A model generated the notes under the pieces. It did not search any database. It saw only the letters and a program-made list of their open reading frames with translations, and was not told where the DNA came from. From contig JACQYI010000027.1 in the NCBI GenBank assembly GCA_016208305.1, positions 1-64,000 on the forward strand: 64,000 nucleotides of DNA. The letters are read 5' to 3'. The stretch comes from Oscillatoriophycideae cyanobacterium NC_groundwater_1537_Pr4_S-0.65um_50_18. GTDB taxonomy: Bacteria; Cyanobacteriota; Cyanobacteriia; Elainellales; Elainellaceae. A program made the translations under genes and the position numbers. Every line of letters begins with the position of its first letter. Position 1 is the stretch's first letter. Shown here piece after piece: positions 1 through 64,000 of the stretch.

Positions 1-1
1 C

Positions 2-133
2 AAGACGCATGAAATCGCTGGAAGGATCTTTGATAATGAGTACAACTTAGCGAATGCCATCATTGAAGGCATGGAGAATCGCAGTCAACAAGGCGGGTGG
101 ACATCGGAGCGTCTTACGCTTAAATCCACCTAG
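2..133 (+). CDS. C-terminal end of an unidentified protein (5' truncated by window edge)
   Basis: An open frame runs from base 2 to a TAG at 131-133 and encodes 43 residues containing AGRIFDNEYNLANAIIEGME. I do not recognise the family. The next gene, on the opposite strand, has its stop codon directly abutting at 134, which supports this being a true gene end. No function can be assigned from a fragment this short. Confidence 0.4.
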   Translation, partial: KTHEIAGRIFDNEYNLANAIIEGMENRSQQGGWTSERLTLKST

Positions 134-424
134 CTACTTATCTTTAGGAGTTGCGCCTGTTGCCAACATTGCTCGAATCAACAATTCAATTGAAACTGAA
201 GCATCACCCTTCTCAGCTTTGGCAATCCGGGGTTGGCTGGAACCAATTTGAGAGGCGAGTTCGCTTTGAGTCATCATTTTTTGCCGACGATCCTTCAAGC
301 TGTTGCTAAGAGCCAGCTTGATTTCAACAAAGATAGTTTCTTCTGGCGTTAGTTCTAAAAAATCTGAAACTGTTCCCACTTTCCAGCCTTTAGATTCCAA
401 GCGTTCTTTTTTAGCCTGTTCCAT
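134..424 (-). CDS. XRE/HigA-type helix-turn-helix antitoxin
   Basis: A 96-residue protein with a Cro/C1-type helix-turn-helix in its C-terminal half: MTQSELASQIGSSQPRIAKA at about residues 51-70, followed by SIELLIRAMLATG. This arrangement is typical of HigA-like antitoxins encoded after a RelE/HigB (Gp49-type) toxin; such antitoxins bind the toxin and repress their own promoter. Upstream on the same strand, bases 429-521 encode only the last part of such a toxin, so the antitoxin appears to have lost its partner. It may persist as a solitary regulator. The ATG at 424 lies 4 bases after the toxin remnant's stop codon, which is normal toxin-antitoxin spacing. Confidence 0.7.
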   Translation of the reverse strand: MEQAKKERLESKGWKVGTVSDFLELTPEETIFVEIKLALSNSLKDRRQKMMTQSELASQIGSSQPRIAKAEKGDASVSIELLIRAMLATGATPKDK

Positions 425-428
425 TTCC

Positions 429-521
429 TTACTCCTGCTGATCAGTATCGTATTTGCTCAAGCGCTTTTTACAAACCTCAATCACGTTTTTAGGTGTTGT
501 TCTCGTTGGCAAATTGGCTGA
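429..521 (-). pseudogene. C-terminal remnant of a HigB/RelE (Gp49-like) toxin
   Basis: Reading leftward, the frame ending in TAA at 431-429 encodes about 29 residues including TPKNVIEVCKKRLSKY, which resembles the C-terminal helix of Gp49/HigB toxins (usual pattern KTPKxEIxxAxxRxxxY). An in-frame TGA at about 522-524 closes the frame, and I see no toxin N-terminus upstream. The remnant ends 4 bases before the antitoxin start. The family match is by eye on a short stretch, so moderate confidence only. Confidence 0.45.
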
Positions 522-753
522 TCAACAACTTTGGCATCGCTCCGTAAAATCAGATTAAGGCAGATTGAGAAAGACTATTCGCCATCTTGCGATCGCACTG
601 CAAGCACTTGTTAAAGGGTGATAATGGCATAGGATGAGAGATGAGATCGAATTGCTGAGAGAGACGATCGCGCAGAGAGCTATTGAAAAATAAGCATACT
701 TGATAATCAGTCAGCAGGATACAATGTGGTGCAATTGATTCAGCGATCGCTTA

Positions 754-1203
754 GTGAAAGTATATTTAGATACTAGTGCCTATAACCGACCCTTCGACGA
801 TCAAACCCAGCCGAAAATTTTTCTCGAATCGCAGGCAGTCGCTATCATTTTGCAGATGGTTGAGGCAGAAACTGTCGAGTTGGTCAGTTCTTGGGTGCTG
901 GAGTATGAAAATAGCCGTAACCCTTCTCTGATCAAGCAAGCTGCGATGAACCGTTATCTTCAGATGGCTGAATTGAGACAAGAAGTGGATGAGGTAATCC
1001 GTCAGAGAGCTGAGCAGTTGCAGCATAATGGAATTAAGGCGATCGATGCATTACATATTGCTTGCGCTGAAGCGGTTGGCAGTGACTATTTCATTACCTG
1101 TGATAAGCGCTTGATCAATCGATGTTCAACATTGACGATGAAAGTGATGAATCCAGTCGATTTTGTGTTGGAGGCAAATGACCATGATTCAAGTCAAGCG
1201 TGA
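754..1203 (+). CDS. PIN-domain protein, VapC-like ribonuclease toxin
   Basis: A 149-residue single-domain PIN protein. The acidic residues expected to bind Mg2+ in PIN nucleases are visible: D6 in KVYLDTSAY, E50 in WVLEYE, D98 in KAIDALHIACAE and D117 in ITCDKRL. PIN toxins cleave RNA, often tRNA or rRNA, when not bound by antitoxin. Translation starts at GTG 754; the next codons give the canonical PIN beta strand, so this start is secure. The small gene downstream overlaps its 3' end by 20 bp, suggesting co-translation and a partner role. Substrate unknown. Confidence 0.8.
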   Translation: MKVYLDTSAYNRPFDDQTQPKIFLESQAVAIILQMVEAETVELVSSWVLEYENSRNPSLIKQAAMNRYLQMAELRQEVDEVIRQRAEQLQHNGIKAIDALHIACAEAVGSDYFITCDKRLINRCSTLTMKVMNPVDFVLEANDHDSSQA

Positions 1204-1399
1204 GCAACAGGTTTTACAAGAAGGTTTGGAGATTCTGTTATCGAACATGGAGCCATCTCAAGTGGCTCGCTTTTGGGCAGCTTGTAATATAGGTAGCGGA
1301 GATTACCTTAAGCTTAAAGATGAACTTTTTGCTGAAGAATCAGTTGCAAGCTTGTACTCGAAAATTTTAGAGTTTCAAAAGTCAAAACGCGAAGCCTAG
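1184..1399 (+). CDS. small protein paired with the PIN toxin
   Basis: About 71 residues (MIQVKREQQVLQEGLEIL onward, ending FQKSKREA). It looks helical, with no recognisable DNA-binding motif. The start is placed at ATG 1184 because GGAGG at 1170-1174 lies 9 bases upstream; ATG 1178 is in frame but too close to it. The overlap with the PIN gene suggests it is the cognate antitoxin or an accessory factor, but its sequence does not match a VapB fold that I can recognise. Function is inferred from position only. Confidence 0.6.
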   Translation: MIQVKREQQVLQEGLEILLSNMEPSQVARFWAACNIGSGDYLKLKDELFAEESVASLYSKILEFQKSKREA

Positions 1400-1490
1400 G
1401 AAGTTTCTGCAAAAGAAATTGCCCTCAGTAGCCGATCGCCCCATGTTATCCAGCAGTAAGCATATCGCCCTATCCATCCAAGATTTTCCT

Positions 1491-2177
<687 letters not shown>

Positions 2178-2206
2178 TTTATAAGTGTGGAATCGTTCAC
2201 TGCAAT

Positions 2207-2324
2207 GCGATCGCTGTTTCCCTTTGCAGGTTCAGAGGGGGCGATAGCGCCAACATATTTTTCTCTCAAACGCGATCGCTCAGTAACATCAGGATTATGA
2301 CTGATTAAGAACGGTCTGCGATCG
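2207..2324 (+). repeat. 118-bp direct repeat, copy B (downstream of brnTA)
   Basis: Second copy of the sequence at 1491-1608, in the same orientation and 716 bp downstream. Differences include GATAGC in place of one GATCGC. It begins 29 bp after the brnA stop codon. Confidence 0.85.
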
Positions 2325-2461
2325 GATTGGAGAGGGTGGCGATCGAATGGGGAACTCTTAAAACCGAGATGCGATCGACTTTCATAGGATTTAAGAATTG
2401 AGAATTCAATTCTGCGGGATTTGGTGAGAGCGATCCGATTTGAACGCTGATTTATAACCTC

Positions 2462-3013
2462 ATGATCCCTTTACGCACCATAAAGTATGGCGACGCAGAA
2501 GTTCCTGTTATTGAGCGCTTCTGGAAAGTTGCCGAGCGTCTACCTTATCGCAAGACCTACAGCCTTAAACCTGGACAGCACTGGAAAGATGCGGGTGTAA
2601 CATCAAAACAATGGGAGTCTTACGTTCTTCTCGATGACGGTGAAGCGATTCCAGTCGGTGCGGCTATAGCGCGTGAGTTGCTTGCCGAAGGAGCTTCGTT
2701 TGCCGTGTTCACAGAACTCTGGGGCGGACTTGTTCTTGTTGATTCTGATTTAGTTTGTGTCCGAGAGGAAGGACAGATTCAAGAACTACTTGACATACTC
2801 CGAACGGATAATGGTGGTAATTTGGGCGGATTGCCAGATGCGATCGCCATTTTCCCTGATGGGCGTATTGCTATGCGAGAAGCGAAGAATATTGCGACAA
2901 AAGATCGGCTCAGTAGAAAACAACATGATTTTGCAAGTATTGCACAGAGACTATTGGGTGACAGACTCAACCTTACAGTCGTTGAATGGGGACGTTCCTT
3001 AAAGAGTGATTAA
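2462..3013 (+). CDS. orphan protein with PD-(D/E)XK nuclease-like C-terminus
   Basis: A 183-residue protein. Residues 124-155 contain LPDAIAIFPDGRIAMREAKN followed by DRLSRKQHDF. This gives the D126...E140-x-K142...Q154 layout of PD-(D/E)XK or VRR-NUC type nucleases. The N-terminal 100 residues are not recognised. No methylase, specificity subunit or helicase lies next to it, so it is an orphan rather than a visible restriction system. It sits in a toxin-antitoxin-rich accessory stretch, which fits a defence or mobile origin. The nuclease assignment rests on motif spacing and is an inference. Confidence 0.5.
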   Translation: MIPLRTIKYGDAEVPVIERFWKVAERLPYRKTYSLKPGQHWKDAGVTSKQWESYVLLDDGEAIPVGAAIARELLAEGASFAVFTELWGGLVLVDSDLVCVREEGQIQELLDILRTDNGGNLGGLPDAIAIFPDGRIAMREAKNIATKDRLSRKQHDFASIAQRLLGDRLNLTVVEWGRSLKSD

Positions 3014-3245
3014 AGAGTAGAGTGTGCAATGCCCACCCTAACTATGTCTCTTCACACTTGCCAAAAATTTGGTTTTACAATCTCGGCAGATAGCCTTAAT
3101 CCACGTAACGGCAAAATGTAGCGGTAGCAGACAACCTCGGCAACTCTACTAGCAGTTTTTGACCGTCTGCTGCCATGAAGTGTTGGGATGCTGGCTTGTA
3201 ATGCCATGTAACATAGTGGTGTAAGTTTCTGGATTAGATGCAGAA

Positions 3246-4175
3246 GTGGCAGAAGAAATTGATTTGATGAAGCTTGTTATTGAAGTAGATGATGAACTAA
3301 TCCAAGAACGAGTTGAACCCTTTCAACGTCCTTTAGCTGCATGTATGAGAATTGCACAGCGTTTACAACCTGGCAGCAGTTCCATGCTTCAGAGCGATCC
3401 ACTTTCCAACGCCGTTGATCACATATACAGCGAACTATACCGTCCGTCGGATCTTCATATGCCACCTATGCATGTAGGAGTATTTATGTTCCGGGATGTG
3501 TTCTTTCCTCTACAGATTCCACTAATTTTTGGCTCACCTGCGATCAACCCAGTTGATTTTTTAATAGATATATCTGAAATGCAGAAGGGATGGCTATTTA
3601 GTGATCAACGATCTGGCTTAGCTTTTTTTGATCAAGTCATTGATCTGATGGATTTTGTGTATGGACTTGATGATCTTGAACAAATAGGACAACTCCCAGA
3701 TAAAACAGTGGAGTGGTGGTATCTGGCAAAGCAACAACTTGAGGCAGCAGCAGCAACCGTATTAGGTTCATTTAATAAATATGCTGTAATTCAAAATTGT
3801 TGCATCTCGACAGAACTGCTACTGAAAGGTGCTCTTATGGCTAAAGGAATCGACGAGAAGACCTTGGCAAGCAAGAAACACGGCTACGGACACAACCTTG
3901 AAAACTTGGTAGACAAAACCGCTGAACAGTTGCCCAATTTTGATCGAGAGACTGTATTACTCATAGTTAAGCAGCTTCCAGACTATGTTAAAAGTCGGTA
4001 TGAAGCCAAAGACTTCTCACGGTTAGAGCTTGGAAGATTGTTGATGAATACCCAATTCATTGGTGGTGAAATTTTACGTCAGTTTTCCGATCGCGACTTT
4101 CGTTCGGACTTTACAACCACACCAGACGATACTTGGGATTTGACCCATCGAGTGTTCCCAAACCAAATAAAATGA
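3246..4175 (+). CDS. hypothetical protein with HEPN-like C-terminal region
   Basis: A 309-residue protein from GTG 3246 (ATG 3267 is an alternative). Residues 160-225 are helical: AKQQLEAAAATVLGSFNKYA, then a segment with S188-x-E190-LLLK194 and a later HGYGHNLENL. Ser-x-Glu-x-x-Leu-Lys followed by a His-rich loop resembles HEPN proteins, many of which are RNases or toxin/defence components. The classical R-x4-6-H catalytic motif is not clearly present, so it may be a non-catalytic HEPN. The N-terminal half has no recognised domain. It has no close neighbours. Confidence 0.5.
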   Translation: MAEEIDLMKLVIEVDDELIQERVEPFQRPLAACMRIAQRLQPGSSSMLQSDPLSNAVDHIYSELYRPSDLHMPPMHVGVFMFRDVFFPLQIPLIFGSPAINPVDFLIDISEMQKGWLFSDQRSGLAFFDQVIDLMDFVYGLDDLEQIGQLPDKTVEWWYLAKQQLEAAAATVLGSFNKYAVIQNCCISTELLLKGALMAKGIDEKTLASKKHGYGHNLENLVDKTAEQLPNFDRETVLLIVKQLPDYVKSRYEAKDFSRLELGRLLMNTQFIGGEILRQFSDRDFRSDFTTTPDDTWDLTHRVFPNQIK

Positions 4176-4490
4176 TGGGAGTCAGCAAGACCGTAGCTGT
4201 GAACGGATATCCTTGAACCACGTCTCTACAAAAATATAAAGCAGCCCAACTTCTTTATTTAGGGGGAAAGTCGCTGCATATCTCCCTAAATTTAGATGGA
4301 TTGCAAAAATTTCTTAGGAGCATGGATTAAATAAGGTGCAACGGTAGGGACGGGGTTAGCAAGTTATTGAGGAGACAGGCATAAAGCTATACACAAAACC
4401 CGCCCGTACAGAAAACTTTTATTTTATTGAATTCATGTTCTTTAGAACATTTTCAGATTTGAATTGGCGTGACACCTAAATCCATAGCAG
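4176..4490. other. intergenic spacer with a short palindrome
   Basis: No gene was found. A perfect 16-bp palindrome ATGTTCTTTAGAACAT lies at 4435-4450, about 40 bp beyond the stop codon of the minus-strand ribbon-helix-helix gene. It could be a weak terminator or a protein-binding site; the sequence alone does not decide. Confidence 0.4.
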
Positions 4491-4649
4491 CTACTTCCCT
4501 GCGCTCCCTTGCCTAACCTGTAGCGCCTCTCTCAGCAATTGCTCAATCACGAAGGTCAACGATCGCTGTTCCTTCTCTGCGATCGCCTCTAAATTCTCTC
4601 TTAAGTCATCTGGCAGATAGATACTTGTCTGACGCTTTTTTGTAGTCAT
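4491..4649 (-). CDS. small ribbon-helix-helix (CopG/Arc-like) protein
   Basis: 52 residues beginning MTTKKRQTSIYLPDDLREN and continuing LEAIAEKEQRSLTFVIEQLL. A basic beta strand (RQTSIYLP) followed by two helices is the standard ribbon-helix-helix layout, as in antitoxins and plasmid copy-control repressors. It is divergent from a 41-residue gene, with a 26-bp near-palindrome at 4713-4738 and a GCTCTA-N9-TAGAGC inverted repeat at 4655-4675 just upstream of its own start. Both look like operators for an autoregulated dimer. Whether it is an antitoxin is unknown, since no toxin is seen. Confidence 0.7.
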   Translation of the reverse strand: MTTKKRQTSIYLPDDLRENLEAIAEKEQRSLTFVIEQLLREALQVRQGSAGK

Positions 4650-4654
4650 AGCCC

Positions 4655-4675
4655 GCTCTAAAGCCAATCTAGAGC
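4655..4675. promoter_or_regulatory. inverted repeat GCTCTA-N9-TAGAGC, putative operator
   Basis: Perfect 6-bp half-sites separated by 9 bp lie 6 bp upstream of the ribbon-helix-helix start codon. The position fits autorepression by that protein. No binding data. Confidence 0.4.
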
Positions 4676-4712
4676 AATGTTAAGCGAGCTATTGCGTATT
4701 AGGGTAATCTAC

Positions 4713-4738
4713 TCTAGATTAGATCAGATTAAACTAGA
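4713..4738. promoter_or_regulatory. 26-bp near-perfect palindrome in a divergent promoter region
   Basis: Outer arms TCTAG/CTAGA and inner TTA/TAA, ATC/GAT match their reverse complement at most positions. It sits between the ribbon-helix-helix gene (minus) and the 41-residue gene (plus), 19 bp before the latter's ATG, as expected of a shared operator. Confidence 0.45.
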
Positions 4739-4756
4739 CTATTGAGGTAATGGCTC

Positions 4757-4882
4757 ATGGTTATGCTTTCTGATGATGAGATCGCTTTGCTCAAGGCGAT
4801 CCTTACGGCTCTGCGGGGAATCAAAGTTCGGGATATCGACAAAGCCCTCGTGATTTTGTCCAAGGCAGAACGACGGCTCTGA
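4757..4882 (+). CDS. 41-residue hypothetical protein, divergent from the ribbon-helix-helix gene
   Basis: Encodes MVMLSDDEIALLKAILTALR then GIKVRDIDKALVILSKAERRL. It starts at ATG 4757 (ATG 4763 also possible); GAGGTAA lies 5-11 bases upstream. The predicted product is two charged helices. It shares a palindromic divergent promoter region with the ribbon-helix-helix gene, so it is probably expressed and regulated with it. No family was recognised. Confidence 0.5.
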   Translation: MVMLSDDEIALLKAILTALRGIKVRDIDKALVILSKAERRL

Positions 4883-4929
4883 TCGTTCTCACGGCTGAAA
4901 GGGGCGCGTTAAGGCAATGTCCAACCGCA

Positions 4930-5015
4930 TAAAACCGCCCCCTACATCCCCCAATTCTGGGGGACTGTGAGCAAAACCGGGTCGAAAGTCCCCAGAATTG
5001 GGGGATTAGGGGGCA
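4930..5015. repeat. inverted-repeat element (MITE-like, CCCCCAATTCTGGGGG type)
   Basis: The left arm CCCCCTACATCCCCCAATTC plus TGGGGGACT faces a right arm AGTCCCCAGAATTGGGGGAT then TAGGGGGC, with about 25 bp between. Elements with TCCCCCAATTCTGGGGGA arms are dispersed in many cyanobacterial genomes and are probably non-autonomous. It lies 160 bp upstream of the metH start chosen here, and an open frame through its right arm gives a spurious N-terminal extension of metH. Confidence 0.65.
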
Positions 5016-5175
5016 GATGCAGAAAATTCAACTCCTCTTAGTTAGACCCCAGATAGCCCCTAGAACTCTACAAAACATCTGCCAGAGTCAGTCAAAAAGC
5101 TTCAACAGGCTTCTGCAATACGTTAGAGTGATTTCTATTAAGTCTCAGGCTACAAGCCGTTACAGCGCTCCAGTT

Positions 5176-8100
5176 ATGAACCCTACCTTCCTCGATCGCC
5201 TCCATAGTCCAGAGCGTCCCGTCCTTGTGTTCGATGGCGCAATGGGCACCAACCTTCAGGTACAAGACCTGACTGCCGAAGATTTTGGCGGCGCTGAGTA
5301 TGAAGGGTGTAACGAATACTTAGTCGTCACCAAGCCCGAAGCCGTTGAAAAAGTCCATTGCGACTTTTTAGCAGCAGGAGCCGACGTCATTGAAACAGAT
5401 ACCTTTGGCGCAGCCTCGATCGTCCTGGCAGAATATGACTTGAGCGATCGCGCCTACGAGCTAAATAAGCTGGCGGCAGAGCTGGCAAAGCGCTGCACAG
5501 CAAAATTCTCCACCCCCGAAAAGCCCAGATTTGTGGCGGGTTCCATCGGGCCAACAACCAAGCTGCCAACTCTGGGGCATATCGACTACGACACCATGAA
5601 AGCCTCCTTTGTCGAGCAGGCGCAGGGGCTATATGACGGAGGCGTAGACCTGTTCTTGGTCGAAACCTGTCAAGATGTCCTGCAAATCAAGGCAGCCTTA
5701 AACGCGATCGAAGAAGTGTTTACCGAGAAGGGCGATCGCCGTCCCCTCATGGTGTCGGTGACAATGGAGCTTCAGGGCACCATGCTGGTCGGCTCCGATG
5801 TCAGCGCCATGCTCAGCATTTTGGAGCCTTACCCGATCGATATCCTGGGGCTAAACTGCGCCACAGGGCCCGATCGCATGGCAGAACATATTCAATATCT
5901 GTCGCAGCATTCGCCCTTCGTCATTTCCTGTATCCCCAATGCCGGAATTCCGGAGAACGTCGGCGGTCATGCCCATTACAAGCTGACCCCCATAGAGCTA
6001 AGAATGGCGCTGCTGCGCTTCGTCGAAGACTTGGGCGTGCAGGTGATTGGCGGCTGCTGCGGCACAAGACCCGATCACATCCAGCAGCTCGCCGAACTCG
6101 CGCCGACGCTTCAGCCCAAAGACCGCCCGGTACGCATTCCCCGCTGGGAGCTAAACGGCAGTGCCGACTCTCTCGATCCGCGTCCGGCGTTGCAATACCC
6201 TCCGGCGGCGGCCTCCCTCTACTCTGCCCAGCCCTACGACCAAGACAACTCTTTTCTGATCATTGGCGAACGGCTCAACGCCAGCGGCTCCAAAAAATGC
6301 CGAGAGTTGCTGAATGCCGAAGATTGGGATGGGCTGGTGGCTCTGGCGCGATCGCAGGTGCGAGAAGGGGCGCATGTTTTGGATGTCAACGTGGACTATG
6401 TCGGACGAGATGGCGTTAGAGATATGCGCGAACTCGTGTCTCGCCTCGTTACCAACGTTACCCTGCCGCTGATGCTCGACTCGACCGAGTGGCAAAAGAT
6501 GGAGGCAGGCTTGAAGGTGGCTGGCGGCAAATGTCTGCTCAACTCCACCAACTACGAAGATGGCGACGATCGCTTCTTTAAGGTGCTAGAGCTAGCCAAG
6601 CAGTATGGGGCAGGGATTGTAGTCGGGACGATCGATGAAGATGGCATGGCGCGTACCGCCGAAAAGAAGTTTCAGATTGCCCAACGCGCCTATCGAGATG
6701 CGCTGGAATACGGCATTCCGGCTCACGAAATCTTCTACGATACTCTGGCATTGCCGATCTCAACCGGAATCGAAGAAGACCGAGCCAACGGCAAAGCCAC
6801 GATCGACTCCATTCGTATGATCCGCGAACACCTGCCGGGGGTGCATATTGTCCTGGGGGTTTCCAATATCTCTTTTGGGCTGAGTCCGGCAACCCGCATG
6901 GCGCTGAACTCCATGTTCTTGCATGAGGCAACGCAGGCAGGTATGGATGCGGCGATCGTCAGTGCCGCCAAAATTTTGCCCCTAGCCAAAATCGATCCCA
7001 AACATCAAGAAGTTTGTCGGCAGCTGATCTACGACGAGCGGCGATTTGATGGCGATATTTGTAGCTACGACCCGCTAATGGAGCTGACCAAGCTGTTTGA
7101 AGGCGTTTCGGCCAAAGAAGCGCGATCGAGTGGGTCAATTACCGATTTGGCGATCGAAGAGCGCTTAAAGCGCCACATCATCGATGGTGAACGGATTGGG
7201 CTAGAGGATGCCCTGAAGCTGGCCTTAGAGCAGTATCCGCCGCTGACGATCATCAATACTTTCTTGCTCGACGGCATGAAGGTAGTGGGCGAACTCTTCG
7301 GCTCCGGACAGATGCAGTTGCCCTTTGTCTTGCAGTCTGCCGAAACCATGAAATCGGCGGTCGCCTTCCTAGAGCCGTTCATGGAAAAAGAGGATTCTAA
7401 CCAATCCAAAGGCGTTTTCTTGATTGCCACCGTCAAAGGGGATGTGCATGACATCGGCAAAAATCTGGTAGACATCATCCTCACCAACAATGGCTACAAG
7501 GTGATTAACCTGGGCATCAAGCAACCTGTGGATAACATTATCGAAGCCTACGAGCAGCACAAGGTAGACTGCATTGCCATGAGCGGGCTGCTGGTGAAAT
7601 CAACGGCTTTCATGAAAGAAAACCTGGCGGTGTTTAACCAGCGCGGCATCACCGTACCCGTAATTCTAGGCGGTGCGGCACTCACGCCCAAATTTGTCTA
7701 TGAGGATTGCCAGAACACCTACAAAGGCCGCGTCATCTACGGCAAAGATGCCTTCTCGGATTTGCATTTCATGGACAAGCTGATGCCCGCTAAGCAGTCA
7801 GAAAACTGGGATGATCTGAAGGGTTTCTTGGATGAAGCAGCGGATTCGGAGGCGATCGCCATCGAAGAAACGGTAGAGACTCCCCCTCAGCCGATCGCTG
7901 AGCCATTGCCAGAAGACACACGGCGATCGGATGCCGTCAGCCTGGACATTGTGCGTCCAGTGCCGCCCTTCTGGGGTACTCAGATCTTGCAGCCCCAAGA
8001 CATCCCGATCGAAGAGCTGTTTTGGCATCTCGACTTGCAGGCGTTAATTGCCGGACAGTGGCAGTTCCGCAAGCCCAAGGAGCAGTCCCGTGAAGACTAT

Positions 8101-8775
8101 GACGCTTTCCTGCAAGCCAAGGTTTACCCGGTTTTAGAAGAGTGGAAGCAGCGCATCGTCAGCGAGAATTTGCTGCATCCGCAGGCGGTTTACGGCTATT
8201 TCCCCTGCATCTCGGAAGGGAACTCGCTGCATATTTACCATGCGCCAACGCCTCCGCTGGCAGAACCCAGAACCACGTTCAGCTTCCCTCGGCAGCGATC
8301 GCTCCGGCGGCTCTGCATTGCCGATTTCTTCCAGCCCAAAGAGGCTTTCGAGTCGGGCGGGGCGATCGATGTCTTCCCGATGCAGGCGGTAACAATGGGC
8401 GAGGTGGCGACCCAGTTTGCCAAGACGCTGTTCGAGTCAAATCAATATACCGACTACCTCTATTTCCACGGCTTGGCAGTGCAAATGGCGGAAGCCCTGG
8501 CAGAATGGACTCACGCCCGAATTCGACGAGAGCTGGGCTTTGGCGACCAGGAACCCAACAATATTCGAGATATGCTGGCGCAGCGCTATCAAGGCTCACG
8601 GTATAGCTTTGGCTATCCGGCTTGCCCCAATATGCAAGACCAGTACAAACAGCTCGACCTGCTAGAGGCGCAGCGCATTGGCTTGTATATGGACGAAAGC
8701 GAGCAGATTTATCCAGAGCAGTCCACGACGGCCATCGTCGCTTACCATCCTGCCGCGAAGTATTTTAGCGCCTAG
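5176..8775 (+). CDS. metH: cobalamin-dependent methionine synthase
   Basis: About 1199 residues, the usual length for MetH, which transfers a methyl group from methyltetrahydrofolate via cobalamin to homocysteine. Domains in order: a homocysteine-binding barrel with Zn ligands C228 (GLNCATGP) and C294-C295 (GGCCGT), a pterin-binding barrel ([13 protein letters not shown] onward), a B12 domain with DVHDIGKN (H758 is the lower cobalt ligand), and a C-terminal SAM-binding reactivation domain ending [11 protein letters not shown] and GLYMDES. ATG 5176 is chosen because [20 protein letters not shown] begins the conserved fold; an in-frame ATG at 5017 would add 53 unrelated residues that start at the edge of a repeat element. 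A strong hairpin follows the gene. Confidence 0.95.
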
Positions 8776-8794
8776 CGCAAGCTGATTAAAACCA

Positions 8795-8841
8795 GATTGT
8801 TATTTGAAAGCCGCGCTCCGCGCGGCTTTCAAATAACAATC
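8795..8841. terminator. bidirectional hairpin terminator between metH and the CHRD gene
   Basis: A perfect 21-bp stem (8795-8815 with 8821-8841) encloses a 5-bp loop. It lies between convergent genes, 20 bp after the metH stop and 24 bp beyond the CHRD-gene stop. AT-rich outer arms supply T runs in both directions. Confidence 0.8.
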
Positions 8842-8864
8842 AACACCTTAAACCGGAGTGACTT

Positions 8865-9521
8865 TTAGTAGGGCTGTAAAATCCCGCGTAGTTCACCTCC
8901 ACGGTTCTTTTTAGTGTGAATATCCACATACAATTTGCCGCTTGAGAGCTGTTCTAACTGTTCGTTCGTTAGAGTGTAATCTCCAGCAAATCGACCGCTC
9001 GTCTCATCCGTCGGACTCACCTCTAAAGCATACTGAAACGGCCCATTGGCATTCGGTTCGCCCTGATGGATGTGGATACCTGAGTTGACGTTTGGATTAG
9101 GAGGCGTCACTGGATCGGTTGCAAAGTCACGCAAGGCACTCGACAAATTGCTAAAGTCTCCCCGTAGGATCAAGCGATCGCCTACTAACACAGCACCAGC
9201 GGCTCCAAAAGCTGAAGTTGCAGGAGTCGAGGGGACGACATCGTTCTTGGTCAAAACCGCAACATAGCGCGTGAATGAGCCAGCGGATGCACCCTGAGCC
9301 ATGAGAGCAGAGTCAGCTTCACGCAAGTTCGCCATCAAATACGGCTCGATCGCGCTCAAATCGGCAATGGGCTGCGGCATTTGGGAAGAGCTAGCGGCAG
9401 ATTCACCGTTCAGCCACTCGGCTACAGGGTTACTTAAAGATGGGGCGGAGGAAATCCCGATCAGAAATACGCAGGTAACCAGGCTCAGAATGGCACTGTA
9501 CAACATCCGTCTTACTGTCAT
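8865..9521 (-). CDS. secreted CHRD-domain protein
   Basis: About 218 residues. The N-terminus MTVRRMLYSAILSLVTCVFL is a basic plus hydrophobic signal peptide. A CHRD (chordin-like) domain covers roughly residues 85-215, with HIHQGEPNANGPFQYAL and LSSGKLYVDIHTKKNRGGEL, the conserved His-rich beta-sandwich strands; it ends GILQPY. Bacterial CHRD proteins are exported and of unknown function. ATG 9521 is preferred over an upstream in-frame TTG (9536) because it begins the signal peptide and GAGAAG lies 5 bases upstream. Confidence 0.82.
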   Translation of the reverse strand: MTVRRMLYSAILSLVTCVFLIGISSAPSLSNPVAEWLNGESAASSSQMPQPIADLSAIEPYLMANLREADSALMAQGASAGSFTRYVAVLTKNDVVPSTPATSAFGAAGAVLVGDRLILRGDFSNLSSALRDFATDPVTPPNPNVNSGIHIHQGEPNANGPFQYALEVSPTDETSGRFAGDYTLTNEQLEQLSSGKLYVDIHTKKNRGGELRGILQPY

Positions 9522-9679
9522 AATTACTTCTCGCAAAGGTATTTAGCTTAAGGTACGGGTACATCACCCGATTGGATGCATCAACGGCATAGTCTTCTAG
9601 AGCTGTCGCCTATCAAAAGTTCTATTCGGCATCCTGATTCAGCCATCCTCATTTCTCCTGTAGCGATCGCCATAAAATT

Positions 9680-9717
9680 GGGGAGGTTTCTAGGAGCATG
9701 CCCTCAAAAACCTCCCC
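9680..9717 (-). terminator. hairpin terminator after the SLH-SLBB gene
   Basis: Stem GGGGAGGTTT (9680-9689) pairs with AAACCTCCCC (9708-9717). In the minus direction it is followed by AATTTTATGG, and it lies 41 bp past the stop codon. Confidence 0.6.
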
Positions 9718-9757
9718 GCTCTGACTGTTATTCTGACTGCCATAAGCTAACGCTTGG

Positions 9758-11608
9758 CTAAAAAGCCGCATCGGCTGGCAAGATTCTAGCCAAAGGGTTC
9801 AATGCCGTTTGTTGATTTCCGTTGGCCACTGCGTCCGTCCGCTGCACCAAAATGACATCGTTATTCTGCAACCGAGGATTCGCGATCTCATTTCTGCCTT
9901 GAGCCACATCTACAGCGATCGATCGCCAATCGATGGTGCCATTGGCATTGAGCCGAATCAGGTCTGCTTTTTGGGCTTGGCGATTAAATCCACCAGATGC
10001 CAAGATGGCCTGATTAGCGGAGGTATGGGTCGGCAGCTCTAGCACTCCCGGATTATTCACCTCGCCCAGTACACTCACCTGAATGCGATCGGGCGTTTCA
10101 GGCGTAAGTTGACTGCCTTCTACCGCAGCGAGATTCTCTGCTTTAGGAATGGCGATCGTGTCTCCAGACTGCAAGGCCAGATCCTCGCTCAAATTGCCCG
10201 TTTGCAACACTTGCCACAAGTCAAAGGTCAGCACTTCTCCAGCCCGCCGCACTTGAATTTGTCGAATGTTTGCCGTGGGAGATATGCCCCCCGCCATCTG
10301 AATCGCCTGAATCAGCGTGGGGGCACTGCTCGTCAGGCTGTAGCCACCTGGACGAGAGACTTCACCCATAATTGCCACATTCACGCTGACCTTAGACGCT
10401 AAATCGGAAGACTCTGAGCTAGCGTTCTCTCCATTTGCCGGGGCTGTGGGCTGCGCTTCAGGCTGATCTGTGGATTGAGCTACGGATTCAGCTACGGACT
10501 GGGCTGCGGATTCAGCTACGGGCTGAGCTTCAGATATTTCACTGGGGGCTGCATCCGATGGAACATTAGAAGCCACAGGGTCAGAAGCCTGCACAGCCTC
10601 AGCCGCAAGGATAGCCGCTTGAAGGATCGGTTGAGCGATCGTTTCAGAGTAGAGCGATTTTTCGCTATCGGCTGCTGCGGATCTGGGGCTAGCTTCTGCG
10701 ATCGCCATTGGAGAGTCAATCGGTTGATTGGGGGAGGTGGCGATCGCAGCATCAGATTGTTCTCCGCCACTGGCAGTCGGCAAAGACTGGTTTTGTGTGG
10801 CGACCAACGTTGATAGCGGCGCGACTCTTCCCCGCTCAGCTAAGAGCTGATAAACGACCTTCGCAGCTTCGGCGCGGGTCATGTCAGGCCGCATCCGCAC
10901 CGATTCGGGGCTAATAGCCTCTTCCGGAAAGGCGCGCTGCGTCATCCCAACAAACTGTTCTTGTGTGATGGGCTGATCAGGACGGAAGCTACCATCCGAA
11001 AAGCCTTGAACGATATCTGCATTGCGCAGCGCCATGACGATCGGCTGCGACCAATGATCTTGAACATCGGCCAGAGTACCCATTGGTTGAGAGGAAGCAA
11101 CCGGAGCATTATTGCTGCTTGGCAGATTTGCAGGAGGGGTGCTGGCGGTAGCCTCTTGTGAAGCGGTGAGATTACCGGGCGGACGGGCGGGCACGGTTGA
11201 CATAACCGGAGCTGGAGCGCTGGGAATAACAGGGGGTCTCCAGGTATTAAGACGCGGCAGCACAACAGTGGGTGCTGAATTCAAACGCGGCAGAACGGGC
11301 TGCGCCTGAGGCAGCGAATATCGACGCGCATTTAACGTCGGCACGGTGCCCAGAGAAGTCTTGATGCGAGTCGATTCGGGCTTGAGCCTTTCAGGCTGAC
11401 TGCTCTGAGCTGTCAGTGGGCTGGCCGCCTGTGCAGATACCGCTTCACCGGGAGCAGATGTCTCTTCTCTGGCGGCGGCAGTGCTTGTTCCTAGGTCTGA
11501 GTCAAATGACGGATCAGGTTGACTAACCAAATTATTTTGTTCGCAAGCTGCCAGACCTGCCAAAGTGCAGAGGGCAATTGCAGAATTGCGGATAGAGCTG
11601 ATTTGCAT
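9758..11608 (-). CDS. lipoprotein with SLH motif and two SLBB domains
   Basis: 616 residues. A lipoprotein signal with lipobox L19-A-A-C22 ends the export signal. Residues 23-178 are Pro/Ser/Thr-rich. An SLH region follows at about 179-260 (LADVQDHWSQPIVMALRNAD, IVQGFSDGSFRPDQPITQEQ), then a second Ala/Ser/Glu-rich linker with repeated VAESVAQS, and two SLBB domains at about 406-492 (AIMGEVSRPGGYSL) and 510-590 (QVSVLGEVNNPGVLELP). SLBB domains occur in Wza-type polysaccharide export channels; SLH motifs bind cell-wall polymers. No export-operon partner is next to it. A role linking polysaccharide export to the cell wall is inference. Confidence 0.82.
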   Translation of the reverse strand: MQISSIRNSAIALCTLAGLAACEQNNLVSQPDPSFDSDLGTSTAAAREETSAPGEAVSAQAASPLTAQSSQPERLKPESTRIKTSLGTVPTLNARRYSLPQAQPVLPRLNSAPTVVLPRLNTWRPPVIPSAPAPVMSTVPARPPGNLTASQEATASTPPANLPSSNNAPVASSQPMGTLADVQDHWSQPIVMALRNADIVQGFSDGSFRPDQPITQEQFVGMTQRAFPEEAISPESVRMRPDMTRAEAAKVVYQLLAERGRVAPLSTLVATQNQSLPTASGGEQSDAAIATSPNQPIDSPMAIAEASPRSAAADSEKSLYSETIAQPILQAAILAAEAVQASDPVASNVPSDAAPSEISEAQPVAESAAQSVAESVAQSTDQPEAQPTAPANGENASSESSDLASKVSVNVAIMGEVSRPGGYSLTSSAPTLIQAIQMAGGISPTANIRQIQVRRAGEVLTFDLWQVLQTGNLSEDLALQSGDTIAIPKAENLAAVEGSQLTPETPDRIQVSVLGEVNNPGVLELPTHTSANQAILASGGFNRQAQKADLIRLNANGTIDWRSIAVDVAQGRNEIANPRLQNNDVILVQRTDAVANGNQQTALNPLARILPADAAF

Positions 11609-12025
11609 AGCCAGAATCAGTGAAGTACAGTGCAGGAAAAGCGGTTCAAAGTGAATCTGTTAAGAGTTCATTAATCGCTATCTCAGTAGATAACATGACT
11701 ACTCACTGATACCTGTTTTTCATCACGCATCCGGAATACGCTGATATGAAACGAACTATCTACGATTCCCTTCATAAGAAATTCATAATTTGAGTCAAGG
11801 GTCACGTTCAACGCTTTGACTATGGATATCTAGCGCTTCGAGCAAGTGACGCGCAAAAAAATCCAGGTTCTAGTTTTGCTGAAGAGCATTTTACATTCCA
11901 GGAAAAAAGACATTTGCGATCGCCTCATGCCCTAGATTAATCGGGCTGGGTCAGGCTTGATCGCAGGCATACCCCCGTCTAAAGAGCAGGCTTCTCTCAC
12001 GGATCAAGCAAGCAGAATTGCTGAT
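11609..12025. other. intergenic spacer, 417 bp
   Basis: No convincing open frame, tRNA or hairpin. It presumably holds the promoter of the minus-strand SLH-SLBB gene. One HIP1-like site is at about 11917. Confidence 0.4.
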
Positions 12026-12511
12026 TTAAAGCGACTCAGTTTTGGCCTGCGCGATCGCGCCCACAGTACCTTTTACAGCCCGCAAATAGTCTGCGGGTGC
12101 AAGCTGTATCAGCAAACCTCGCGTCCCCGCCGACACTGCAACTTCATCAAATATTTCTATAGTTTCTTCCACATAGACCGGATAATCTTTCTTACAGGCA
12201 ATCGCAGTCACACCTCCCCGGATATAGCCCGTCAAAGGTTGAACATCCTTTAAAGCAACCGGATCGACTTTGCGATCGCCCGTTAGCCTAGCCAGAGCTT
12301 TGAGATCAAGGTGCATATTAGCCGGAATAACCGCAAGACAGACCCCGGTGCGATCCCCCCGCACCACCAGCGTCTTAAACAGACAATCGGCGGAGATGCC
12401 CACTTTATCTGCGGTACTTTCTGCGGCTAGATCTTCAGTATCCACCTCGTAGCTCAGCAAAGCGTAAGGAATTCCCAGATTCTCTAGGACACGAATGGCA
12501 TTCGTTTTCAT
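12026..12511 (-). CDS. ybaK: YbaK/EbsC-type Cys-tRNA(Pro) deacylase
   Basis: About 161 residues starting MKTNAIRVLENLGIPYALLS. Family features include the central CLFKTLVVRGD, ANMHLDLKALARLTG and GYIRGGVTAIACKKDYPVYV, with the K of LFKT being the conserved catalytic lysine. These proteins hydrolyse Cys mischarged on tRNA(Pro). The start at 12511 follows family length; an in-frame ATG at 12553 would overlap the start codon of the divergent pentapeptide gene. AGGAG directly abuts the 12511 ATG, which is closer than ideal. Confidence 0.85.
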   Translation of the reverse strand: MKTNAIRVLENLGIPYALLSYEVDTEDLAAESTADKVGISADCLFKTLVVRGDRTGVCLAVIPANMHLDLKALARLTGDRKVDPVALKDVQPLTGYIRGGVTAIACKKDYPVYVEETIEIFDEVAVSAGTRGLLIQLAPADYLRAVKGTVGAIAQAKTESL

Positions 12512-12551
12512 CTCCTCTTGACCCCTATCCTCAGCTTTTACTCTAGCGCTC

Positions 12552-13640
12552 ATGACTCCGCCTGAAACCCCCCTCCAGCAGACCCAACCCGCCACCCCCA
12601 GCTCCCGCAGATGGCAAATCTTTACAGGGCTGCAAATTCGGCTCAAAATCTGGCTAGGCGAAAAAACCTTTAGCGGAGCGAACCTCTATCGCATTGACCT
12701 CAGCCGAGCAGAGCTGATTGGTACCCTCATCCTCTGGGCAAATTTCTTTTGGTCGATCCTGCTGTGGACGGCTCTCCCCGAAGCAGGGGCGATCGGGGTT
12801 GTCCTCATTTGGGCAAACCTGCTCTGGACAATCTTGGTCTGGATTAACTTGCGAGAAGCCAGCTTTCGCTACTCTGATTTACGCACAGCCAGCCTCAAAA
12901 ACACAGTCTTGATCGGCATCTTGCTCATTTGGGCGATTTGGGTTTGGGCGATCATCATCAGCTCACGCGCCAATGGCAGTTTGATTGTTTGGGTCAATCC
13001 CAATGTGGCCTTTATTCTCTGGGCGATCCTTAGCCGTGTCGATCTAAACAATGCTGACTTGAACGACGCCCATCTTAGAAAAGCTAACTTGAGCCGCGTT
13101 GACTTCCGAGATGCCAATCTCACCAAAGCTGACCTGCGCGACAGTGATCTACGCGGCTCTATTCTGCGCGGAGCCGATCTCAGCACTGCCGATTTGCGGG
13201 GTGCAAATCTGCGCGATGCTGACCTACGGGAAGCCATTTTGCGGGGTGCCAACCTCAGCGGCGTTGACTTAAGCAATATTGACCTCAACGGTGCAGATTT
13301 GCGGGAAGCCGTTCTAGAAGGGGCTAATCTCAGCGCTGCTGACCTCAGATGGGCCAGGCTGAGTCGGGCAAATTTAGGCGATGCTAATCTAAGTTGGGCT
13401 AACCTCAGCGGCGCTAAACTCAACGGTGCCAATTTGCAAGGCGCTGATTTAGATGGAGCCGATTTTCGTGAAGCCTTGCTCAATGGCGTTAATGTCAGCC
13501 AGGTCGATTTCAGCGCAGTTTTGGTAAAAGGGGCAAAATTTGGCAATAATTTGGGTCTGACGTTGAGCGATCGCGGTAATCTTAAGGCACGAGGTGCCAT
13601 CCTAGATGACTTTCCAGGCTCCAGTCTGCGCAGTCGATAA
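12552..13640 (+). CDS. pentapeptide-repeat membrane protein with Trp-rich hydrophobic inserts
   Basis: 362 residues. From about residue 165 onward it is a regular A(D/N)Lxx right-handed quadrilateral beta helix (NADLNDAHLRKANLSRVDFR and so on), ending in a short cap. The N-terminal half is unusual: a pentapeptide start (FSGANLYRIDLSRAEL) is interrupted by four Trp-rich hydrophobic segments such as LILWANFFWSILLW, VVLIWANLLWTILVW and LLIWAIWVWAII, which look membrane-embedded. Pentapeptide proteins lack a common enzymatic role. The gene is divergent from ybaK with almost no spacing. Confidence 0.8.
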   Translation: MTPPETPLQQTQPATPSSRRWQIFTGLQIRLKIWLGEKTFSGANLYRIDLSRAELIGTLILWANFFWSILLWTALPEAGAIGVVLIWANLLWTILVWINLREASFRYSDLRTASLKNTVLIGILLIWAIWVWAIIISSRANGSLIVWVNPNVAFILWAILSRVDLNNADLNDAHLRKANLSRVDFRDANLTKADLRDSDLRGSILRGADLSTADLRGANLRDADLREAILRGANLSGVDLSNIDLNGADLREAVLEGANLSAADLRWARLSRANLGDANLSWANLSGAKLNGANLQGADLDGADFREALLNGVNVSQVDFSAVLVKGAKFGNNLGLTLSDRGNLKARGAILDDFPGSSLRSR

Positions 13641-13715
13641 CAACCTGTTGATTGATACGCCCCCAGGCACCTTGGGAACACTAGAACCTAACCTTTTGAC
13701 ATCTATGTTAGGACT

Positions 13716-14780
13716 ATGGCCTTTGCAACTGAGACTATGGCATACGCAGTTAAAACAGTTTTAGATACTTGGCTGAAGAGCAGCACAACCCAAGGTTCAG
13801 CTTTGCCTGATAGCCAAAAACAATTCGTCAGTTCAGGTACGGTATTGCCTCTATCGGGGTTTGAAATTGTAGAAGCTGACCACCTCAAATTTACCCTAGG
13901 CATGGATGCCCAAGGTAAACAGATGTTCTTTAAAGGTCGCAATACTTGGTACGTCTATCTTCCAGCCATCCAAATCCTCAGAAATGGGCAGCCCATTAGT
14001 ACACCAAAGCCTGCACCTAAACCTGAGCCAGTCTACACAGTGCAAACCCTGCTGGATACCTGGCTAAAAATTAGTTCGGCACAAGGCTCAACTCTAACCA
14101 CTGACCAAAAGCAGTTTGTCAGCGCTAGCAAAGTCCTGCCCCTGTCGAGCTATATCCTGGTTGAGAATGATCACATTAAGCTGACGCTGGGAGTCGATGG
14201 TCAAGGTAGACAAATTCAATTTAACGGACGAAATACCTGGTATGTGTACCGTGCTGCGGTGCGAATCCTCAAAGATGGGCAGCCTGTACCCCTTAGCTCT
14301 GGTAATAATACTTTTGTACCTAGCCCCACTTCAGGGAAGATCAACGCTAAGGGCTTGAGGCTGCTCAAGTCTTTTGAAGGGCTGAGGCTAAATGCTTATA
14401 TCGATGCAGTAGGTGTGCTGACGATCGGCTATGGCACCACTTCGGGAGTAGTGCCCGGAATGAAAATTACTGAAGCCCAAGCTGAAGATTTTTTGAAGCG
14501 CGACTTGGCGAGATTTGAAAATGCCGTGAAGAGCTTAGTCAAGGTTCCGCTCAATGAGGATCAATTTTCAGCGTTGGTATCATTTACCTACAATGTGGGT
14601 GAAGGAGCGCTAGGTGGCTCAACCCTACTCCGGTTGCTTAACCAGAGAGACTTTCAGGGTGCCGCCGAGCAGTTTATGCGATGGAATAAAGGCGATCAAG
14701 GTGAATTACCAGGACTCACTCGCCGCAGAAAGGCTGAACGAGCGCTGTTTCTAGGTCAAGACTTTACGGTGTTTTTGTAA
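13716..14780 (+). CDS. GH24 phage-type lysozyme with duplicated N-terminal modules
   Basis: 354 residues. The C-terminal domain (about 208-350) is a T4-type lysozyme with E221, D230 and T236 in SFEGLRLNAYIDAVG and LTIGYGTT, reproducing the T4 E11-D20-T26 spacing exactly; FTYNVGEGALGGSTLL follows. It would cut peptidoglycan glycan strands. Two copies of an 82-residue module precede it (about 11-92 and 108-189), each with LDTWLK, QGS, QKQFVS, LPLS, DH-KxTLG and GRNTWYVY, and joined by a PKPAPKPEP linker. They may bind cell wall. No clear signal peptide and no phage neighbours are seen, so export is uncertain. Confidence 0.88.
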   Translation: MAFATETMAYAVKTVLDTWLKSSTTQGSALPDSQKQFVSSGTVLPLSGFEIVEADHLKFTLGMDAQGKQMFFKGRNTWYVYLPAIQILRNGQPISTPKPAPKPEPVYTVQTLLDTWLKISSAQGSTLTTDQKQFVSASKVLPLSSYILVENDHIKLTLGVDGQGRQIQFNGRNTWYVYRAAVRILKDGQPVPLSSGNNTFVPSPTSGKINAKGLRLLKSFEGLRLNAYIDAVGVLTIGYGTTSGVVPGMKITEAQAEDFLKRDLARFENAVKSLVKVPLNEDQFSALVSFTYNVGEGALGGSTLLRLLNQRDFQGAAEQFMRWNKGDQGELPGLTRRRKAERALFLGQDFTVFL

Positions 14781-14865
14781 TACCAGCATTTTTGTAAGGC
14801 CAACATCTGCCCTAAAGCGGGTACCTGAAGCGGGTATTGGACTTGAAATTGAGCTGAACCTTTCC

Positions 14866-15039
14866 TCAAAACGTCCATTTTTGCGGGTTGAGTTCAGCCA
14901 GCTTGACGGGCAAATGTCCCACGACGCTGAGGAACTCTAACGCATCGATTTTGCCTTCTTCAAGAAAATCTCGTAGAACCTGGCTAATTGCCACACAGGC
15001 CGATTCCAATTGTTCTCGATCCAATTCTTCTGAATTCAT
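14866..15039 (-). CDS. 57-residue conserved-looking hypothetical protein
   Basis: Encodes MNSEELDREQLESACVAISQ, then VLRDFLEEGKIDALEFL and SVVGHLPVKLAELNPQKWTF. It is acidic and helical, with no TM segment. ATG 15039 has AGGTAGGTAACG just upstream. Composition and codon use look coding, and the plus-strand frame across the region does not. No family recognised. Confidence 0.6.
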   Translation of the reverse strand: MNSEELDREQLESACVAISQVLRDFLEEGKIDALEFLSVVGHLPVKLAELNPQKWTF

Positions 15040-15284
15040 CGTTACCTACCTTCTACACTTGTACTTTACGTATCTTTACAGCCTTAGTCTCTGCCGATCG
15101 CTCAAGAAATGCCTTCACCTGATTGGGTGAATCAGTGGGGCGATGTGCCGAGCAGATACTTACTATCCTGAAACGGAAACCGCTTAGATCTGCGGCAGCT
15201 ATGACAGTGATTAAGGTGGGTCACGGGTCGATCGCCATGCAAACCCATACCCTGTCTGCCATACGTCAATATCATGGCTCTAGA

Positions 15285-15857
15285 TCATGGCTCCATATCA
15301 GGCTTCTGGCTCAGGACAGCTTCAATTCGCCTGAGGCGATCGAGAATTTCTTGCTGATAGTCATTTTCGCGATCGGCAGGTTGGCGCTCAACCGTGAGGC
15401 TGCCGCTGGTTTCTAGAATGGCGGCTTTGATCTCCGCTAGACTTTCAACCCCTTGGCGGCGAAGGCTAGTGCGAAGTTCAGATTCTGTAATCACTTCTTT
15501 ACTCAAATTTTCGTGGAGTATCCGACCGTTGTTGACCAACAGCGTCGATTTTCCTTCAACCAAATGTTCAATTTTGGGATACCGATAGGCCAGCCGCACA
15601 ATAACGTAGTTTGTGATCAGCAAAGCTGCTGCACCAATCATGCCACCCGAAACCGAATTGTCATCGCCAATAATCGCATTCTGGACAGCATTAGAAAGCA
15701 TGAGCAACACCACCAAGTCAAAGCCTGTCATCTGTCCTAGCTCTCGCTTGCCGCCAAATCGTAAAGCCACCAGCAAGAAGAAGTAAATTAGGACAGGGCG
15801 AATGATCTTCTCTAAAACTGAGATGTCCAGTATCCATAAATCGTGAAAAAGCCCCAT
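15285..15857 (-). CDS. YetF/DUF421 family membrane protein
   Basis: 190 residues: three hydrophobic segments in the first 90 residues (IIRPVLIYFFLLVALRFGGK, FDLVVLLMLSNAVQNAI, MIGAAALLITNYVIVRLAY) followed by the cytosolic YetF domain with PTLL-like STLLVNNGRILHENLSKEVI and ESELRTSLRRQGVESLAEI. The GKRELGQMTGFDLVVLLMLS motif is typical of DUF421. Function of the family is unclear; sporulation and membrane stress roles are proposed elsewhere. A hairpin at 15890-15916 lies just upstream. Confidence 0.88.
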   Translation of the reverse strand: MGLFHDLWILDISVLEKIIRPVLIYFFLLVALRFGGKRELGQMTGFDLVVLLMLSNAVQNAIIGDDNSVSGGMIGAAALLITNYVIVRLAYRYPKIEHLVEGKSTLLVNNGRILHENLSKEVITESELRTSLRRQGVESLAEIKAAILETSGSLTVERQPADRENDYQQEILDRLRRIEAVLSQKPDMEP

Positions 15858-15889
15858 AGCGGCGATGTCCTCAGCAGAAAGTTTGGCTG

Positions 15890-15916
15890 TAGGAGCAGCG
15901 TCATGCCCTGCTCCTA
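15890..15916. other. hairpin TAGGAGCAG / CTGCTCCTA
   Basis: A perfect 9-bp stem with a 9-bp loop, 33 bp upstream of the YetF start. No long T run follows on either strand, so a terminator role is uncertain. Confidence 0.4.
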
Positions 15917-16060
15917 TGAAATCAATTTAGGCATAGAATTTGGGCATTAATTCTGCTGCGCCTTCCCTGATGCGCCTGTCCTGCTGAGGCTTGCCATTGG
16001 ATTCAATCTCAAAGTAGAAGGCAAATCTATTTCTGGGGCGGCAATATGCCCATAAAACAA

Positions 16061-16103
16061 AACCCTAATCTTCTCTGCGCGAGGCGCTAAAGAAATTAGG
16101 GTT
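16061..16103 (-). terminator. hairpin after the 61-residue gene
   Basis: AACCCTAAT at 16061-16069 pairs with ATTAGGGTT at 16095-16103; the loop contains a second GCGC pairing. It lies 52 bp downstream of the minus-strand gene ending at 16155 and is followed leftward by TTGTTTTATG. Confidence 0.5.
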
Positions 16104-16154
16104 CAAAAGTCAGGACGCGTTTTGGCTTACAGCGTTTAGGATAAATCTAGGACA

Positions 16155-16340
16155 TTACCTGCTAACCTCTGATTTTTCGTGAAGTGACTTAATGGCCTTA
16201 GCGGCTACCAAAATGCGTTCAATTAACTCTGCGTTAGAACCCTGATGCTGAAAAAGCAGCTTAGTTTCAGTCAGGAGAAGATCGGTAGAATCATCCTGAG
16301 ATGAAGGCGTTTCAGAGAAGAGCTGAAGTTGTTGAGGCAT
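16155..16340 (-). CDS. small hypothetical protein
   Basis: About 61 residues, MPQQLQLFSETPSSQDDSTD then LLLTETKLLFQHQGSNAELI and ERILVAAKAIKSLHEKSE. ATG 16340 is preferred because CAGGA lies 7 bases upstream; an upstream ATG at 16364 is in frame but has no such site. The C-terminal half is a probable amphipathic helix. It is flanked by hairpins on both sides, indicating its own transcription unit. No family recognised. Confidence 0.55.
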   Translation of the reverse strand: MPQQLQLFSETPSSQDDSTDLLLTETKLLFQHQGSNAELIERILVAAKAIKSLHEKSEVSR

Positions 16341-16418
16341 AGAATTTCCTGGGATAGGGATCAATCATCATAGGACAATTGTACTATACTTATCCGTTAG
16401 CGGCTCTCATTAAGAAAA

Positions 16419-16443
16419 CCTCCGGTAGAAAATCTACCGGAGG
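16419..16443. terminator. strong hairpin terminator
   Basis: CCTCCGGTAGA, an AAA loop and TCTACCGGAGG form a perfect 11-bp stem, flanked by CTTTTGGCTTTT on one side and TTTTCTTAA on the other (minus sense). It lies 43 bp past the stop of the Psb35-like gene. Confidence 0.8.
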
Positions 16444-16486
16444 CTTTTGGCTTTTGGAACCGCTGAAATTCAAATGCTGAGAGCGA

Positions 16487-16690
16487 CTACGCTCGGTATC
16501 CTGGAGTGCGGGTGCCGTAGTCTACTTCAGCGCCTGTCACGGTGACGGCGATCGCCTCGAAGGAGTCAGAGTTCCAGTTGCGCTCATGAATAGGCTTTGA
16601 CTGCTCTCCCAAGAAATAGGCTTGAGTACCTACGACTGCAACGGCTACCCAGCCAATGACAAACAGAGACACAAGAATTAGCATTGCCAT
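16487..16690 (-). CDS. Psb35-like small photosystem II-associated membrane protein
   Basis: 67 residues: one N-terminal TM segment (MLILVSLFVIGWVAVAVVGT) followed by QAYFLGEQSKPIHERNWNSD and a short polar tail. The TQAYFLGEQxKPIHERNW stretch matches what I recall of the cyanobacterial Ssl2148/Psb35 family, which stabilises the CP47 module and its Hlip partners. That identification is from memory of the motif and should be verified. The gene is monocistronic with a strong terminator. Confidence 0.6.
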   Translation of the reverse strand: MAMLILVSLFVIGWVAVAVVGTQAYFLGEQSKPIHERNWNSDSFEAIAVTVTGAEVDYGTRTPGYRA

Positions 16691-17077
16691 GTTAGTTACC
16701 TCTCAACTTGGTTTCTCTAAAAGGAGTTTGAAAAATAGAAATTTCGGATTAGCTGCACTATTTGCTGAATCTGCTTGGCCTGCGCAATCGACTCCCAATC
16801 AATGGCACAAGCCCCAATCTGTCTCACACACTGAACGTTAACTCAACTCTGGATTAACGCTTGCAGACTGCCGAAAGCGCATCAAGCTGGCTCAGGCACC
16901 TTCCCTCAACTTCCGATTGGAGAGTTGTAAATCGAGCTTTGAGAGGAGGTGAGAGGCTCAACACTTTTCGTAAGCTGCGTTCTTAACCTTATGTAAAGAA
17001 ATATAACACCAATTGTTACAAAACTGCAACATTGATTGCAAACTTTTTTTGAGAATGCTATTGAGATCGGATTTTCT

Positions 17078-17836
17078 ATGGCTCAACTTCAACGCCTGGT
17101 TGTTTCACCCACTCAGATTGCAGCTGAGCAAATTGCTTTGACACCAGCTCAGCAGCACTATCTAGGACATGTGCTGCGATTGCGGTCGGGCGATCGCTTT
17201 ATTGCCATGAATGGCTTAGGACAGAGCTGGCTAGTGGCGCTCACGACCCAGGCGGCTACAGCCAAGATCCTAGAAGCTATGCAGACGCAAACTGAGCTAC
17301 CCATTTCTGTTACATTGCTGATGGCGCTTCCCAAAAACGGTATGGATGAGGTGGTGCGGCAAGTCACCGAGTTGGGGATTGATCAAATTGTGCCGATTCT
17401 AAGCGATCGATCGCTCTTGAAACCTAGCCCTCAAAAGCTCGATCGCTGGCAGCGCATTGCTCAAGAAGCCGCCGAGCAGTCAGAGCGGCAAATGGTTCCA
17501 GGCGTTCAGGCTCCCCAGACTTGGGGAGAAGCTTTGCAGATTTGGAATACACAACATTCAATTTGTTACATTTGCGCTGAGCGAGGCATGCGATCGCATC
17601 TGTTGAGCTGTTTGCAGGCACTGAGCGCTGAAGAATGGAGTAGGGGAATTACGATCGCGATCGGCTGCGAAGGGGGATGGACTGAGGCAGAAATAGAAAG
17701 AGCGATCGCGGTAGGCTATCAGCCTGTCTCTCTAGGTGCCAGGATTTTGCGAGCGGTCACGGCACCTGTTGTAGCCCTTTCGCTGGTGTCCGCAGTTTTA
17801 GAGGAGAATGCGCCTCAAATCTCTGAGCCAACTTAA
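17078..17836 (+). CDS. rsmE: 16S rRNA m3U1498 methyltransferase
   Basis: About 252 residues. N-terminal PUA-like region (QHYLGHVLRLRSGDRFIAMN) followed by the SPOUT knot: LLMALPKNGMDEVVRQVTEL, IVPILSDRSL, then IAIGCEGGWTEAEIERAIAV and LGARILRAVTAPVVAL, which form the SAM-binding trefoil knot. The enzyme methylates N3 of U1498 in 16S rRNA. ATG 17078 is used; an in-frame TTG at 17036 adds unrelated residues. A hairpin and tandem repeats follow the stop. Confidence 0.92.
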   Translation: MAQLQRLVVSPTQIAAEQIALTPAQQHYLGHVLRLRSGDRFIAMNGLGQSWLVALTTQAATAKILEAMQTQTELPISVTLLMALPKNGMDEVVRQVTELGIDQIVPILSDRSLLKPSPQKLDRWQRIAQEAAEQSERQMVPGVQAPQTWGEALQIWNTQHSICYICAERGMRSHLLSCLQALSAEEWSRGITIAIGCEGGWTEAEIERAIAVGYQPVSLGARILRAVTAPVVALSLVSAVLEENAPQISEPT

Positions 17837-17911
17837 TTTATGAGAGAAGTTCAGAGTTTCCCTCTCATAAACTGCTTCTCTCATAAACTGCTTCTCTTAC
17901 AAAGTGCGCCT
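17837..17911. repeat. hairpin plus 16-bp tandem repeats after rsmE
   Basis: TTTATGAGAGAAG at 17837-17849 pairs perfectly with CTTCTCTCATAAA at 17875-17887. The right arm is part of a tandem repeat, CTCTCATAAACTGCTT, present twice in full from about 17862 and a third time in part (CTCTCATAAAT near 17910). Probably the rsmE terminator with slipped-strand expansion. Confidence 0.6.
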
Positions 17912-18092
17912 CTCATAAATAGACAAACCCTAAAACCAACAACGCCCCGATTATTGAATCTCTTGCAAATGAGAGAATGGAAAAAGTTACATAATAGATA
18001 GACAGAAAGAGACAGAGAAAGCTGTTGATTTGCTGAGGTTCAGCAGATCGTAGATAGGGTTTTGCGATTTACTGCGTCTGCCGTTCCTTCCT

Positions 18093-19190
18093 ATGCTTGA
18101 CCAAATTGCCGCTGCATTCGATCGCCAAGATTACAAGGCCGCTGCTCAGCTCTTAAAGCAGTTCCGTCAGCAGTCCCCTGATAATGTTTGGGTACGGCTT
18201 TATGTGGGGCGGCTACAGGAAGTCTCTGGCAAATCGGAAGCCGCAGCAGCCATTTATCGCCAGCTTTTGCAAGAGACGCGCAATCCTAAAGTCGTGACTC
18301 AGGCGCGTGAGGGGCTTCAGCGGCTCAATGCCGAGGCCAAAGCCCAGCGGGAGGAAGCGATCGCCCAAGCCACTGCCGATCCAGCCAATGCGGGAGTAGG
18401 TTTTTTAATCTTGGAGCCGATTGAGACGGCAGCCAGGACAGAAACGGCACGAAAATTTGCACAAATCATGAAGCTAGATGCCTATATGGCGCGCATGATC
18501 TTGCCCAGTCGCGGCTGGCGGCTCTATCGCACTGCGGCTTTAGGAGAGTTGCAGCTTTATGGGCAAGAGCTACAAAAAGCGGGCATTCCGGCCTTTTGGG
18601 TTTCGCTAGCAGCCATCCAAAAAATTCGGGTGTTTCGGGTGCAGTATTTTCAGGCGGCTTCACCCCAGCCAACGGTTCTGTGCAAAAGCGAAGCCGATCA
18701 GCTGGGTTCTTTAACCTTTGACTGGTCAGAGGTGGCTAATCGAGTTGAGGGACTGCTGCCTATTTTTGAAGATGTGGTAGATCTGGGGGTGCGCAACCAA
18801 TTGACCCATCGGGAAGAAACGCAAGACTATGCTCAAATGGTTGATCTGCATTTGCCTAAACGCAACTGCATCTTGCGATTTTGCGATCGCGCCTACCAGT
18901 TTCAAAATGGCGTAGTATTCGATGCCAGCCAAGATGGTGGCCTTTCTAATGCCCAGGCAACGCTCCGGATTCGCTGGAATCAGCTAACTGAATTTTTAGA
19001 GGAGCGATCGACCACAGTTCCTGTCGGGTCAGATTTCACCCCCTTTGCCGAAACGGCTCTGGAGCCTTTAGCCCTGGTCAAAGATTTTTCAGCGCATATT
19101 GATTTGTTTCGCAAAGATCCGACGCAGTGGGACAATGCCTTTCAGCTCTATAGCGGTCTAGTTTTTCAACATTGCCTCAAGCAAGGATGA
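18093..19190 (+). CDS. TPR-containing conserved protein
   Basis: 365 residues. The first 90 residues form two TPR-like helical hairpins (FDRQDYKAAAQLLKQFRQQS, WVRLYVGRLQEVSGKSEAAA). The central and C-terminal parts (GWRLYRTAALGELQLYGQEL, QKIRVFRVQYFQA, VDLHLPKRNCILRFCDRAYQ) are not a domain I can name, but the protein has the look of a conserved cyanobacterial family. No signal peptide, so cytoplasmic. It lies 13 bp before arfB and they may be co-transcribed. Function unknown. Confidence 0.7.
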   Translation: MLDQIAAAFDRQDYKAAAQLLKQFRQQSPDNVWVRLYVGRLQEVSGKSEAAAAIYRQLLQETRNPKVVTQAREGLQRLNAEAKAQREEAIAQATADPANAGVGFLILEPIETAARTETARKFAQIMKLDAYMARMILPSRGWRLYRTAALGELQLYGQELQKAGIPAFWVSLAAIQKIRVFRVQYFQAASPQPTVLCKSEADQLGSLTFDWSEVANRVEGLLPIFEDVVDLGVRNQLTHREETQDYAQMVDLHLPKRNCILRFCDRAYQFQNGVVFDASQDGGLSNAQATLRIRWNQLTEFLEERSTTVPVGSDFTPFAETALEPLALVKDFSAHIDLFRKDPTQWDNAFQLYSGLVFQHCLKQG

Positions 19191-19203
19191 TTTTTCGTAA
19201 CTT

Positions 19204-19620
19204 ATGCTGCAAATTTCTAATGCCGTGAGCATCCCAGAGCATGAGATTGAGATGAGCGCAGTCCGATCGCAAGGGGCAGGAGGACAAAACGTGAATAAAG
19301 TAGCGACTGCGATCCACTTACGCTTTGATATCGCAGCGTCTTCTCTACCCGATCGCTACAAAGAGCAGTTGTTGCAACTCAGCGACCAGCGCATCACTAA
19401 AGAAGGGGTGATCGTGATCAAGGCGCAAGAGCACCGTAGTCAAGAGCAAAATCGAGAAGAGGCTTTGCAGCGGTTGCAAGGGCTGATAAAAAGCGCCATC
19501 GTGGTTGCCAAACCCCGCAAGCCCAGTAAACCCACTCGGAGTTCTCAGCGGAAGCGTCTGGATAGCAAAACGAAGCGGAGTCAAATTAAGACCCTGCGCG
19601 GCAAAATTGCCGATGAGTAA
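19204..19620 (+). CDS. arfB: ArfB/YaeJ-type alternative ribosome-rescue peptidyl hydrolase
   Basis: 138 residues with the GGQ motif in SQGAGGQNVNKVATAIHLRF, the catalytic loop shared with release factors but here in a codon-independent protein. The C-terminal tail is strongly basic (KPRKPSKPTRSSQRKRLDSK), as needed to enter the empty mRNA channel of stalled ribosomes. It releases peptides from non-stop complexes. Confidence 0.93.
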   Translation: MLQISNAVSIPEHEIEMSAVRSQGAGGQNVNKVATAIHLRFDIAASSLPDRYKEQLLQLSDQRITKEGVIVIKAQEHRSQEQNREEALQRLQGLIKSAIVVAKPRKPSKPTRSSQRKRLDSKTKRSQIKTLRGKIADE

Positions 19621-19731
19621 GATGCGAGCCTGCGATCGCCACGGCAAATCTAAATTGAACAAAAATTGAACAAATTGTTGCGGTCAAATCAGCATGTCAG
19701 AATAGGCGTATTGTTCTATGACAGCTAGCCC

Positions 19732-20196
19732 ATGAACCCGATCGCCGCGCTTAGTCCAATTTCTTCGCCCTCAACCGCCGATCATTTTGCCATTACCTTT
19801 GCGCCCCTCTCGTTTGAAGAAGTTTACGCATTGGCAGATGATCCTGCCAACGGGGCGGTCGTGCTGATGAGCGGCATGGTGCGCAACCAAACCGGAGGAA
19901 GGACGGTAGTGGCCTTGGAGTATCAGGCTTACGAACCGATGGCGATCGCTGTCTTTAAGCAAATTGCTCAAGAGGTGCGCCAAACCTGGAGCGATGTTAC
20001 CCATGTGGTGATTCACCATCGTACTGGACGCTTGAGCATTGGAGAAATCAGTGTTCTAGTGGCGATCGGCTGTCCCCATCGTGCAGAGGCATTTGCGGCC
20101 TGTCAGTATGCGATCGATGCGCTCAAACAAAACGCTCCCATCTGGAAAAAGGAGTGGTACAACGAGCAGGAATATAGCTGGGTCAAATGTTGCTAA
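19732..20196 (+). CDS. moaE: molybdopterin synthase catalytic subunit
   Basis: 154 residues with the MoaE core: NGAVVLMSGMVRNQTGGRTV, LEYQAYEPMA, VVIHHRTGRLSIGEISVLVA, HRAEAFAACQYAIDALKQNA and PIWKKEWY, including the conserved lysines near the end. MoaE with sulfur-carrying MoaD makes molybdopterin from precursor Z. No moaD is adjacent. Its 3' end overlaps the convergent cheW gene by 14 bp. Confidence 0.93.
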   Translation: MNPIAALSPISSPSTADHFAITFAPLSFEEVYALADDPANGAVVLMSGMVRNQTGGRTVVALEYQAYEPMAIAVFKQIAQEVRQTWSDVTHVVIHHRTGRLSIGEISVLVAIGCPHRAEAFAACQYAIDALKQNAPIWKKEWYNEQEYSWVKCC

Positions 20197-20767
20197 GGTT
20201 CAGCAGGAAGACCGTTCCGAACGGTGACGCGATCGCAATATGGCTGGCAATGCCGTTCATAGCTTTGCGGTGAGCCACAGGGATAGGATGGGTGGCTGCA
20301 ATCGGTAACTCCACCAGGACAGGGGGGCGATCGACTGGGATAGCCGTCAGGGCTTTACCAGAGGCGGCAATCACACAAAACGGTTTCTCTCGAATTTCCT
20401 CTAAAGGATCGAGGTTAGCGGTGGCGCGATCGCCTTTGATTGCAGCCAGAACGGGACGCAGATTGAGAACAGGCAGCGGCTGATTACCCCAATAAATCAG
20501 CCGATTTGACCCCATATTTTGGATGAGAGCCGCTTGGTGAGCAACCCGCAGAACGGCAGCGGGCGGAAGCGCAAACCAATAGTCGTCAATTTGGAAAGCG
20601 ATCGCTTTGTAGCTGCTTGCTTTGTCAGTCTCTGTTTTATGAGCCTCTGTCTTATGAGCCTCTGCCTTGTGAGCCTCTAAAGTCTCTGAGGTATCCAAGG
20701 TCTCTAAGATCTCTAAGGTCTTTAAAGGGGCGATCGGCAATCGGGGAGTACGCATGGGTTTTACCAT
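20183..20767 (-). CDS. CheW-like adaptor with repetitive N-terminus
   Basis: 194 residues, the last gene of the minus-strand chemotaxis operon; its ATG abuts the TAA of the CheA gene. The CheW fold begins at about residue 55 (AIAFQIDDYWFALPPAAVLR) and includes RLIYWGNQPLPVLNLRPVLA. The N-terminal region is low complexity, with EAHKAEAHKTEAHKTETDK preceded by LKTLEILETLDTSETL. A second CheW in the cluster may couple a different receptor to the same kinase. The first CheW is at 27648-28640. Confidence 0.8.
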   Translation of the reverse strand: MVKPMRTPRLPIAPLKTLEILETLDTSETLEAHKAEAHKTEAHKTETDKASSYKAIAFQIDDYWFALPPAAVLRVAHQAALIQNMGSNRLIYWGNQPLPVLNLRPVLAAIKGDRATANLDPLEEIREKPFCVIAASGKALTAIPVDRPPVLVELPIAATHPIPVAHRKAMNGIASHIAIASPFGTVFLLNLSNI

Positions 20768-23662
20768 TTAGAAAGCAGGGACAAGAGCTGAAGCAGTCAT
20801 AACGGTATCTAGTATTTCCAGCAGTCCGGCAGAAGTATAGGGCTTGCTGATGAAGGCATTGGCTCCCAGCTCCGTAGCAAATTGACGGTATTTATCGCTA
20901 CTGCGAGAGGTCAGCATGACAACGGGAATGGCCTGGAGATCTGGCGTTTTTCGGAGCTGGGTGAGAAATTCAAAGCCATTCATCCGAGGCATTTCAATAT
21001 CGGAGATGATCAGATGCACATCGGCCTGTTGCTGTAGGTAAGCCAGTCCTTCTAACCCATCACCCACTTGAGACACCCGGTAGCCTCTTTCCTGCAAAGT
21101 TCTGGCTAGCGTTTGGCGAACGGTTAGCGAGTCTTCAATCAGCAAGATGTGAGCAGGGGTCTGAGGGAGTGAGGTTGCGAAAGGGTGCGCCGCATCGCGC
21201 AAAGCAAGAGGCGGAGTTGAAGGCGTAAACGGCTGAGAAGTTGACGGCTGAGCTTGACGAAACTGCTGTAAGAGCAGGGCAGGGTCAATTACCAGAGTTA
21301 GCTGACTGTCTCCCAGGATGCTACAGCCGTAGACATAGGGCGGGGGAGCGATCGCCGTTCCCAACGGACGAATGACCAACTCTTGTTCTCCCAACATCTG
21401 ATCGACCTGTAAACCCCAAATGCTGTTGGACGATCGCATCAGAATCACAGGGGAAAGCGTGCCCTGCTGAGAGGAAGCTGAGCAAGGGTAGTGGAGCAGT
21501 TCAGACAAGGGATAAACCGGAATCATGCGATCGACCTGATCGATTTGCCAGCGCAAAACTTTCTGATGGCTACGGGTTTGACTCAGTTGATCACCCTTGG
21601 GTAAGATCACTTGCTGAATGAGGTGAGTTGATAGGGCGTAGGTCATGCCCTGATTTTGGCAAACCATCAGTCGAGTAATGGTGATTGACAGAGGCAAAGA
21701 CAGCGTAAAGCAGGTTCCCTGCCCTGGCGTAGAGCTGACAATGATGCTGCCTTTTGAGGCTTGAATCTGCGACCGCACCATATCTAGCCCCACCCCGCGA
21801 CCTGATAAATCACTCACTTGGGTGGCCGTAGAAAAGCCCGCATGGAATAAAAACTCAGAGAGTTGTGCTGTAGAAGCCGTTTTAGCGGCCTCTGGGCTGA
21901 GGAGACCGATCGCCACTGCTTGAGCGGCAACGCGCTGCCAGTCAATTCCCTGCCCATCATCCCAAATTTCAATGAGCGTGCGGTTGCCCTGATGGTAGGC
22001 ATGAATTTGGATTTGCCCGATTTCTGGCTTGCCACTGGCGCGACGATGCTCAGGCGATTCAATCCCATGGTCAAAGGCATTGCGAACCAGGTGCAGAAGA
22101 GGATTGTAGAGTTTTTCGGCGATCGCCTTATCGACTAGCACATGGGTGCCGCTCAGCGTCATTTCAACAGGTTTGTGATGAGTAGCGGCAAGCTGCTGCA
22201 ACAAACGCGGAAAGCGATTCAGCACCTCTCCCAAGGGCTGCATTCGAGCAGTCGTTAGGTCATCTTGCACGCTGGTGAGCAGTCGCTTCTGAGCTTCACG
22301 GGTTTGGCGGATGGTTCGAATCTGGTGCTCTAGCGTTTCACCTACCATCTCTAGCTGCACGAGATCATTGAGTGCCGACTGCACCAGCACCTGAAAGTCA
22401 GTGTATCGATCCATTTCTAAGGCATCGAAAGCCGTTGAAGCAACAGAAGGTCGAGCTATAGGCTGAGCAGGTTCCTGAGCCACAGAGCCTTCGCCCATCA
22501 CGTCTGACCAACTTTGTAACTCGCTCAGGGTGCGTTGGTGCTGCCGCAGAGAAGCCAACAGCTCTTGAACGCCAAGACGGAACTGAATATCCTGATTGGT
22601 TTGTTGGTTCTGATTGATTAGCAGTTCTCCGGCCAAGTGATCCAGACGTTCGAGCTGTTCTAAATTGACGCGAACAACTGGAAGTGGCTCGGAAGGTGCA
22701 GAAGGGGAGGCAGGAGAAAGCGGTAATGATACAGGAAGCGAAAGCGGCTCGATCGTCGCTTCCACCGGAGCTGCTAAAGCCTCTACTAACCTAGATTCTG
22801 GCTGAATATCACCAAATAGAGCATCCAGGCTCAGCAATGCGATCGGGTCAGAAGCATTTGAGACAGTTTCAGGCTTTTGGGGGTGATGGGCTAACTGCTT
22901 GAGAGGCTGTGAGGCAGTGCCGCCTTGGGTGCGATCGCCTCTCAAGACAGCGGCTTGCCCCTGACGAAAATCAGCGAGGGCAAGGGTGGCAATCTGCTGA
23001 ACCTGATCAGGGTGAGCGGTTAGAGCCGCGAGTGTCGTTTGGGCAATTTCACCAAATCCCTTGAGCTGCAAAGATTCTGCCAAGCCTAGAAAAACCTCCG
23101 CTTCGGATTGGAGATGCTTAAGCAAATTGCTAGCGGGTTGGGTAAGGGCGATCGCCAAATTCTGTAACCGCTGCTCTACTCCGCTCTCGAACATGGACTG
23201 CACCAGGTCAAACCCCAGCTCAGCAGACGTTGGCAGCGGCGGCTCATGATCAAACAGCGCTCCTAGATGGGTTCGCATCCGGGACAGCACCGTAGCCGAT
23301 CGATGCAACACATCGGATTCATTTACTGATGTACCCATAAACTCAGCCATGAGCGGCTCTCTCAAGCATTCATAAGCCTGAAATAGCAGAGCTGTAAACT
23401 CGGCATCAATCACGACTTCCGGATTGTAGAGTGTCTTAAACACATCTTCCAGAACATGCGCTACAGATTTAACGGTGTCTAGCTCAATACTGGCAGCGGC
23501 TCCCTTGAGGGTATGAGCCGCCCGCATCAAATTGTGGACTTGAGCCGGAGTGCGATCTTGTTTGAGATTGAACAGCTCTTGTTCGATCGCTTGCAGCAGA
23601 TCATGGGCCTCAATGAGGAAGTTGGCATAGTCTTCCTGGCGAATCGTAGGAGAAATCGGCAT
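20768..23662 (-). CDS. CheA-type hybrid histidine kinase with C-terminal receiver (PixL/PilL-like)
   Basis: 964 residues. Order: Hpt domain with H50 in MRAAHTLKGAAASIEL, a long linker, dimerisation and HATPase domain (HLVRNAFDHGIESPEHR, DDGQGIDW, SDLSGRGVGLDMVRSQI), a CheW-like coupling domain (RLMVCQNQGMTYALSTHLIQ onward), and a REC domain near the end (ILLIEDSLTVRQTLARTL, IISDIEMPRMNGFEF with the phosphoacceptor Asp). This is the usual layout of the kinase in cyanobacterial pix/pil clusters. It follows the MCP gene with a hairpin in the 102-bp gap and directly abuts a second cheW. Confidence 0.92.
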   Translation of the reverse strand: MPISPTIRQEDYANFLIEAHDLLQAIEQELFNLKQDRTPAQVHNLMRAAHTLKGAAASIELDTVKSVAHVLEDVFKTLYNPEVVIDAEFTALLFQAYECLREPLMAEFMGTSVNESDVLHRSATVLSRMRTHLGALFDHEPPLPTSAELGFDLVQSMFESGVEQRLQNLAIALTQPASNLLKHLQSEAEVFLGLAESLQLKGFGEIAQTTLAALTAHPDQVQQIATLALADFRQGQAAVLRGDRTQGGTASQPLKQLAHHPQKPETVSNASDPIALLSLDALFGDIQPESRLVEALAAPVEATIEPLSLPVSLPLSPASPSAPSEPLPVVRVNLEQLERLDHLAGELLINQNQQTNQDIQFRLGVQELLASLRQHQRTLSELQSWSDVMGEGSVAQEPAQPIARPSVASTAFDALEMDRYTDFQVLVQSALNDLVQLEMVGETLEHQIRTIRQTREAQKRLLTSVQDDLTTARMQPLGEVLNRFPRLLQQLAATHHKPVEMTLSGTHVLVDKAIAEKLYNPLLHLVRNAFDHGIESPEHRRASGKPEIGQIQIHAYHQGNRTLIEIWDDGQGIDWQRVAAQAVAIGLLSPEAAKTASTAQLSEFLFHAGFSTATQVSDLSGRGVGLDMVRSQIQASKGSIIVSSTPGQGTCFTLSLPLSITITRLMVCQNQGMTYALSTHLIQQVILPKGDQLSQTRSHQKVLRWQIDQVDRMIPVYPLSELLHYPCSASSQQGTLSPVILMRSSNSIWGLQVDQMLGEQELVIRPLGTAIAPPPYVYGCSILGDSQLTLVIDPALLLQQFRQAQPSTSQPFTPSTPPLALRDAAHPFATSLPQTPAHILLIEDSLTVRQTLARTLQERGYRVSQVGDGLEGLAYLQQQADVHLIISDIEMPRMNGFEFLTQLRKTPDLQAIPVVMLTSRSSDKYRQFATELGANAFISKPYTSAGLLEILDTVMTASALVPAF

Positions 23663-23694
23663 AATCAGGTTCTGGCATGGGTGATTTCAAGCAT

Positions 23695-23734
23695 GGATTT
23701 TTGCAGGGTGCAGGTGCGCCGCCTGCAAAAATCC
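23695..23734 (-). terminator. intra-operon hairpin between MCP and CheA genes
   Basis: GGATTTTTGCAGG (23695-23707) pairs perfectly with CCTGCAAAAATCC (23722-23734). It sits in the 102-bp gap between the MCP stop and the CheA start, so it could attenuate or process the transcript rather than end it. Confidence 0.6.
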
Positions 23735-23764
23735 TTCTCAGATTGAGCACAGATCCCCGGTTCT

Positions 23765-26700
23765 TTACAATTTGAATTGTCCGACCGTGGTTTGCAAATC
23801 GCTAGCGGTCGTCAGAAGCTCTTGAAAAGAGGTGGCAATCTGTTCAGTGGCGATAGAGGTTTCGTTGGCGATCGCCACTACATCTGCCATCGTTTGAGCC
23901 ACCCGCTGCGAGTCCTGCGTTTGCGTTTGCGTTGCCTGGGTGATGTGCTGCACAAGCTGACTAATTTGGGCGGTAGCGCTCATGATTGCGGTCAAACTCT
24001 GGCGTGTCTCGTTGACCAGCGTTGTGCCGTTCACAACCTGCTCAATCCCAGTAGCCATTCCCTGAGACACAATGCTGGTTTCTGCCTGAATTTCTTGAAC
24101 CAGCTTTTCAATTTCGGTTGTTGCTTCTGCCGATTGCTGCGCCAGCGAACGAACTTCATCTGCCACGACAGCAAATCCTCGCCCATATTCCCCGGCTCTT
24201 GTCGCCTCGATCGCCGCATTGAGCGCCAAAAGCTGGGTTTGCGTCGTGAACCCTGCAATCAAGCTGACCACCTTAGAAATCTTCTGGGATGATTCACTCA
24301 GTCGCTTAATCTTCTTACTGGTTTCTGCTACCGTTTGGCGGATTGCCTGAATCCCTTCAACCGTGCGGTTCATAGCGATGTCGCCCTGCTGCACTGTCTG
24401 GTTTGCCTGCTGCACAGCCGTTTCTACTTGCTGGGCACTGCTGGCAACGGCTTGTGTTCCTGCTGCCATAATCTGAATTTGAGCTAAGGCGGTCGTCATC
24501 TGCTGCGATTCTTGCTGAGCACCCTGCGCTAGCTTGGCAATCTCGTTGCTGTTGCTCTGAGAAGTATCGCTCATCCGCAGGGCAGCATCCTGCACCTGCA
24601 ACACAATTCTCCGGAGGGACTGGAGCGTATTGTTATAGGCATCAGCGATCGTTCCCATTTCGTCTTCGGTGATGGGGGCACGCACTGTCAGGTCGCCTTC
24701 TAAAGCCGGACGCACAGCCATTAGAAGCTGCAAGGCACGTTGTTGCAGCAGTTCTTTAGAGGCTTTTTCTCGCGCAGCAGCTTCGGTTAGCTGTTGCGAC
24801 TGTGCCTGAAGCTGTTGGGTATACTCTGCTTGCTGCAGGGCAATGCCCAACTGGTTGGCAACCTGCATCAGCAGATTGATTTCACCCTCTTCCCAAACGC
24901 GGGAGCCACTATTTTGGAAGGCGGAGAGCAAGCCCCAGAGCTGATTTCCCTGGAAGATAGCTACAACGGCACAGGCTTTGACCTGGTATTGCTCTAATGC
25001 CTCGACATGGCAATCCGTCATGAGTTTACGCGGAGCCTGAAGATTGAGGTGTCCCCCTTCCCACAGGGTTTCACCCAGATGAATATCGTCCACAATGAGG
25101 GGAATATTTTGGCGAAAGCGCCCGCCCTGATGTTCGCCAATGTAGGGATCTTCCCAACCGCTACCCGTTAGGCTAGGGTAGCCTCCCGTGACAGACTCTG
25201 CGGTAAAGTCGCCAAAGAAATCGGGACGGAATTTGTAAATAGTGACTCGTTCTACATTGAGCAAGCTCCGAACTTCCTGGGTTGCAGTTTTAAAGATCGA
25301 CTCAATATCCAGCGTGTTGCGAATGCGGTTGACTACACGAGCCAGCCCCTGTTCGCGATCGATCGCTTTTTGCATTTGTAGCGTTTTTGCCTGCATTTCC
25401 TCGACATATTCTGCCTGTTGCAGGGCAACGCCAAGTTGGTTAGCAATCTGCATTAACAGGTGAATTTCAGAAGCTTCCCAATGTCTTGCGCCTGTGTTTT
25501 GAAAGGCCGAAAGCAGACCCCAAAGCTTTTGTCTGCGGAAAATAGCGACAACTGCACAGGCTTCTACCTGGTAGTATCGCAAGGCTTCAACATGGCAGTC
25601 AGTCAGCGGTGTGCGAGCCTCAACGTTCATCAGTCCCCCTGCCCAAGGGGTTTCACCGATGTTGATATCATCCACAATCAGCGGCTCGTTGTGGCGAAAT
25701 CGCCCGCCTTGATGCTCGTTGAGATAGGGATCTTCCCAACCGCTGCCAACTAACCGAGGATAGTGGCCAGAAATCGTCTCTTCAATAAAGTCACCAAAGA
25801 AATCAGGGCGAAATTTATAAATTGTGACCCGCTCTACCTTGAGCAGGCGAGCCACCTCCTGGGTTGTGACCTGGAAGATTGCCTTTATATCGGGAGCGCT
25901 ACGCAGCTTTTGGAAAACACGCCCGCTAGCCTTTTCGCGTGCCACTAGCTTTTCTAGCTGTACTTCCTTGGCTTCTACATGCGCAATGAATTCGGCCTGC
26001 TGGAGAGCAATGCCAAGCTGGTTGGCAATCTGGGTCAGAAGTTGAATCTCCGCTTCTTCCCAGCGTCGGGGATTAGTGTTTTGAAAAGCAGAGAGCAAAC
26101 CCCAGAGCTGATTTCCCTGGAAGATAGCCACAACGGCACAAGCTTTGACCTGATAGTATTGCAGGGCTTCGATGTGGCAATCGGTGAGGGGCTTGCGAGG
26201 AGCTTGAGTATTGAAGTGTCCTCCCGTCCATAAAGTTTCACCGCTATGAATATCGTCCACAATCAGCGGCTCATTGTTGCGAAATCGTCCGCCTTGATGC
26301 TCACTGAGGTAAGGATCTTCCCAGCCGCTACCTACCAACCGAGGATAGTTGCCTACCACTGTTTCTTCAATAAAATCGCCAAAGAAATCAGGGCGAAATT
26401 TGTAAATCGTGACCCGCTCTACGTTGAGCAGTCGGCTAACTTCTTGAGTGGTGACTCTAAAAATAGCTTGCAAATCTACCGTACTGCGAATCTTGTGAAT
26501 CACTTTGGCAGTTGCCTGTTCTCGGGCAATCACCTGCTTGAGCTGCATTTTAGACTGAACAAACTGCAACGCTAAGGTCAATTTGGCTGCGATGTCAGTT
26601 AGCAGGTAAATCTCTTGTTCTTGCCAGCTTCGCATTTGGCTACATTGCTGCACGACGAGCAAACCCTGCACGCGATCGTTATGGATGAGCGGAATCGCTA

Positions 26701-27658
26701 AGCTTGCCAAAATCTGAAACCGCTCTAGGAGCTGGCGCTGATAGGCAAAAACTTGCTCTTGAGGCTGATTTTGGAGGACGATAGCCTGCTGACGGGCATA
26801 GTCACGGGCATTTTCGGCTCCAAAGAGCGTGATGGGTAAAATTTCGCCCTGCATTGGCGTCCAGGCAGAGGCGATCGACTCAGTCAAAATCTTGCCCTTG
26901 CTCTCAGCCTCAAATCCTACAATGACCACGCGATCAGCGTGCAACCGATCGCGGATTTCATGCACAGCTATGTTAAACAAGCTGTCTTGGCTATCGGCCT
27001 GCTGCATTTGTTGAGCGATCGCCACCAACCAATCCCGGTTAGCGGCAAACTGCTGCTGCACTGTGGCAGAAAGCTGTCCTTGAAACTGCTGCTGCACCAC
27101 ATGCCCTAGCTTATCGAGGACGGCAGGCAGCTTATCAAATTGGCTTAGCTTCTCGACGATGCCCGGATTATTGGAAAGACCAACCTTAGACAGCTCGATT
27201 TTGAACCCTGCCTGAGTTTTTTCCATCTCTTTTCGGACAACCTGGATCACCGATAAGGCTGACTGCATGGCAACTCCTGGCTCAGACAACCCAGAACTCT
27301 GGTAGCTCGCAGATCTAGCTCTACCTGTCTCGCTAGGTCTACCTGTCTCGCTGGGTCTGCCTATCTCACCCACTCTGCCAAAAGTGTCCCGACCCAAAGC
27401 CTCATAACTAGCCGTACCGTTGACCTTGCTAGAAGAGCCTTCGTTATTCTGAGGCGGTCTGATCGTTTCCATGTTGCCAAAATAAGGAGCTGCGATCGGC
27501 GGCTCTGGAGGCAGAGAAACGGACACTTCGGGTGATTCTTGAAATAGGGTAAACAAATCCTGATCGAAGAGAGGGGTGTTCATGGGTTTTAAGTCTCTAA
27601 GGGCGGAAAGAGTTTGAGCAGAGTCGGCAGAAATTTTTTGCGTTGATTCAGGCGGCAT
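23765..27658 (-). CDS. PixJ-like methyl-accepting protein with four GAF domains
   Basis: 1297 residues with no clear membrane segment. A Ser/Pro-rich start (two RPSETG units near 101-112) leads to a divergent GAF (about 215-370), then three close GAF copies at about 380-556, 575-750 and 765-945, each with [25 protein letters not shown] and TDCH(I/V)EAL. Cys494, Cys688 and Cys883, each followed by His, sit where bilin is attached in cyanobacteriochromes; the DxCF second cysteine is absent (DPYL or DPYI). A HAMP-like segment near 975-1020 precedes an MCP signalling domain ([20 protein letters not shown]). ATG 27658 overlaps the upstream cheW by 11 bp; ATG 27583 is an alternative. Likely a soluble light receptor. 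Confidence 0.88.
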
Positions 27659-28640
27659 GAATCTGTAGGCAAGAATCGGCTATTAGGGCATTGGCATCTA
27701 AAACGGGGCTGCTAGAACGCACGAGATAGCCCTGAATAAATGGCAGCACTGTAGAAGGGAAAAGATCAATTGCGGGAGGCTGTAGCTGCCCTAGCGCATA
27801 ACTTTCAATGTCAATGACTTCAGGAACAACCAGTCCCAAAGACTTGTCTTGAGCTTGGATGACGATCGCAGTCCATCCTAAAAACTGCCCTAGCCCTGAA
27901 AGCGGCTTTGCTGTCGAGGCAGCCGTTGTCTGAGCACCAGCCGATTGAGCTAAGAGATTGCCTTGCAGGGTTCTGACTCCTTGAAAGCCAATTTGCAATC
28001 CCAGATCCACAAGCCACAGCATTTCCCCCCGAAAGTTGTAAATGCCAAGCACCGAAGACGGCATATCTGGGACAGGCAAAATGCTGTGGGGCATCACTTT
28101 CATCACCTGTCGAATGCTGATCAGCGGCAGAAGCGCTGTCTCAGCAGAGCTAACTGAAAAGCGGAGAAACCTTAATTCTCCTGGTTCAGTCGCGGCAGTC
28201 GAGATGGGCTGAAGGAGTGCCGATAGATCGGCTTGTGGTTTTTGGTTTAGCCAATCTGCCAGTGAAATAGAGGTCGTAAGAGGGGCTTGGCTTTGAGAGT
28301 TCACAGCCGTTAGGGTTGGGGCGATCGTCCGCTCCTGACTCCAAACGAACTGTGATGTCCCGATTTGCCGACAGCTCACCTTTAATCTGTTCAGGCGGCT
28401 CAAATTAAGCCTCAGAACTGTGCGATGAATGCTGGACATCAGGGGTTCAGGGCTGGGAGGCTGCATGGCCTCAATCAGCACATGTAGACAGTTGCCCCGC
28501 CAGCCAGCCTGAGTCACCATCTTTTGGCGCTTCAGATGGCGGTTCATTAGCATGGCGATCGCCTTCGCATCTCCTTGGTAGGCGAGTTGCAGTAGATGAG
28601 CATGGTTTTGGCGATCGTCCTGTAACTGCGTCTGCACCAT
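27648..28640 (-). CDS. CheW-domain adaptor with an extra N-terminal domain (PixI-like)
   Basis: About 330 residues from ATG 28640, 2 bp after the CheY stop codon; an upstream in-frame start would overlap CheY by about 90 bp. The N-terminal 100 residues ([40 protein letters not shown]) form a small domain found before CheW in some cyanobacterial pix clusters. The CheW domain follows at about 155-320 ([39 protein letters not shown]). It should link the downstream-encoded receptor to the CheA kinase. Confidence 0.82.
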
Positions 28641-28642
28641 GT

Positions 28643-29008
28643 CTATCTCCCCATCAATCGGGTCACTGTTTGCAGAAACTCCTGTTGATTGACGGGTTTC
28701 GGCAGATAGGCATCTGCGCCCAGCATGTTGCCCCACATCTTATCTACGTCTGTATTTTTGGTAGAACACATCACGATGGGTATCTTGCTGGTGGCCTGAT
28801 TAGTTTTGAATTCGCGGCAGAGTTCAAAGCCACTCTGTCCCGGCAGAATAACATCCAGCACAATTAGGTCAGGCTTTTGCCAACTCAGCCGAGCCTGGGC
28901 TTCTTCACCGCTCTTGGCGCTAATGACCGATAGACCTGCTTGCTGGAGATATCGGGTCAGCATCTCGGTTTCAGTCAAACTATCTTCAATTAATAAAACA
29001 GTACTCAT
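28643..29008 (-). CDS. CheY-like single-domain response regulator (PixH/PilH-like)
   Basis: 121 residues, a stand-alone receiver: acidic pair in VLLIEDSLTETEMLTRYL, phosphoacceptor in DLIVLDVILPGQSGFELC, switch Thr/Ser in IVMCSTKN and Lys in YLPKPVNQQEF. It lacks an output domain, so it should act by protein contact, as PilH does on the pilus motor pathway. It sits 102 bp downstream of the PATAN-REC regulator and 2 bp before the cheW start. Confidence 0.92.
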   Translation of the reverse strand: MSTVLLIEDSLTETEMLTRYLQQAGLSVISAKSGEEAQARLSWQKPDLIVLDVILPGQSGFELCREFKTNQATSKIPIVMCSTKNTDVDKMWGNMLGADAYLPKPVNQQEFLQTVTRLMGR

Positions 29009-29110
29009 AGGATTAAATGTCTGAGATAACGGTGCATAGGCCAGCTAAGGATAGATAGCACTTTCTATTAGGTTGCAAACTCTATTGCTCAGTGCTGCCC
29101 ATCAGCGCAT

Positions 29111-30481
29111 CTACTGAAGCGCCGAGGTTTCGTCCATGCTTTTTTGCAGCAGTAGAGCCGTAGTTTCACCCATCTCGTAAGGATTCCCCAAAAAAGCAAG
29201 TGGCTCGACAGGAGCTTGTCTGCTTGAAGTATTTGCTACAGGCACGGCAGCAGGTTGCGGCAAATATTGATGGACGATCGCCATCACTTTATCTGCATTA
29301 ACAGACTTCGATAAAAAGTCAGAAGCACCAACTACCCTGGCACGCACGCGATCGACAATTCCGTCATTTCCGGTCAAAATCACCACGGGGGTATTTTTGA
29401 AGGCAGACATGCGGCGAATCTGAGAGCAAATTTCATAACCGCTAGCGATCGGCATCACCAGATCTAAAAAAATCAGCCCCGGCTTTTTTTCGAGCAGCAG
29501 CGGTAAAGCATGCACCGAATCCTGCACACTCACATAGCGATAGCCTGCTGCCGTAATGATCTGCTCCATCCACTGGCAAACCGAAGGACTGTCGTCAATA
29601 CAGACGATCAGCGGCGCATTTGCTGCGGGAGAAGCCATGACAGGAGCATTAGATATGGGCGCTTTTGCTAGTTGACCTTCAGGTTTTTTGTCCTCAGATT
29701 TTTTGCCTGTAGAAGCATGGGGAAGAGACAAATCGGGCATTTGGCATAGCTCAATCAAGTCTCGCTGAATATAAGGCACCAAAACACGGGTCAAAGTCAA
29801 TAACTCTTGCCCTGTGGATCGGGCTAAATCCCGGAGCGTCGAATTTGGACTCATGAACGCTTCAAGCGTCTGATAGGTTTTGGCCGTTACAGCCTGTTTT
29901 AGCTCAGCAGGGCGCTTAATAACGGGCACTGCATTGGGCGAATAATGCACTAGGCCAGCGCTATTCCAAGCATTCCAAGCCTGTCGTGCTTGCTCAAGCA
30001 CATGCTCTGCACTCAAAGGAGCCAGCGGATCACCAAGCTGCTCTTGCTTGTCGGGTGCATAACGAATCTGGGTAATTTGCTCACTCGCATAGAGCAGATC
30101 GAATAAGACCTCAGAAGCGGCTGCTTGAATCAGAGAAATGATGGGCGCTCGTCTGACATGCTGTCGTTTGAGTAAAACCGACAAGACCAAGTACTCCCAG
30201 TAAAATGGCGGTTCCTGGTTCTTAGGCTGAATGGTATTGGGCTGAATAGTGGGGCAGAATTGTTTCAGCAAGCGGTGCCAGCGTCGAAATCGATGTTCAC
30301 CCCCTGCAGTCCAAATTAACCGACCTAACCGAAAGTAAAGACTCCATCGCCTTTCATCGACCGTTAGGAAATCTAACCTACCGCTAAAGTGAGACTGAGC
30401 AGCACTTTGAAACTGGCTCACCAACTGGTTAACGGTGATACCCCTCACCGTTCTAGAAACTTCATTTGCACAATTCACCAT
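29111..30481 (-). CDS. PATAN-REC response regulator (PixG/PilG/PatA-like)
   Basis: About 456 residues. The N-terminal PATAN-type region (QLVSQFQSAAQSHFSGRLDF, RRWSLYFRLGRLIWTAGGEH, RRWHRLLKQFCP) extends to about residue 260. A receiver near the C-terminus has CIDDSPSVCQWMEQIITAAG, GLIFLDLVMPIASGYEI and VVILTGNDG. PatA-like regulators head pix/pil clusters and control pilus-based phototaxis. ATG 30481 (AAGGA 10 bases upstream) is chosen; GTG 30505 with AGGGA 6 bases upstream is equally defensible. First gene of the operon. Confidence 0.85.
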   Translation of the reverse strand: MVNCANEVSRTVRGITVNQLVSQFQSAAQSHFSGRLDFLTVDERRWSLYFRLGRLIWTAGGEHRFRRWHRLLKQFCPTIQPNTIQPKNQEPPFYWEYLVLSVLLKRQHVRRAPIISLIQAAASEVLFDLLYASEQITQIRYAPDKQEQLGDPLAPLSAEHVLEQARQAWNAWNSAGLVHYSPNAVPVIKRPAELKQAVTAKTYQTLEAFMSPNSTLRDLARSTGQELLTLTRVLVPYIQRDLIELCQMPDLSLPHASTGKKSEDKKPEGQLAKAPISNAPVMASPAANAPLIVCIDDSPSVCQWMEQIITAAGYRYVSVQDSVHALPLLLEKKPGLIFLDLVMPIASGYEICSQIRRMSAFKNTPVVILTGNDGIVDRVRARVVGASDFLSKSVNADKVMAIVHQYLPQPAAVPVANTSSRQAPVEPLAFLGNPYEMGETTALLLQKSMDETSALQ

Positions 30482-30785
30482 AGCTTTTGCTGTCCTTGAG
30501 AACACACCGACATCCCTAATTTCTGCATCCCAAAACTGTTCTCTTGCCGATTAAAGCCTGAGAACAAATTCGTTCTGGGAAAATGATTCAGAAAGTTTCC
30601 AGATAGCGGATGCATTCTCAGAAAAGTGAATCAGGGAGACTAGATGCGATTGAGAACTAGAAATAGCCTATATTTTCCTGCGCGATCGCCCCAATCGTAA
30701 TCCTGCGGAATCGGACGAAGGCGATCGCCCTCGCATCAGCTTTTCTCCTCAATTTTCCGTATTGATACGTAGCTTCTATGGTTAT

Positions 30786-32279
30786 TTAGTCTACTAAGCC
30801 ATGCTTGGACTGCCATGCTTGTAGCGCCATGCCGTGAACCTCACGCCAGGGAATCTGGTGATGTTGCGCTATTTCAGAGCAGTCTTCGTACTCAGGTTGA
30901 ACATTGACGATCGCCCCCTGTTTTTGCCACCGTGCTATCTTGAGGCGCACCTTGCCATACTGAGTTTCTACCGTTTGAAATTCGCGTTCTAAAATCGTCC
31001 GCTGTTGCATCTTGCACCGAATGCCTAACGTTGTGGTTTCTTGAAATAGGATCGTTTGGCAAGTCTGCATCTGCTCAGGGCGACAAATCACGGTCAGTAA
31101 AATTCCTGGACGCGACTTTTTCATGCCGATTGCTTGCGTGAATACATCCAGCGCCCCTGCTGCTAGCAACACATCAAAAACATAGCCGATCGCCTGGGGG
31201 TTGAGATCATCAACCTGGGTTTCAAGCACAGCCACAGTTTCTACTCCAGGAGAGAGACTAGAAGCAGTCAAAGCAGTCTCAGAGGCTGACTTAGGGTCTA
31301 ACTGGCTGCGGGTTGGCACTTGAGCGGCTTTCACCTGGGCAGTTGTTGTCATCTGAGCAGCTGTTTTCACTTGGGCAGCCGTTTGGCTTTCCCCAATCCA
31401 CAGGCGCAAAATATTGGGAATCGGGAAATCCCGCGAGCCTGCTCCCAACCCAACCCGCTGAAGCGTCATGGCCGGAACAGTTCCAAATTGCATAGCCAAG
31501 GTCGTGACGATCGCCGCTCCGGTAGGCGTGACCAGTTCACGAGCAATGCCATTGCTATAAATCGGCACTTGTCGCATTTCCCAAAGTTTAAGCACAGCAG
31601 GAGCCGGGACGGGCAAACGACCATGAGCTGCCCAAATTGTGCCGCCCCCTACCGGCAGGGCAGAACAGTAGAATTGCTCAATCCCTAACCAATCTAGTCC
31701 CAAGCAAGTGCCAACAATATCAACGATCGCATCGGTTGCCCCTACTTCGTGAAAGTGAACTTGTTCAGGTGGAGTGCCATGAACCGCACCTTCGGCCTCA
31801 GCTAGCTGACGAAAGACAGCCAAGCTCCAAGCCTCGGCCTGGTGGGGAAGACCTGCCGCTTTGATCAGGTGCTCAATATCTGGTAGGCAACGGGTGCCTG
31901 AGTGAGGATGGCCCTGTTCTCTGTCTTGGGAGTGCGTATGGGGGCGATCATGAATATGAGCAGACTCGTGAGGTGGGTGGGAGTGAGGTGGGTGGGTGGA
32001 GTGAGCGTGAGATAGAGGCTGACTCGCTTGTGATAAAGAAGATTCCTCAATATCTCCCCAGGCTTCCTGGATGCCGCTTGCTAGCTCAACATGAACTTTG
32101 GTCGCCTGTTGTCCATTGCGATGCACTTGCTCTGCCCACAGCCTAAATTCATCAGCGATGCCCAAAAGCCCCAACTTCTCAATCAAATAATCTAGCGGCA
32201 CTCCCCCATCAACCAATGCCCCCAGACACATATCTCCCGCAATTCCAGTCGGGCACTCCAAGTAGGCAATTTTTGTCAT
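30786..32279 (-). CDS. larC: LarC-type nickel insertion protein (pyridinium bisthiocarboxylate nickel chelatase)
   Basis: About 497 residues starting MTKIAYLECPTGIAGDMCLG, the LarC signature. The middle carries a His-rich stretch (HSTHPPHSHPPHESAHIHDR), likely metal-binding, then VHFHEVGATDAIVDIVG, the conserved catalytic region. The C-terminal part includes LETQVDDLNPQAIGYVFDVL and SRPGILLTVICRPEQ. LarC inserts nickel into the NPN cofactor of lactate racemase-type enzymes. larA, larB and larE are not in the window. An upstream in-frame start would translate a 15-bp tandem repeat and is rejected. Confidence 0.92.
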   Translation of the reverse strand: MTKIAYLECPTGIAGDMCLGALVDGGVPLDYLIEKLGLLGIADEFRLWAEQVHRNGQQATKVHVELASGIQEAWGDIEESSLSQASQPLSHAHSTHPPHSHPPHESAHIHDRPHTHSQDREQGHPHSGTRCLPDIEHLIKAAGLPHQAEAWSLAVFRQLAEAEGAVHGTPPEQVHFHEVGATDAIVDIVGTCLGLDWLGIEQFYCSALPVGGGTIWAAHGRLPVPAPAVLKLWEMRQVPIYSNGIARELVTPTGAAIVTTLAMQFGTVPAMTLQRVGLGAGSRDFPIPNILRLWIGESQTAAQVKTAAQMTTTAQVKAAQVPTRSQLDPKSASETALTASSLSPGVETVAVLETQVDDLNPQAIGYVFDVLLAAGALDVFTQAIGMKKSRPGILLTVICRPEQMQTCQTILFQETTTLGIRCKMQQRTILEREFQTVETQYGKVRLKIARWQKQGAIVNVQPEYEDCSEIAQHHQIPWREVHGMALQAWQSKHGLVD

Positions 32280-32334
32280 AGTTAATAAGGTCTTTATTGA
32301 GAAAGTGGTATCACTTAGGCGTATAACTAAGACT

Positions 32335-32389
32335 CGGTAATTTTCAACCCGGTAATTTTCAGCCCGGTGGTTTTCGACCCGGCAATTTA
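32335..32389. repeat. 15-bp tandem repeat between larC and the YrdC gene
   Basis: About 3.7 units of CGGTAATTTTCAACC with small changes (CGGTGGTTTTCGACC, CGGCAATTTAC). It lies in the 244-bp divergent spacer, 56 bp upstream of larC, and could affect promoter spacing. Confidence 0.65.
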
Positions 32390-32523
32390 CTATGGGGTGG
32401 TGTTTGCTGACAGCAGCACGCAGCAAGGCGTTGTCAAGCCATTACCCCTCTAAAACATTAGCCGATCTCAAAACATGACTGAAGACATTGATCGCAAGAG
32501 CAAGAAGCTCTGAGGAGAGAATA

Positions 32524-33168
32524 GTGGCTACCGTTTATCAAGTTCATCCAGACAGCCCTCAGGCGCGAACCATTTCCCTCGTTCGCGATGCTTTGCGGCA
32601 GGGTGCAGTCATGCTGTATCCCACAGATACCGTCTATGCGATCGGCTGTGATCTCAATTCCCGATCTGCAATTGAGCGTGTCCGTCGCATCAAACAGCTC
32701 TCCAACGACAAACCGCTCACTTTTCTTTGCTCTTCTCTCTCCAATGTTTCTGAGTATGCAGCGGTGAGCGACTCTGCCTATCGTCTGATTCGTCGCTTTA
32801 TTCCAGGGCCTTATACCTTTTTGCTGCCCGCCACTAAGCTGGTGCCGCGACTGGTGATGAGTCCCAAGCGCAAAACAACGGGTATCCGTGTGCCTGATCA
32901 TGCCATCTCTCAGGCTCTGTTGCAGGCTTTGGGTAATCCCATCATTTCCACCTCTGCTCCTAGCGCTTTAGAAATGCAGGACAGCTATCTTTCTGCCGCC
33001 GAACTCTTCGACCATTTCGATAAACTGGTGGATCTGATTATCGATGATGAGTCGTCGATCGGCTTTCAGGTGTCTACCATTCTCGATTTAACCGAAACTG
33101 AGCCAGTAGTGGTGCGTAAAGGGCTGGGCTGGGAGGCGATCGCCGACTGGATTTCAGAGCCTAGCTAA
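32524..33168 (+). CDS. YrdC/Sua5/YciO-family protein
   Basis: About 214 residues. YrdC-fold motifs: LRQGAVMLYPTDTVYAIGCD, RIKQLSNDKPLTFLC, PGPYTFLLPATKLVPR, TGIRVPDHAISQALLQALGN and PIISTSAPSA. Family members make threonylcarbamoyl-AMP for t6A in tRNA or are YciO paralogues of less certain role; no C-terminal Sua5 domain is present. GTG 32524 is the start because GAGGAGA lies 5 bases upstream; the TTG at 32488 lacks this. Confidence 0.85.
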   Translation: MATVYQVHPDSPQARTISLVRDALRQGAVMLYPTDTVYAIGCDLNSRSAIERVRRIKQLSNDKPLTFLCSSLSNVSEYAAVSDSAYRLIRRFIPGPYTFLLPATKLVPRLVMSPKRKTTGIRVPDHAISQALLQALGNPIISTSAPSALEMQDSYLSAAELFDHFDKLVDLIIDDESSIGFQVSTILDLTETEPVVVRKGLGWEAIADWISEPS

Positions 33169-33619
33169 ATCAAATGCCCATGCCATTTTAAAAACCGCCT
33201 GAGAAACTGTCCATCGAATTGGCTCACTCTTGCTTCTGGATGGGGAAACGGCGATCGCCTCTAAAGGCAATTCTGCCTTGCATAAGCGTCCAGATTCCCC
33301 CCTATTACATCAATGTTCTCCAAAGCACATATTTCGAGATCAGGAAACCACCTCAGAAAGTGCCATAGCGCAGAAGGGTGCTCGCCGTAGACTTCATCAG
33401 CCTGGGTGTAGAGAAAATCTAGCGGGGCAGAAACAACTATCCAGGTTTTGAGTTCTAAGTTCTTAGCAGCAACGTTCTAGACCTGTCGTTTGTCTGTAGA
33501 AAAGTTCGTATGCGCACTTTTTTGCAAATCAAGCAACTTATTTGAAACACAGCCTCTGGCGATCGATTGTTTTCGAGTCTGCCCCCTGCTGCTGTCGTGC
33601 ACTACCACAAAGGCAAGCC
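33169..33619. other. intergenic spacer upstream of hetZ, 451 bp
   Basis: Open frames in it have non-coding composition. It presumably contains the hetZ promoter. No strong hairpin or repeat seen. Confidence 0.4.
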
Positions 33620-34948
33620 ATGAACCTTGAACCTGTGAACTCCCCCAGTTCTTTTACGCCAAAGTCCCTCAACGATATCGATAGCGAAACCAGCTTTCGG
33701 GGATCGGTGGGGCTACATATTACGGAAAGTCAAACTGCCGTAACGGTGAGTGATTCTCCAGAATCCGATCACTCTGAATTGAGTCTGGCTGAGGCTGAAA
33801 TCGCTAAGCTTGTCCAGATCCTACTCACTGAATTTCAGGCAGAGCTACCCGCATTATCCAAAAATGTTCGAGCTGTTATGAATCGTATTGCCATCGAAGT
33901 AGAGCGAATTTGCAGTAAGAGCGATCGCATTCAAAATTCTGGTCAAATTCAGACTTGGCAGCTGACGCTGGCTAAACACCGCATACAAAAGTGTCTCACC
34001 TATTACAATCTTGGCTCTCGGCGCGGCAGGATTGATCTCCATAGCCATCTCAGTACGATGGTCTATCGCCATATTGTGGTTAGCCAAGCGCAAATGGGGT
34101 TTTCGGCACGCTATGGCCTGATCGAAGACTTTCTCCAAGGCTTCTATATTGAAGTACTCAAGGCATTTCGCAGAGAGAATGAACTTCCCGCAGACTATAG
34201 CCCTCGAACCCGCCTAGAGCTGGCAGAGTATATGGCTTTTACTGAGCACTATGCCAAGCGCCGCATTAGTTTACCCGGACGTCGCAGCCAGCAGCTAATT
34301 GTGCTGCGTGCCCAAGGGTTCGCCCATCGTCAGCCGCCCGAAACCACCCTAGATTTGGAGTTAGCTGTAGAGTCCGCCAGAGGCGAAGATGCCGAAATCC
34401 ATAGCCGATCACCTGTTATGCAGCAAGTTAGAGAGCAAATGGTAGCCGATACTGTTGACCCCACCGATTCGGTAGTGCGCGATCGCGTCATTAGTGAGCT
34501 AACGGCCTATCTAGACGCTCAGGGACAAACTGACTGCGTTGATTACCTCATCCTAAAACTACAAGATCTCTCAGCTCCTGAAATTGACGAGATTTTAGGG
34601 CTATCTACTCGCCAACGCGATTATCTTCAGCAGCGCTTTAAGTACCATGTCGAAAAATTTTCTCGCTCCCATCGCTGGCAATTAGTTCATCAGTGGTTGG
34701 GTGCCGATCTCGATCAAAACTTGGGCATGCCGCAACACCAGTGGCAGGTCTTTACTCAGCAGCTGACCCCAGAGCAGCAGCAGCTTTTACAGCTCAAGGG
34801 CAAGAAGGCAACCGATCAAGAAATCGCCAAAACCTTACGCTGTACGCCCAAACAGGTGCATAAACGTTGGGTACGCCTATTGGAACTGGCATGGCAAACC
34901 CGAAACAGCAGTATGGTAGACCTAGGCAATGCCACAGAAACTTTGTAG
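33620..34948 (+). CDS. hetZ: HetZ-family protein
   Basis: About 442 residues. Matches the HetZ family as I recall it: KHRIQKCLTYYNLGSRRGRI, DLHSHLSTMVYRHIV, LIEDFLQGFYIEVLKAFRRE, LELAEYMAFTEHYAKRRISL, and near the C-terminus RQRDYLQQRFKYHVEKFSRS and ATDQEIAKTLRCTPKQVHKR, the last resembling a helix-turn-helix. HetZ controls early heterocyst differentiation in Anabaena, but homologues occur in non-heterocystous cyanobacteria where the role is unknown. ATG 33620 has AAAGG upstream; the longer frame from 33542 adds a Cys-rich unrelated stretch. A 22-bp stem hairpin follows. Confidence 0.82.
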   Translation: MNLEPVNSPSSFTPKSLNDIDSETSFRGSVGLHITESQTAVTVSDSPESDHSELSLAEAEIAKLVQILLTEFQAELPALSKNVRAVMNRIAIEVERICSKSDRIQNSGQIQTWQLTLAKHRIQKCLTYYNLGSRRGRIDLHSHLSTMVYRHIVVSQAQMGFSARYGLIEDFLQGFYIEVLKAFRRENELPADYSPRTRLELAEYMAFTEHYAKRRISLPGRRSQQLIVLRAQGFAHRQPPETTLDLELAVESARGEDAEIHSRSPVMQQVREQMVADTVDPTDSVVRDRVISELTAYLDAQGQTDCVDYLILKLQDLSAPEIDEILGLSTRQRDYLQQRFKYHVEKFSRSHRWQLVHQWLGADLDQNLGMPQHQWQVFTQQLTPEQQQLLQLKGKKATDQEIAKTLRCTPKQVHKRWVRLLELAWQTRNSSMVDLGNATETL

Positions 34949-34990
34949 TTCGCCTTGATCAGGCTATCCCTGATGGGCGATCGCATTCAA

Positions 34991-35041
34991 GTAATGATTT
35001 TTTGTGGCGTAGGTGAGTTCTACGCCACAAAAAATCATTAC
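34991..35041. terminator. long hairpin terminator after hetZ
   Basis: Perfect 22-bp stem (34991-35012 with 35020-35041) and a 7-bp loop. T runs within both arms make it work in either direction. It lies 43 bp after the hetZ stop. Confidence 0.8.
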
Positions 35042-35505
35042 CTTTTGAAACCTACGGCTTGATAAAGAAAGCACATGAGCAGAAGATATTGCCTTTGTTC
35101 GGCTAAAATTGCAGACAGCAAAGCAATTGTCAGCTAAGATTTACGAGGCAATACGTATACATTAGGCTTCTGGGCTGCGGCGCTCTTGAATCTACCAAGT
35201 ATTTATACTGAGCACGCTTTTGCACCATAAGCTAGCCTTTCAGGAACCATCTACCCTGTGCAATGCAGATGGCTGCAATATGGAGGAAACATCAGGTTTT
35301 CTACTGTTGCCAGAGCGGTTTGTTGCCAGAGGCGCTTTTATACACTTTGCTCAGTTGCGTTTCTTCCTCTATCCTTAGTTGGGTGCATCGTGCATTCTCA
35401 TTCGTAGCAGGAAGGACAATTTTTCCTGCTTCCTCAGCCTCAGTCTGAGTGAATGCTATCCGGACTCTACATTGATGAAGGCATTTAGCAAGAAGGAGCT
35501 AGAGA
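35042..35505. other. intergenic spacer before the kinase gene
   Basis: No supported gene; short open frames at 35263-35448 have atypical Cys/Ser-rich composition. A small hairpin AGCAGGAA / TTCCTGCT at 35407-35430 lies in the presumed 5' untranslated region of the kinase. Confidence 0.4.
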
Positions 35506-38199
35506 GTGACGGCAGGATTGGAGCTAACTCCTGGAACCCTAATAGATGGCCGCTATCGCATTCAGCGAGTTTTGGGGCGAGGGGGTTTTGGACGAACTTA
35601 CTTAGCTGCGGACGATCGCCGCTTTGGGGATCCCTGCGTTCTTAAAGAATTTGCACCCAGCAATCAGTCTGATCCCGTGGTTGCTCAAAAGCTGCGGGAG
35701 CTATTTCAGCGAGAAGCCACAGTCCTACATAAGCTGAATCACCCGCAGATCCCGCGTTTTTTTGCGGTGCTTGAAGAAAACGATCGCCTGTTTATCGTTC
35801 AAGAGTACATCAACGGTAAAACTTACTGGCGCGTACTCCAAGAGCGGCAGCAGCACCGAAAAGCTTTTACCGAAGCAGAAATAGCCAAGTGGCTGAGCGA
35901 TCTCCTGAAAGTCCTAGACTACATCCACGGAGAAAATATTGTTCATCGCGACATTGCTCCCGACAATATCATGCTGCCTCGCGGCAAAAAACTGCCTGTC
36001 TTAATTGATTTTGGCGTGGTGAAGCAAGTAGCCACCCATTTTTATGGCATGAGCGCCATTCATCCCGATGGGCTGATTCAAGCCTCTGTCTCAGTGGGCA
36101 AGTTTGGTTACGCTCCCTATGAGCAAATTCGCATGGGGCAATGCTCGCCTAAGAGCGATTTGTATGCGCTGGCCGTTACGGCTGTGGTTCTGCTGACGGG
36201 CAAGCCTCCTAATTTGTTGATTGACCCGCGATCGCTGGAATGGAAATGGCAAGCCCAGGTTAGGCTAAATCCACGTCTGGTCGAGATCTTGGAAAAGATG
36301 ATGGCGGAGAAACCTCAAGACCGCTACTCTTCAGCTAAGGTCATTTTGCGAGATTTACATTTACTCAGTCGATCGGTGACGGCGATCGGGGCTTTCAATC
36401 CAGGGCAATTGCGTCAACCACTGCCTAAGTATGGCACCAGTACTTTACTCAACTCTAGCGATCTTAGACATACCGGAATTCGGCTTGTGTCGCCTCCTCA
36501 CGATTTTCCGCTGCCTGCTCAGGCTGATCCCGCCCTGCAATCACAAATTCAGCCTGTTATCACAGCAACGCAAGGTCAAATTGCAACGCAGGTCGTCACG
36601 AAACTGGTGGGGTTGGATGGTCAAACTACAATTCAGGCTCAGACTCAGCTGGAATCAGACATATATGACTTGAATACAGCTTCTGGGGCGACCCGCAGCA
36701 CTATTACACCTATTACGGCAGCACCTCGAACCACCTCTCGGATTCTCGTGAACGCTGCTGGCAGAAATACCAGCAGAACGAGCGGTAGACAGCCTCACCT
36801 TCAGCTCAAAAATGTTTTGGCGCTGGGGCTTCTAGCGCTACTGCCTCTGAGCGGCGTCGTGGTAGGCGTGCGATCGCCCTATCTATCTTCGCTCTGCTAT
36901 GCCCTAAACAATTGTGCTGGAGATCAGCAGGCAGAAATTCGCTATCGGCGGGCCATAGAACAGGCCGTTGGGGCTAAGACGCTGTTTGAAAATGCCCGCA
37001 ATCTGTCAGATTTGCAGAGTGCCCGCGATCGCATGGCAGATTCTTTGTCTCAGCTCGCTGCGGTGTCTGGCAGCAGCAAAATTTACGCTGAGGCACAGCA
37101 AGTGCTGGTCAGCTATCGCAGCACGCTACAAGGACTGGAAAGTCACCTTGAAAGAGAAAATCGAGCGGCTCAGCTTTTGAAGCGGGCAGAGGCCGAGGCG
37201 CAGAAAGCAACTGAGCAGACTAAGGCGGCAAAGACTATTCAAACCTACGAGGCAGCTGAGCTACAGTGGCGGCGTGCGGTCTTAACGCTAAAAACCATTC
37301 AGCCTGACACTTTTGCGGCTAGCCAGGTTTCGGCAAAGCTACAGGAGTATGGTGCCCGTTGGCAGGCTGTAAGTTTGCATCTACCAGATTCGCCCGAACG
37401 ACGACAAACCACAGAGTGGCTCCAGCCTCGAATCATTCAAGCGGCGGCTCGTCCTGCTCAAGGCGGCTCGTCTGGGGCGATCGCCGCACCTCAAATTTCA
37501 TCTCAAACTCAATCTGGGTTTAGCTCCTCCAACATTCAGGGAAACCCATCAGCATCCAGCAGTTCTGGCAATACTCGTCAAAGAGCGTCCTATGGCGCAA
37601 CCACCAAGCAATCCAATTCTTCCCAAATTAGCTCGTCATCGACTGGCGTAACCCGTTCAAATACTCGTTCTGACAGCTTTCTGCCGCGCTTAGAGGCGGG
37701 TGCACCCTCAATCTCCACGGCCGATCGCTCTCGAAATATTTTGCAAACCCTTGCCCCTCGAGTCTCGTCGCAAGCGAATTTGACAAGACCTTTATCTATT
37801 GCAGCATCGGTCAGCAGTAGCCCCTTTTCTAGCTCTCTTGCTACAGGCAGCGTGCCGCTTTCAGCGCTGCAAACTTTAAATGATGTGTCGCTGGGGCTAG
37901 AGGGAGCCTGGATCAATCCGGGCGGCACCTATGTAGCCAACCTGGTGCTAGAGAACTACAGCGATCGCACCTTTGGCTTTGTGCCTCTATTTGCTGAAGT
38001 CAGAGATGCCAGCGGCCAGGCAGTGCAGTCTAGAATTCTCCTGCGCGATGCCGAAGATGGCATGGTCGAGCCGGGCAGTACGCTACGAGGGCAGCTATTT
38101 TTGCTCGATCGCCGCTGGCATAGCTCTGGCGAACAAAACCTCACTCTTGTTATCCGCGAAGGCACAAGTGGCAGCCGGAACTTCTATCTACCTTTCTAA
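35506..38199 (+). CDS. Ser/Thr protein kinase with TM segment and large C-terminal region
   Basis: 897 residues from GTG 35506 with AGGAGCTAGAGA just upstream. Kinase domain about 15-285: GRGGFGRTYLA loop, K47 in CVLKEFA, catalytic HRDIAPDN (D149) in place of the usual HRDLKPEN, and IDFG (168-170). A Thr/Gln-rich linker, one hydrophobic segment near 435-457 (VLALGLLALLPLSGVVVGV), a helical region with Ala/Gln-rich coiled coil (500-590), a long Ser-rich stretch and a final beta-rich part (LEGAWINPGGTYVANLVLEN, LVIREGTSGSRNFYLPF) follow. Likely a membrane-anchored sensor kinase with an outside beta domain. Ligand and target unknown. Confidence 0.88.
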   Translation: MTAGLELTPGTLIDGRYRIQRVLGRGGFGRTYLAADDRRFGDPCVLKEFAPSNQSDPVVAQKLRELFQREATVLHKLNHPQIPRFFAVLEENDRLFIVQEYINGKTYWRVLQERQQHRKAFTEAEIAKWLSDLLKVLDYIHGENIVHRDIAPDNIMLPRGKKLPVLIDFGVVKQVATHFYGMSAIHPDGLIQASVSVGKFGYAPYEQIRMGQCSPKSDLYALAVTAVVLLTGKPPNLLIDPRSLEWKWQAQVRLNPRLVEILEKMMAEKPQDRYSSAKVILRDLHLLSRSVTAIGAFNPGQLRQPLPKYGTSTLLNSSDLRHTGIRLVSPPHDFPLPAQADPALQSQIQPVITATQGQIATQVVTKLVGLDGQTTIQAQTQLESDIYDLNTASGATRSTITPITAAPRTTSRILVNAAGRNTSRTSGRQPHLQLKNVLALGLLALLPLSGVVVGVRSPYLSSLCYALNNCAGDQQAEIRYRRAIEQAVGAKTLFENARNLSDLQSARDRMADSLSQLAAVSGSSKIYAEAQQVLVSYRSTLQGLESHLERENRAAQLLKRAEAEAQKATEQTKAAKTIQTYEAAELQWRRAVLTLKTIQPDTFAASQVSAKLQEYGARWQAVSLHLPDSPERRQTTEWLQPRIIQAAARPAQGGSSGAIAAPQISSQTQSGFSSSNIQGNPSASSSSGNTRQRASYGATTKQSNSSQISSSSTGVTRSNTRSDSFLPRLEAGAPSISTADRSRNILQTLAPRVSSQANLTRPLSIAASVSSSPFSSSLATGSVPLSALQTLNDVSLGLEGAWINPGGTYVANLVLENYSDRTFGFVPLFAEVRDASGQAVQSRILLRDAEDGMVEPGSTLRGQLFLLDRRWHSSGEQNLTLVIREGTSGSRNFYLPF

Positions 38200-38233
38200 T
38201 ATCAGGCAGCAACAATATCGGAGAATAATCTAC

Positions 38234-38266
38234 TTTTAGGAGCCGCGCAAAGCACAGCTCCTAAAA
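38234..38266. terminator. hairpin terminator after the kinase gene
   Basis: TTTTAGGAGC pairs with GCTCCTAAAA, 34 bp past the kinase stop, followed by AATATG. First of two adjacent hairpins between convergent genes. Confidence 0.65.
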
Positions 38267-38268
38267 AA

Positions 38269-38303
38269 TATGTGAAATCCTCTCGCAGCGGCGATTTCAC
38301 ATA
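38269..38303 (-). terminator. hairpin terminator after metK
   Basis: TATGTGAAATC pairs with GATTTCACATA in an 11-bp perfect stem, 15 bp beyond the metK stop. In the minus direction it is followed by TTTTTTAGGAGC. Confidence 0.7.
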
Positions 38304-38318
38304 GCTACAAGAGCAGAT

Positions 38319-39581
38319 CTAGAGGCTTACACCAGATAGCAACTGGCTAGCAGACTGCTTGAGCAACTCTACTTTGTCAATTTGCTCCCAAGGCAGATCC
38401 AGATCGGTGCGCCCAAAGTGCCCATAGGCAGCTACATCTTGGTAGAATCGCCCACCACGCTCAGCCGGAAGCTTAGTCAAACCAAAGGTTTGGATAATCC
38501 CAGCCGGACGAAGCTCAAAGTGCTTTTTCACCAGATCTAGCAGGCGATCGTCATCGATTTTCCCGGTACCAAAGGTATCTACCATGATGCTGACTGGACG
38601 AGCCACGCCGATCGCATAGCTAAGCTGCACCTCACATTTGTCTGCCAACCCAGCCGCCACAATGTTTTTGGCAGCATAGCGGCAGGCATAAGCCGCACTG
38701 CGATCAACCTTTGTGGGGTCTTTTCCTGAGAAAGCACCCCCCCCATGACGCGAGTAGCCGCCATAAGTATCTACGATAATTTTACGACCTGTCAGCCCTG
38801 AGTCACCCTGTGGCCCACCAATCACAAATTTGCCTGTAGGGTTAACTAAAAAGCGGGTTTGGCTATCGGGCTTGATTGCAATATCTTCAAAGATAGGGAG
38901 CACTACGGTCGTCCATAAATCTTCTTTGATTTTGGTCTGGACAGCAGTCGTCTCGGTGATCGCGCCAATGGTTTCTGTATGCTGAGTAGACACCAAAATA
39001 GTATCAATGCCTACCGGCTTACCGTCTTCATAAATAACCGTCACCTGAGTCTTGCCATCGGGTCGCAGATAGGGCAATTGACCTGTCTTGCGAACAGCCG
39101 CCAACTTGCGAGAAATTCGATGCGCTAAGCTAATAGGCAACGGCATTAGCTCAGGCGTCTCATTGCAAGCAAAGCCAAACATCAGACCCTGATCGCCTGC
39201 ACCAATAGCATCTAGCTCTTCTTCGCTTTTTTGTTCGCGTGTTTCTTGAGCTGTATTGACACCTTGAGCAATATCAGCAGACTGTTCATCGATCGCCAAC
39301 AGCACAGCACAGCTATTAGCTGAAAATCCATTGTCAGAATCGGTATATCCAATTTCTGCAATTTTTTTTCGGACTAAATTGACAAAATTGACTTGTGCTG
39401 AGGAGGTGATTTCTCCAGTCACTAGCACTAGACCCGTATTAACCACAACTTCGGCCGCCACGCGGCTGCTCGGATCGAGTGCTAGCAAAGTATCGAGAAT
39501 CGTATCTGAAATCTGGTCACAAATTTTGTCTGGATGACCTTCGGTAACGGATTCGGATGTAAAAAGATAACGGCGAGCCAA
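38319..39581 (-). CDS. metK: S-adenosylmethionine synthetase
   Basis: 420 residues, normal for MetK, which makes SAM from methionine and ATP. Signature stretches: [80 protein letters not shown]. Start codon is TTG at 39581 with GAGG 8 bases upstream; no ATG fits the conserved N-terminus [11 protein letters not shown]. Convergent with the kinase gene. No SAM riboswitch is apparent in the 450-bp upstream region. Confidence 0.97.
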
Positions 39582-40033
39582 GGAAATAACCTCGTTTTAT
39601 TCTAGACGGCTGAAATCAATAGAACTTCCTGCACAATACATTGCTGCACATCCAAATCGTTTCTTCTAGAGAGTTTGGTATGTGTCTAAAGAAGCTCGTT
39701 ATAAAAGTGCGACTAGTTCTGGAGAATATCACACTTCTAATTTGTTTGAGAGAAATCAAACCGATAAGGCGCTCTAAATTGTATGCAGAGTTACATGAAT
39801 AGCGGTATCAGCTACCGCATCTTTAGGGCAAGTGTCCTTTTAAGAATAATATTTAGCTCAAGCAAAATTGTAGTAATGGGTCAAACAGCCATTTATTTTT
39901 TGAAAGGAATGCGTCCTGTCCTCTTTAAACCATAGATTAGGATGCAGGACTCGTCTGGGCAATCATAAATATTGTTATATAGCTGTAGACGCCAAAAACA
40001 TCCTAAGTAACGTCCTAAGTAAAGTGGCTACGG
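39582..40033. other. intergenic spacer upstream of metK, 452 bp
   Basis: AT-rich, with no supported gene, tRNA or riboswitch fold that I can identify. It should contain the metK promoter. A 49-codon plus-strand frame at about 39783 lacks a ribosome-binding site. Confidence 0.4.
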
Positions 40034-40774
40034 CTATAGAAGAATTTCTATTTGACTGAGTTGTTCAATCAAAACATCTGCATGGCTTAGGCTAACGGCC
40101 CCGCTCCAGCCTCCTGTAAACCCAATACAGCCAAGCGCTGTTAAGTTATGCGCCACCTCAACATCTGTTTGAGCATCACCCACAACGAGAACTTGCTTAG
40201 GCTCCACTTCTAAAAGAGATAAGACTTTGTGCAACAGTCTAGGATCGGCTTTATGGCTATAACCATCTACGCCTAGTTGAATTGGGACATAGGAATCCAG
40301 TTGGTAAGTTTGAAGAAACCTTTGAACTTGGTGCGTGCTGTCAGACGACAGAACTGCAATTTTTAAGTCATGGGCAGCTAAAGTCTTTAAAAGTTCTAAA
40401 ACCCCGGCAATAGGTGGAGTCTGCTGGGCTTTATCAGGCAGATACTTATCTGCTTCTGCAAAGGCAGAACGACTTAGGGTTAATGAATCAACCCAGCCTC
40501 GCCCGGTTTCGGCAATGTAGGCCGCCGCCGCAATTTCATTGTCTTGGCGAGTGCCAACCGCCATTAATCCAGCAGGATTAATCCGCTCGCCTTCTACACC
40601 AAAGGCCATCAGCAATGGCTCTTGAACACCAGGCACTTGCGCATCAATAAGACGCGATCGCCGCTGAGCTAAATTTCGCAAAAAAGCTTCAGAATTTGCC
40701 AATGTTCCGTCTTTGTCAAACAGGATGGCTTTGACATCGCTAAATGAGGTGTCTTTACAGCGAACAGTTACCAA
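40034..40774 (-). CDS. HAD-superfamily phosphatase (phosphoglycolate phosphatase-like)
   Basis: 246 residues. HAD motif I KAILFDKDGTLANSEAF with the nucleophile Asp, motif II KIAVLSSDSTHQVQRFLQTY, and motifs III/IV HKADPRLLHKVLSLLEVEPK with VLVVGDAQTDVEVAHNL. The cap is helical (subclass I). The exact substrate cannot be told; phosphoglycolate is one possibility. The only start that fits is TTG 40774 with AGAGGA 10 bases upstream, since no ATG or GTG precedes the motif. Confidence 0.82.
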   Translation of the reverse strand: MVTVRCKDTSFSDVKAILFDKDGTLANSEAFLRNLAQRRSRLIDAQVPGVQEPLLMAFGVEGERINPAGLMAVGTRQDNEIAAAAYIAETGRGWVDSLTLSRSAFAEADKYLPDKAQQTPPIAGVLELLKTLAAHDLKIAVLSSDSTHQVQRFLQTYQLDSYVPIQLGVDGYSHKADPRLLHKVLSLLEVEPKQVLVVGDAQTDVEVAHNLTALGCIGFTGGWSGAVSLSHADVLIEQLSQIEILL

Positions 40775-40835
40775 AGTTTAAGTTTCCTCTGTGCATTTTT
40801 TGCCGTCGAAACTGATTACCTTAAGGTTCATGAAA

Positions 40836-40857
40836 AAGGAGGAGCCTTCTCCTCCTT
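40836..40857 (-). terminator. hairpin terminator downstream of the S1 gene
   Basis: AAGGAGGAG / CTCCTCCTT with a 4-bp loop; on the minus strand it is followed by TTTTTCATG. It is the likely end of the rps1 transcript, 268 bp past its stop. Confidence 0.6.
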
Positions 40858-41124
40858 CAGCCTTGAATATCCTCTAGCCTTGAACATTTACGTATGAGAA
40901 CTTTCTGGGAGTTGGTATCTCTCAGATCTGCCTATAACCAGGAGGTGACACAGTTAAATTGCTCCCGCCATAGACATTTCCCAAAGAGAGGGGGCTTTCG
41001 GACAGTCCAATACCCCTTCTTTTTGAGAGAAAACTAGGATGAGAGCAATTTAAGAAGCTTGCACATTGCGCTAAGCCATGCTTTTACTCGTAGAATTCTC
41101 TATCCACAAAAACATGGCTCTGGT

Positions 41125-42135
41125 CTATGCTGGCTCAGATTCGTCCACTTCGAGCGGCACCTCTGCTTCTTCCATAGCGCTAGGCAGATCTTCAAGCAAC
41201 TCATCATCCAGAATCTCTTCCTCTACCGCTGCTTTTGGCTGCGACTGTTGCAGCATCCGTTCCCGGTACTTCGCAGCCATCTCCTCAGCCTTGTCATAAA
41301 CAATCTGCGGATTCTTCACCATGTCGCCAGGTTCAGGTTCGAGTTGCTTGGTAGACAAAGAAATTCGTCCACGCTCAGCATCTAGATCAATAATCATCAC
41401 TTTGACTTCATCGTTCACATTGAAAACGCTGTGGGGCGTATCAATATGATCATGAGAAATCTCAGAAATATGAAGTAGACCACTCACACCGCCGATATCG
41501 ATAAAAGCACCGTAGGGCTTGAGACCTCGTACCGTACCGATAACAACTTCACCTACTTCTAAGCGATTCATCTTACGCTCAACCAGCGCCCGACGATGGC
41601 TTAAGACTAATCGGTTGCGGTCCTCATCCACCTCTAAGAATTTCAGCGGTAGTTCTTCCCCAACCAAATCTTCCTTAGGCTTCCGAGTACTAATGTGAGA
41701 GCCAGGAATAAAGCCTCTCAAACCTTCAATCCGCACAAGCGCACCGCCGCGATTTGTGGCGAATACAGCAGAGCGCACAGTGGCATCTTCAGCTTGCAGT
41801 TGCCGCACTCGTTCCCAAGCGCGCATGTACTCGATCCGGCGAATAGATAGCGTTAGCTGTCCATCCTCGTTCTCATCAGTCAAGATGAAGAACTCACGGG
41901 TTTCATTAGACTGAAGTACTTCTTCAGGGGTATCTATCCGGTTGATCGACATCTCTTGGATAGGGATGTAAGCGGCTGTCTTAGCACCAATGTCAATCAG
42001 AGCGCCCCTCGGCTCAATGCTAAACACCGTCCCAGCTACAATGTCTCCAGGACTAAAGTGGTAGTCATATTTGTCGAGGAGAGCGGCAAAATCTTCGTGG
42101 GTAAAACCAATATCTGTTAATTCCTGATTGACCAT
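41125..42135 (-). CDS. rpsA: 30S ribosomal protein S1
   Basis: 336 residues with three S1 RNA-binding repeats: at about 30-100 (FSPGDIVAGTVFSIEPRGAL, IDIGAKTAAYIPIQEMS), about 115-185 (GGALVRIEGLRGFIPGSHIS) and about 195-265 (VGEVVIGTVRGLKPYGAFID, IGGVSGLLHISEISHDHID). The C-terminus is acidic and rich in Glu. This three-to-four repeat short form is typical of cyanobacterial and chloroplast S1, which helps mRNA binding to the 30S subunit. A 331-bp spacer separates it from nrdR. Confidence 0.93.
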   Translation of the reverse strand: MVNQELTDIGFTHEDFAALLDKYDYHFSPGDIVAGTVFSIEPRGALIDIGAKTAAYIPIQEMSINRIDTPEEVLQSNETREFFILTDENEDGQLTLSIRRIEYMRAWERVRQLQAEDATVRSAVFATNRGGALVRIEGLRGFIPGSHISTRKPKEDLVGEELPLKFLEVDEDRNRLVLSHRRALVERKMNRLEVGEVVIGTVRGLKPYGAFIDIGGVSGLLHISEISHDHIDTPHSVFNVNDEVKVMIIDLDAERGRISLSTKQLEPEPGDMVKNPQIVYDKAEEMAAKYRERMLQQSQPKAAVEEEILDDELLEDLPSAMEEAEVPLEVDESEPA

Positions 42136-42466
42136 GCGATGTGTTTCCTAGTGGCGATCTCCGTAGTAGTAGTTGTCAATTTCGGCGCGTGACCCCTGCG
42201 AACTCGATAGCACGCAGCCCCGCACGACTAATTGCATCAATGCTGCCTGAGAAAATTTGAGCCTTACTAAATCTTCAGACCCTAGAGGAACCATGATAAC
42301 TCAATTTTGTTCGCAATCAAATCCTCTCTTGAGAGAGGAATAGGCCAAAAACCTAATTCGTTCAAATTTACTGACGTAACTTGAGAGAATAAGAACTTAA
42401 AGATAATGCGCTCTGGGTAAAACGAGTCAGAACAACTCTATGTGATAAGTATGATTTTTAAAGTGT
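42136..42466. other. intergenic spacer between nrdR and the S1 gene, 331 bp
   Basis: Probably the S1 leader and promoter; no gene, clear hairpin or RNA motif found. Confidence 0.4.
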
Positions 42467-42991
42467 CTATCTAGAAACGCTTAGAGGTGCCGTGGCAATG
42501 CGATTTTCTGATCCCACAGGAGCGTTCTCTACTTGCTCTGTCGATTCTTTGAGGTGATCCAAGGTTTCGACAAAATCTCGGATGCCCCGAAACTGCTTGT
42601 AAACTGAAGCAAAACGAATATAAGCAACTTCATTTAAAGTGCGCAGGTACTTCAGCACAAGTTCACCAATTTCAATACTAGAAACTTCTCGAACTGCGCG
42701 CTGCTGAAGTTCAACCTCAATTTCATCAACAATATTTTCTAGTTGCACAGGCGATGTGCCCGTTTTCTCGCAGGCTCTTACTAGGCCACGCAAAACTTTT
42801 GAGCGATCGAATGACTCTCTATCGCCGCTTCGCTTAATGACAACGATGGGCACAAACTCAATTCGTTCATAGGTCGTGAAGCGATGCGTACATTGCAGGC
42901 ACTCTCTCCGCCGCCGCACACTATGACCAGACTCGGCTGAACGCGACTCCAAAACCCGGTTATCTGGACATTGGCAGACTGGACAGCGCAT
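42467..42991 (-). CDS. nrdR: transcriptional repressor NrdR
   Basis: 174 residues. Zn ribbon with C3, C6, C31 and C34 ([23 protein letters not shown]) followed by the ATP-cone domain ([40 protein letters not shown]). NrdR senses ATP/dATP and represses ribonucleotide reductase genes. The usual length is 150-170. No nrd gene is in the window. Confidence 0.95.
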
Positions 42992-43327
42992 ACATTAACA
43001 CCCTCCGGGGGAAAAACATGCTCGATAAAAAACTGTGCCCAACTCAGCACAGGACTCACGCCTACCATCATACTGCAATTGAGGATTGCAATTCAAAGAG
43101 GCGATCGCTCAATCGCCGTAGAATCCAATGAGCAGCTCTCTCAAAAAAGTTCTTAGTCTTAATTTTGTAAGCAGCCTAATTACAAGGTTCAAGTTTGCAA
43201 GGTTCATGGGCGACTAGAAGAATAACAAAAATAGGTCTAGTAATGGCACTACCACTACCAGACCTATTCTTAGAACTTCGGGAAGCGCAGAACGCACCCT
43301 CAAAGCTTCATTTACCCTCTACCAAAA
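42992..43327. other. intergenic spacer with psbT terminator
   Basis: No supported gene. A hairpin at 43230-43268 lies just past psbT (AATAGGTCT / AGACCTATT with partly paired inner bases); minus-sense it is followed by TTTTTGTTATTC. Confidence 0.5.
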
Positions 43328-43426
43328 TTAATCTTTAGTGATACGAGGGGGTTCGCGGAAGGCGATCGCGAAGAATAAAACACCAAGTGCTAGCGTCAAT
43401 ACCAGAATGTAAGCAACAGCTTCCAT
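43328..43426 (-). CDS. psbT: photosystem II protein T
   Basis: 32 residues, [20 protein letters not shown] then [12 protein letters not shown]: one TM helix and a short stromal tail, exactly the PsbT pattern. GAGGA lies 9 bases before the ATG. It is 203 bp downstream of psbB on the same strand, the conserved psbB-psbT order, and stabilises the PSII dimer near CP47. Confidence 0.95.
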
Positions 43427-43629
43427 AATCAGAAATCCTCAAGGGCGAATATGAACGTTTTTCTGAACCCTTTAACCTAATCCAGCCATGTGAAACGGTG
43501 AAGAACAGAGCCTATCCCATTTACACATCTCGTGAACCAAGGCTGAGTGGATAGGTGTTAAAGAGAGAGCTAGTTAATATCGCCATCTGTGGGGACGATC
43601 GCCAGTCCTCTCTCAACACCTAGCGTAAC

Positions 43630-45162
43630 CTAGATCGCCTCTTTGCGCCGAGTGGTCTTGTCTCCCAACTTTTGGAAGTAGCCCCACTCTACTTGCTCTT
43701 CAGAGAGATCAGGGTCAATCCCAGCAAACACATCTCTGAACAGCGTCCGAGAGCCATGCCAAATATGACCAAAGAAGAACAGCAGCGCAAAACAAGCATG
43801 TCCAAACGTGAACCAACCGCGAGGGCTGGTGCGGAAAACCCCGTCTGAGCCTAGAGTCTCGCGATCGAACTCAAACGCTTCACCCAGCTGAGCCTTACGC
43901 GCAAAACGCTTGACAATAGCCGGATCTTTGAAGACCTGACCATCTAGCTTGCCGCCATACAGACTTGCCGTAACGCCAGCTTGCTCAAAGCTGTACTTAG
44001 ATTCTGCGCGGCGGAAGGGAATATCTGCCCGAACAATACCGTCGCCATCAACCAAGACAACAGGGAAAGTTTCAAAGAAGTTAGGCATCCGACGAACCGA
44101 AAGCTCTCGTCCATCAGAGTCTTTGAACACCACATGCCCATCCCAGTCTTGAGCAATACCATCGCCCTTAACCATTGGCCCTGTTCGGAACAAGCCACCC
44201 TTAGCAGGGTTGTTGCCAATATAGTCATAGAAGGCAAGCTTCTCAGGAATTGCAGACCAAGCTTCAGAAAGGCTAGCGCCATCTGCCAAGCTTGCCTGAA
44301 CCCGCCGAGTGATCTCTTTCTGGTAGTAGCCGCTATCCCATTGGTAGCGGGTTGGCCCAAACAACTCTACAGGCGTTTCTGCACAGCCATACCACATGGT
44401 TCCAGCTACCACGAAGGCAGCAAAGAAGACCGCAGCAATACTACTGGACAAAACCGTTTCGATATTCCCCATCCGCAAAGCGCGATAGAGGCGCTCAGGA
44501 GGACGAACCGTAAGGTGAAACAAACCTGCAATGATGCCAACAATACCCGCAGCAATGTGGTGTGCTACGATGCCGCCTGGATTGAACGGATCAAAACCTT
44601 CAGGCCCCCATGCTGGCGCGACAGGTTCGACGTGACCTGTTAGACCGTAGGGGTCAGACACCCACATCCCTGGCCCAAACACACCCGTCAGGTGGAATGC
44701 GCCAAACCCAAAGCAGAGTAAACCTGATAAAAACAGGTGAATTCCAAACATCTTGGGCAAATCAAGAGCAGGTTCGCCCGTGCGGGGATCTCTGAACAGC
44801 TCTAGATCCCAGTAAACCCAATGCCAGCAGGCTGCCAAAAACAGCAGACCCGACAGGACGATCTGAGCAGCAGCAACGCCTTCAAACGACCAAAAACCAG
44901 GGTTAACCCCTGTTGCGCCCGTAACGCTCCAGCCAGCCCAAGAATCGGTTACACCAAGACGAGCCATGAAGGGCATGACAAACATGCCCTGCCGCCACAT
45001 TGGATTCAAAACTGGGTCACTAGGATCAAAGATGGCCAACTCATAGAGTGCCATTGACCCAGCCCAACCCGACACCAGAGCAGTATGCATCAGATGCACA
45101 GAGATCAGCCGCCCTGGATCATTTAGGACGACTGTATGTACGCGATACCAGGGTAGTCCCAT
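43630..45162 (-). CDS. psbB: photosystem II CP47 chlorophyll-binding protein
   Basis: 510 residues, the usual CP47 length. It begins [20 protein letters not shown] and has six membrane helices with paired His ligands for chlorophyll ([33 protein letters not shown]) and the large lumenal loop between helices 5 and 6. It is an inner antenna of PSII. Upstream is a 254-bp gap to the divergent ferredoxin-like gene, which probably holds both promoters. Confidence 0.98.
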
Positions 45163-45416
45163 CGACTACGCTCCTCCTAAACGAATAAATTTCAACGATT
45201 CCTTCAGCCTTTTATTAAGGTGCCTAATACTGGTTAGACTACCAGATCAAGGAGCACCGTATCCTATGCGATCGCTCAACATCAAACTGCCTCCTTATCT
45301 TCATGAGCGACTTGGATGAGGTCGGAAAACCGAACCTTGTGCAGTTTGGCTGTAAGCTTGTAAAAATGAAAGTGTATAAAGAAGTGTAACTAGTGTGAGA
45401 GGCGATTGCAAGCACT

Positions 45417-45839
45417 ATGCAGACAGGCTCTAAGGAAGATTCTCAACGAGGCTCAGAACCCGAACTTGACCAGCCAACCGAACAGAGGGCTGAACAGACG
45501 GTCGAGCCATCTACAACCGAGTCCCAAGTGAAATCAATGCCCTGTATTACGTTTGTTAAAGAAGATAAAGTGGCATTTGCAGCAGAAGGAGCGAATCTCC
45601 GGTTCAAAGCTTTAGAAAACGGTATCGATCTGTACACGTTCATGGGCAAAATGATGACCTGTGGCGGTTACGGTCAATGTGGCACCTGCGTTGTCGAAAT
45701 TGTTGAAGGTATGCAGAACCTCTCTCCCAGAACTGAAGTAGAGGATCGTAAACTTCGGAAGAAGCCCGACAACTACCGCCTGGCTTGTCAGGCTTTAGTG
45801 CATGGAGCCGTAAGCGTAGTTACAAAACCAGGGAAGTAG
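45417..45839 (+). CDS. 2Fe-2S ferredoxin-like protein with acidic N-terminal extension
   Basis: 140 residues. The ferredoxin fold occupies residues 41-140: [20 protein letters not shown], then the cluster loop [10 protein letters not shown] and a fourth Cys in [15 protein letters not shown]. Residues 1-40 are polar and acidic ([20 protein letters not shown]). ATG 45417 keeps the extension; ATG 45537 gives the bare 100-residue ferredoxin and may be the true start, since neither has a strong Shine-Dalgarno. It is divergent from psbB and upstream of psbM. Electron partner unknown. Confidence 0.85.
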
Positions 45840-45937
45840 GTTAGGTTACTCGTTTTGATCCAAGTTGAGATGTATTCTTAATCTTGGAAGTATTTTTGAA
45901 TCCATTTCGGCAATTCAGTTATGCGAGGCTGGGTCTA

Positions 45938-46051
45938 ATGCAAGTTAATGATTTGGGATTTGTTGCTACTATTCTGTTTGTTTTGGTTCCCTCAGTTTTT
46001 CTGTTAATTCTTTACATTCAGACTGCTAGCCGCGATGGGACAAAATCCTAG
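45938..46051 (+). CDS. psbM: photosystem II protein M
   Basis: 37 residues, [20 protein letters not shown] then [17 protein letters not shown]: a single TM helix with the PsbM signature at both ends. GAGG lies about 9 bases before the ATG. PsbM sits at the PSII dimer interface. A terminator follows. Confidence 0.95.
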
Positions 46052-46080
46052 TTTTCTGAATGCGAAAACTAAATTAAAGA

Positions 46081-46115
46081 AAAGCGTTAGGAAGATTCTT
46101 AACGCTTTTTCTTTT
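46081..46115 (+). terminator. terminator after psbM
   Basis: AAAGCGTTA pairs with TAACGCTTT and is followed by TTCTTTTTAT, 30 bp past the psbM stop. Confidence 0.75.
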
Positions 46116-46614
46116 TATACGAAATTTTATCTATTGTCATTATGTTGAGAAAAATTAAGATATGTGGCGCTGCTAGTTTTAGAGATATTTTTTGCAGGGT
46201 GCTCTGTGCCCCTTAAAGCCTGATTTCCCGCCAGCAATACCCGATATTTCTGTAAGGTTGTTCGCCCACCCAAACGCTCTTAAATGAGGCGATCATCTGG
46301 GCAGCGGTGTCTGTAAATTTTAGAAAAACAAAGGGGTAGAGAGACTCTACCCCAACAAACCGCATATGGAAATTGAAATTAAACCAAGCTATCGCTTGTG
46401 TGGGCTTGCTGAATTAGAGGATAGTTTTTATGAGAAGGAAGATCCGTCCCTTCTATAAAAATTTGTCCCCCAGATCTAACAGTGCCCTTTGAGTTTTACG
46501 CAGTAGCATAGTCCACTGCATGAAAAGTTTGGTTCCCAGGAGATTCAAGGGTCTTGGAGAAACCCTTGAACATCCATTGGTAAAGCCTAGAGCTAAAACG
46601 CTGCCACAACTCAA
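46116..46614. other. intergenic spacer between psbM and psaD
   Basis: No supported gene. Two hairpins: GGGGTAGAG / CTCTACCCC at 46333-46353 and TTCAAGGGT / ACCCTTGAA at 46544-46570. The second lies 45 bp past the psaD stop and is the more likely psaD terminator or 3' stabiliser. Confidence 0.5.
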
Positions 46615-47043
46615 TTAAGAGTCGTAGGTTTTCTTGCCCGTAAACTTGACCGCAGCCGGTTCGGGGTTGCTGCCAATGTTGCGTGCAATTGCGTTCACCT
46701 TTTCGCGTCCAGCGTTCACCTTTTCAGGGAAAACGCCATCTGCTGGATGCAAGTACTGGGTTTCGCCACTGGGGTAAACCCGATAAATCTTGAAATCCTC
46801 AATTCTGGGCTTAAACTTGGTGCGCAACTGCCCACCTAGAGCCAAACACTGCTCTTTGCGAGCCAGATACAGCAGGTTTTCACCTTGCCGCATAATAGCT
46901 GCGCCGCCTGTAGGCATTTCAAACACCTGTTCCTTAGAACTGGTCCAGGTAATCGCGTACTTTTCTTCTTCGTCGGCTTTGCTGAGGAGTCCGCCAGTGC
47001 TACCGCCAAACAAGGGAGTTTGTCCAGTAAGAGTTTCTGCCAT
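46615..47043 (-). CDS. psaD: photosystem I subunit II
   Basis: 142 residues from ATG 47043 ([20 protein letters not shown]). Conserved PsaD stretches [40 protein letters not shown] and [19 protein letters not shown] are present. PsaD docks ferredoxin on the stromal side of PSI. An in-frame upstream codon at 47061 adds six residues unlike the family. Confidence 0.97.
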
Positions 47044-47261
47044 GGATTTTTCTCTGAACATTTTTCAGGAATCCTATCATCGCGGCTGACCCTCTATCTC
47101 GACTTTGCCATGAACTGTAACAGTTCTTTGTGAACAGTTTTTTACTGGGTAATCTCAGCGGTGTGCGTTGAGGCACAAAGACTTGACAGAGTAGACCAAG
47201 CACCCTGCAAACCTTTGTCTTAAATAAATTTGCCCTTAGTTTCGCAGAAGCGATCGCCTGC

Positions 47262-48899
47262 TCACTCGAAGTAAGGCATGAGCTGTAACGAGCCTAACCC
47301 CAACTCTTTAGCAGAAATTGACCGAGCTTCAAACAGCGCCAGCATGTCGGTAAATTCAGGATTTCCTTTCGATGCACCTGTAAATCCTTTGGCGATGACA
47401 AGACCGCAGTATCCTTTGATTTTTTTGCAGCGCTGATCCCACTTCTTGCGTGCCTGGATATGCACTGGATCGGCCTCTAAAAACTCTCCAAACAGGTGCA
47501 TTTCGCCGTTTTCGGTTTGTAAGATACCGAGGTCGTAGCGATCGCCCGATATGGGGTCTTCACCGGGGTTAAAGCAAATTGCCTTAAGCCCACCCGAAGC
47601 TTTGAGCGCATCAATCAGGGTTAAGGCTTTGGGGCGAGAGGTTTGAATCAAAATCACCGGAAAGCCATCGCTGCCTTTAGAAAAATCTACGTTTAAATTT
47701 TGATAAAACTTAACGCTAGTTCGCAAGATATCCAAGGTATCCCAAGGCATGGCCCCCAGGCTATAAAAGGAATTTCCAGGAATCAAGTCGTTCCGGAGGA
47801 CGGGCGTGGGTTCCATTGCCCAGCCCTCTTCAGCGTCGGACTCAGCCGACATTTCAAATAACTCCTCGGCGATTGCCGGTAGAGTGCTGACCTTAACGGA
47901 AATTTTCTGCGCTGCTTCCTTGGGGTCAGGAATGCGATAGCGGCTTTGCACCAGGGGAAAATCTGAGGCAAGTTTAGCAAGGTGCTGTCGAAAGAAGCGG
48001 TGCAGAGCATCGAGAGCCACTAGAACGACACGAGCTTCTTCTTCGTAAAGAACAGGCCGCATTCCCTCTAGGGGGTGCAAGTTACCGAAGGCAGGGCGCA
48101 CCCCCGTTTCAGCATAGAAGGTAGAAAATTCTTCGTCGCGATCGTCGTCCTCCTGCCATTCTTCATCATCTTGATCAAAGGTGACAAATAGACAGTCTTG
48201 CTCTAAAAAAGCAGATTCTAAGTCTTCAGTTTCTTCTCCGGCCAATAGAACCTGCTGCCGAAACTTTTTGAGCGACTCAAGAGAGCGATACATGAGCAAT
48301 CCATACTCCACCCCTAGCATCCCTAAAATCGAGACATAGAGGGTGCCAACATCGCCATAATTTAGCTCCAGGGAGATGATCTTTTCTTCGTCTAGCGTTT
48401 CCCAAGGGGCGTCTTGCCAAATTTGCCGAGTAATCGCTTCCATAGGCTGAACGAACTCTTCCGGTAGCTCAGGCGGGCGAGACTGCATCATGCCCTGTAA
48501 GCCATCAAAGAATTCGTCAATTAAGGGGAGTTCAGGGGCATATTCCACCACAATGTCAAGATCTTGTAAGACGCCGCGTAGGAAAAATTGCAGCTCTCGG
48601 TCGCGCACAATAATCTTCTGCGGTCGGGCAGGCATAGCCGAGCCGTGAGGAAATTCCATCGCTTGCAGCAAGGTTCTAACGATCGCCTCTTGCCCTGCAT
48701 CCTCAGGTGCCATATCCATTGCTCGGACAATTCCCTCGGTTCCGTCCATCCAAAGAATGCATTGACCGCGATCGCTGAGCTGAGGTTCAATGCTGAGGAT
48801 AGAGCTAGAACCCAAGCTGCGGCAGTCTCCCTCCCAAACACTGGGAACCTGATGCAATTTCTTGAGCCGACGACGGGTAGTGCCTCTGAGAGCAGTCAT
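47262..48899 (-). CDS. conserved cyanobacterial protein of unknown function
   Basis: About 545 residues from ATG 48899 (MTALRGTTRRRLKKLHQVPS). It is acidic, with a run of Asp/Glu (DDEEWQEDDDRDEEF) in the middle and no recognised catalytic motif. SVWEGDCRSL and MPWDTLDILRTSVKFYQNLN look like conserved blocks. An in-frame TTG at 48980 would add a hydrophobic stretch (AAIPLLILALVLSM) that could be a membrane anchor; neither start has a good Shine-Dalgarno. The product is most likely a cytoplasmic multidomain protein. I do not assign a role. Confidence 0.65.
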   Translation of the reverse strand: MTALRGTTRRRLKKLHQVPSVWEGDCRSLGSSSILSIEPQLSDRGQCILWMDGTEGIVRAMDMAPEDAGQEAIVRTLLQAMEFPHGSAMPARPQKIIVRDRELQFFLRGVLQDLDIVVEYAPELPLIDEFFDGLQGMMQSRPPELPEEFVQPMEAITRQIWQDAPWETLDEEKIISLELNYGDVGTLYVSILGMLGVEYGLLMYRSLESLKKFRQQVLLAGEETEDLESAFLEQDCLFVTFDQDDEEWQEDDDRDEEFSTFYAETGVRPAFGNLHPLEGMRPVLYEEEARVVLVALDALHRFFRQHLAKLASDFPLVQSRYRIPDPKEAAQKISVKVSTLPAIAEELFEMSAESDAEEGWAMEPTPVLRNDLIPGNSFYSLGAMPWDTLDILRTSVKFYQNLNVDFSKGSDGFPVILIQTSRPKALTLIDALKASGGLKAICFNPGEDPISGDRYDLGILQTENGEMHLFGEFLEADPVHIQARKKWDQRCKKIKGYCGLVIAKGFTGASKGNPEFTDMLALFEARSISAKELGLGSLQLMPYFE

Positions 48900-49121
48900 A
48901 GATAAAACCAGAGCTAGAATGAGTAGAGGAATGGCAGCGTTAAGCGCCTCAGAAGGATTCGGCGGGTGGCTTGCGCCCAACGCTGCCGCTAAAAATCTTA
49001 ATGTGCAGATGCGGTGATTCTATTGATGCTAATGCAATCCTGACGGCTTGAGGATAAAACCTCAGGATGAATCCGTTACTATCAGAGTAGAGACAAGCCA
49101 AATATTGGGAGTTTTGAACAG

Positions 49122-49475
49122 ATGACACAGGCAACTCAACCGCAACAGCGTGGGATTTTGATGTCTGATGCCGCCTTGCGCCATGTCTTAGCGCTACGAG
49201 ATAAGCAAGGCAAAGATTTGTGTCTACGTGTAGGCGTGCGGCAGGGGGGTTGCTCAGGCATGTCTTACATGATGGACTTTGAAGATGCTAGCAATATTCG
49301 AGAAACCGATGAGGTTTACGACTATGAAGGTTTCAAAGTGATTTGCGATCCAAAGAGCATGCTTTATCTCTATGGCTTGATGCTGGACTACAGCGATGCC
49401 CTGATTGGGGGTGGCTTTCAGTTTACCAATCCCAATGCCAGCCAGACCTGCGGCTGTGGTAAGTCATTCTCGTAA
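49122..49475 (+). CDS. A-type iron-sulfur carrier (IscA/SufA family)
   Basis: 117 residues. The three conserved cysteines are C44 in [14 protein letters not shown] and C110/C112 in [12 protein letters not shown]-type carriers take a [2Fe-2S] or [4Fe-4S] cluster from the scaffold and pass it to targets; SufA versus IscA cannot be told by eye. No suf genes are adjacent. Confidence 0.92.
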
Positions 49476-49562
49476 AACGGCCTCATAGAACCGCCTCATA
49501 GAACTGCGCTTGTAGCTTCAATGAGTTGGCTGAGTTGAGGTTGGGATCTAACTCCTAGAGTA

Positions 49563-49588
49563 GGATTTTGTGGCGTGCCACAAAATCC
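49563..49588 (+). terminator. hairpin terminator after the Fe-S carrier gene
   Basis: GGATTTTGTGGC faces GCCACAAAATCC with almost no spacer (a small CGTG loop after fraying) and is followed by TCTTTTGTTTG. It lies 88 bp past the stop. Confidence 0.7.
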
Positions 49589-49644
49589 TCTTTTGTTTGT
49601 TGCTCCTTTTTAATTCGTGAATTACAGCCATCACTACTTAGGGC

Positions 49645-49685
49645 TTTTTTATGGATGTACCCCACACGCCCACAAAAATGTTCCC
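49645..49685. repeat. hairpin-type repeat, degenerate copy
   Basis: The sequence ending CGCCCACAAAAATGTTCCC resembles 52023-52060, which ends CGCCCACAAAAATGTCCC, and both begin with a T run then an ATGGATGTAC or GTGGGTATAC segment. Only the second copy is a perfect hairpin. Confidence 0.45.
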
Positions 49686-49813
49686 GTCCTACCCCTTGGG
49701 ACTCTAGCTCTAAATTTGAGATCCCCATCAGGAGAGCTGCATTTGGGTGCTGCATCTACGGTACTCTAGTAAACCGTGACATTCTTTATCAATGACTATC
49801 TTTATCAATGACT

Positions 49814-50245
49814 ATGCCTGAAGAGATTTCGGTTGAGGATTTGTTTGACCAAGGCTTAGAGCGATATAAAGCAGGCGAGTCAGTGGAGACTCTGCTGCCT
49901 GTTTTTAAGGAAGTCTGCGATCGCGCTCCCAAGACCAGTTCGGCATGGACTTGCTTAGCATGGCTTTATCTATTGGCGGACAAGCCTAGTCAGGCTCTTA
50001 AGGCAGCTCAGAAAGCCGTGAAGCTGAATCCTCAAGACCCTCAAGCTCGGGTGAATTTGGCGATCGCCATGCTAGAAACCGATCAAAAAGGCGTGCGGCA
50101 GCATGTAGAGTTGGCGGGTCAAATTATTATGGTGTCTTCCGAGCTAAATGATGAGCTGAAGGAAAACTTTAAAGAAGGATTAAGCAGAAAGCCGGATTGG
50201 AAGAGCTTAAACCGGGTTAAAGCATGGCTTTTTGACGCCGAGTAA
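49814..50245 (+). CDS. TPR-repeat protein
   Basis: About 143 residues. TPR helices at SVEDLFDQGLERYKAGE, TSSAWTCLAWLYLLADKPSQ and ALKAAQKAVKLNPQDPQARV; the last part is helical (LNDELKENFKEGLSRKPDW). No signal peptide. The start region is duplicated: CTTTATCAATGACTAT occurs twice from 49784, so an extra ATG exists (49808) next to ATG 49814. Probably an interaction scaffold; partner unknown. Confidence 0.75.
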   Translation: MPEEISVEDLFDQGLERYKAGESVETLLPVFKEVCDRAPKTSSAWTCLAWLYLLADKPSQALKAAQKAVKLNPQDPQARVNLAIAMLETDQKGVRQHVELAGQIIMVSSELNDELKENFKEGLSRKPDWKSLNRVKAWLFDAE

Positions 50246-50506
50246 CGTAAAACTTCACACTTTACAGTCTTTCTTTTGCAAGAGGAAACTCTGGCTCAAT
50301 GCCTTAGGGGTTGATGCTGTTGAAGCACAGGTTCTCTCCTCTACAGTTTGCGATCGTGTTTTTTTATGTATCCTATCTAACTATTTCGCAAATATTTTTA
50401 ATAGAGAAATCAGAAAGCGAGTGATAAGATTTGGTGAAGTTAGAGATTAGCTATGCTCATAGCTGATTTTTCATCACCCATTTTAATACTCAAGGAGCTG
50501 GCTTCC

Positions 50507-50695
50507 ATGCAAGGTAACACCGTTGATGTCAAACCAGACACTCGCAACCACAAGGGCTTTTTCATTGATCAAGGGGAATACAAATTCATGGGCATTGATC
50601 AGTCCGGTTGGGCCCTGATTTGCGTCGATGACGTGTCTTGCCACTACGTAGATCCAGATAATTTAGAAAACATTGAAGAATTAGTAGGGAGCTAG
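50507..50695 (+). CDS. small conserved hypothetical protein
   Basis: About 62 residues, MQGNTVDVKPDTRNHKGFFI then DQGEYKFMGIDQSGWALICV and DDVSCHYVDPDNLENIEEL, a probable small beta-barrel. AAGGAG lies 10 bases before ATG 50507, which is preferred over the upstream ATG 50453 without such a site. Followed by AT-rich DNA. No family recognised. Confidence 0.65.
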   Translation: MQGNTVDVKPDTRNHKGFFIDQGEYKFMGIDQSGWALICVDDVSCHYVDPDNLENIEELVGS

Positions 50696-50849
50696 TTTGA
50701 CTTGTTTTTCTACTAATTTTAAGCAACAGATTTTAAGCAATTTTCGCTTTCGCTATGGCTGTTCCTGTTGAGGGTGCAGCCGTATTTTTTTGGTAATCTA
50801 GAAGCAATCAGAAATTACACACAACTCATGCTCTCTACGGTTCAGCCCT

Positions 50850-51104
50850 ATGAAGGATAAATTTTTAGAGTGGCTAAATCTTGCTTTAATGGCAAATTTA
50901 TTCCTAGTTTTGTTCAGTTTTTTTTGGCTGGCGATCGCAGTTGTGGGTCACTCCTTTGGCATTTCACTGGGACTCGATCTCTGGTATAAACTTTGGGAGC
51001 CTGTATTTACGCCAGCTATTGGCATTTTGATGGCGGGCGCTCTTTTAAGCGGTGTGGCAAGTTGGGTCAAAAAACGTTTAGATGCTCGACAGCCTCAACC
51101 CTAA
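50850..51104 (+). CDS. small two-helix membrane protein
   Basis: 84 residues with TM segments at about 10-33 (LALMANLFLVLFSFFWLAIA) and 53-70 (FTPAIGILMAGALLSGVASW), ending in a basic tail KKRLDARQPQP. A positive C-terminus suggests it faces the cytoplasm. There is no convincing ribosome-binding site, so the exact start is uncertain. Function unknown. Confidence 0.65.
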   Translation: MKDKFLEWLNLALMANLFLVLFSFFWLAIAVVGHSFGISLGLDLWYKLWEPVFTPAIGILMAGALLSGVASWVKKRLDARQPQP

Positions 51105-51244
51105 GGTATGCCATTTGAGGCTTAAAGTCCTTGCGTAGAAACTCAGTTAGGTTGTTAAGTTTTTTGAAACGTAACCTCCCACAGCCTTTGTCTTCGCCTG
51201 CATAAGTCAAGAATCGGGATCAGAAATTTTTAAGTAGGCAGCGT

Positions 51245-51844
51245 ATGGTATTTCCTTTGCTAAAAACAGTGCGCTCTAGCACGTCATTCATCCGCCAATG
51301 GTTTGAACCTAAGAGCTTGGCACTCATCGTGAGTTTTCCTGTCGCTCTAATGGCTTTTGAGGGCAACATTTTCTCAGGGAAAATGCCACCGAACGGTGCT
51401 CTCGCCCAAATTAATCCCAACCCTGAGATTTTTGGTGAGCCACCATTTAATCGCTCTCCCCGCCCCCGGACGCCTGTTGATGCGACTACAGCACCTTCTA
51501 GTACTGACGACCCTACGTTAATTCCAGACGAAACCATCACGCCTGTTCAGGGTCAGGTCAGCATTCGATTTGTGAATTTGACAGGGGCAGAGATTGCTTA
51601 CCAAGTGATCGACGTAACGGAGTATCGAACATTGGCAGGGCGGGCAGAAATGATGCTGCAAAACCTTGATGTTCCCACCACTCTGACATTTCGCCGCCAA
51701 GATAATGGATTTTTGCTCGTCAAGTTAGAGGCAAAGCCGACTGAAGCAGGCGTTCTCACGGTCACCGTTCGAGAAACTCCAAATTTTGGAAGCGATCGAA
51801 CCTCGATTTACATTGATCCTGCTGGGGAGGTTTATCTCAATTAG
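51245..51844 (+). CDS. hypothetical exported protein
   Basis: 199 residues. A hydrophobic stretch at about 24-38 (SLALIVSFPVALMAFEGNIF) could be an atypical signal or anchor, followed by a Pro-rich linker (FNRSPRPRTPVDATTAPSS) and a beta-rich domain from residue 100 (QVSIRFVNLTGAEIAYQVID, LTFRRQDNGFLLVKLEAKPT). Probably a periplasmic or surface beta-sandwich. No known family recognised. Confidence 0.6.
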   Translation: MVFPLLKTVRSSTSFIRQWFEPKSLALIVSFPVALMAFEGNIFSGKMPPNGALAQINPNPEIFGEPPFNRSPRPRTPVDATTAPSSTDDPTLIPDETITPVQGQVSIRFVNLTGAEIAYQVIDVTEYRTLAGRAEMMLQNLDVPTTLTFRRQDNGFLLVKLEAKPTEAGVLTVTVRETPNFGSDRTSIYIDPAGEVYLN

Positions 51845-52020
51845 CAGGCTGTCTCCTTCGTCATTCAGTAGCCCTCAAAAGAGGATGACTTGAATACCTT
51901 CAGCCTTAATTAGAGATAATCCACAATGTGATAACCCACATGTGGCAAACCTACAGCGTGACTGCAACCCTTACGTTTCAGCTCCAGAGCCTACCTTAAG
52001 GCATCCTGATAGGACGAGAG

Positions 52021-52057
52021 CATTTTTGTGGGTATACGGAGCGCGCCCACAAAAATG
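52021..52057. repeat. hairpin repeat CATTTTTGTGGG / CCCACAAAAATG
   Basis: A perfect 12-bp stem with a 13-bp loop. Related sequence at 49645-49685. It is 176 bp after the preceding gene, so it may be its terminator or a mobile hairpin element. Confidence 0.55.
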
Positions 52058-52113
52058 TCCCTTTAGGGGAGGCCTCCTATGTAAAGCCCTGACTTTGCCG
52101 AAGCGATGAGTAA

Positions 52114-52455
52114 TTAGAAGATATTAGTAATTAACAGTGCCACCTGTGGCTTTTCAAGGGCGATGGCTCGTGCTGACTGGCCTATCCAGGTAGCGAAGGT
52201 TTGCTAGTCTGCATCGAGATACAGGCTTAACTTTGGGTAGCTCAAGACAAAATCAATCTCTTTGAAGGGGCTATAGAAGGAGGCAATGAACTGCTGTAAG
52301 TCGTGAAAGGCTGCTGAAGGGGAACGCTCAGCCGATGCCGAAGTGCTGTTATTCGACCTAGCGTAGGCTCTTTGCTGTGGCAGGCTTCTTCGCTCTAATA
52401 GACTCTTAGCTCTAGCACAGCCTAGAAGAAGTGAGGCTCTGTCGAGGGTTGTCTC
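52114..52455 (-). pseudogene. possible decayed gene with an internal stop
   Basis: Minus-strand frame of about 113 codons with one TAG (52206-52204) and a TAA end at 52116-52114. The translation looks protein-like on both sides of the stop: FHDLQQFIASFYSPFKEIDF, SYPKLSLYLDAD, stop, QTFATWIGQSARAIALEKPQ. There is no start codon or ribosome site upstream. It may be chance: one stop in 113 codons is not rare across six frames. Family unknown. Confidence 0.3.
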
Positions 52456-52986
52456 CTAACTTAAGACTTTCTAAAATCTTGGCCTCTACCTGTATCCTAT
52501 ATACTGTCGATCGCCATGATGAGCCTTCATAATGCACCTTAAAGTTCGACCCAATATTCTATGCCCGTTTTCAACAACGACGCTTTTGGAGGCTAGCTCA
52601 AGATTTCATGACATGTACCGTAATTTCAAGTTGCGATCGACTCATTTGGCAATCTGGCTTTGACAATCTGGCTTTGGATAAAAATGCGATCGCTCCATAG
52701 ATTGCAGATTTTTGTTGATAGAGTTTTTCACAGTTGAAACCTGATGTAAGCCTTATCGAAAATGTAGAACGGGATTTGATACTACACCATCAGTTTTCAT
52801 AAATCAATTGAGTTTTTTGTACTATATTCTTTGTACTATTAGCATTTAGCAGAACGCTCCTGAAGGCATAGGCTGGGCGGAATTGCTCCACATCTCTGTT
52901 AACTAGCTCAAGGAATTATTAAGAAAATAAGTAGCTAATTTAATCTTCTTAACTTCTGTCAATTTCAAAAAAGACGTGTTATAAGG

Positions 52987-53196
52987 ATGGGGAACGGACA
53001 AGCAGTTAGTTCGATGTTGCTTCAAGGCACTATCATCGACTGGCTGGAGTTAAGATCTTTACCTGTTGAACTCCTAGATCATTTAGAAAGATATAAGCTA
53101 GGTTGCTTCAAATGGGTAAGGGCAAAGGACTCTAGAGCTGTTGTTTTCTATCAGTTACGTACTGATATAACCCTTCACAGCCACTTGCTTTTCTAA
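52987..53196 (+). CDS. small hypothetical protein
   Basis: 69 residues from ATG 52987, or 60 from ATG 53014 (MLLQGTIIDWLELRSLPVEL). The composition is plausible (LLDHLERYKLGCFKWVRAKD), but AAGG directly abuts the first ATG and no good site precedes the second. It lies in an AT-rich region. Possibly real; no family recognised. Confidence 0.35.
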   Translation: MGNGQAVSSMLLQGTIIDWLELRSLPVELLDHLERYKLGCFKWVRAKDSRAVVFYQLRTDITLHSHLLF

Positions 53197-53518
53197 GCTG
53201 GCGAAATCTTGGACTGGCGGCCTTAAGGCTCGATGTTCAATAGATTTTAGTCTTCACAGTTGATAGTTAAATTCAACGGCAAGGCAGCTAGATTAGGAGC
53301 AGATTGTGCGATCGCCCACTCCAGAATTTCTGGACAATTCCCCTACAGGAGGCTCCAGTAGTGAAGAGATATCTTCAGCTATTGGCCAGTCTCTTTAGCA
53401 GAGCCAGAGGATTTGAGTGCGGTGAGATTAATCTAATTGATCGCCATATTTTGGTGATCGAAACGATCGTGCGGCTTTGTTTTTTAGCTCGTAAACCTAA
53501 CACATTTGAGGAGTTCTT
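53197..53518. other. intergenic spacer with a possible short peptide
   Basis: AGGAG at about 53296 lies 5 bases before a TTG (53304, 76-codon frame, atypical Cys-rich) and 7 before a GTG (53306, 30 codons, MRSPTPEFLDNSPTGGSSSE). Either could be translated, or this may be the leader of the next gene. Left unassigned. Confidence 0.3.
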
Positions 53519-53713
53519 ATGCATTATTTATTAGTTGATACACGGCAGAGACCGCTGGGCACCATGAACAGCGATAAGGTTTATTCTGTGGGTGACACCT
53601 TGCAAAATCATGATGACCAAGGATATACCGTGATTGGATTGAACGGGTTCAAACAGCTCTCTCAAACCCAGTCTTTGACGGTAATTCCCCTTAAGGCTGC
53701 GATCGGTAGCTAA
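53519..53713 (+). CDS. small conserved-looking hypothetical protein
   Basis: 64 residues, MHYLLVDTRQRPLGTMNSDK then VYSVGDTLQNHDDQGYTVIG and a short polar end. GAGGAG lies 6 bases before the ATG, a good ribosome-binding site, so this is very likely expressed. It looks like a compact beta fold. No known domain. Confidence 0.6.
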   Translation: MHYLLVDTRQRPLGTMNSDKVYSVGDTLQNHDDQGYTVIGLNGFKQLSQTQSLTVIPLKAAIGS

Positions 53714-53932
53714 CTTGTAGATGCAAGTTGCCAAGCCCTCTACGAAACGGCTTGGCTCAGGCAACTGGCTCATACAGTTAGAAATGACTGCAAATTAGAA
53801 TCAAATTGATTGCAGGCTGCATTAGATCTCTTTTAGGGGTTAAACCTTTGAAGAAGATCAATGCAGCCTATTTTCAATGGCCCTCTTGCCTGAATTGTTA
53901 CACGACTTCAAAAAAGCATTGATGCCAGCAGG

Positions 53933-54565
53933 TTAATGCTCAAATATATTTTGATATTGCATCAGATCTAGCGCGACTAACGTGGGGAGACAGGCAAAAC
54001 ACTGTTGCGCTAAATCCCATCGCTCTTCTCGCTTCAACATATCTATGAGCTTTAAGCGGGCGCTGAGCAGGTATCGCACATCATTTGCTGCATAGCGAAG
54101 CTGCTCGTTCGATAAGCTAGAGGCATTTCCCCAGTCAGAACTCTGGGCAGTCTTATCTAGCTCTACCTGCTCTAGCTCTTGTATCAAGTCTTTTAGCCCA
54201 TGCTTAGGGCTGTAGGTGCGCGCTAGCTTGCTAGCAATCTTTGTGCAAAAGACGGGCTGCACCCGAATATCCAGATAGTATTGCAAGGTTGCCAGGTCAA
54301 AACGGGCAAAATGGAAAACTTTGGGAATGGTGCTAGCCTCTAGGAGCCGCTTGAGCAACGGAGCTTCCGTTTGCCGTTGAGCCACTCGCACGACGGTTAC
54401 TCTGCCCTCAGGGTCACAGAGCTGCACCAAGCAGAGGCGATCGCGCTGCGGCACCAGCCCCATTGTTTCTGTATCTACGGCGATCGCCCCTGCCTGCAAG
54501 TATTCTTCTAAGCTCTCATTCGAGAGATCGCGATCGTACACCTGAAAATCTTTCAATATTGACAT
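53933..54565 (-). CDS. rnd: ribonuclease D (3'-5' exonuclease, DEDD family)
   Basis: 210 residues with the DEDD exonuclease motifs: AIAVDTETMGLVPQRDRLCL (D and E), VFHFARFDLATLQYYL (D) and LRYAANDVRYLLSARLKLI (Y-x3-D). Only the exonuclease domain is present, without the HRDC region of E. coli RNase D, as is usual in cyanobacteria. It trims 3' ends of structured RNA. Confidence 0.88.
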   Translation of the reverse strand: MSILKDFQVYDRDLSNESLEEYLQAGAIAVDTETMGLVPQRDRLCLVQLCDPEGRVTVVRVAQRQTEAPLLKRLLEASTIPKVFHFARFDLATLQYYLDIRVQPVFCTKIASKLARTYSPKHGLKDLIQELEQVELDKTAQSSDWGNASSLSNEQLRYAANDVRYLLSARLKLIDMLKREERWDLAQQCFACLPTLVALDLMQYQNIFEH

Positions 54566-54612
54566 CTGATTTCTAAAGCCTTGATTTTAGAGCTGAATGC
54601 CCGATGCCAATG

Positions 54613-54651
54613 CCCGATACACAGGCTCGATACACAGGCTCGATACATAGG
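54613..54651. repeat. 13-bp tandem repeat
   Basis: Three units of CTCGATACACAGG with small changes, lying 12 bp past the stop codon of the CAP gene and before the RNase D start. Confidence 0.65.
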
Positions 54652-54662
54652 GCTTGATCAGA

Positions 54663-55286
54663 TTAGCGCTGAATAAAGATCTGAGTAAAGTACCATTCGC
54701 CCTGAGCATTTTGGGCTACACCAATTCCGGTTAGGTTATAGTTGCCCTCAATATTCTGGCGATGCCCTGTGCTTTTGACCCAGCCCTCTACGGCTTGGCG
54801 ATCGGGGGTATCATATCCCATGTTGTAGGCCACATTTTCTGCTGCACTACGGTAAGAAATAGACTCGCCAATGGCAGACACTCTAGCGTTGAAACCCTCA
54901 TGGCTTAGGGCACGGCTTTTTGCCATGTTCTGGCTGTGCTGACGCGCTTGCTGAGCAATTGTGGAATTGGAGCTGAGCAAAGGCAGGCCATTCTGTTGGC
55001 GATACTGATTAATTTGCTGAAAGATTGCGTCCTCCAACGCAGCCTCCGAGCCTTCAATGTTCTGCGCTACCACAGAATTGTTGGCTCGATGGAGGGTGCT
55101 AGATGGATTAGAGCTGTTGGATGAATTGAGGCTGTTGGATGAATTGAGGCTATTAGCTGGATGACGCATCCCCACCTCCTCTAGCAATCCTTGAACCGCA
55201 GAAAGGGGCTGAAGGGGCTGAATAGATTGGGGCATGAGCAAGAATGCTGAAGTCCATGCAGCTGCAGTTAGCCAATGATTAAGCAT
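54663..55286 (-). CDS. secreted CAP (SCP/PR-1) domain protein
   Basis: About 207 residues from ATG 55286 (upstream ATG 55298 abuts GGAG; a GTG at 55289 is also possible). A signal peptide (LNHWLTAAAWTSAFLLMPQS) is followed by a low-complexity NSSN repeat (NSLNSSNSLNSSNSSNPSS) encoded by an 18-bp tandem repeat, then the CAP domain: INQYRQQNGLPLLSSNSTIA, RQHSQNMAKSRALSHEGF, VAYNMGYDTPDRQAVEGW and NLTGIGVAQNAQGEWYFTQI. Bacterial CAP proteins are extracellular with unclear activity. Confidence 0.85.
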   Translation of the reverse strand: MLNHWLTAAAWTSAFLLMPQSIQPLQPLSAVQGLLEEVGMRHPANSLNSSNSLNSSNSSNPSSTLHRANNSVVAQNIEGSEAALEDAIFQQINQYRQQNGLPLLSSNSTIAQQARQHSQNMAKSRALSHEGFNARVSAIGESISYRSAAENVAYNMGYDTPDRQAVEGWVKSTGHRQNIEGNYNLTGIGVAQNAQGEWYFTQIFIQR

Positions 55287-55406
55287 CACAAAAAACATCT
55301 CCTATCTGAGTGCGACATCTTTTAGGGTAGTCACGATAGGTTGAGGCTGGGTGTAATCTCGATCAATGACGCGATCGCTGCAATATGCTCTTTACCAATC
55401 CCCAAA

Positions 55407-56672
55407 TTAGCTCTGCTCAGGCATCATATCTAGAGCCTTAATCACCGTTTGAACATCTTTGTCACCCCGTCCCGAACAGTTGATCACAATGCGAGGACTG
55501 CCTTCTAGCTGAGGACAAAGAACTTCTAAATATGCGATCGCGTGGGCTGTTTCCAAGGCTGGAATAATGCCTTCTAGACGCGAGAGCTGCTGCAAGCCTT
55601 CTAAAGCTTGGCGATCGGTAATGCTGTAATACTCTGCCCGACCCGAATCTTTCAAAAAGCTGTGTTCTGGCCCTACGCCAGGGTAGTCCAATCCAGCGCT
55701 AATAGAATAGGGTTCGATCACTTGGCCGTCTTGATCTTGCAGCAGGTAGCTCATAGCACCATGCAAAACCCCAACTCGCCCTCGCGTTAGCGTAGCCGCA
55801 TGCTTTTCGGAATCTGCGCCTTCACCCGCAGCCTCAATGCCAATCATCCGAACATGGGCTTCTTCTATAAACTCATGAAATAGCCCCATAGCATTAGAAC
55901 CGCCGCCAACGCAGGCCAATAGAATATCGGGTAAGCCACCCCACTTTTCTTGACATTGCGATCGCGTTTCTTGCCCAATGACCGCTTGAAAGTCTCGCAC
56001 AATCATGGGATAAGGATGTGGCCCTGCTACCGACCCCAGAATGTAGTGGGTCGTTTCCACGTTAGTCACCCAATCTCGAATGGCTTCTGAGGTCGCATCC
56101 TTTAGGGTGCCCGTCCCTGCCGCTACAGGGCGCACCTCTGCCCCCATGAGCCGCATCCGAAACACATTGAGCGCCTGCCGATCCATGTCGTGAACACCCA
56201 TGTAAATAATGCACTCTAGCCCAAACCGAGCACAAACCGTTGCGGTGGCTACGCCATGCTGTCCGGCTCCAGTTTCAGCGATGATGCGGCGTTTGCCCAT
56301 GCGCTTAGCCAGCAGCACTTGTCCTAAAGCATTGTTAATCTTGTGTGCCCCAGTATGGTTCAGGTCTTCCCGCTTTAGATAAATTTGTGCGCCTGTTCCG
56401 TCTGGGCGGGCAAAGTGCTGGGTCAAGCGCTCAGCAAAGTAGAGAGGGGTCGCTCTGCCCACATAGTCTTTGAGCAAGCCTTGCAGCTCTTGCTGAAATT
56501 CTGGATCGTTGCGATATTGATAGAAAGCTGCTTCCAATTCGCTCAAAGCTGGCATCAAAGTTTCGGGAACGTACTTGCCGCCAAACTTGCCAAAGCGACC
56601 CAGGGCATCGGGGCGTTGGGCGGTTTGGGATTCAGAAGCAGAAGAGCCGAGGGTGAGGGGGGTGAGAGTCAC
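55407..56672 (-). CDS. trpB: tryptophan synthase beta subunit
   Basis: 421 residues. The PLP lysine is in [40 protein letters not shown] and [14 protein letters not shown] bind the cofactor and substrate. The N-terminal 20 residues are polar ([14 protein letters not shown]). It condenses indole and serine to Trp. Start GTG 56672; no ATG fits. trpA is not adjacent, which is usual in cyanobacteria. Confidence 0.97.
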
Positions 56673-56781
56673 AGCAAATCAGAGGGGATAGTAGAGTAGT
56701 CCCTATTATAAAGAGTCCAAGCGGTGCAAATCCTTAAAAGACAGATTGCTTCCTCTGTTTCAACCCTAGGTTGACCTTCAA

Positions 56782-57153
56782 ATGTCTACTTCTAACCGTA
56801 AAAATTCTCCTCAAAATAAAGCGATCGCTCGTGTGGTCTATTCCGAATTTGGCAGTGCTGCCACCCAAAATTCTGAAGCTCTAGAACGACCGATCGCAGA
56901 ACTCCCGCCCAACCAGCAAAATCTGCGTGTCCAGGCTTCTCGCAAGGGGCGCAAAGGCAAAACCGTGACCGTTATCACCGGATTTCAGGCAAAACCTGAA
57001 ACGCTAGCAGATTTACTCAAACAGCTCAAGGCGCAGTGTGGTGCAGGGGGAACCCTGAAAGACAATGAAATCGAAATCCAGGGCGATCATGGCCAGAAGC
57101 TGGTACAAATTCTAATTCAGATGGGCTACAAGGCAAAGGTAAGCGGCGGTTGA
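56782..57153 (+). CDS. SUI1/eIF1-like translation factor (YciH family)
   Basis: 123 residues. The SUI1 fold occupies the last 75: SRKGRKGKTVTVITGFQAKP, LADLLKQLKAQCGAGGTLKD and DNEIEIQGDHGQKLVQILIQ, matching eIF1/YciH. YciH proteins influence initiation fidelity. Divergent from trpB by 110 bp; start ATG 56782. Confidence 0.92.
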   Translation: MSTSNRKNSPQNKAIARVVYSEFGSAATQNSEALERPIAELPPNQQNLRVQASRKGRKGKTVTVITGFQAKPETLADLLKQLKAQCGAGGTLKDNEIEIQGDHGQKLVQILIQMGYKAKVSGG

Positions 57154-57163
57154 AGGCCAAGCA

Positions 57164-57493
57164 TTAAACTCCCACCTCTTCCAGCACCTTTTGCATCTCT
57201 TCCCACGTTAGCCCCTGCTGAAGATACCGAATATTATTGGGCTGGTAGGGAGCTACTAGCCGATCGATCGCCACAATCTTAGCCTCATCGGGCAGCATGG
57301 GCACATCTGGGTCAAAAGCCGTAGATCGCACCAGCGAACTAGAAAAGCCCTTGAAAATCACCAACTCATCCAGTTCACCCGCAATTTCTGCGGTGACGAG
57401 AAGGACTTCTTGAGGACGCTTCAGCGTATATTGCTCTAAACGAAAGGCGATCGGGTGATTCACAGCCGTTATTTTCTCCCTGATGATCCTCAT
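57164..57493 (-). CDS. conserved hypothetical protein
   Basis: About 109 residues, from ATG 57493 (an adjacent TTG adds one residue). Blocks FRLEQYTLKRPQEVLLVTAE, ELDELVIFKGFSSSLVRSTA and AKIVAIDRLVAPYQPNNIRY suggest a compact alpha/beta protein conserved in cyanobacteria. Function unknown. It is convergent with the SUI1 gene, 10 bp between stops. Confidence 0.65.
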   Translation of the reverse strand: MRIIREKITAVNHPIAFRLEQYTLKRPQEVLLVTAEIAGELDELVIFKGFSSSLVRSTAFDPDVPMLPDEAKIVAIDRLVAPYQPNNIRYLQQGLTWEEMQKVLEEVGV

Positions 57494-57585
57494 CAATTTT
57501 ATGGGGCAGGCAGATTTATGGGGCAGGCTCTGCGCTCTTGCGACAAAATTTAGGGCTACCTAAAGCATTCTTCTAATACAGTCTT

Positions 57586-58215
57586 CTAATACAGTTCAAG
57601 CTGCTCTAACCGTTGAAAGTCTCGATTGACCTCTTGCCAGAGGGACTTGTTATGCGGATCGGTACGCAACGCTTTTTTAAGGTAAATTCTAGCCTTCTCA
57701 CCCTGCCGATTTTGAATTAAGTATCGAGCAAACCGCTGGTAAGTAATGGCCTGCCACTGCCGCACTTCTATATCTTCTGGCAGTCGCTGTGCCAACCCTT
57801 CCACCAGAGCGATCGCCCTAGGAAATCGCTGTTCTTTCAGCATTTGCTGAAGCTGCCCATAGGCTTCACGCTTCAACTTGCGATCGGTAGGGGATAACTC
57901 TGGAGAATCTTGTAAAGGTGGCGCTTTAGATTTCACCGATACCTTGACCTGAGCAGGCTTAGGCGGAGCAGCCTGGCGATCTTGCTTGAGGTTTACCGTC
58001 GGTGAGTCTTTGTCACTGGCTGGAGGTTGAACGACATTAATCAGCCGACGATAGGCATCTGTAAGCTGAATAAACTTTTCTTTGGCCTGCTGCTGATTGT
58101 CTGGATTGGAGTCTGGATGGTAAATTCTTGCCAAACGGCGGTAGGAGGCTTTGATATCTTCGTAGGAAGCCCCCATTCTCAAACCCAAAACCCGATAGCA
58201 GTCTACAATCTCCAT
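57586..58215 (-). CDS. DnaJ-domain protein with C-terminal TPR-like region
   Basis: 209 residues. J domain 5-60 with the HPD motif (SYRRLARIYHPDSNPDNQQQ), a Lys/Pro linker, then helical TPR-like repeats (AYGQLQQMLKEQRFPRAIAL, AITYQRFARYLIQNRQGEKA). It should stimulate a DnaK partner; it lacks the Gly/Phe and Zn-finger regions, so it is a type III J protein. Confidence 0.88.
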   Translation of the reverse strand: MEIVDCYRVLGLRMGASYEDIKASYRRLARIYHPDSNPDNQQQAKEKFIQLTDAYRRLINVVQPPASDKDSPTVNLKQDRQAAPPKPAQVKVSVKSKAPPLQDSPELSPTDRKLKREAYGQLQQMLKEQRFPRAIALVEGLAQRLPEDIEVRQWQAITYQRFARYLIQNRQGEKARIYLKKALRTDPHNKSLWQEVNRDFQRLEQLELY

Positions 58216-58379
58216 TAATGCGTCTGCGAACAGAACTGTCTATAAAACTGTCTATAAAACTGTTTACAAACTCGAATTTGGGCGATCTTCTTTTACAAGA
58301 ATTTACTTTGTATATGCATGAATAATGGCAGAACTTCAAGCAGTTCTGCCACTCATGATAAGCGAAGTTCAGACCTCGC

Positions 58380-58979
58380 TTAAGTTGTTTGGTCAACCAC
58401 GCGATCGATTAAGCCATAGGCCATCGCTTCTTCGGCAGACATAAAGTTGTCGCGATCGGTATCTTTGGCAATCTGCTCAACCGATTTGCCCGTATGGTGT
58501 GCCATCAACTCGTTTAGCTCTTGCCGAACTCTCAGAATTTGCTTGGCTTCGATGTCAATATCGGTTGCCTGTCTGCGACCACCTGTACCACCCAACGGCT
58601 GGTGAATCATGATGCGAGAGTGAGGCAAGGCGAGTCGCTTCCCTTTGCTGCCTGCCGTCAGCAGAAACGCACCCATAGAAGCCGCTAAGCCCACGCAAAT
58701 GGTGACGACTTCTGACTTGATATGCTGCATGGTGTCATAGATTGCCATGCCTGCCGTCACTGAGCCACCGGGGGAGTTGATATACAGATAAATGGGCTTA
58801 GTTTGATCATCTGAGTCCAGATAGAGCATGTAAGCCACGATCGCATTCGCAATGCCGTCATCTACTTCTTCTGAGAGAAAAATAATTCGCTCTCGAAACA
58901 GCCGCTCATAAATGTTGATCCACTGCTCGTAGGAGCTACCGGGAAGACGGTATGGGACGCTGGGAACTCCAATAGGCAT
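58380..58979 (-). CDS. clpP3: ATP-dependent Clp protease proteolytic subunit ClpP3 (catalytic)
   Basis: 199 residues with an intact triad: S101 ([11 protein letters not shown]), H126 ([10 protein letters not shown]) and D177 ([10 protein letters not shown]). The N-terminus [20 protein letters not shown] is the ClpP3 type. Last gene of a three-gene operon; the two genes before it encode inactive relatives, so this is the only active subunit of the presumed mixed ring working with ClpC. Confidence 0.93.
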
Positions 58980-59031
58980 AGGTTTAAGAAGGTTAAGGAT
59001 AGAGAGAACTTAGGTGAGAGCAGCCACAGGG

Positions 59032-59679
59032 TTAGCCGAGATCTTTGGGGCTTTCCAGCACGCGATCGATCAGCCCGTAATCTTTTGCCTGTTGCGGAGT
59101 CATGTAAAGCGTGCGATTGGTGTCTTTGGTAATCTGCTCAACCGATTGTCCTGTGGTTTCAGCCAGGATTTGCAGCATCAGAGCTTTCTTAGACAGCACC
59201 TCTCTCGCCGTAATCTCAATATCGGTCGCCTGACCCTGACCGCCAATACGGGGGTGATCAAGGACGATAGTGGAATGCGGCAAACTCACGCGATTGCCCT
59301 TTGTGCCTGCCGCTAGCAGCATAGCTGCCATGCCCACAGCCTGACCCAAGCAAATGGTCATCACCGGAGACTTGATATGCCGCATCGTGTCATAGATTGC
59401 CATGCCCGCCATAATCGACATATTGCCTGCCGTGACGTTGGCCATGCCTGCATCCACCGGATCACCCAGCGAGTTGATATAGAGTCGAATGGGTTTAGTC
59501 TGATCTTCCGAATCTAAATAAAGCAACGCAGAAATGATCGAGTTTGCCAAACCATCCGTCAGCGGTTGATTCAAGAAAATAATTCGTTCTTGGCTCAAGC
59601 GCGTGAAGATATTGATCCACTGCCAGTTTTGGCTACCTGGAATGTTGTATGGAACCCGTAAAACACCATCGACAGGCAT
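59032..59679 (-). CDS. degenerate ClpP-family subunit (second ClpR-like)
   Basis: 215 residues, ClpP fold but all three triad residues are replaced: G116 for Ser (LGQAVGMAAM), D141 for His (TIVLDHPRIGG) and T190 for Asp (KDTNRTLYMT). It also has an insertion around residues 70-92 (SLGDPVDAGMANVTAGNMSI), as ClpR proteins often do. It should be structural in a ClpPR ring. It lies between clpR and clpP3 with short spacers (67 and 52 bp). Confidence 0.85.
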   Translation of the reverse strand: MPVDGVLRVPYNIPGSQNWQWINIFTRLSQERIIFLNQPLTDGLANSIISALLYLDSEDQTKPIRLYINSLGDPVDAGMANVTAGNMSIMAGMAIYDTMRHIKSPVMTICLGQAVGMAAMLLAAGTKGNRVSLPHSTIVLDHPRIGGQGQATDIEITAREVLSKKALMLQILAETTGQSVEQITKDTNRTLYMTPQQAKDYGLIDRVLESPKDLG

Positions 59680-59746
59680 AGGTCTAGAAGATAGAGAATG
59701 TGAACGCCTTACTCAGATAAAACAGCCTTATTCAAACCTAGGAGGC

Positions 59747-60430
59747 TTAAATAACCGCTGGCAAAGGCTTAGGTAAGTCTTTGATGCTTTCTAACACGCG
59801 ATCGATCAGCCCATACTCTTTTGCCACCTGGGGGGTCATGTAGAGGGTGCGATCGGTATCTTTGGCAATCTTCTCGACTGGCTGACCTGTGCTTTTAGAA
59901 AGAATATCGAGCATCGCTGCTTTATTCTCCAACACCTCTTTTGCCCGAATTTGGATGTCGGTTGCCTGACCCCTTGCGCCTGTGCGGGGCTGGTTCAAAA
60001 CGATCGTGGCATGAGGCAAGCTAGCTCGAAAGCCCTTAGCACCTGCCGCCAGAATCATCGCAGCCGTACCCATAGCCTGACCCAAACAAATGGTGTGAAC
60101 TGGAGGCTTGACGTAGTTGATGGTGTCGCAGACCGCAAAGGCTTCAGTTTCGTAGCCGATCGCATCTCCGGTGTACCAAGAAGTCCCTACCGAATTGATG
60201 TAGAAGAAGATAGGTTTGTCGGGATCTTCAAACTGTAAGTACAGCAGTTGGGCAATGATCAACTTTGTCACATCAACCCCTAGCTGCCGCTTGAAGTCAT
60301 CCGATGAGACCAATGGCAGCCCTAGGTAAATAATGCGTTCCTTCAACAGCAGTGAAGGTAGGTCTGGTGGCGGAGTGCGATAAGAGACATCTCCGTAGTA
60401 TTGCGACTGAACCGCTTTAATAGAACCCAT
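59747..60430 (-). CDS. clpR: ClpR, catalytically inactive Clp subunit
   Basis: 227 residues. The classic cyanobacterial ClpR segment YTGDAIGYETEAFAVCDTIN and the motif GQAMGTAAMILAAGAKGFRA. The triad is lost: G121, N146 (TIVLNQPRTG) and T195 (KDTDRTLYMTP). First gene of the clpR, ClpR-like, clpP3 operon. ClpR pairs with ClpP3 in a mixed heptamer in cyanobacteria and chloroplasts. Confidence 0.93.
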   Translation of the reverse strand: MGSIKAVQSQYYGDVSYRTPPPDLPSLLLKERIIYLGLPLVSSDDFKRQLGVDVTKLIIAQLLYLQFEDPDKPIFFYINSVGTSWYTGDAIGYETEAFAVCDTINYVKPPVHTICLGQAMGTAAMILAAGAKGFRASLPHATIVLNQPRTGARGQATDIQIRAKEVLENKAAMLDILSKSTGQPVEKIAKDTDRTLYMTPQVAKEYGLIDRVLESIKDLPKPLPAVI

Positions 60431-61007
60431 ATTTAATAAAACCCAAGCGTGCTGTTGCTTAAAAAAGGAGCATCGTTTTTATCATAGTAACGTAAACCCG
60501 TGGGCAACCGTGACCGCTGGTAAAGGCGATCAAGCTAGTGATATCCGAACCTCCAGGACATCTAGGCGGAGTCGAATCAGAAACACTTCACCATTCGTCA
60601 GCCGATCTGTTTTCAGTACCGCGCTTCGCCTAGCCCTTCCCAAAAACTATTTAATTTTATTTAATCCCTGCTCCCAAGGTGCATAGATAGATAACCTGAA
60701 ATCTTTTTTGAGAAAAAGCGCTATTTTTTCAAAAAGCTTTGGCTTTCTTAAAGTTGCGATCCTTAGCCTACCCATTGGCCTCAAAAAGGCTTTCTCGATA
60801 AAAACTTCTTCTATAAAATGCTCTGCTTAAATAGTTGAGAGCAAACGCCCTCCGTAAAGCTAGGATGGCAAAATGAAGTTACATCTCTCGATATCTGTGC
60901 TCACCGCTTGCGTCTAGGCTCTTGCATCTGAACCCCTGCAAGAACCTGTGCCCATCGCGATCGCTTGCTTCTCCTCAATCCCATTTCTAACTTTGGAGCC
61001 TTCCACC
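60431..61007. other. intergenic spacer between clpR and the VWA gene, 577 bp
   Basis: Divergent spacer, presumably with both promoters. Contains T- and A-rich stretches near 60700 (TTTTTTGAGAAAAAGCG) that nearly form hairpins. No gene or known RNA recognised. Confidence 0.4.
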
Positions 61008-62255
61008 ATGAGAGTCGGTTTGCAAGCTGCATTGGGTGATGTTAATTTGGATGCCACCCAAGCCAGCAGCCAGCGACAGTTAGCCATTTCGCTGTCGGCG
61101 ATCGCCGATACTCGCGATCGCCAGGCCCCGCTCAACCTTTGCCTCATTCTTGATCACAGCGGCTCTATGAATGGGCGCGCTTTAGAAAACGTGAAGCAGG
61201 CGGCAAGCCATATTGTAGATAGCCTCTCGCCGGGCGATCGCCTCTCTATTGTGGTGTTTGACCATCGGGCCAAGGTGCTGGTGCCGAATCAAATCATGGA
61301 AGACCCCAGCCGCGTTAAGCGAGAGATTCAGCAGCTTCAAGCCAGCGGCGGTACCGCGATCGACGAAGGTATGCGGCTGGGCATTGAGGAATTAGCAAAG
61401 GGTAAGAAAGACAGTATCTCCCAGGCTTTTTTGCTGACGGATGGCGAAAACGAACATGGAGACAATCCGCGCTGCCTAAAACTGGCGGGTCTGGCGGCCA
61501 ATTACAGCATTACCCTAAATACTTTGGGGTTTGGCGATCGCTGGAATCAAGACATTCTTGAAAAAATTGCTGATGCTGGGGGAGGTTCGCTTTCTTATAT
61601 TCAGCGTCCTGAAGCTGCCGTTAGCGAGTTTAGTCGCTTATTTACCCGGATTCAGTCCGTCGGATTGACTAATGCCCATCTGCTGCTGTCGCTGTCTCCC
61701 CAGGCCAATTTAGCTGAGCTAAAGCCGATCGCCCAAGTCGTTCCAGACACTATCGAGCTGAATGCGCTCTATGAAGGTGGGCAGTACATTGTGCGTTTGG
61801 GAGATTTGATGATGGATAGCCCCAGAGTCGTGCTGACAAATCTCTACATTCAGCAGCTTCCAGAAGGCATTCAACCGATCGCCCAAGTTCAGGTGCGCTA
61901 CGATGACCCGATCACCGGGCAAATCGGTCTGCTCTCTGAGAACATCCCCATCGAAGCCAACGTTCTCCTGAACTATCAGCCTGCCCTCAATGCTGAAGTC
62001 CAGCAACATATCTTAGCGCTGGCTAAGTATCGCCAGACTCAAATTGCCGAAACGAAACTACAGCAGGGCGATCGGGCAGGAGCCGCCACCATGCTGCAAT
62101 CGGCGGCCAAAACGGCTCTCCAAATGGGCGACCAAAACGCGGCTACCGTACTGCAAGACAACGCCACCCGCCTACAGGCAGGGGGTGATCTATCGGATGC
62201 CGATCGCAAAAAGACGCGCATTGCTTCAAAAACCGTATTGCAAGGACAAGAGTGA
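61008..62255 (+). CDS. von Willebrand factor A domain protein
   Basis: About 415 residues. VWA domain from about residue 43 with the MIDAS motif D49-x-S51-x-S53 (CLILDHSGSM), VFDHRAKVLVP, GGTAIDEGMRLGIEEL and AFLLTDGENEHGDNP. The rest is a beta-rich domain and a helical end (GAATMLQSAAKTALQMGDQN). Usually a cytoplasmic metal-dependent interaction module. ATG 61008 with GGAG 10 bases upstream is the start; an in-frame ATG at 60948 is rejected. Convergent with another VWA-like gene. Confidence 0.85.
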   Translation: MRVGLQAALGDVNLDATQASSQRQLAISLSAIADTRDRQAPLNLCLILDHSGSMNGRALENVKQAASHIVDSLSPGDRLSIVVFDHRAKVLVPNQIMEDPSRVKREIQQLQASGGTAIDEGMRLGIEELAKGKKDSISQAFLLTDGENEHGDNPRCLKLAGLAANYSITLNTLGFGDRWNQDILEKIADAGGGSLSYIQRPEAAVSEFSRLFTRIQSVGLTNAHLLLSLSPQANLAELKPIAQVVPDTIELNALYEGGQYIVRLGDLMMDSPRVVLTNLYIQQLPEGIQPIAQVQVRYDDPITGQIGLLSENIPIEANVLLNYQPALNAEVQQHILALAKYRQTQIAETKLQQGDRAGAATMLQSAAKTALQMGDQNAATVLQDNATRLQAGGDLSDADRKKTRIASKTVLQGQE

Positions 62256-62268
62256 AGCTGGCTCTCAT

Positions 62269-62313
62269 CTGGTAAACGCTAATCTGGCAAACGCTAATCT
62301 GGCAAACGCTAAT
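62269..62313. repeat. 15-bp tandem repeat between the VWA genes
   Basis: Three units of CTGGCAAACGCTAAT (first with a T for C). It starts 14 bp past the VWA stop and its last bases reach the stop codon of the convergent gene. In one plus-strand frame it would read as LANAN repeats. Confidence 0.75.
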
Positions 62314-62944
62314 CCTGCAAGACCTGCATCAAAAATGCGGTGAGTGCATCTGGCTCGATCGCTTCTAGCAGGGCAGTATGGACAATATCAAACTTGGCTC
62401 CTGCCGCCTGAAGGTTGTCATCTAGCGCTGTTAAGTAGCCCTTGGCGATCAGGTCTTCTCCAATTTGAACAAAGCCAATGCCCAGCTCCTGATCAGCGTC
62501 CATTTTATGGGTGGCTGCTTTGATGGCGTTAGCAACCGCCATGCGATCGCGGGGTTCGCCATCTAGCAGCACCAAAATCATTTCACCATTGGCTTTGGTT
62601 TTACCTGCCGCCTTTCGCGCAAAATAGTCTTCTAGCTCGGTTTGCAAGACTTCTAGCAAATTGATGTTGCCAGGGGGATATCCTGCCTCAATCACCTGCT
62701 CCAGATTTGCACTCTTGACCTGCTCATATTTCTTAAAGATGCAGTCTGCTTGAGGCGATCGACAAGAGATATACACCGTGATGCCGTCTGGATCAAAGGC
62801 TTCGCAAACTTGAATAAGGTTTAACACTGCGGCTTGGGCAGCCGTCCAGCGCTGGGCAAATCCAGGGGGCTTTGTGCCTGAGTCTACCGTTGTTTTAGCG
62901 ATAATGACCGTATAGTCTCGATCGTTGAGCAGGGTTTCGTCCAT
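62309..62944 (-). CDS. VWA-like protein with degenerate MIDAS
   Basis: 211 residues resembling a VWA fold: YTVIIAKTTVDSGTKPPGFA in place of the D-x-S-x-S strand, WTAAQAAVLNLIQVCEAFDP, GITVYISCRSPQ, GNINLLEVLQTELEDYFARK, ILVLLDGEPRDRMAVANAIK and ELGIGFVQIGEDLIAKGYL. The MIDAS aspartate is replaced by A-K, so metal binding is doubtful. TerY-like proteins of this sort are cytoplasmic. It faces the intact VWA gene. Confidence 0.7.
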   Translation of the reverse strand: MDETLLNDRDYTVIIAKTTVDSGTKPPGFAQRWTAAQAAVLNLIQVCEAFDPDGITVYISCRSPQADCIFKKYEQVKSANLEQVIEAGYPPGNINLLEVLQTELEDYFARKAAGKTKANGEMILVLLDGEPRDRMAVANAIKAATHKMDADQELGIGFVQIGEDLIAKGYLTALDDNLQAAGAKFDIVHTALLEAIEPDALTAFLMQVLQD

Positions 62945-63013
62945 GGGGATTTCATCATCTCTACAGGCATAGCTCCTTCATCAGTTCTAAGGGATGGTGC
63001 GTTTCACAAACCC

Positions 63014-63056
63014 AAAGATTTTTTGAAAAAGCAGTCTGTTTTTTCAAAAAATCTTT
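63014..63056. terminator. perfect 17-bp stem hairpin
   Basis: 63014-63030 pairs with 63040-63056 over a 9-bp loop; both arms carry long A/T runs. It sits between minus-strand genes, 167 bp beyond the stop of the gene at 63223, and is its likely terminator. Confidence 0.65.
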
Positions 63057-63222
63057 TAAGTTAACTTATCTCCAATCCAAAGAGCGCTTCAAAGAGCTAT
63101 CCCCATCAAACCATCGCTTCGCAAAATCAGCGCAAAACCCGCCAAAAATATTTTTTAGCCCTGCTGAACCTGCCCATCTTAACGGTAATCGCTTCAGGAT
63201 ATTCGTTTTGAAAGCTTCAAAC

Positions 63223-63570
63223 CTACTGAGCCTTTATCGGCATCCGTAAAGACTGGTGAAGCGATCGCCATTCTTCAAAGCACAGGCAGTCTGCCTCAAA
63301 GCTTCCTCTCAGAAAAATAGAGATGGCCTGACAGGCTGCATACCAGTTAATCGTGTGCCTGGCAACTTGCAAGGCTTCAATTTCTGAGCTGTAGGTGGTC
63401 GTATCTTTAATTTTTTCACGGCAGGGAGAGTAGCAAACGATTTGAAAACCCAACTCTATGGAGGTAATCTCAATCAACCAGCCTCGATAAAAATCTGATA
63501 GGCGCGCATCATTCACAAAACAAACATCACCTCTGTGATGCAGTAGACAACAGAATAGCGGCAGATGCAT
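63223..63570 (-). CDS. small hypothetical protein, Cys-rich
   Basis: About 115 residues from ATG 63570 (ATG 63582 also possible). MHLPLFCCLLHHRGDVCFVN, RLSDFYRGWLIEITSIELGF, YSSEIEALQVARHTINWYAA. The central part looks well packed and conserved in style, with several Cys, but no known motif is seen. Possibly cytoplasmic. Function unknown. Confidence 0.55.
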   Translation of the reverse strand: MHLPLFCCLLHHRGDVCFVNDARLSDFYRGWLIEITSIELGFQIVCYSPCREKIKDTTTYSSEIEALQVARHTINWYAACQAISIFLRGSFEADCLCFEEWRSLHQSLRMPIKAQ

Positions 63571-63771
63571 CATCTGGAACATCTTGATGCTCCCAATCTA
63601 GCCAACCCTTAGTCAGCGAAGATAGAGCCACTCAGCGGAACTGTCTGCGCCATTGCGACAAAAGCAGGGTGGCAAAGAAGACTTACGGAGACACAGATCC
63701 TAGACGAGTCTAAACTTCTACCTTGACGGTCTGATTACACTAGATCTGGACTCTAGATTTCTCTAGCCTTT

Positions 63772-64000
63772 ATGAATCTTCTGGTGAGTAACGATGACGG
63801 CATTTTTGCCCTGGGCGTGCAGACATTGGCAAATACATTGGCGATCGCAGGGCACCAAGTTACCGTCGTTTGCCCTGATCGGGAACGTTCTGCCACCGGA
63901 CATGGGCTGACGCTGCATGATCCGATTCGAGCAGAAGTTGTAGAGTCTGCGTTTCATCCTTCTATCAAAGCTTGGGCTTGCTCAGGAACGCCCTCCGATT
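63772..64000 (+). CDS. surE: 5'-nucleotidase SurE (3' end beyond the window)
   Basis: The first 76 residues are present: [20 protein letters not shown], then [20 protein letters not shown] and LTLHDPIR. The NDDG metal-binding motif and [13 protein letters not shown] are diagnostic of SurE, a stationary-phase nucleotidase. The gene runs off the right edge. Confidence 0.93.

Follow-up and report, generated by a model that had tools for sequence, protein, structure and literature searches.

A PixJ-type taxis receptor with three tandem GAF domains of the JSC1_58120g3 far-red lineage in a cyanobacterial genome

Which colour of light, and which bilin, would a taxis receptor use if it carries several similar bilin-type GAF domains in a row, and how old is such a row? 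These questions are raised by a gene for a PixJ-type methyl-accepting receptor of 1297 amino acids (23765..27658, reverse strand) in a 64,000-nucleotide stretch of cyanobacterial DNA, here called the window. An earlier note on this DNA had described three tandem near-identical GAF domains, apparently from a recent duplication, and had regarded simple red/green or related photocycles as possible.

Pfam placed four GAF stretches and an MCPsignal domain above the cut-off, and the overall order is GAF1-GAF2-GAF3-GAF4, a weak HAMP-like stretch and the MCP signalling domain. All of these, like the gene, are on the reverse strand. GAF1 (26543..27046) is degenerate: it has no Cys at the bilin position, its sole Cys being C339, and its identity to GAF2-4 is 19-24%. 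GAF2 (25976..26521, residues 380-561), GAF3 (25394..25939, residues 574-755) and GAF4 (24809..25354, residues 769-950; adjoining the output part) are the putative far-red/verdin-lineage cyanobacteriochrome domains discussed below. They are direct repeats with a start-to-start spacing of 582 and 585 nt. The HAMP-like stretch (24611..24700, residues 987-1016) scored 21.4 bits, under the Pfam cut-off of 25, and the MCP signalling domain (23876..24337, residues 1108-1261) scored 138.8 bits. In the hydropathy profile of the receptor, no 19-residue window exceeded a Kyte-Doolittle value of 1.6 (the best was 1.31). Therefore, no membrane segment is indicated, as the earlier note had said.

The canonical bilin Cys was found in each of the three domains exactly where it had been claimed: C494 in GAF2 (TDCHIEAL, codon 26177..26179), C688 in GAF3 (TDCHVEAL, codon 25595..25597) and C883 in GAF4 (TDCHVEAL, codon 25010..25012), all on the reverse strand. 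Thirteen residues past it there is a second Cys, namely C507 (26138..26140), C701 (25556..25558) and C896 (24971..24973) on the same strand. The Cys-His site and the Asp of the WxD motif are present in GAF2, GAF3 and GAF4 and throughout alignment A3, whose 70 rows comprised 3 from the window and 67 picked out of 93 lineage candidates. The second Cys is conserved in the lineage (64 of the 70 rows), is shared by JSC1_58120g3, and is replaced by Tyr or Phe in red/green references. At the DxCF position the domains read DPYL (GAF2), DPYL (GAF3) and DPYI (GAF4), which places them outside the DXCF class; the absence of this cysteine had been correctly noticed. Their insertion loops are present but free of Cys, and the insert-Cys class and lineage were rejected for GAF2-4. 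From the Cys-His site, the WxD motif and the fit of a GAF4 model to solved cyanobacteriochromes, GAF2-4 are likely cyanobacteriochrome GAF domains, each with a predicted bilin site, in agreement with the earlier suggestion of a taxis-type receptor that has three of them (three Cys-His sites plus MCPsignal). Their tandem arrangement, with Cys-His in each, was confirmed as well. They are not near-identical: pairwise amino-acid identities are 73.5%, 73.1% and 66.3% (66-74%), and nucleotide identities are 69-72%.

The gene neighbourhood, also on the reverse strand, is that of a taxis operon. Upstream of the receptor lie genes for a PatA/PATAN-type response regulator with DUF4388 and receiver domains (29111..30505; PixG-like by position), a single-domain response regulator (28643..29008; PixH-like) and a CheW-domain protein (27648..28736; PixI-like), whose end overlaps the receptor start by 11 nt. 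Downstream lie genes for a CheA-type kinase with Hpt, HATPase, CheW and receiver domains in Pfam (20768..23662; PixL-like) and for a small protein (20183..20767) that has no Pfam match and is CheW-like by position only. An ORF similar to this small one follows cheA in loci L061 and L063 and in several others. We gathered GAF domains from 65 loci of named genomes and from further relatives. The order PatA-RR-CheW-MCP was seen in 41 of the 65 loci and MCP-CheA in 39, with both in 32. Of the loci that remain, some are truncated at contig ends, and others, for example the Microcoleus-type loci L090-L092 and L094, do not have that order. Among the ORFs with a GAF of the lineage in these 65 loci, 50 of 64 matched the MCP end of the receptor. 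By its C-terminal MCP domain and pix neighbourhood, the receptor would be classified as a PixJ and the operon as pixGHIJL-type.

According to the available part of one article (PMC5812497), PixJ1 of Synechocystis and TePixJ are likewise MCP receptors with bilin-type GAF domains, encoded beside PATAN-type and CheY-type regulators, CheW and CheA. PixJ1 differs in its two membrane segments and its blue/green GAF domain; the receptor in the window has neither a membrane segment nor a DxCF cysteine. The genes around that receptor follow the pix/tax1 arrangement described in the same part of that article, according to which PixJ1 is required for positive phototaxis, a role that PtxD has in Nostoc. 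In Phormidium lacuna, PixJ lowers photophobic sensitivity, as stated in the accessible portion of another article (PMC13383048); therefore, a role in sensitivity, not steering, is also possible for the receptor in the window.

For the colour of GAF2-4, their lineage was examined by sequence, tree and fold. When proteins of solved structure were searched, the best match was JSC1_58120g3: 277 bits in the whole-protein search, in which the best stretch was 380-559 (GAF2), 258.5 bits for GAF3 and 280 bits for GAF4. The red/green domains NpR6012g4 and AnPixJg2 scored 146-166 and 137-143 bits against GAF2-4, respectively. Identity to JSC1_58120g3 was 66% for GAF2, 62% for GAF3 and 66% for GAF4. At 19 contrast columns, those with one letter in all three red/green references and another in JSC1_58120g3, GAF2, GAF3 and GAF4 had the JSC1 letter at 10, 12 and 10 columns and the red/green letter at 5, 4 and 4. 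A long loop ahead of the Cys-His site is present in GAF2-4 and JSC1_58120g3 and absent from NpR6012g4, AnPixJg2 and Slr1393g3. The Anacy_2551g3 far-red lineage (6UV8) was rejected for GAF4, with 75 bits versus 280 for JSC1_58120g3.

The careful tree, with rows chosen among the gathered domains, had 53 rows: 22 with the long loop (one of them cut at a contig start), 23 related rows without it and 8 of the red/green type. GAF2-4 and JSC1_58120g3 fell in a 22-row clade with support of 99/98, the bootstrap being not quite settled. This clade was nested in a group of 45 rows (100/99) apart from the eight red/green-type rows. When the loop columns were left out, GAF2-4 and JSC1_58120g3 were in a 21-row clade (99/99), with one long-loop row (L064) outside, and the split from the red/green rows was supported at 100/100. 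In neither tree did GAF2-4 group with AnPixJg2, NpR6012g4 and Slr1393g3 rather than JSC1_58120g3, the mark of a canonical XRG domain. In a quick tree of 153 rows, a 68-row clade with support of 100 contained GAF2-4 and JSC1_58120g3, and the three red/green references were in the same larger group of 99 rows with support of only 82. Therefore, the JSC1_58120g3 lineage may be an offshoot of the wide red/green (XRG) group. By clade and long loop, GAF2-4 are predicted members of the verdin-specific far-red lineage of JSC1_58120g3. Of 388 genomes sampled from the class, 19 (the window's own counted) had a GAF domain matching JSC1_58120g3 at E 1e-50 or better. No relative was found among viral contigs with the sequence patterns used, and the best place in plasmids was 31.5% identical, too low to be informative.

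The AlphaFold2 model of GAF4 had a pLDDT of 92.6. Its best structural match was 6XHG (TM 0.94, rmsd 1.0 Å over 177 residues, Z 31.4); among entries of other proteins, the highest Z was 25.3. Entries 6XHG and 6XHH are both titled 'Far-red absorbing dark state of JSC1_58120g3', and their titles name biliverdin in one case and 18-dihydrobiliverdin (DHBV) in the other. For this lineage, the primary paper is reportedly Moreno et al. 2020. A model of all three GAF domains together had a pTM of 0.47 with joining helices predicted at about 50 residues, so the domain arrangement was not used beyond these long helices.

JSC1_58120g3, from Leptolyngbya sp. JSC-1, resembles GAF2-4 in clade, long loop, WEDPY motif, second Cys and fold (1.0 Å); it differs in that GAF2-4 are only 62-66% identical to it and that three such domains stand in a row here. 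The nearest relative among the available sequences, in FACHB-36 (L065), is 90% identical over the part available in a locus cut by a contig start; there, one JSC1-type GAF is followed by a red/green-type GAF, as opposed to three in a row here. JSC1_58120g3 binds biliverdin and DHBV and does not bind A-ring-reduced bilins such as phycocyanobilin (PCB), according to the available part of PMC10151467.

Sequence, trees and fold together favour a far-red photocycle with a verdin chromophore for GAF2-4 over a red/green one with PCB. We give a probability of about 0.72 to the explanation that the gene encodes a soluble PixJ-type receptor whose Cys-bearing GAF domains are all of the JSC1_58120g3 far-red, verdin-binding lineage. 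Several points count against it. The identity to JSC1_58120g3 is 62-66%, while single pocket changes can shift cyanobacteriochrome colour, as the accessible text of PMC7504144 states. The red/green letter stands at 4-5 of the 19 contrast columns. In AnPixJg2_BV4 (5ZOH), which was engineered to bind biliverdin, four letters were changed. Two of them, Tyr and Val, occur naturally in GAF2-4 and JSC1_58120g3, but the other two biliverdin-accepting residues are absent from GAF2-4; the engineered domain is 44% identical to GAF2, and its parent, AnPixJg2, is in the red/green group. A further point, the single psaA/psaB pair, is taken up below.

For chromophore, colours, photoactivity of all three domains, signalling and a role in taxis, we infer the following course. 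The most likely chromophore of each of GAF2-4 is biliverdin or 18-dihydrobiliverdin, attached to the cysteine of the Cys-His site. With a verdin, the domains would absorb far-red light in the dark state, and 15Z/15E isomerisation would give a form of shorter wavelength. As in PixJ and PtxD, the switch would pass through the helices joining the GAF domains to the MCP end and set the CheA-type kinase of the operon. The PatA-type and CheY-type regulators would relay the signal to type IV pili, changing the direction or sensitivity of movement, again by comparison with PixJ and PtxD. With three like sensors, capture might become more probable, or the output might be graded. The genome has two matches to heme oxygenase and three to ferredoxin-dependent bilin reductases; therefore, the cell should contain biliverdin, the intermediates of its reduction and PCB.

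A second psaA/psaB pair is a defining feature of far-red photoacclimation (FaRLiP). No such pair was seen in this genome, which is 98.46% complete: its two PsaA/PsaB matches make one pair. Therefore, the genome gives no obvious reason why the cells would seek far-red light. The PsaA/PsaB survey covered 20 genomes, the 19 with a match to the lineage and G001. Two matches each were also found in G003, G165, G055, G061, G062 and G149, of which G003 and G165 are the genomes of the L061-like and L063-like arrays described below. Four full-length copies each were found in G303, G016 and G010. G312 had eight matches, five of them full-length, and G317 had eight, mostly pieces; G385 had four, two of which were short pieces, and G321 had one. 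Three matches, partly pieces, were found in G002, G001, G008, G012, G020 and G364. These varying counts mean that the lineage occurs with and without a second photosystem I set. A tie of the lineage to far-red photosynthesis was thus rejected, with one psaA/psaB pair in the receptor's own genome and carriers of both states.

Other genes of the genome were noted in passing. A psbA-family protein outside the window (L160; G000:C7:36546-37418) has APNTHHF in its C-terminal region, where the normal D1 proteins of the genome have ERNAHNF; presumably it resembles a rogue D1. It was rejected as a chlorophyll f synthase, having Gln-Trp at positions 130/131 and not Gln-Asp, which we take to be the motif and numbering of that enzyme. 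Two further psbA pieces (L164, L165) lie at contig ends. In the window are also a full-length photosystem II protein of the PF00421 family (43630-45162, reverse strand), an S-adenosylmethionine synthetase (38319-39581, reverse strand) and, by its domains, a cobalamin-dependent methionine synthase (5017-8775, forward strand). With 103 matches to GAF family PF01590, the genome may have many sensors for light or for small molecules.

The layout of a Cys-less GAF followed by three long-loop GAF domains also occurs in Drouetiella hepatica (L061), in MAG PMM_0036 (L062) and in Stenomitos rutilans (L063). Genome G303 has three long-loop GAF domains in a row (L129, L148, L153), and the MCP end there shows 87% identity across 256 residues. 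The five GAF4 copies formed a clade with L067 (99/96; 99/91 without the loop columns). The GAF2 and GAF3 copies formed a ten-row clade (100/99; 100/100 without the loop columns), inside which the five GAF3 copies grouped at 94/86 (94/75) and the GAF2 copies of the five genomes were a grade around them with no clade of their own. A recent duplication, with GAF2-4 of the window as one clade, was rejected by the AU test (p 3.7e-17, lnL difference 121), also when the loop columns were left out (p 7.2e-15, lnL difference 112) and in an incomplete variant with loops cut from part of the rows only (p 0.00018). Since the array is found in four other genomes and the window-only clade is rejected, the array is not recent, contrary to the earlier note; the duplications thus appear to predate the split of these five genomes. 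In a comparison of the window with L061, L062 and L063, some parts of GAF2 and GAF3 from a single genome resemble each other as much as, or more than, they resemble the same copy of another genome. Patchy later exchange between GAF2 and GAF3 is possible.

In the window, L061, L062 and L063, all the Cys-bearing GAF domains of the receptor are of the long-loop type. In L064, L065, L066, L067 and L035, a long-loop GAF is mixed with other GAF domains, as typed by score and length and not by spectra. One accompanying GAF in L064 and in L035 is a short-loop member of the wider clade; L065 is cut at its contig start. Short-loop relatives form tandem triplets too, in L078 and L101 alongside GAF domains of other types, so repetition is found outside this array as well. 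Another MCP receptor, encoded on the contig of the window but outside the window itself (G000:C11:153199-156348; L002, L004), has four GAF domains, one of which (LSDCHVAAL) falls in a side branch of the far-red clade; its Drouetiella counterpart (L111) has a similar operon.

The comparison among genomes bears on whether all three domains work. The lineage could be far-red with one photochemically important GAF domain, most likely GAF4; GAF2 and GAF3 would then have weak activity or a structural part. This explanation overlaps with ours and shares its claim of lineage, and we consider it rather unlikely. Mean identity between species peaks in GAF4 (86.5%, with 84.2% for GAF2 and 80.6% for GAF3; 10 pairs each), which also has the lowest dN to Drouetiella (0.04 versus 0.09 and 0.14). 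The Cys-His site, however, is kept in all 15 array domains of the five genomes (window, L061, L062, L063 and G303), and dN is far below dS in every domain, with dS near saturation.

Another explanation makes GAF2-4 single-Cys red/green cyanobacteriochromes with bound PCB and a photocycle between the red and the green state. The missing DxCF cysteine fits it, as do the Cys-His site and WxD motif, which are as in red/green domains, and NpR6012g4 and AnPixJg2 are among the next relatives and in the same 99-row group of the quick tree (support 82). JSC1_58120g3 is nevertheless much closer in sequence, in tree (split 100/99; 100/100) and in fold. We therefore regard a simple red/green photocycle, which had been offered earlier as possible, as improbable. 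Dual-Cys chemistry, in which C507, C701 and C896 touch the bilin and give a shorter wavelength or a second linkage, is very improbable, as JSC1_58120g3 has the same Cys and yet a dark state titled far-red absorbing, even if this Cys is kept in 64 of 70 A3 rows, is Tyr or Phe in red/green references and stands two residues before the position of I336, which, by the numbering we assume, is one of the four AnPixJg2 biliverdin residues.

Multi-bilin taxis receptors and verdin far-red GAF domains are each known already. The former are exemplified by PtxD (NpF2164) of Nostoc punctiforme, which is, like the receptor here, a taxis receptor with multiple bilin GAF domains: in the available part of PMC5812497 it has seven GAF domains, at least six of them with bilin, and switches among six colours, whereas here all the Cys-bearing GAF domains would be of one far-red-type lineage. 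What appears new is an array whose Cys-bearing GAF domains are all of the verdin far-red type, common to several genomes and here found without a second photosystem I set. In the accessible portions of the literature searched, neither far-red phototaxis nor an all-verdin GAF array was found, and novelty in print is uncertain.

The nearest studied relative of the far-red, verdin-bound domains proposed here is far-red and of the biliverdin type, so the receptor may guide cells by far-red and not red/green light. We propose, tentatively and at somewhat less than even odds, a taxis receptor tuned to far-red alone, with three verdin-bound sensors in series, long kept in several genera, and no second photosystem I genes were seen in some of its carriers, this one included. 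Among multi-GAF taxis receptors the best known is PtxD, in which colours are combined; a far-red array of one type would show what the repetition of like sensors is for. Animal cells make biliverdin, and GAF2-4 may be natural small far-red modules that accept it. The array would connect the verdin-specific far-red lineage with behaviour, and it would allow a direct test of far-red phototaxis in a cyanobacterium that has no second photosystem I set. If the far-red-only receptor is real, its three like sensors would serve sensitivity or a graded response and not a range of colours, and steering by far-red light would be uncoupled from far-red photosynthesis, for example in reading shade, depth or neighbours.
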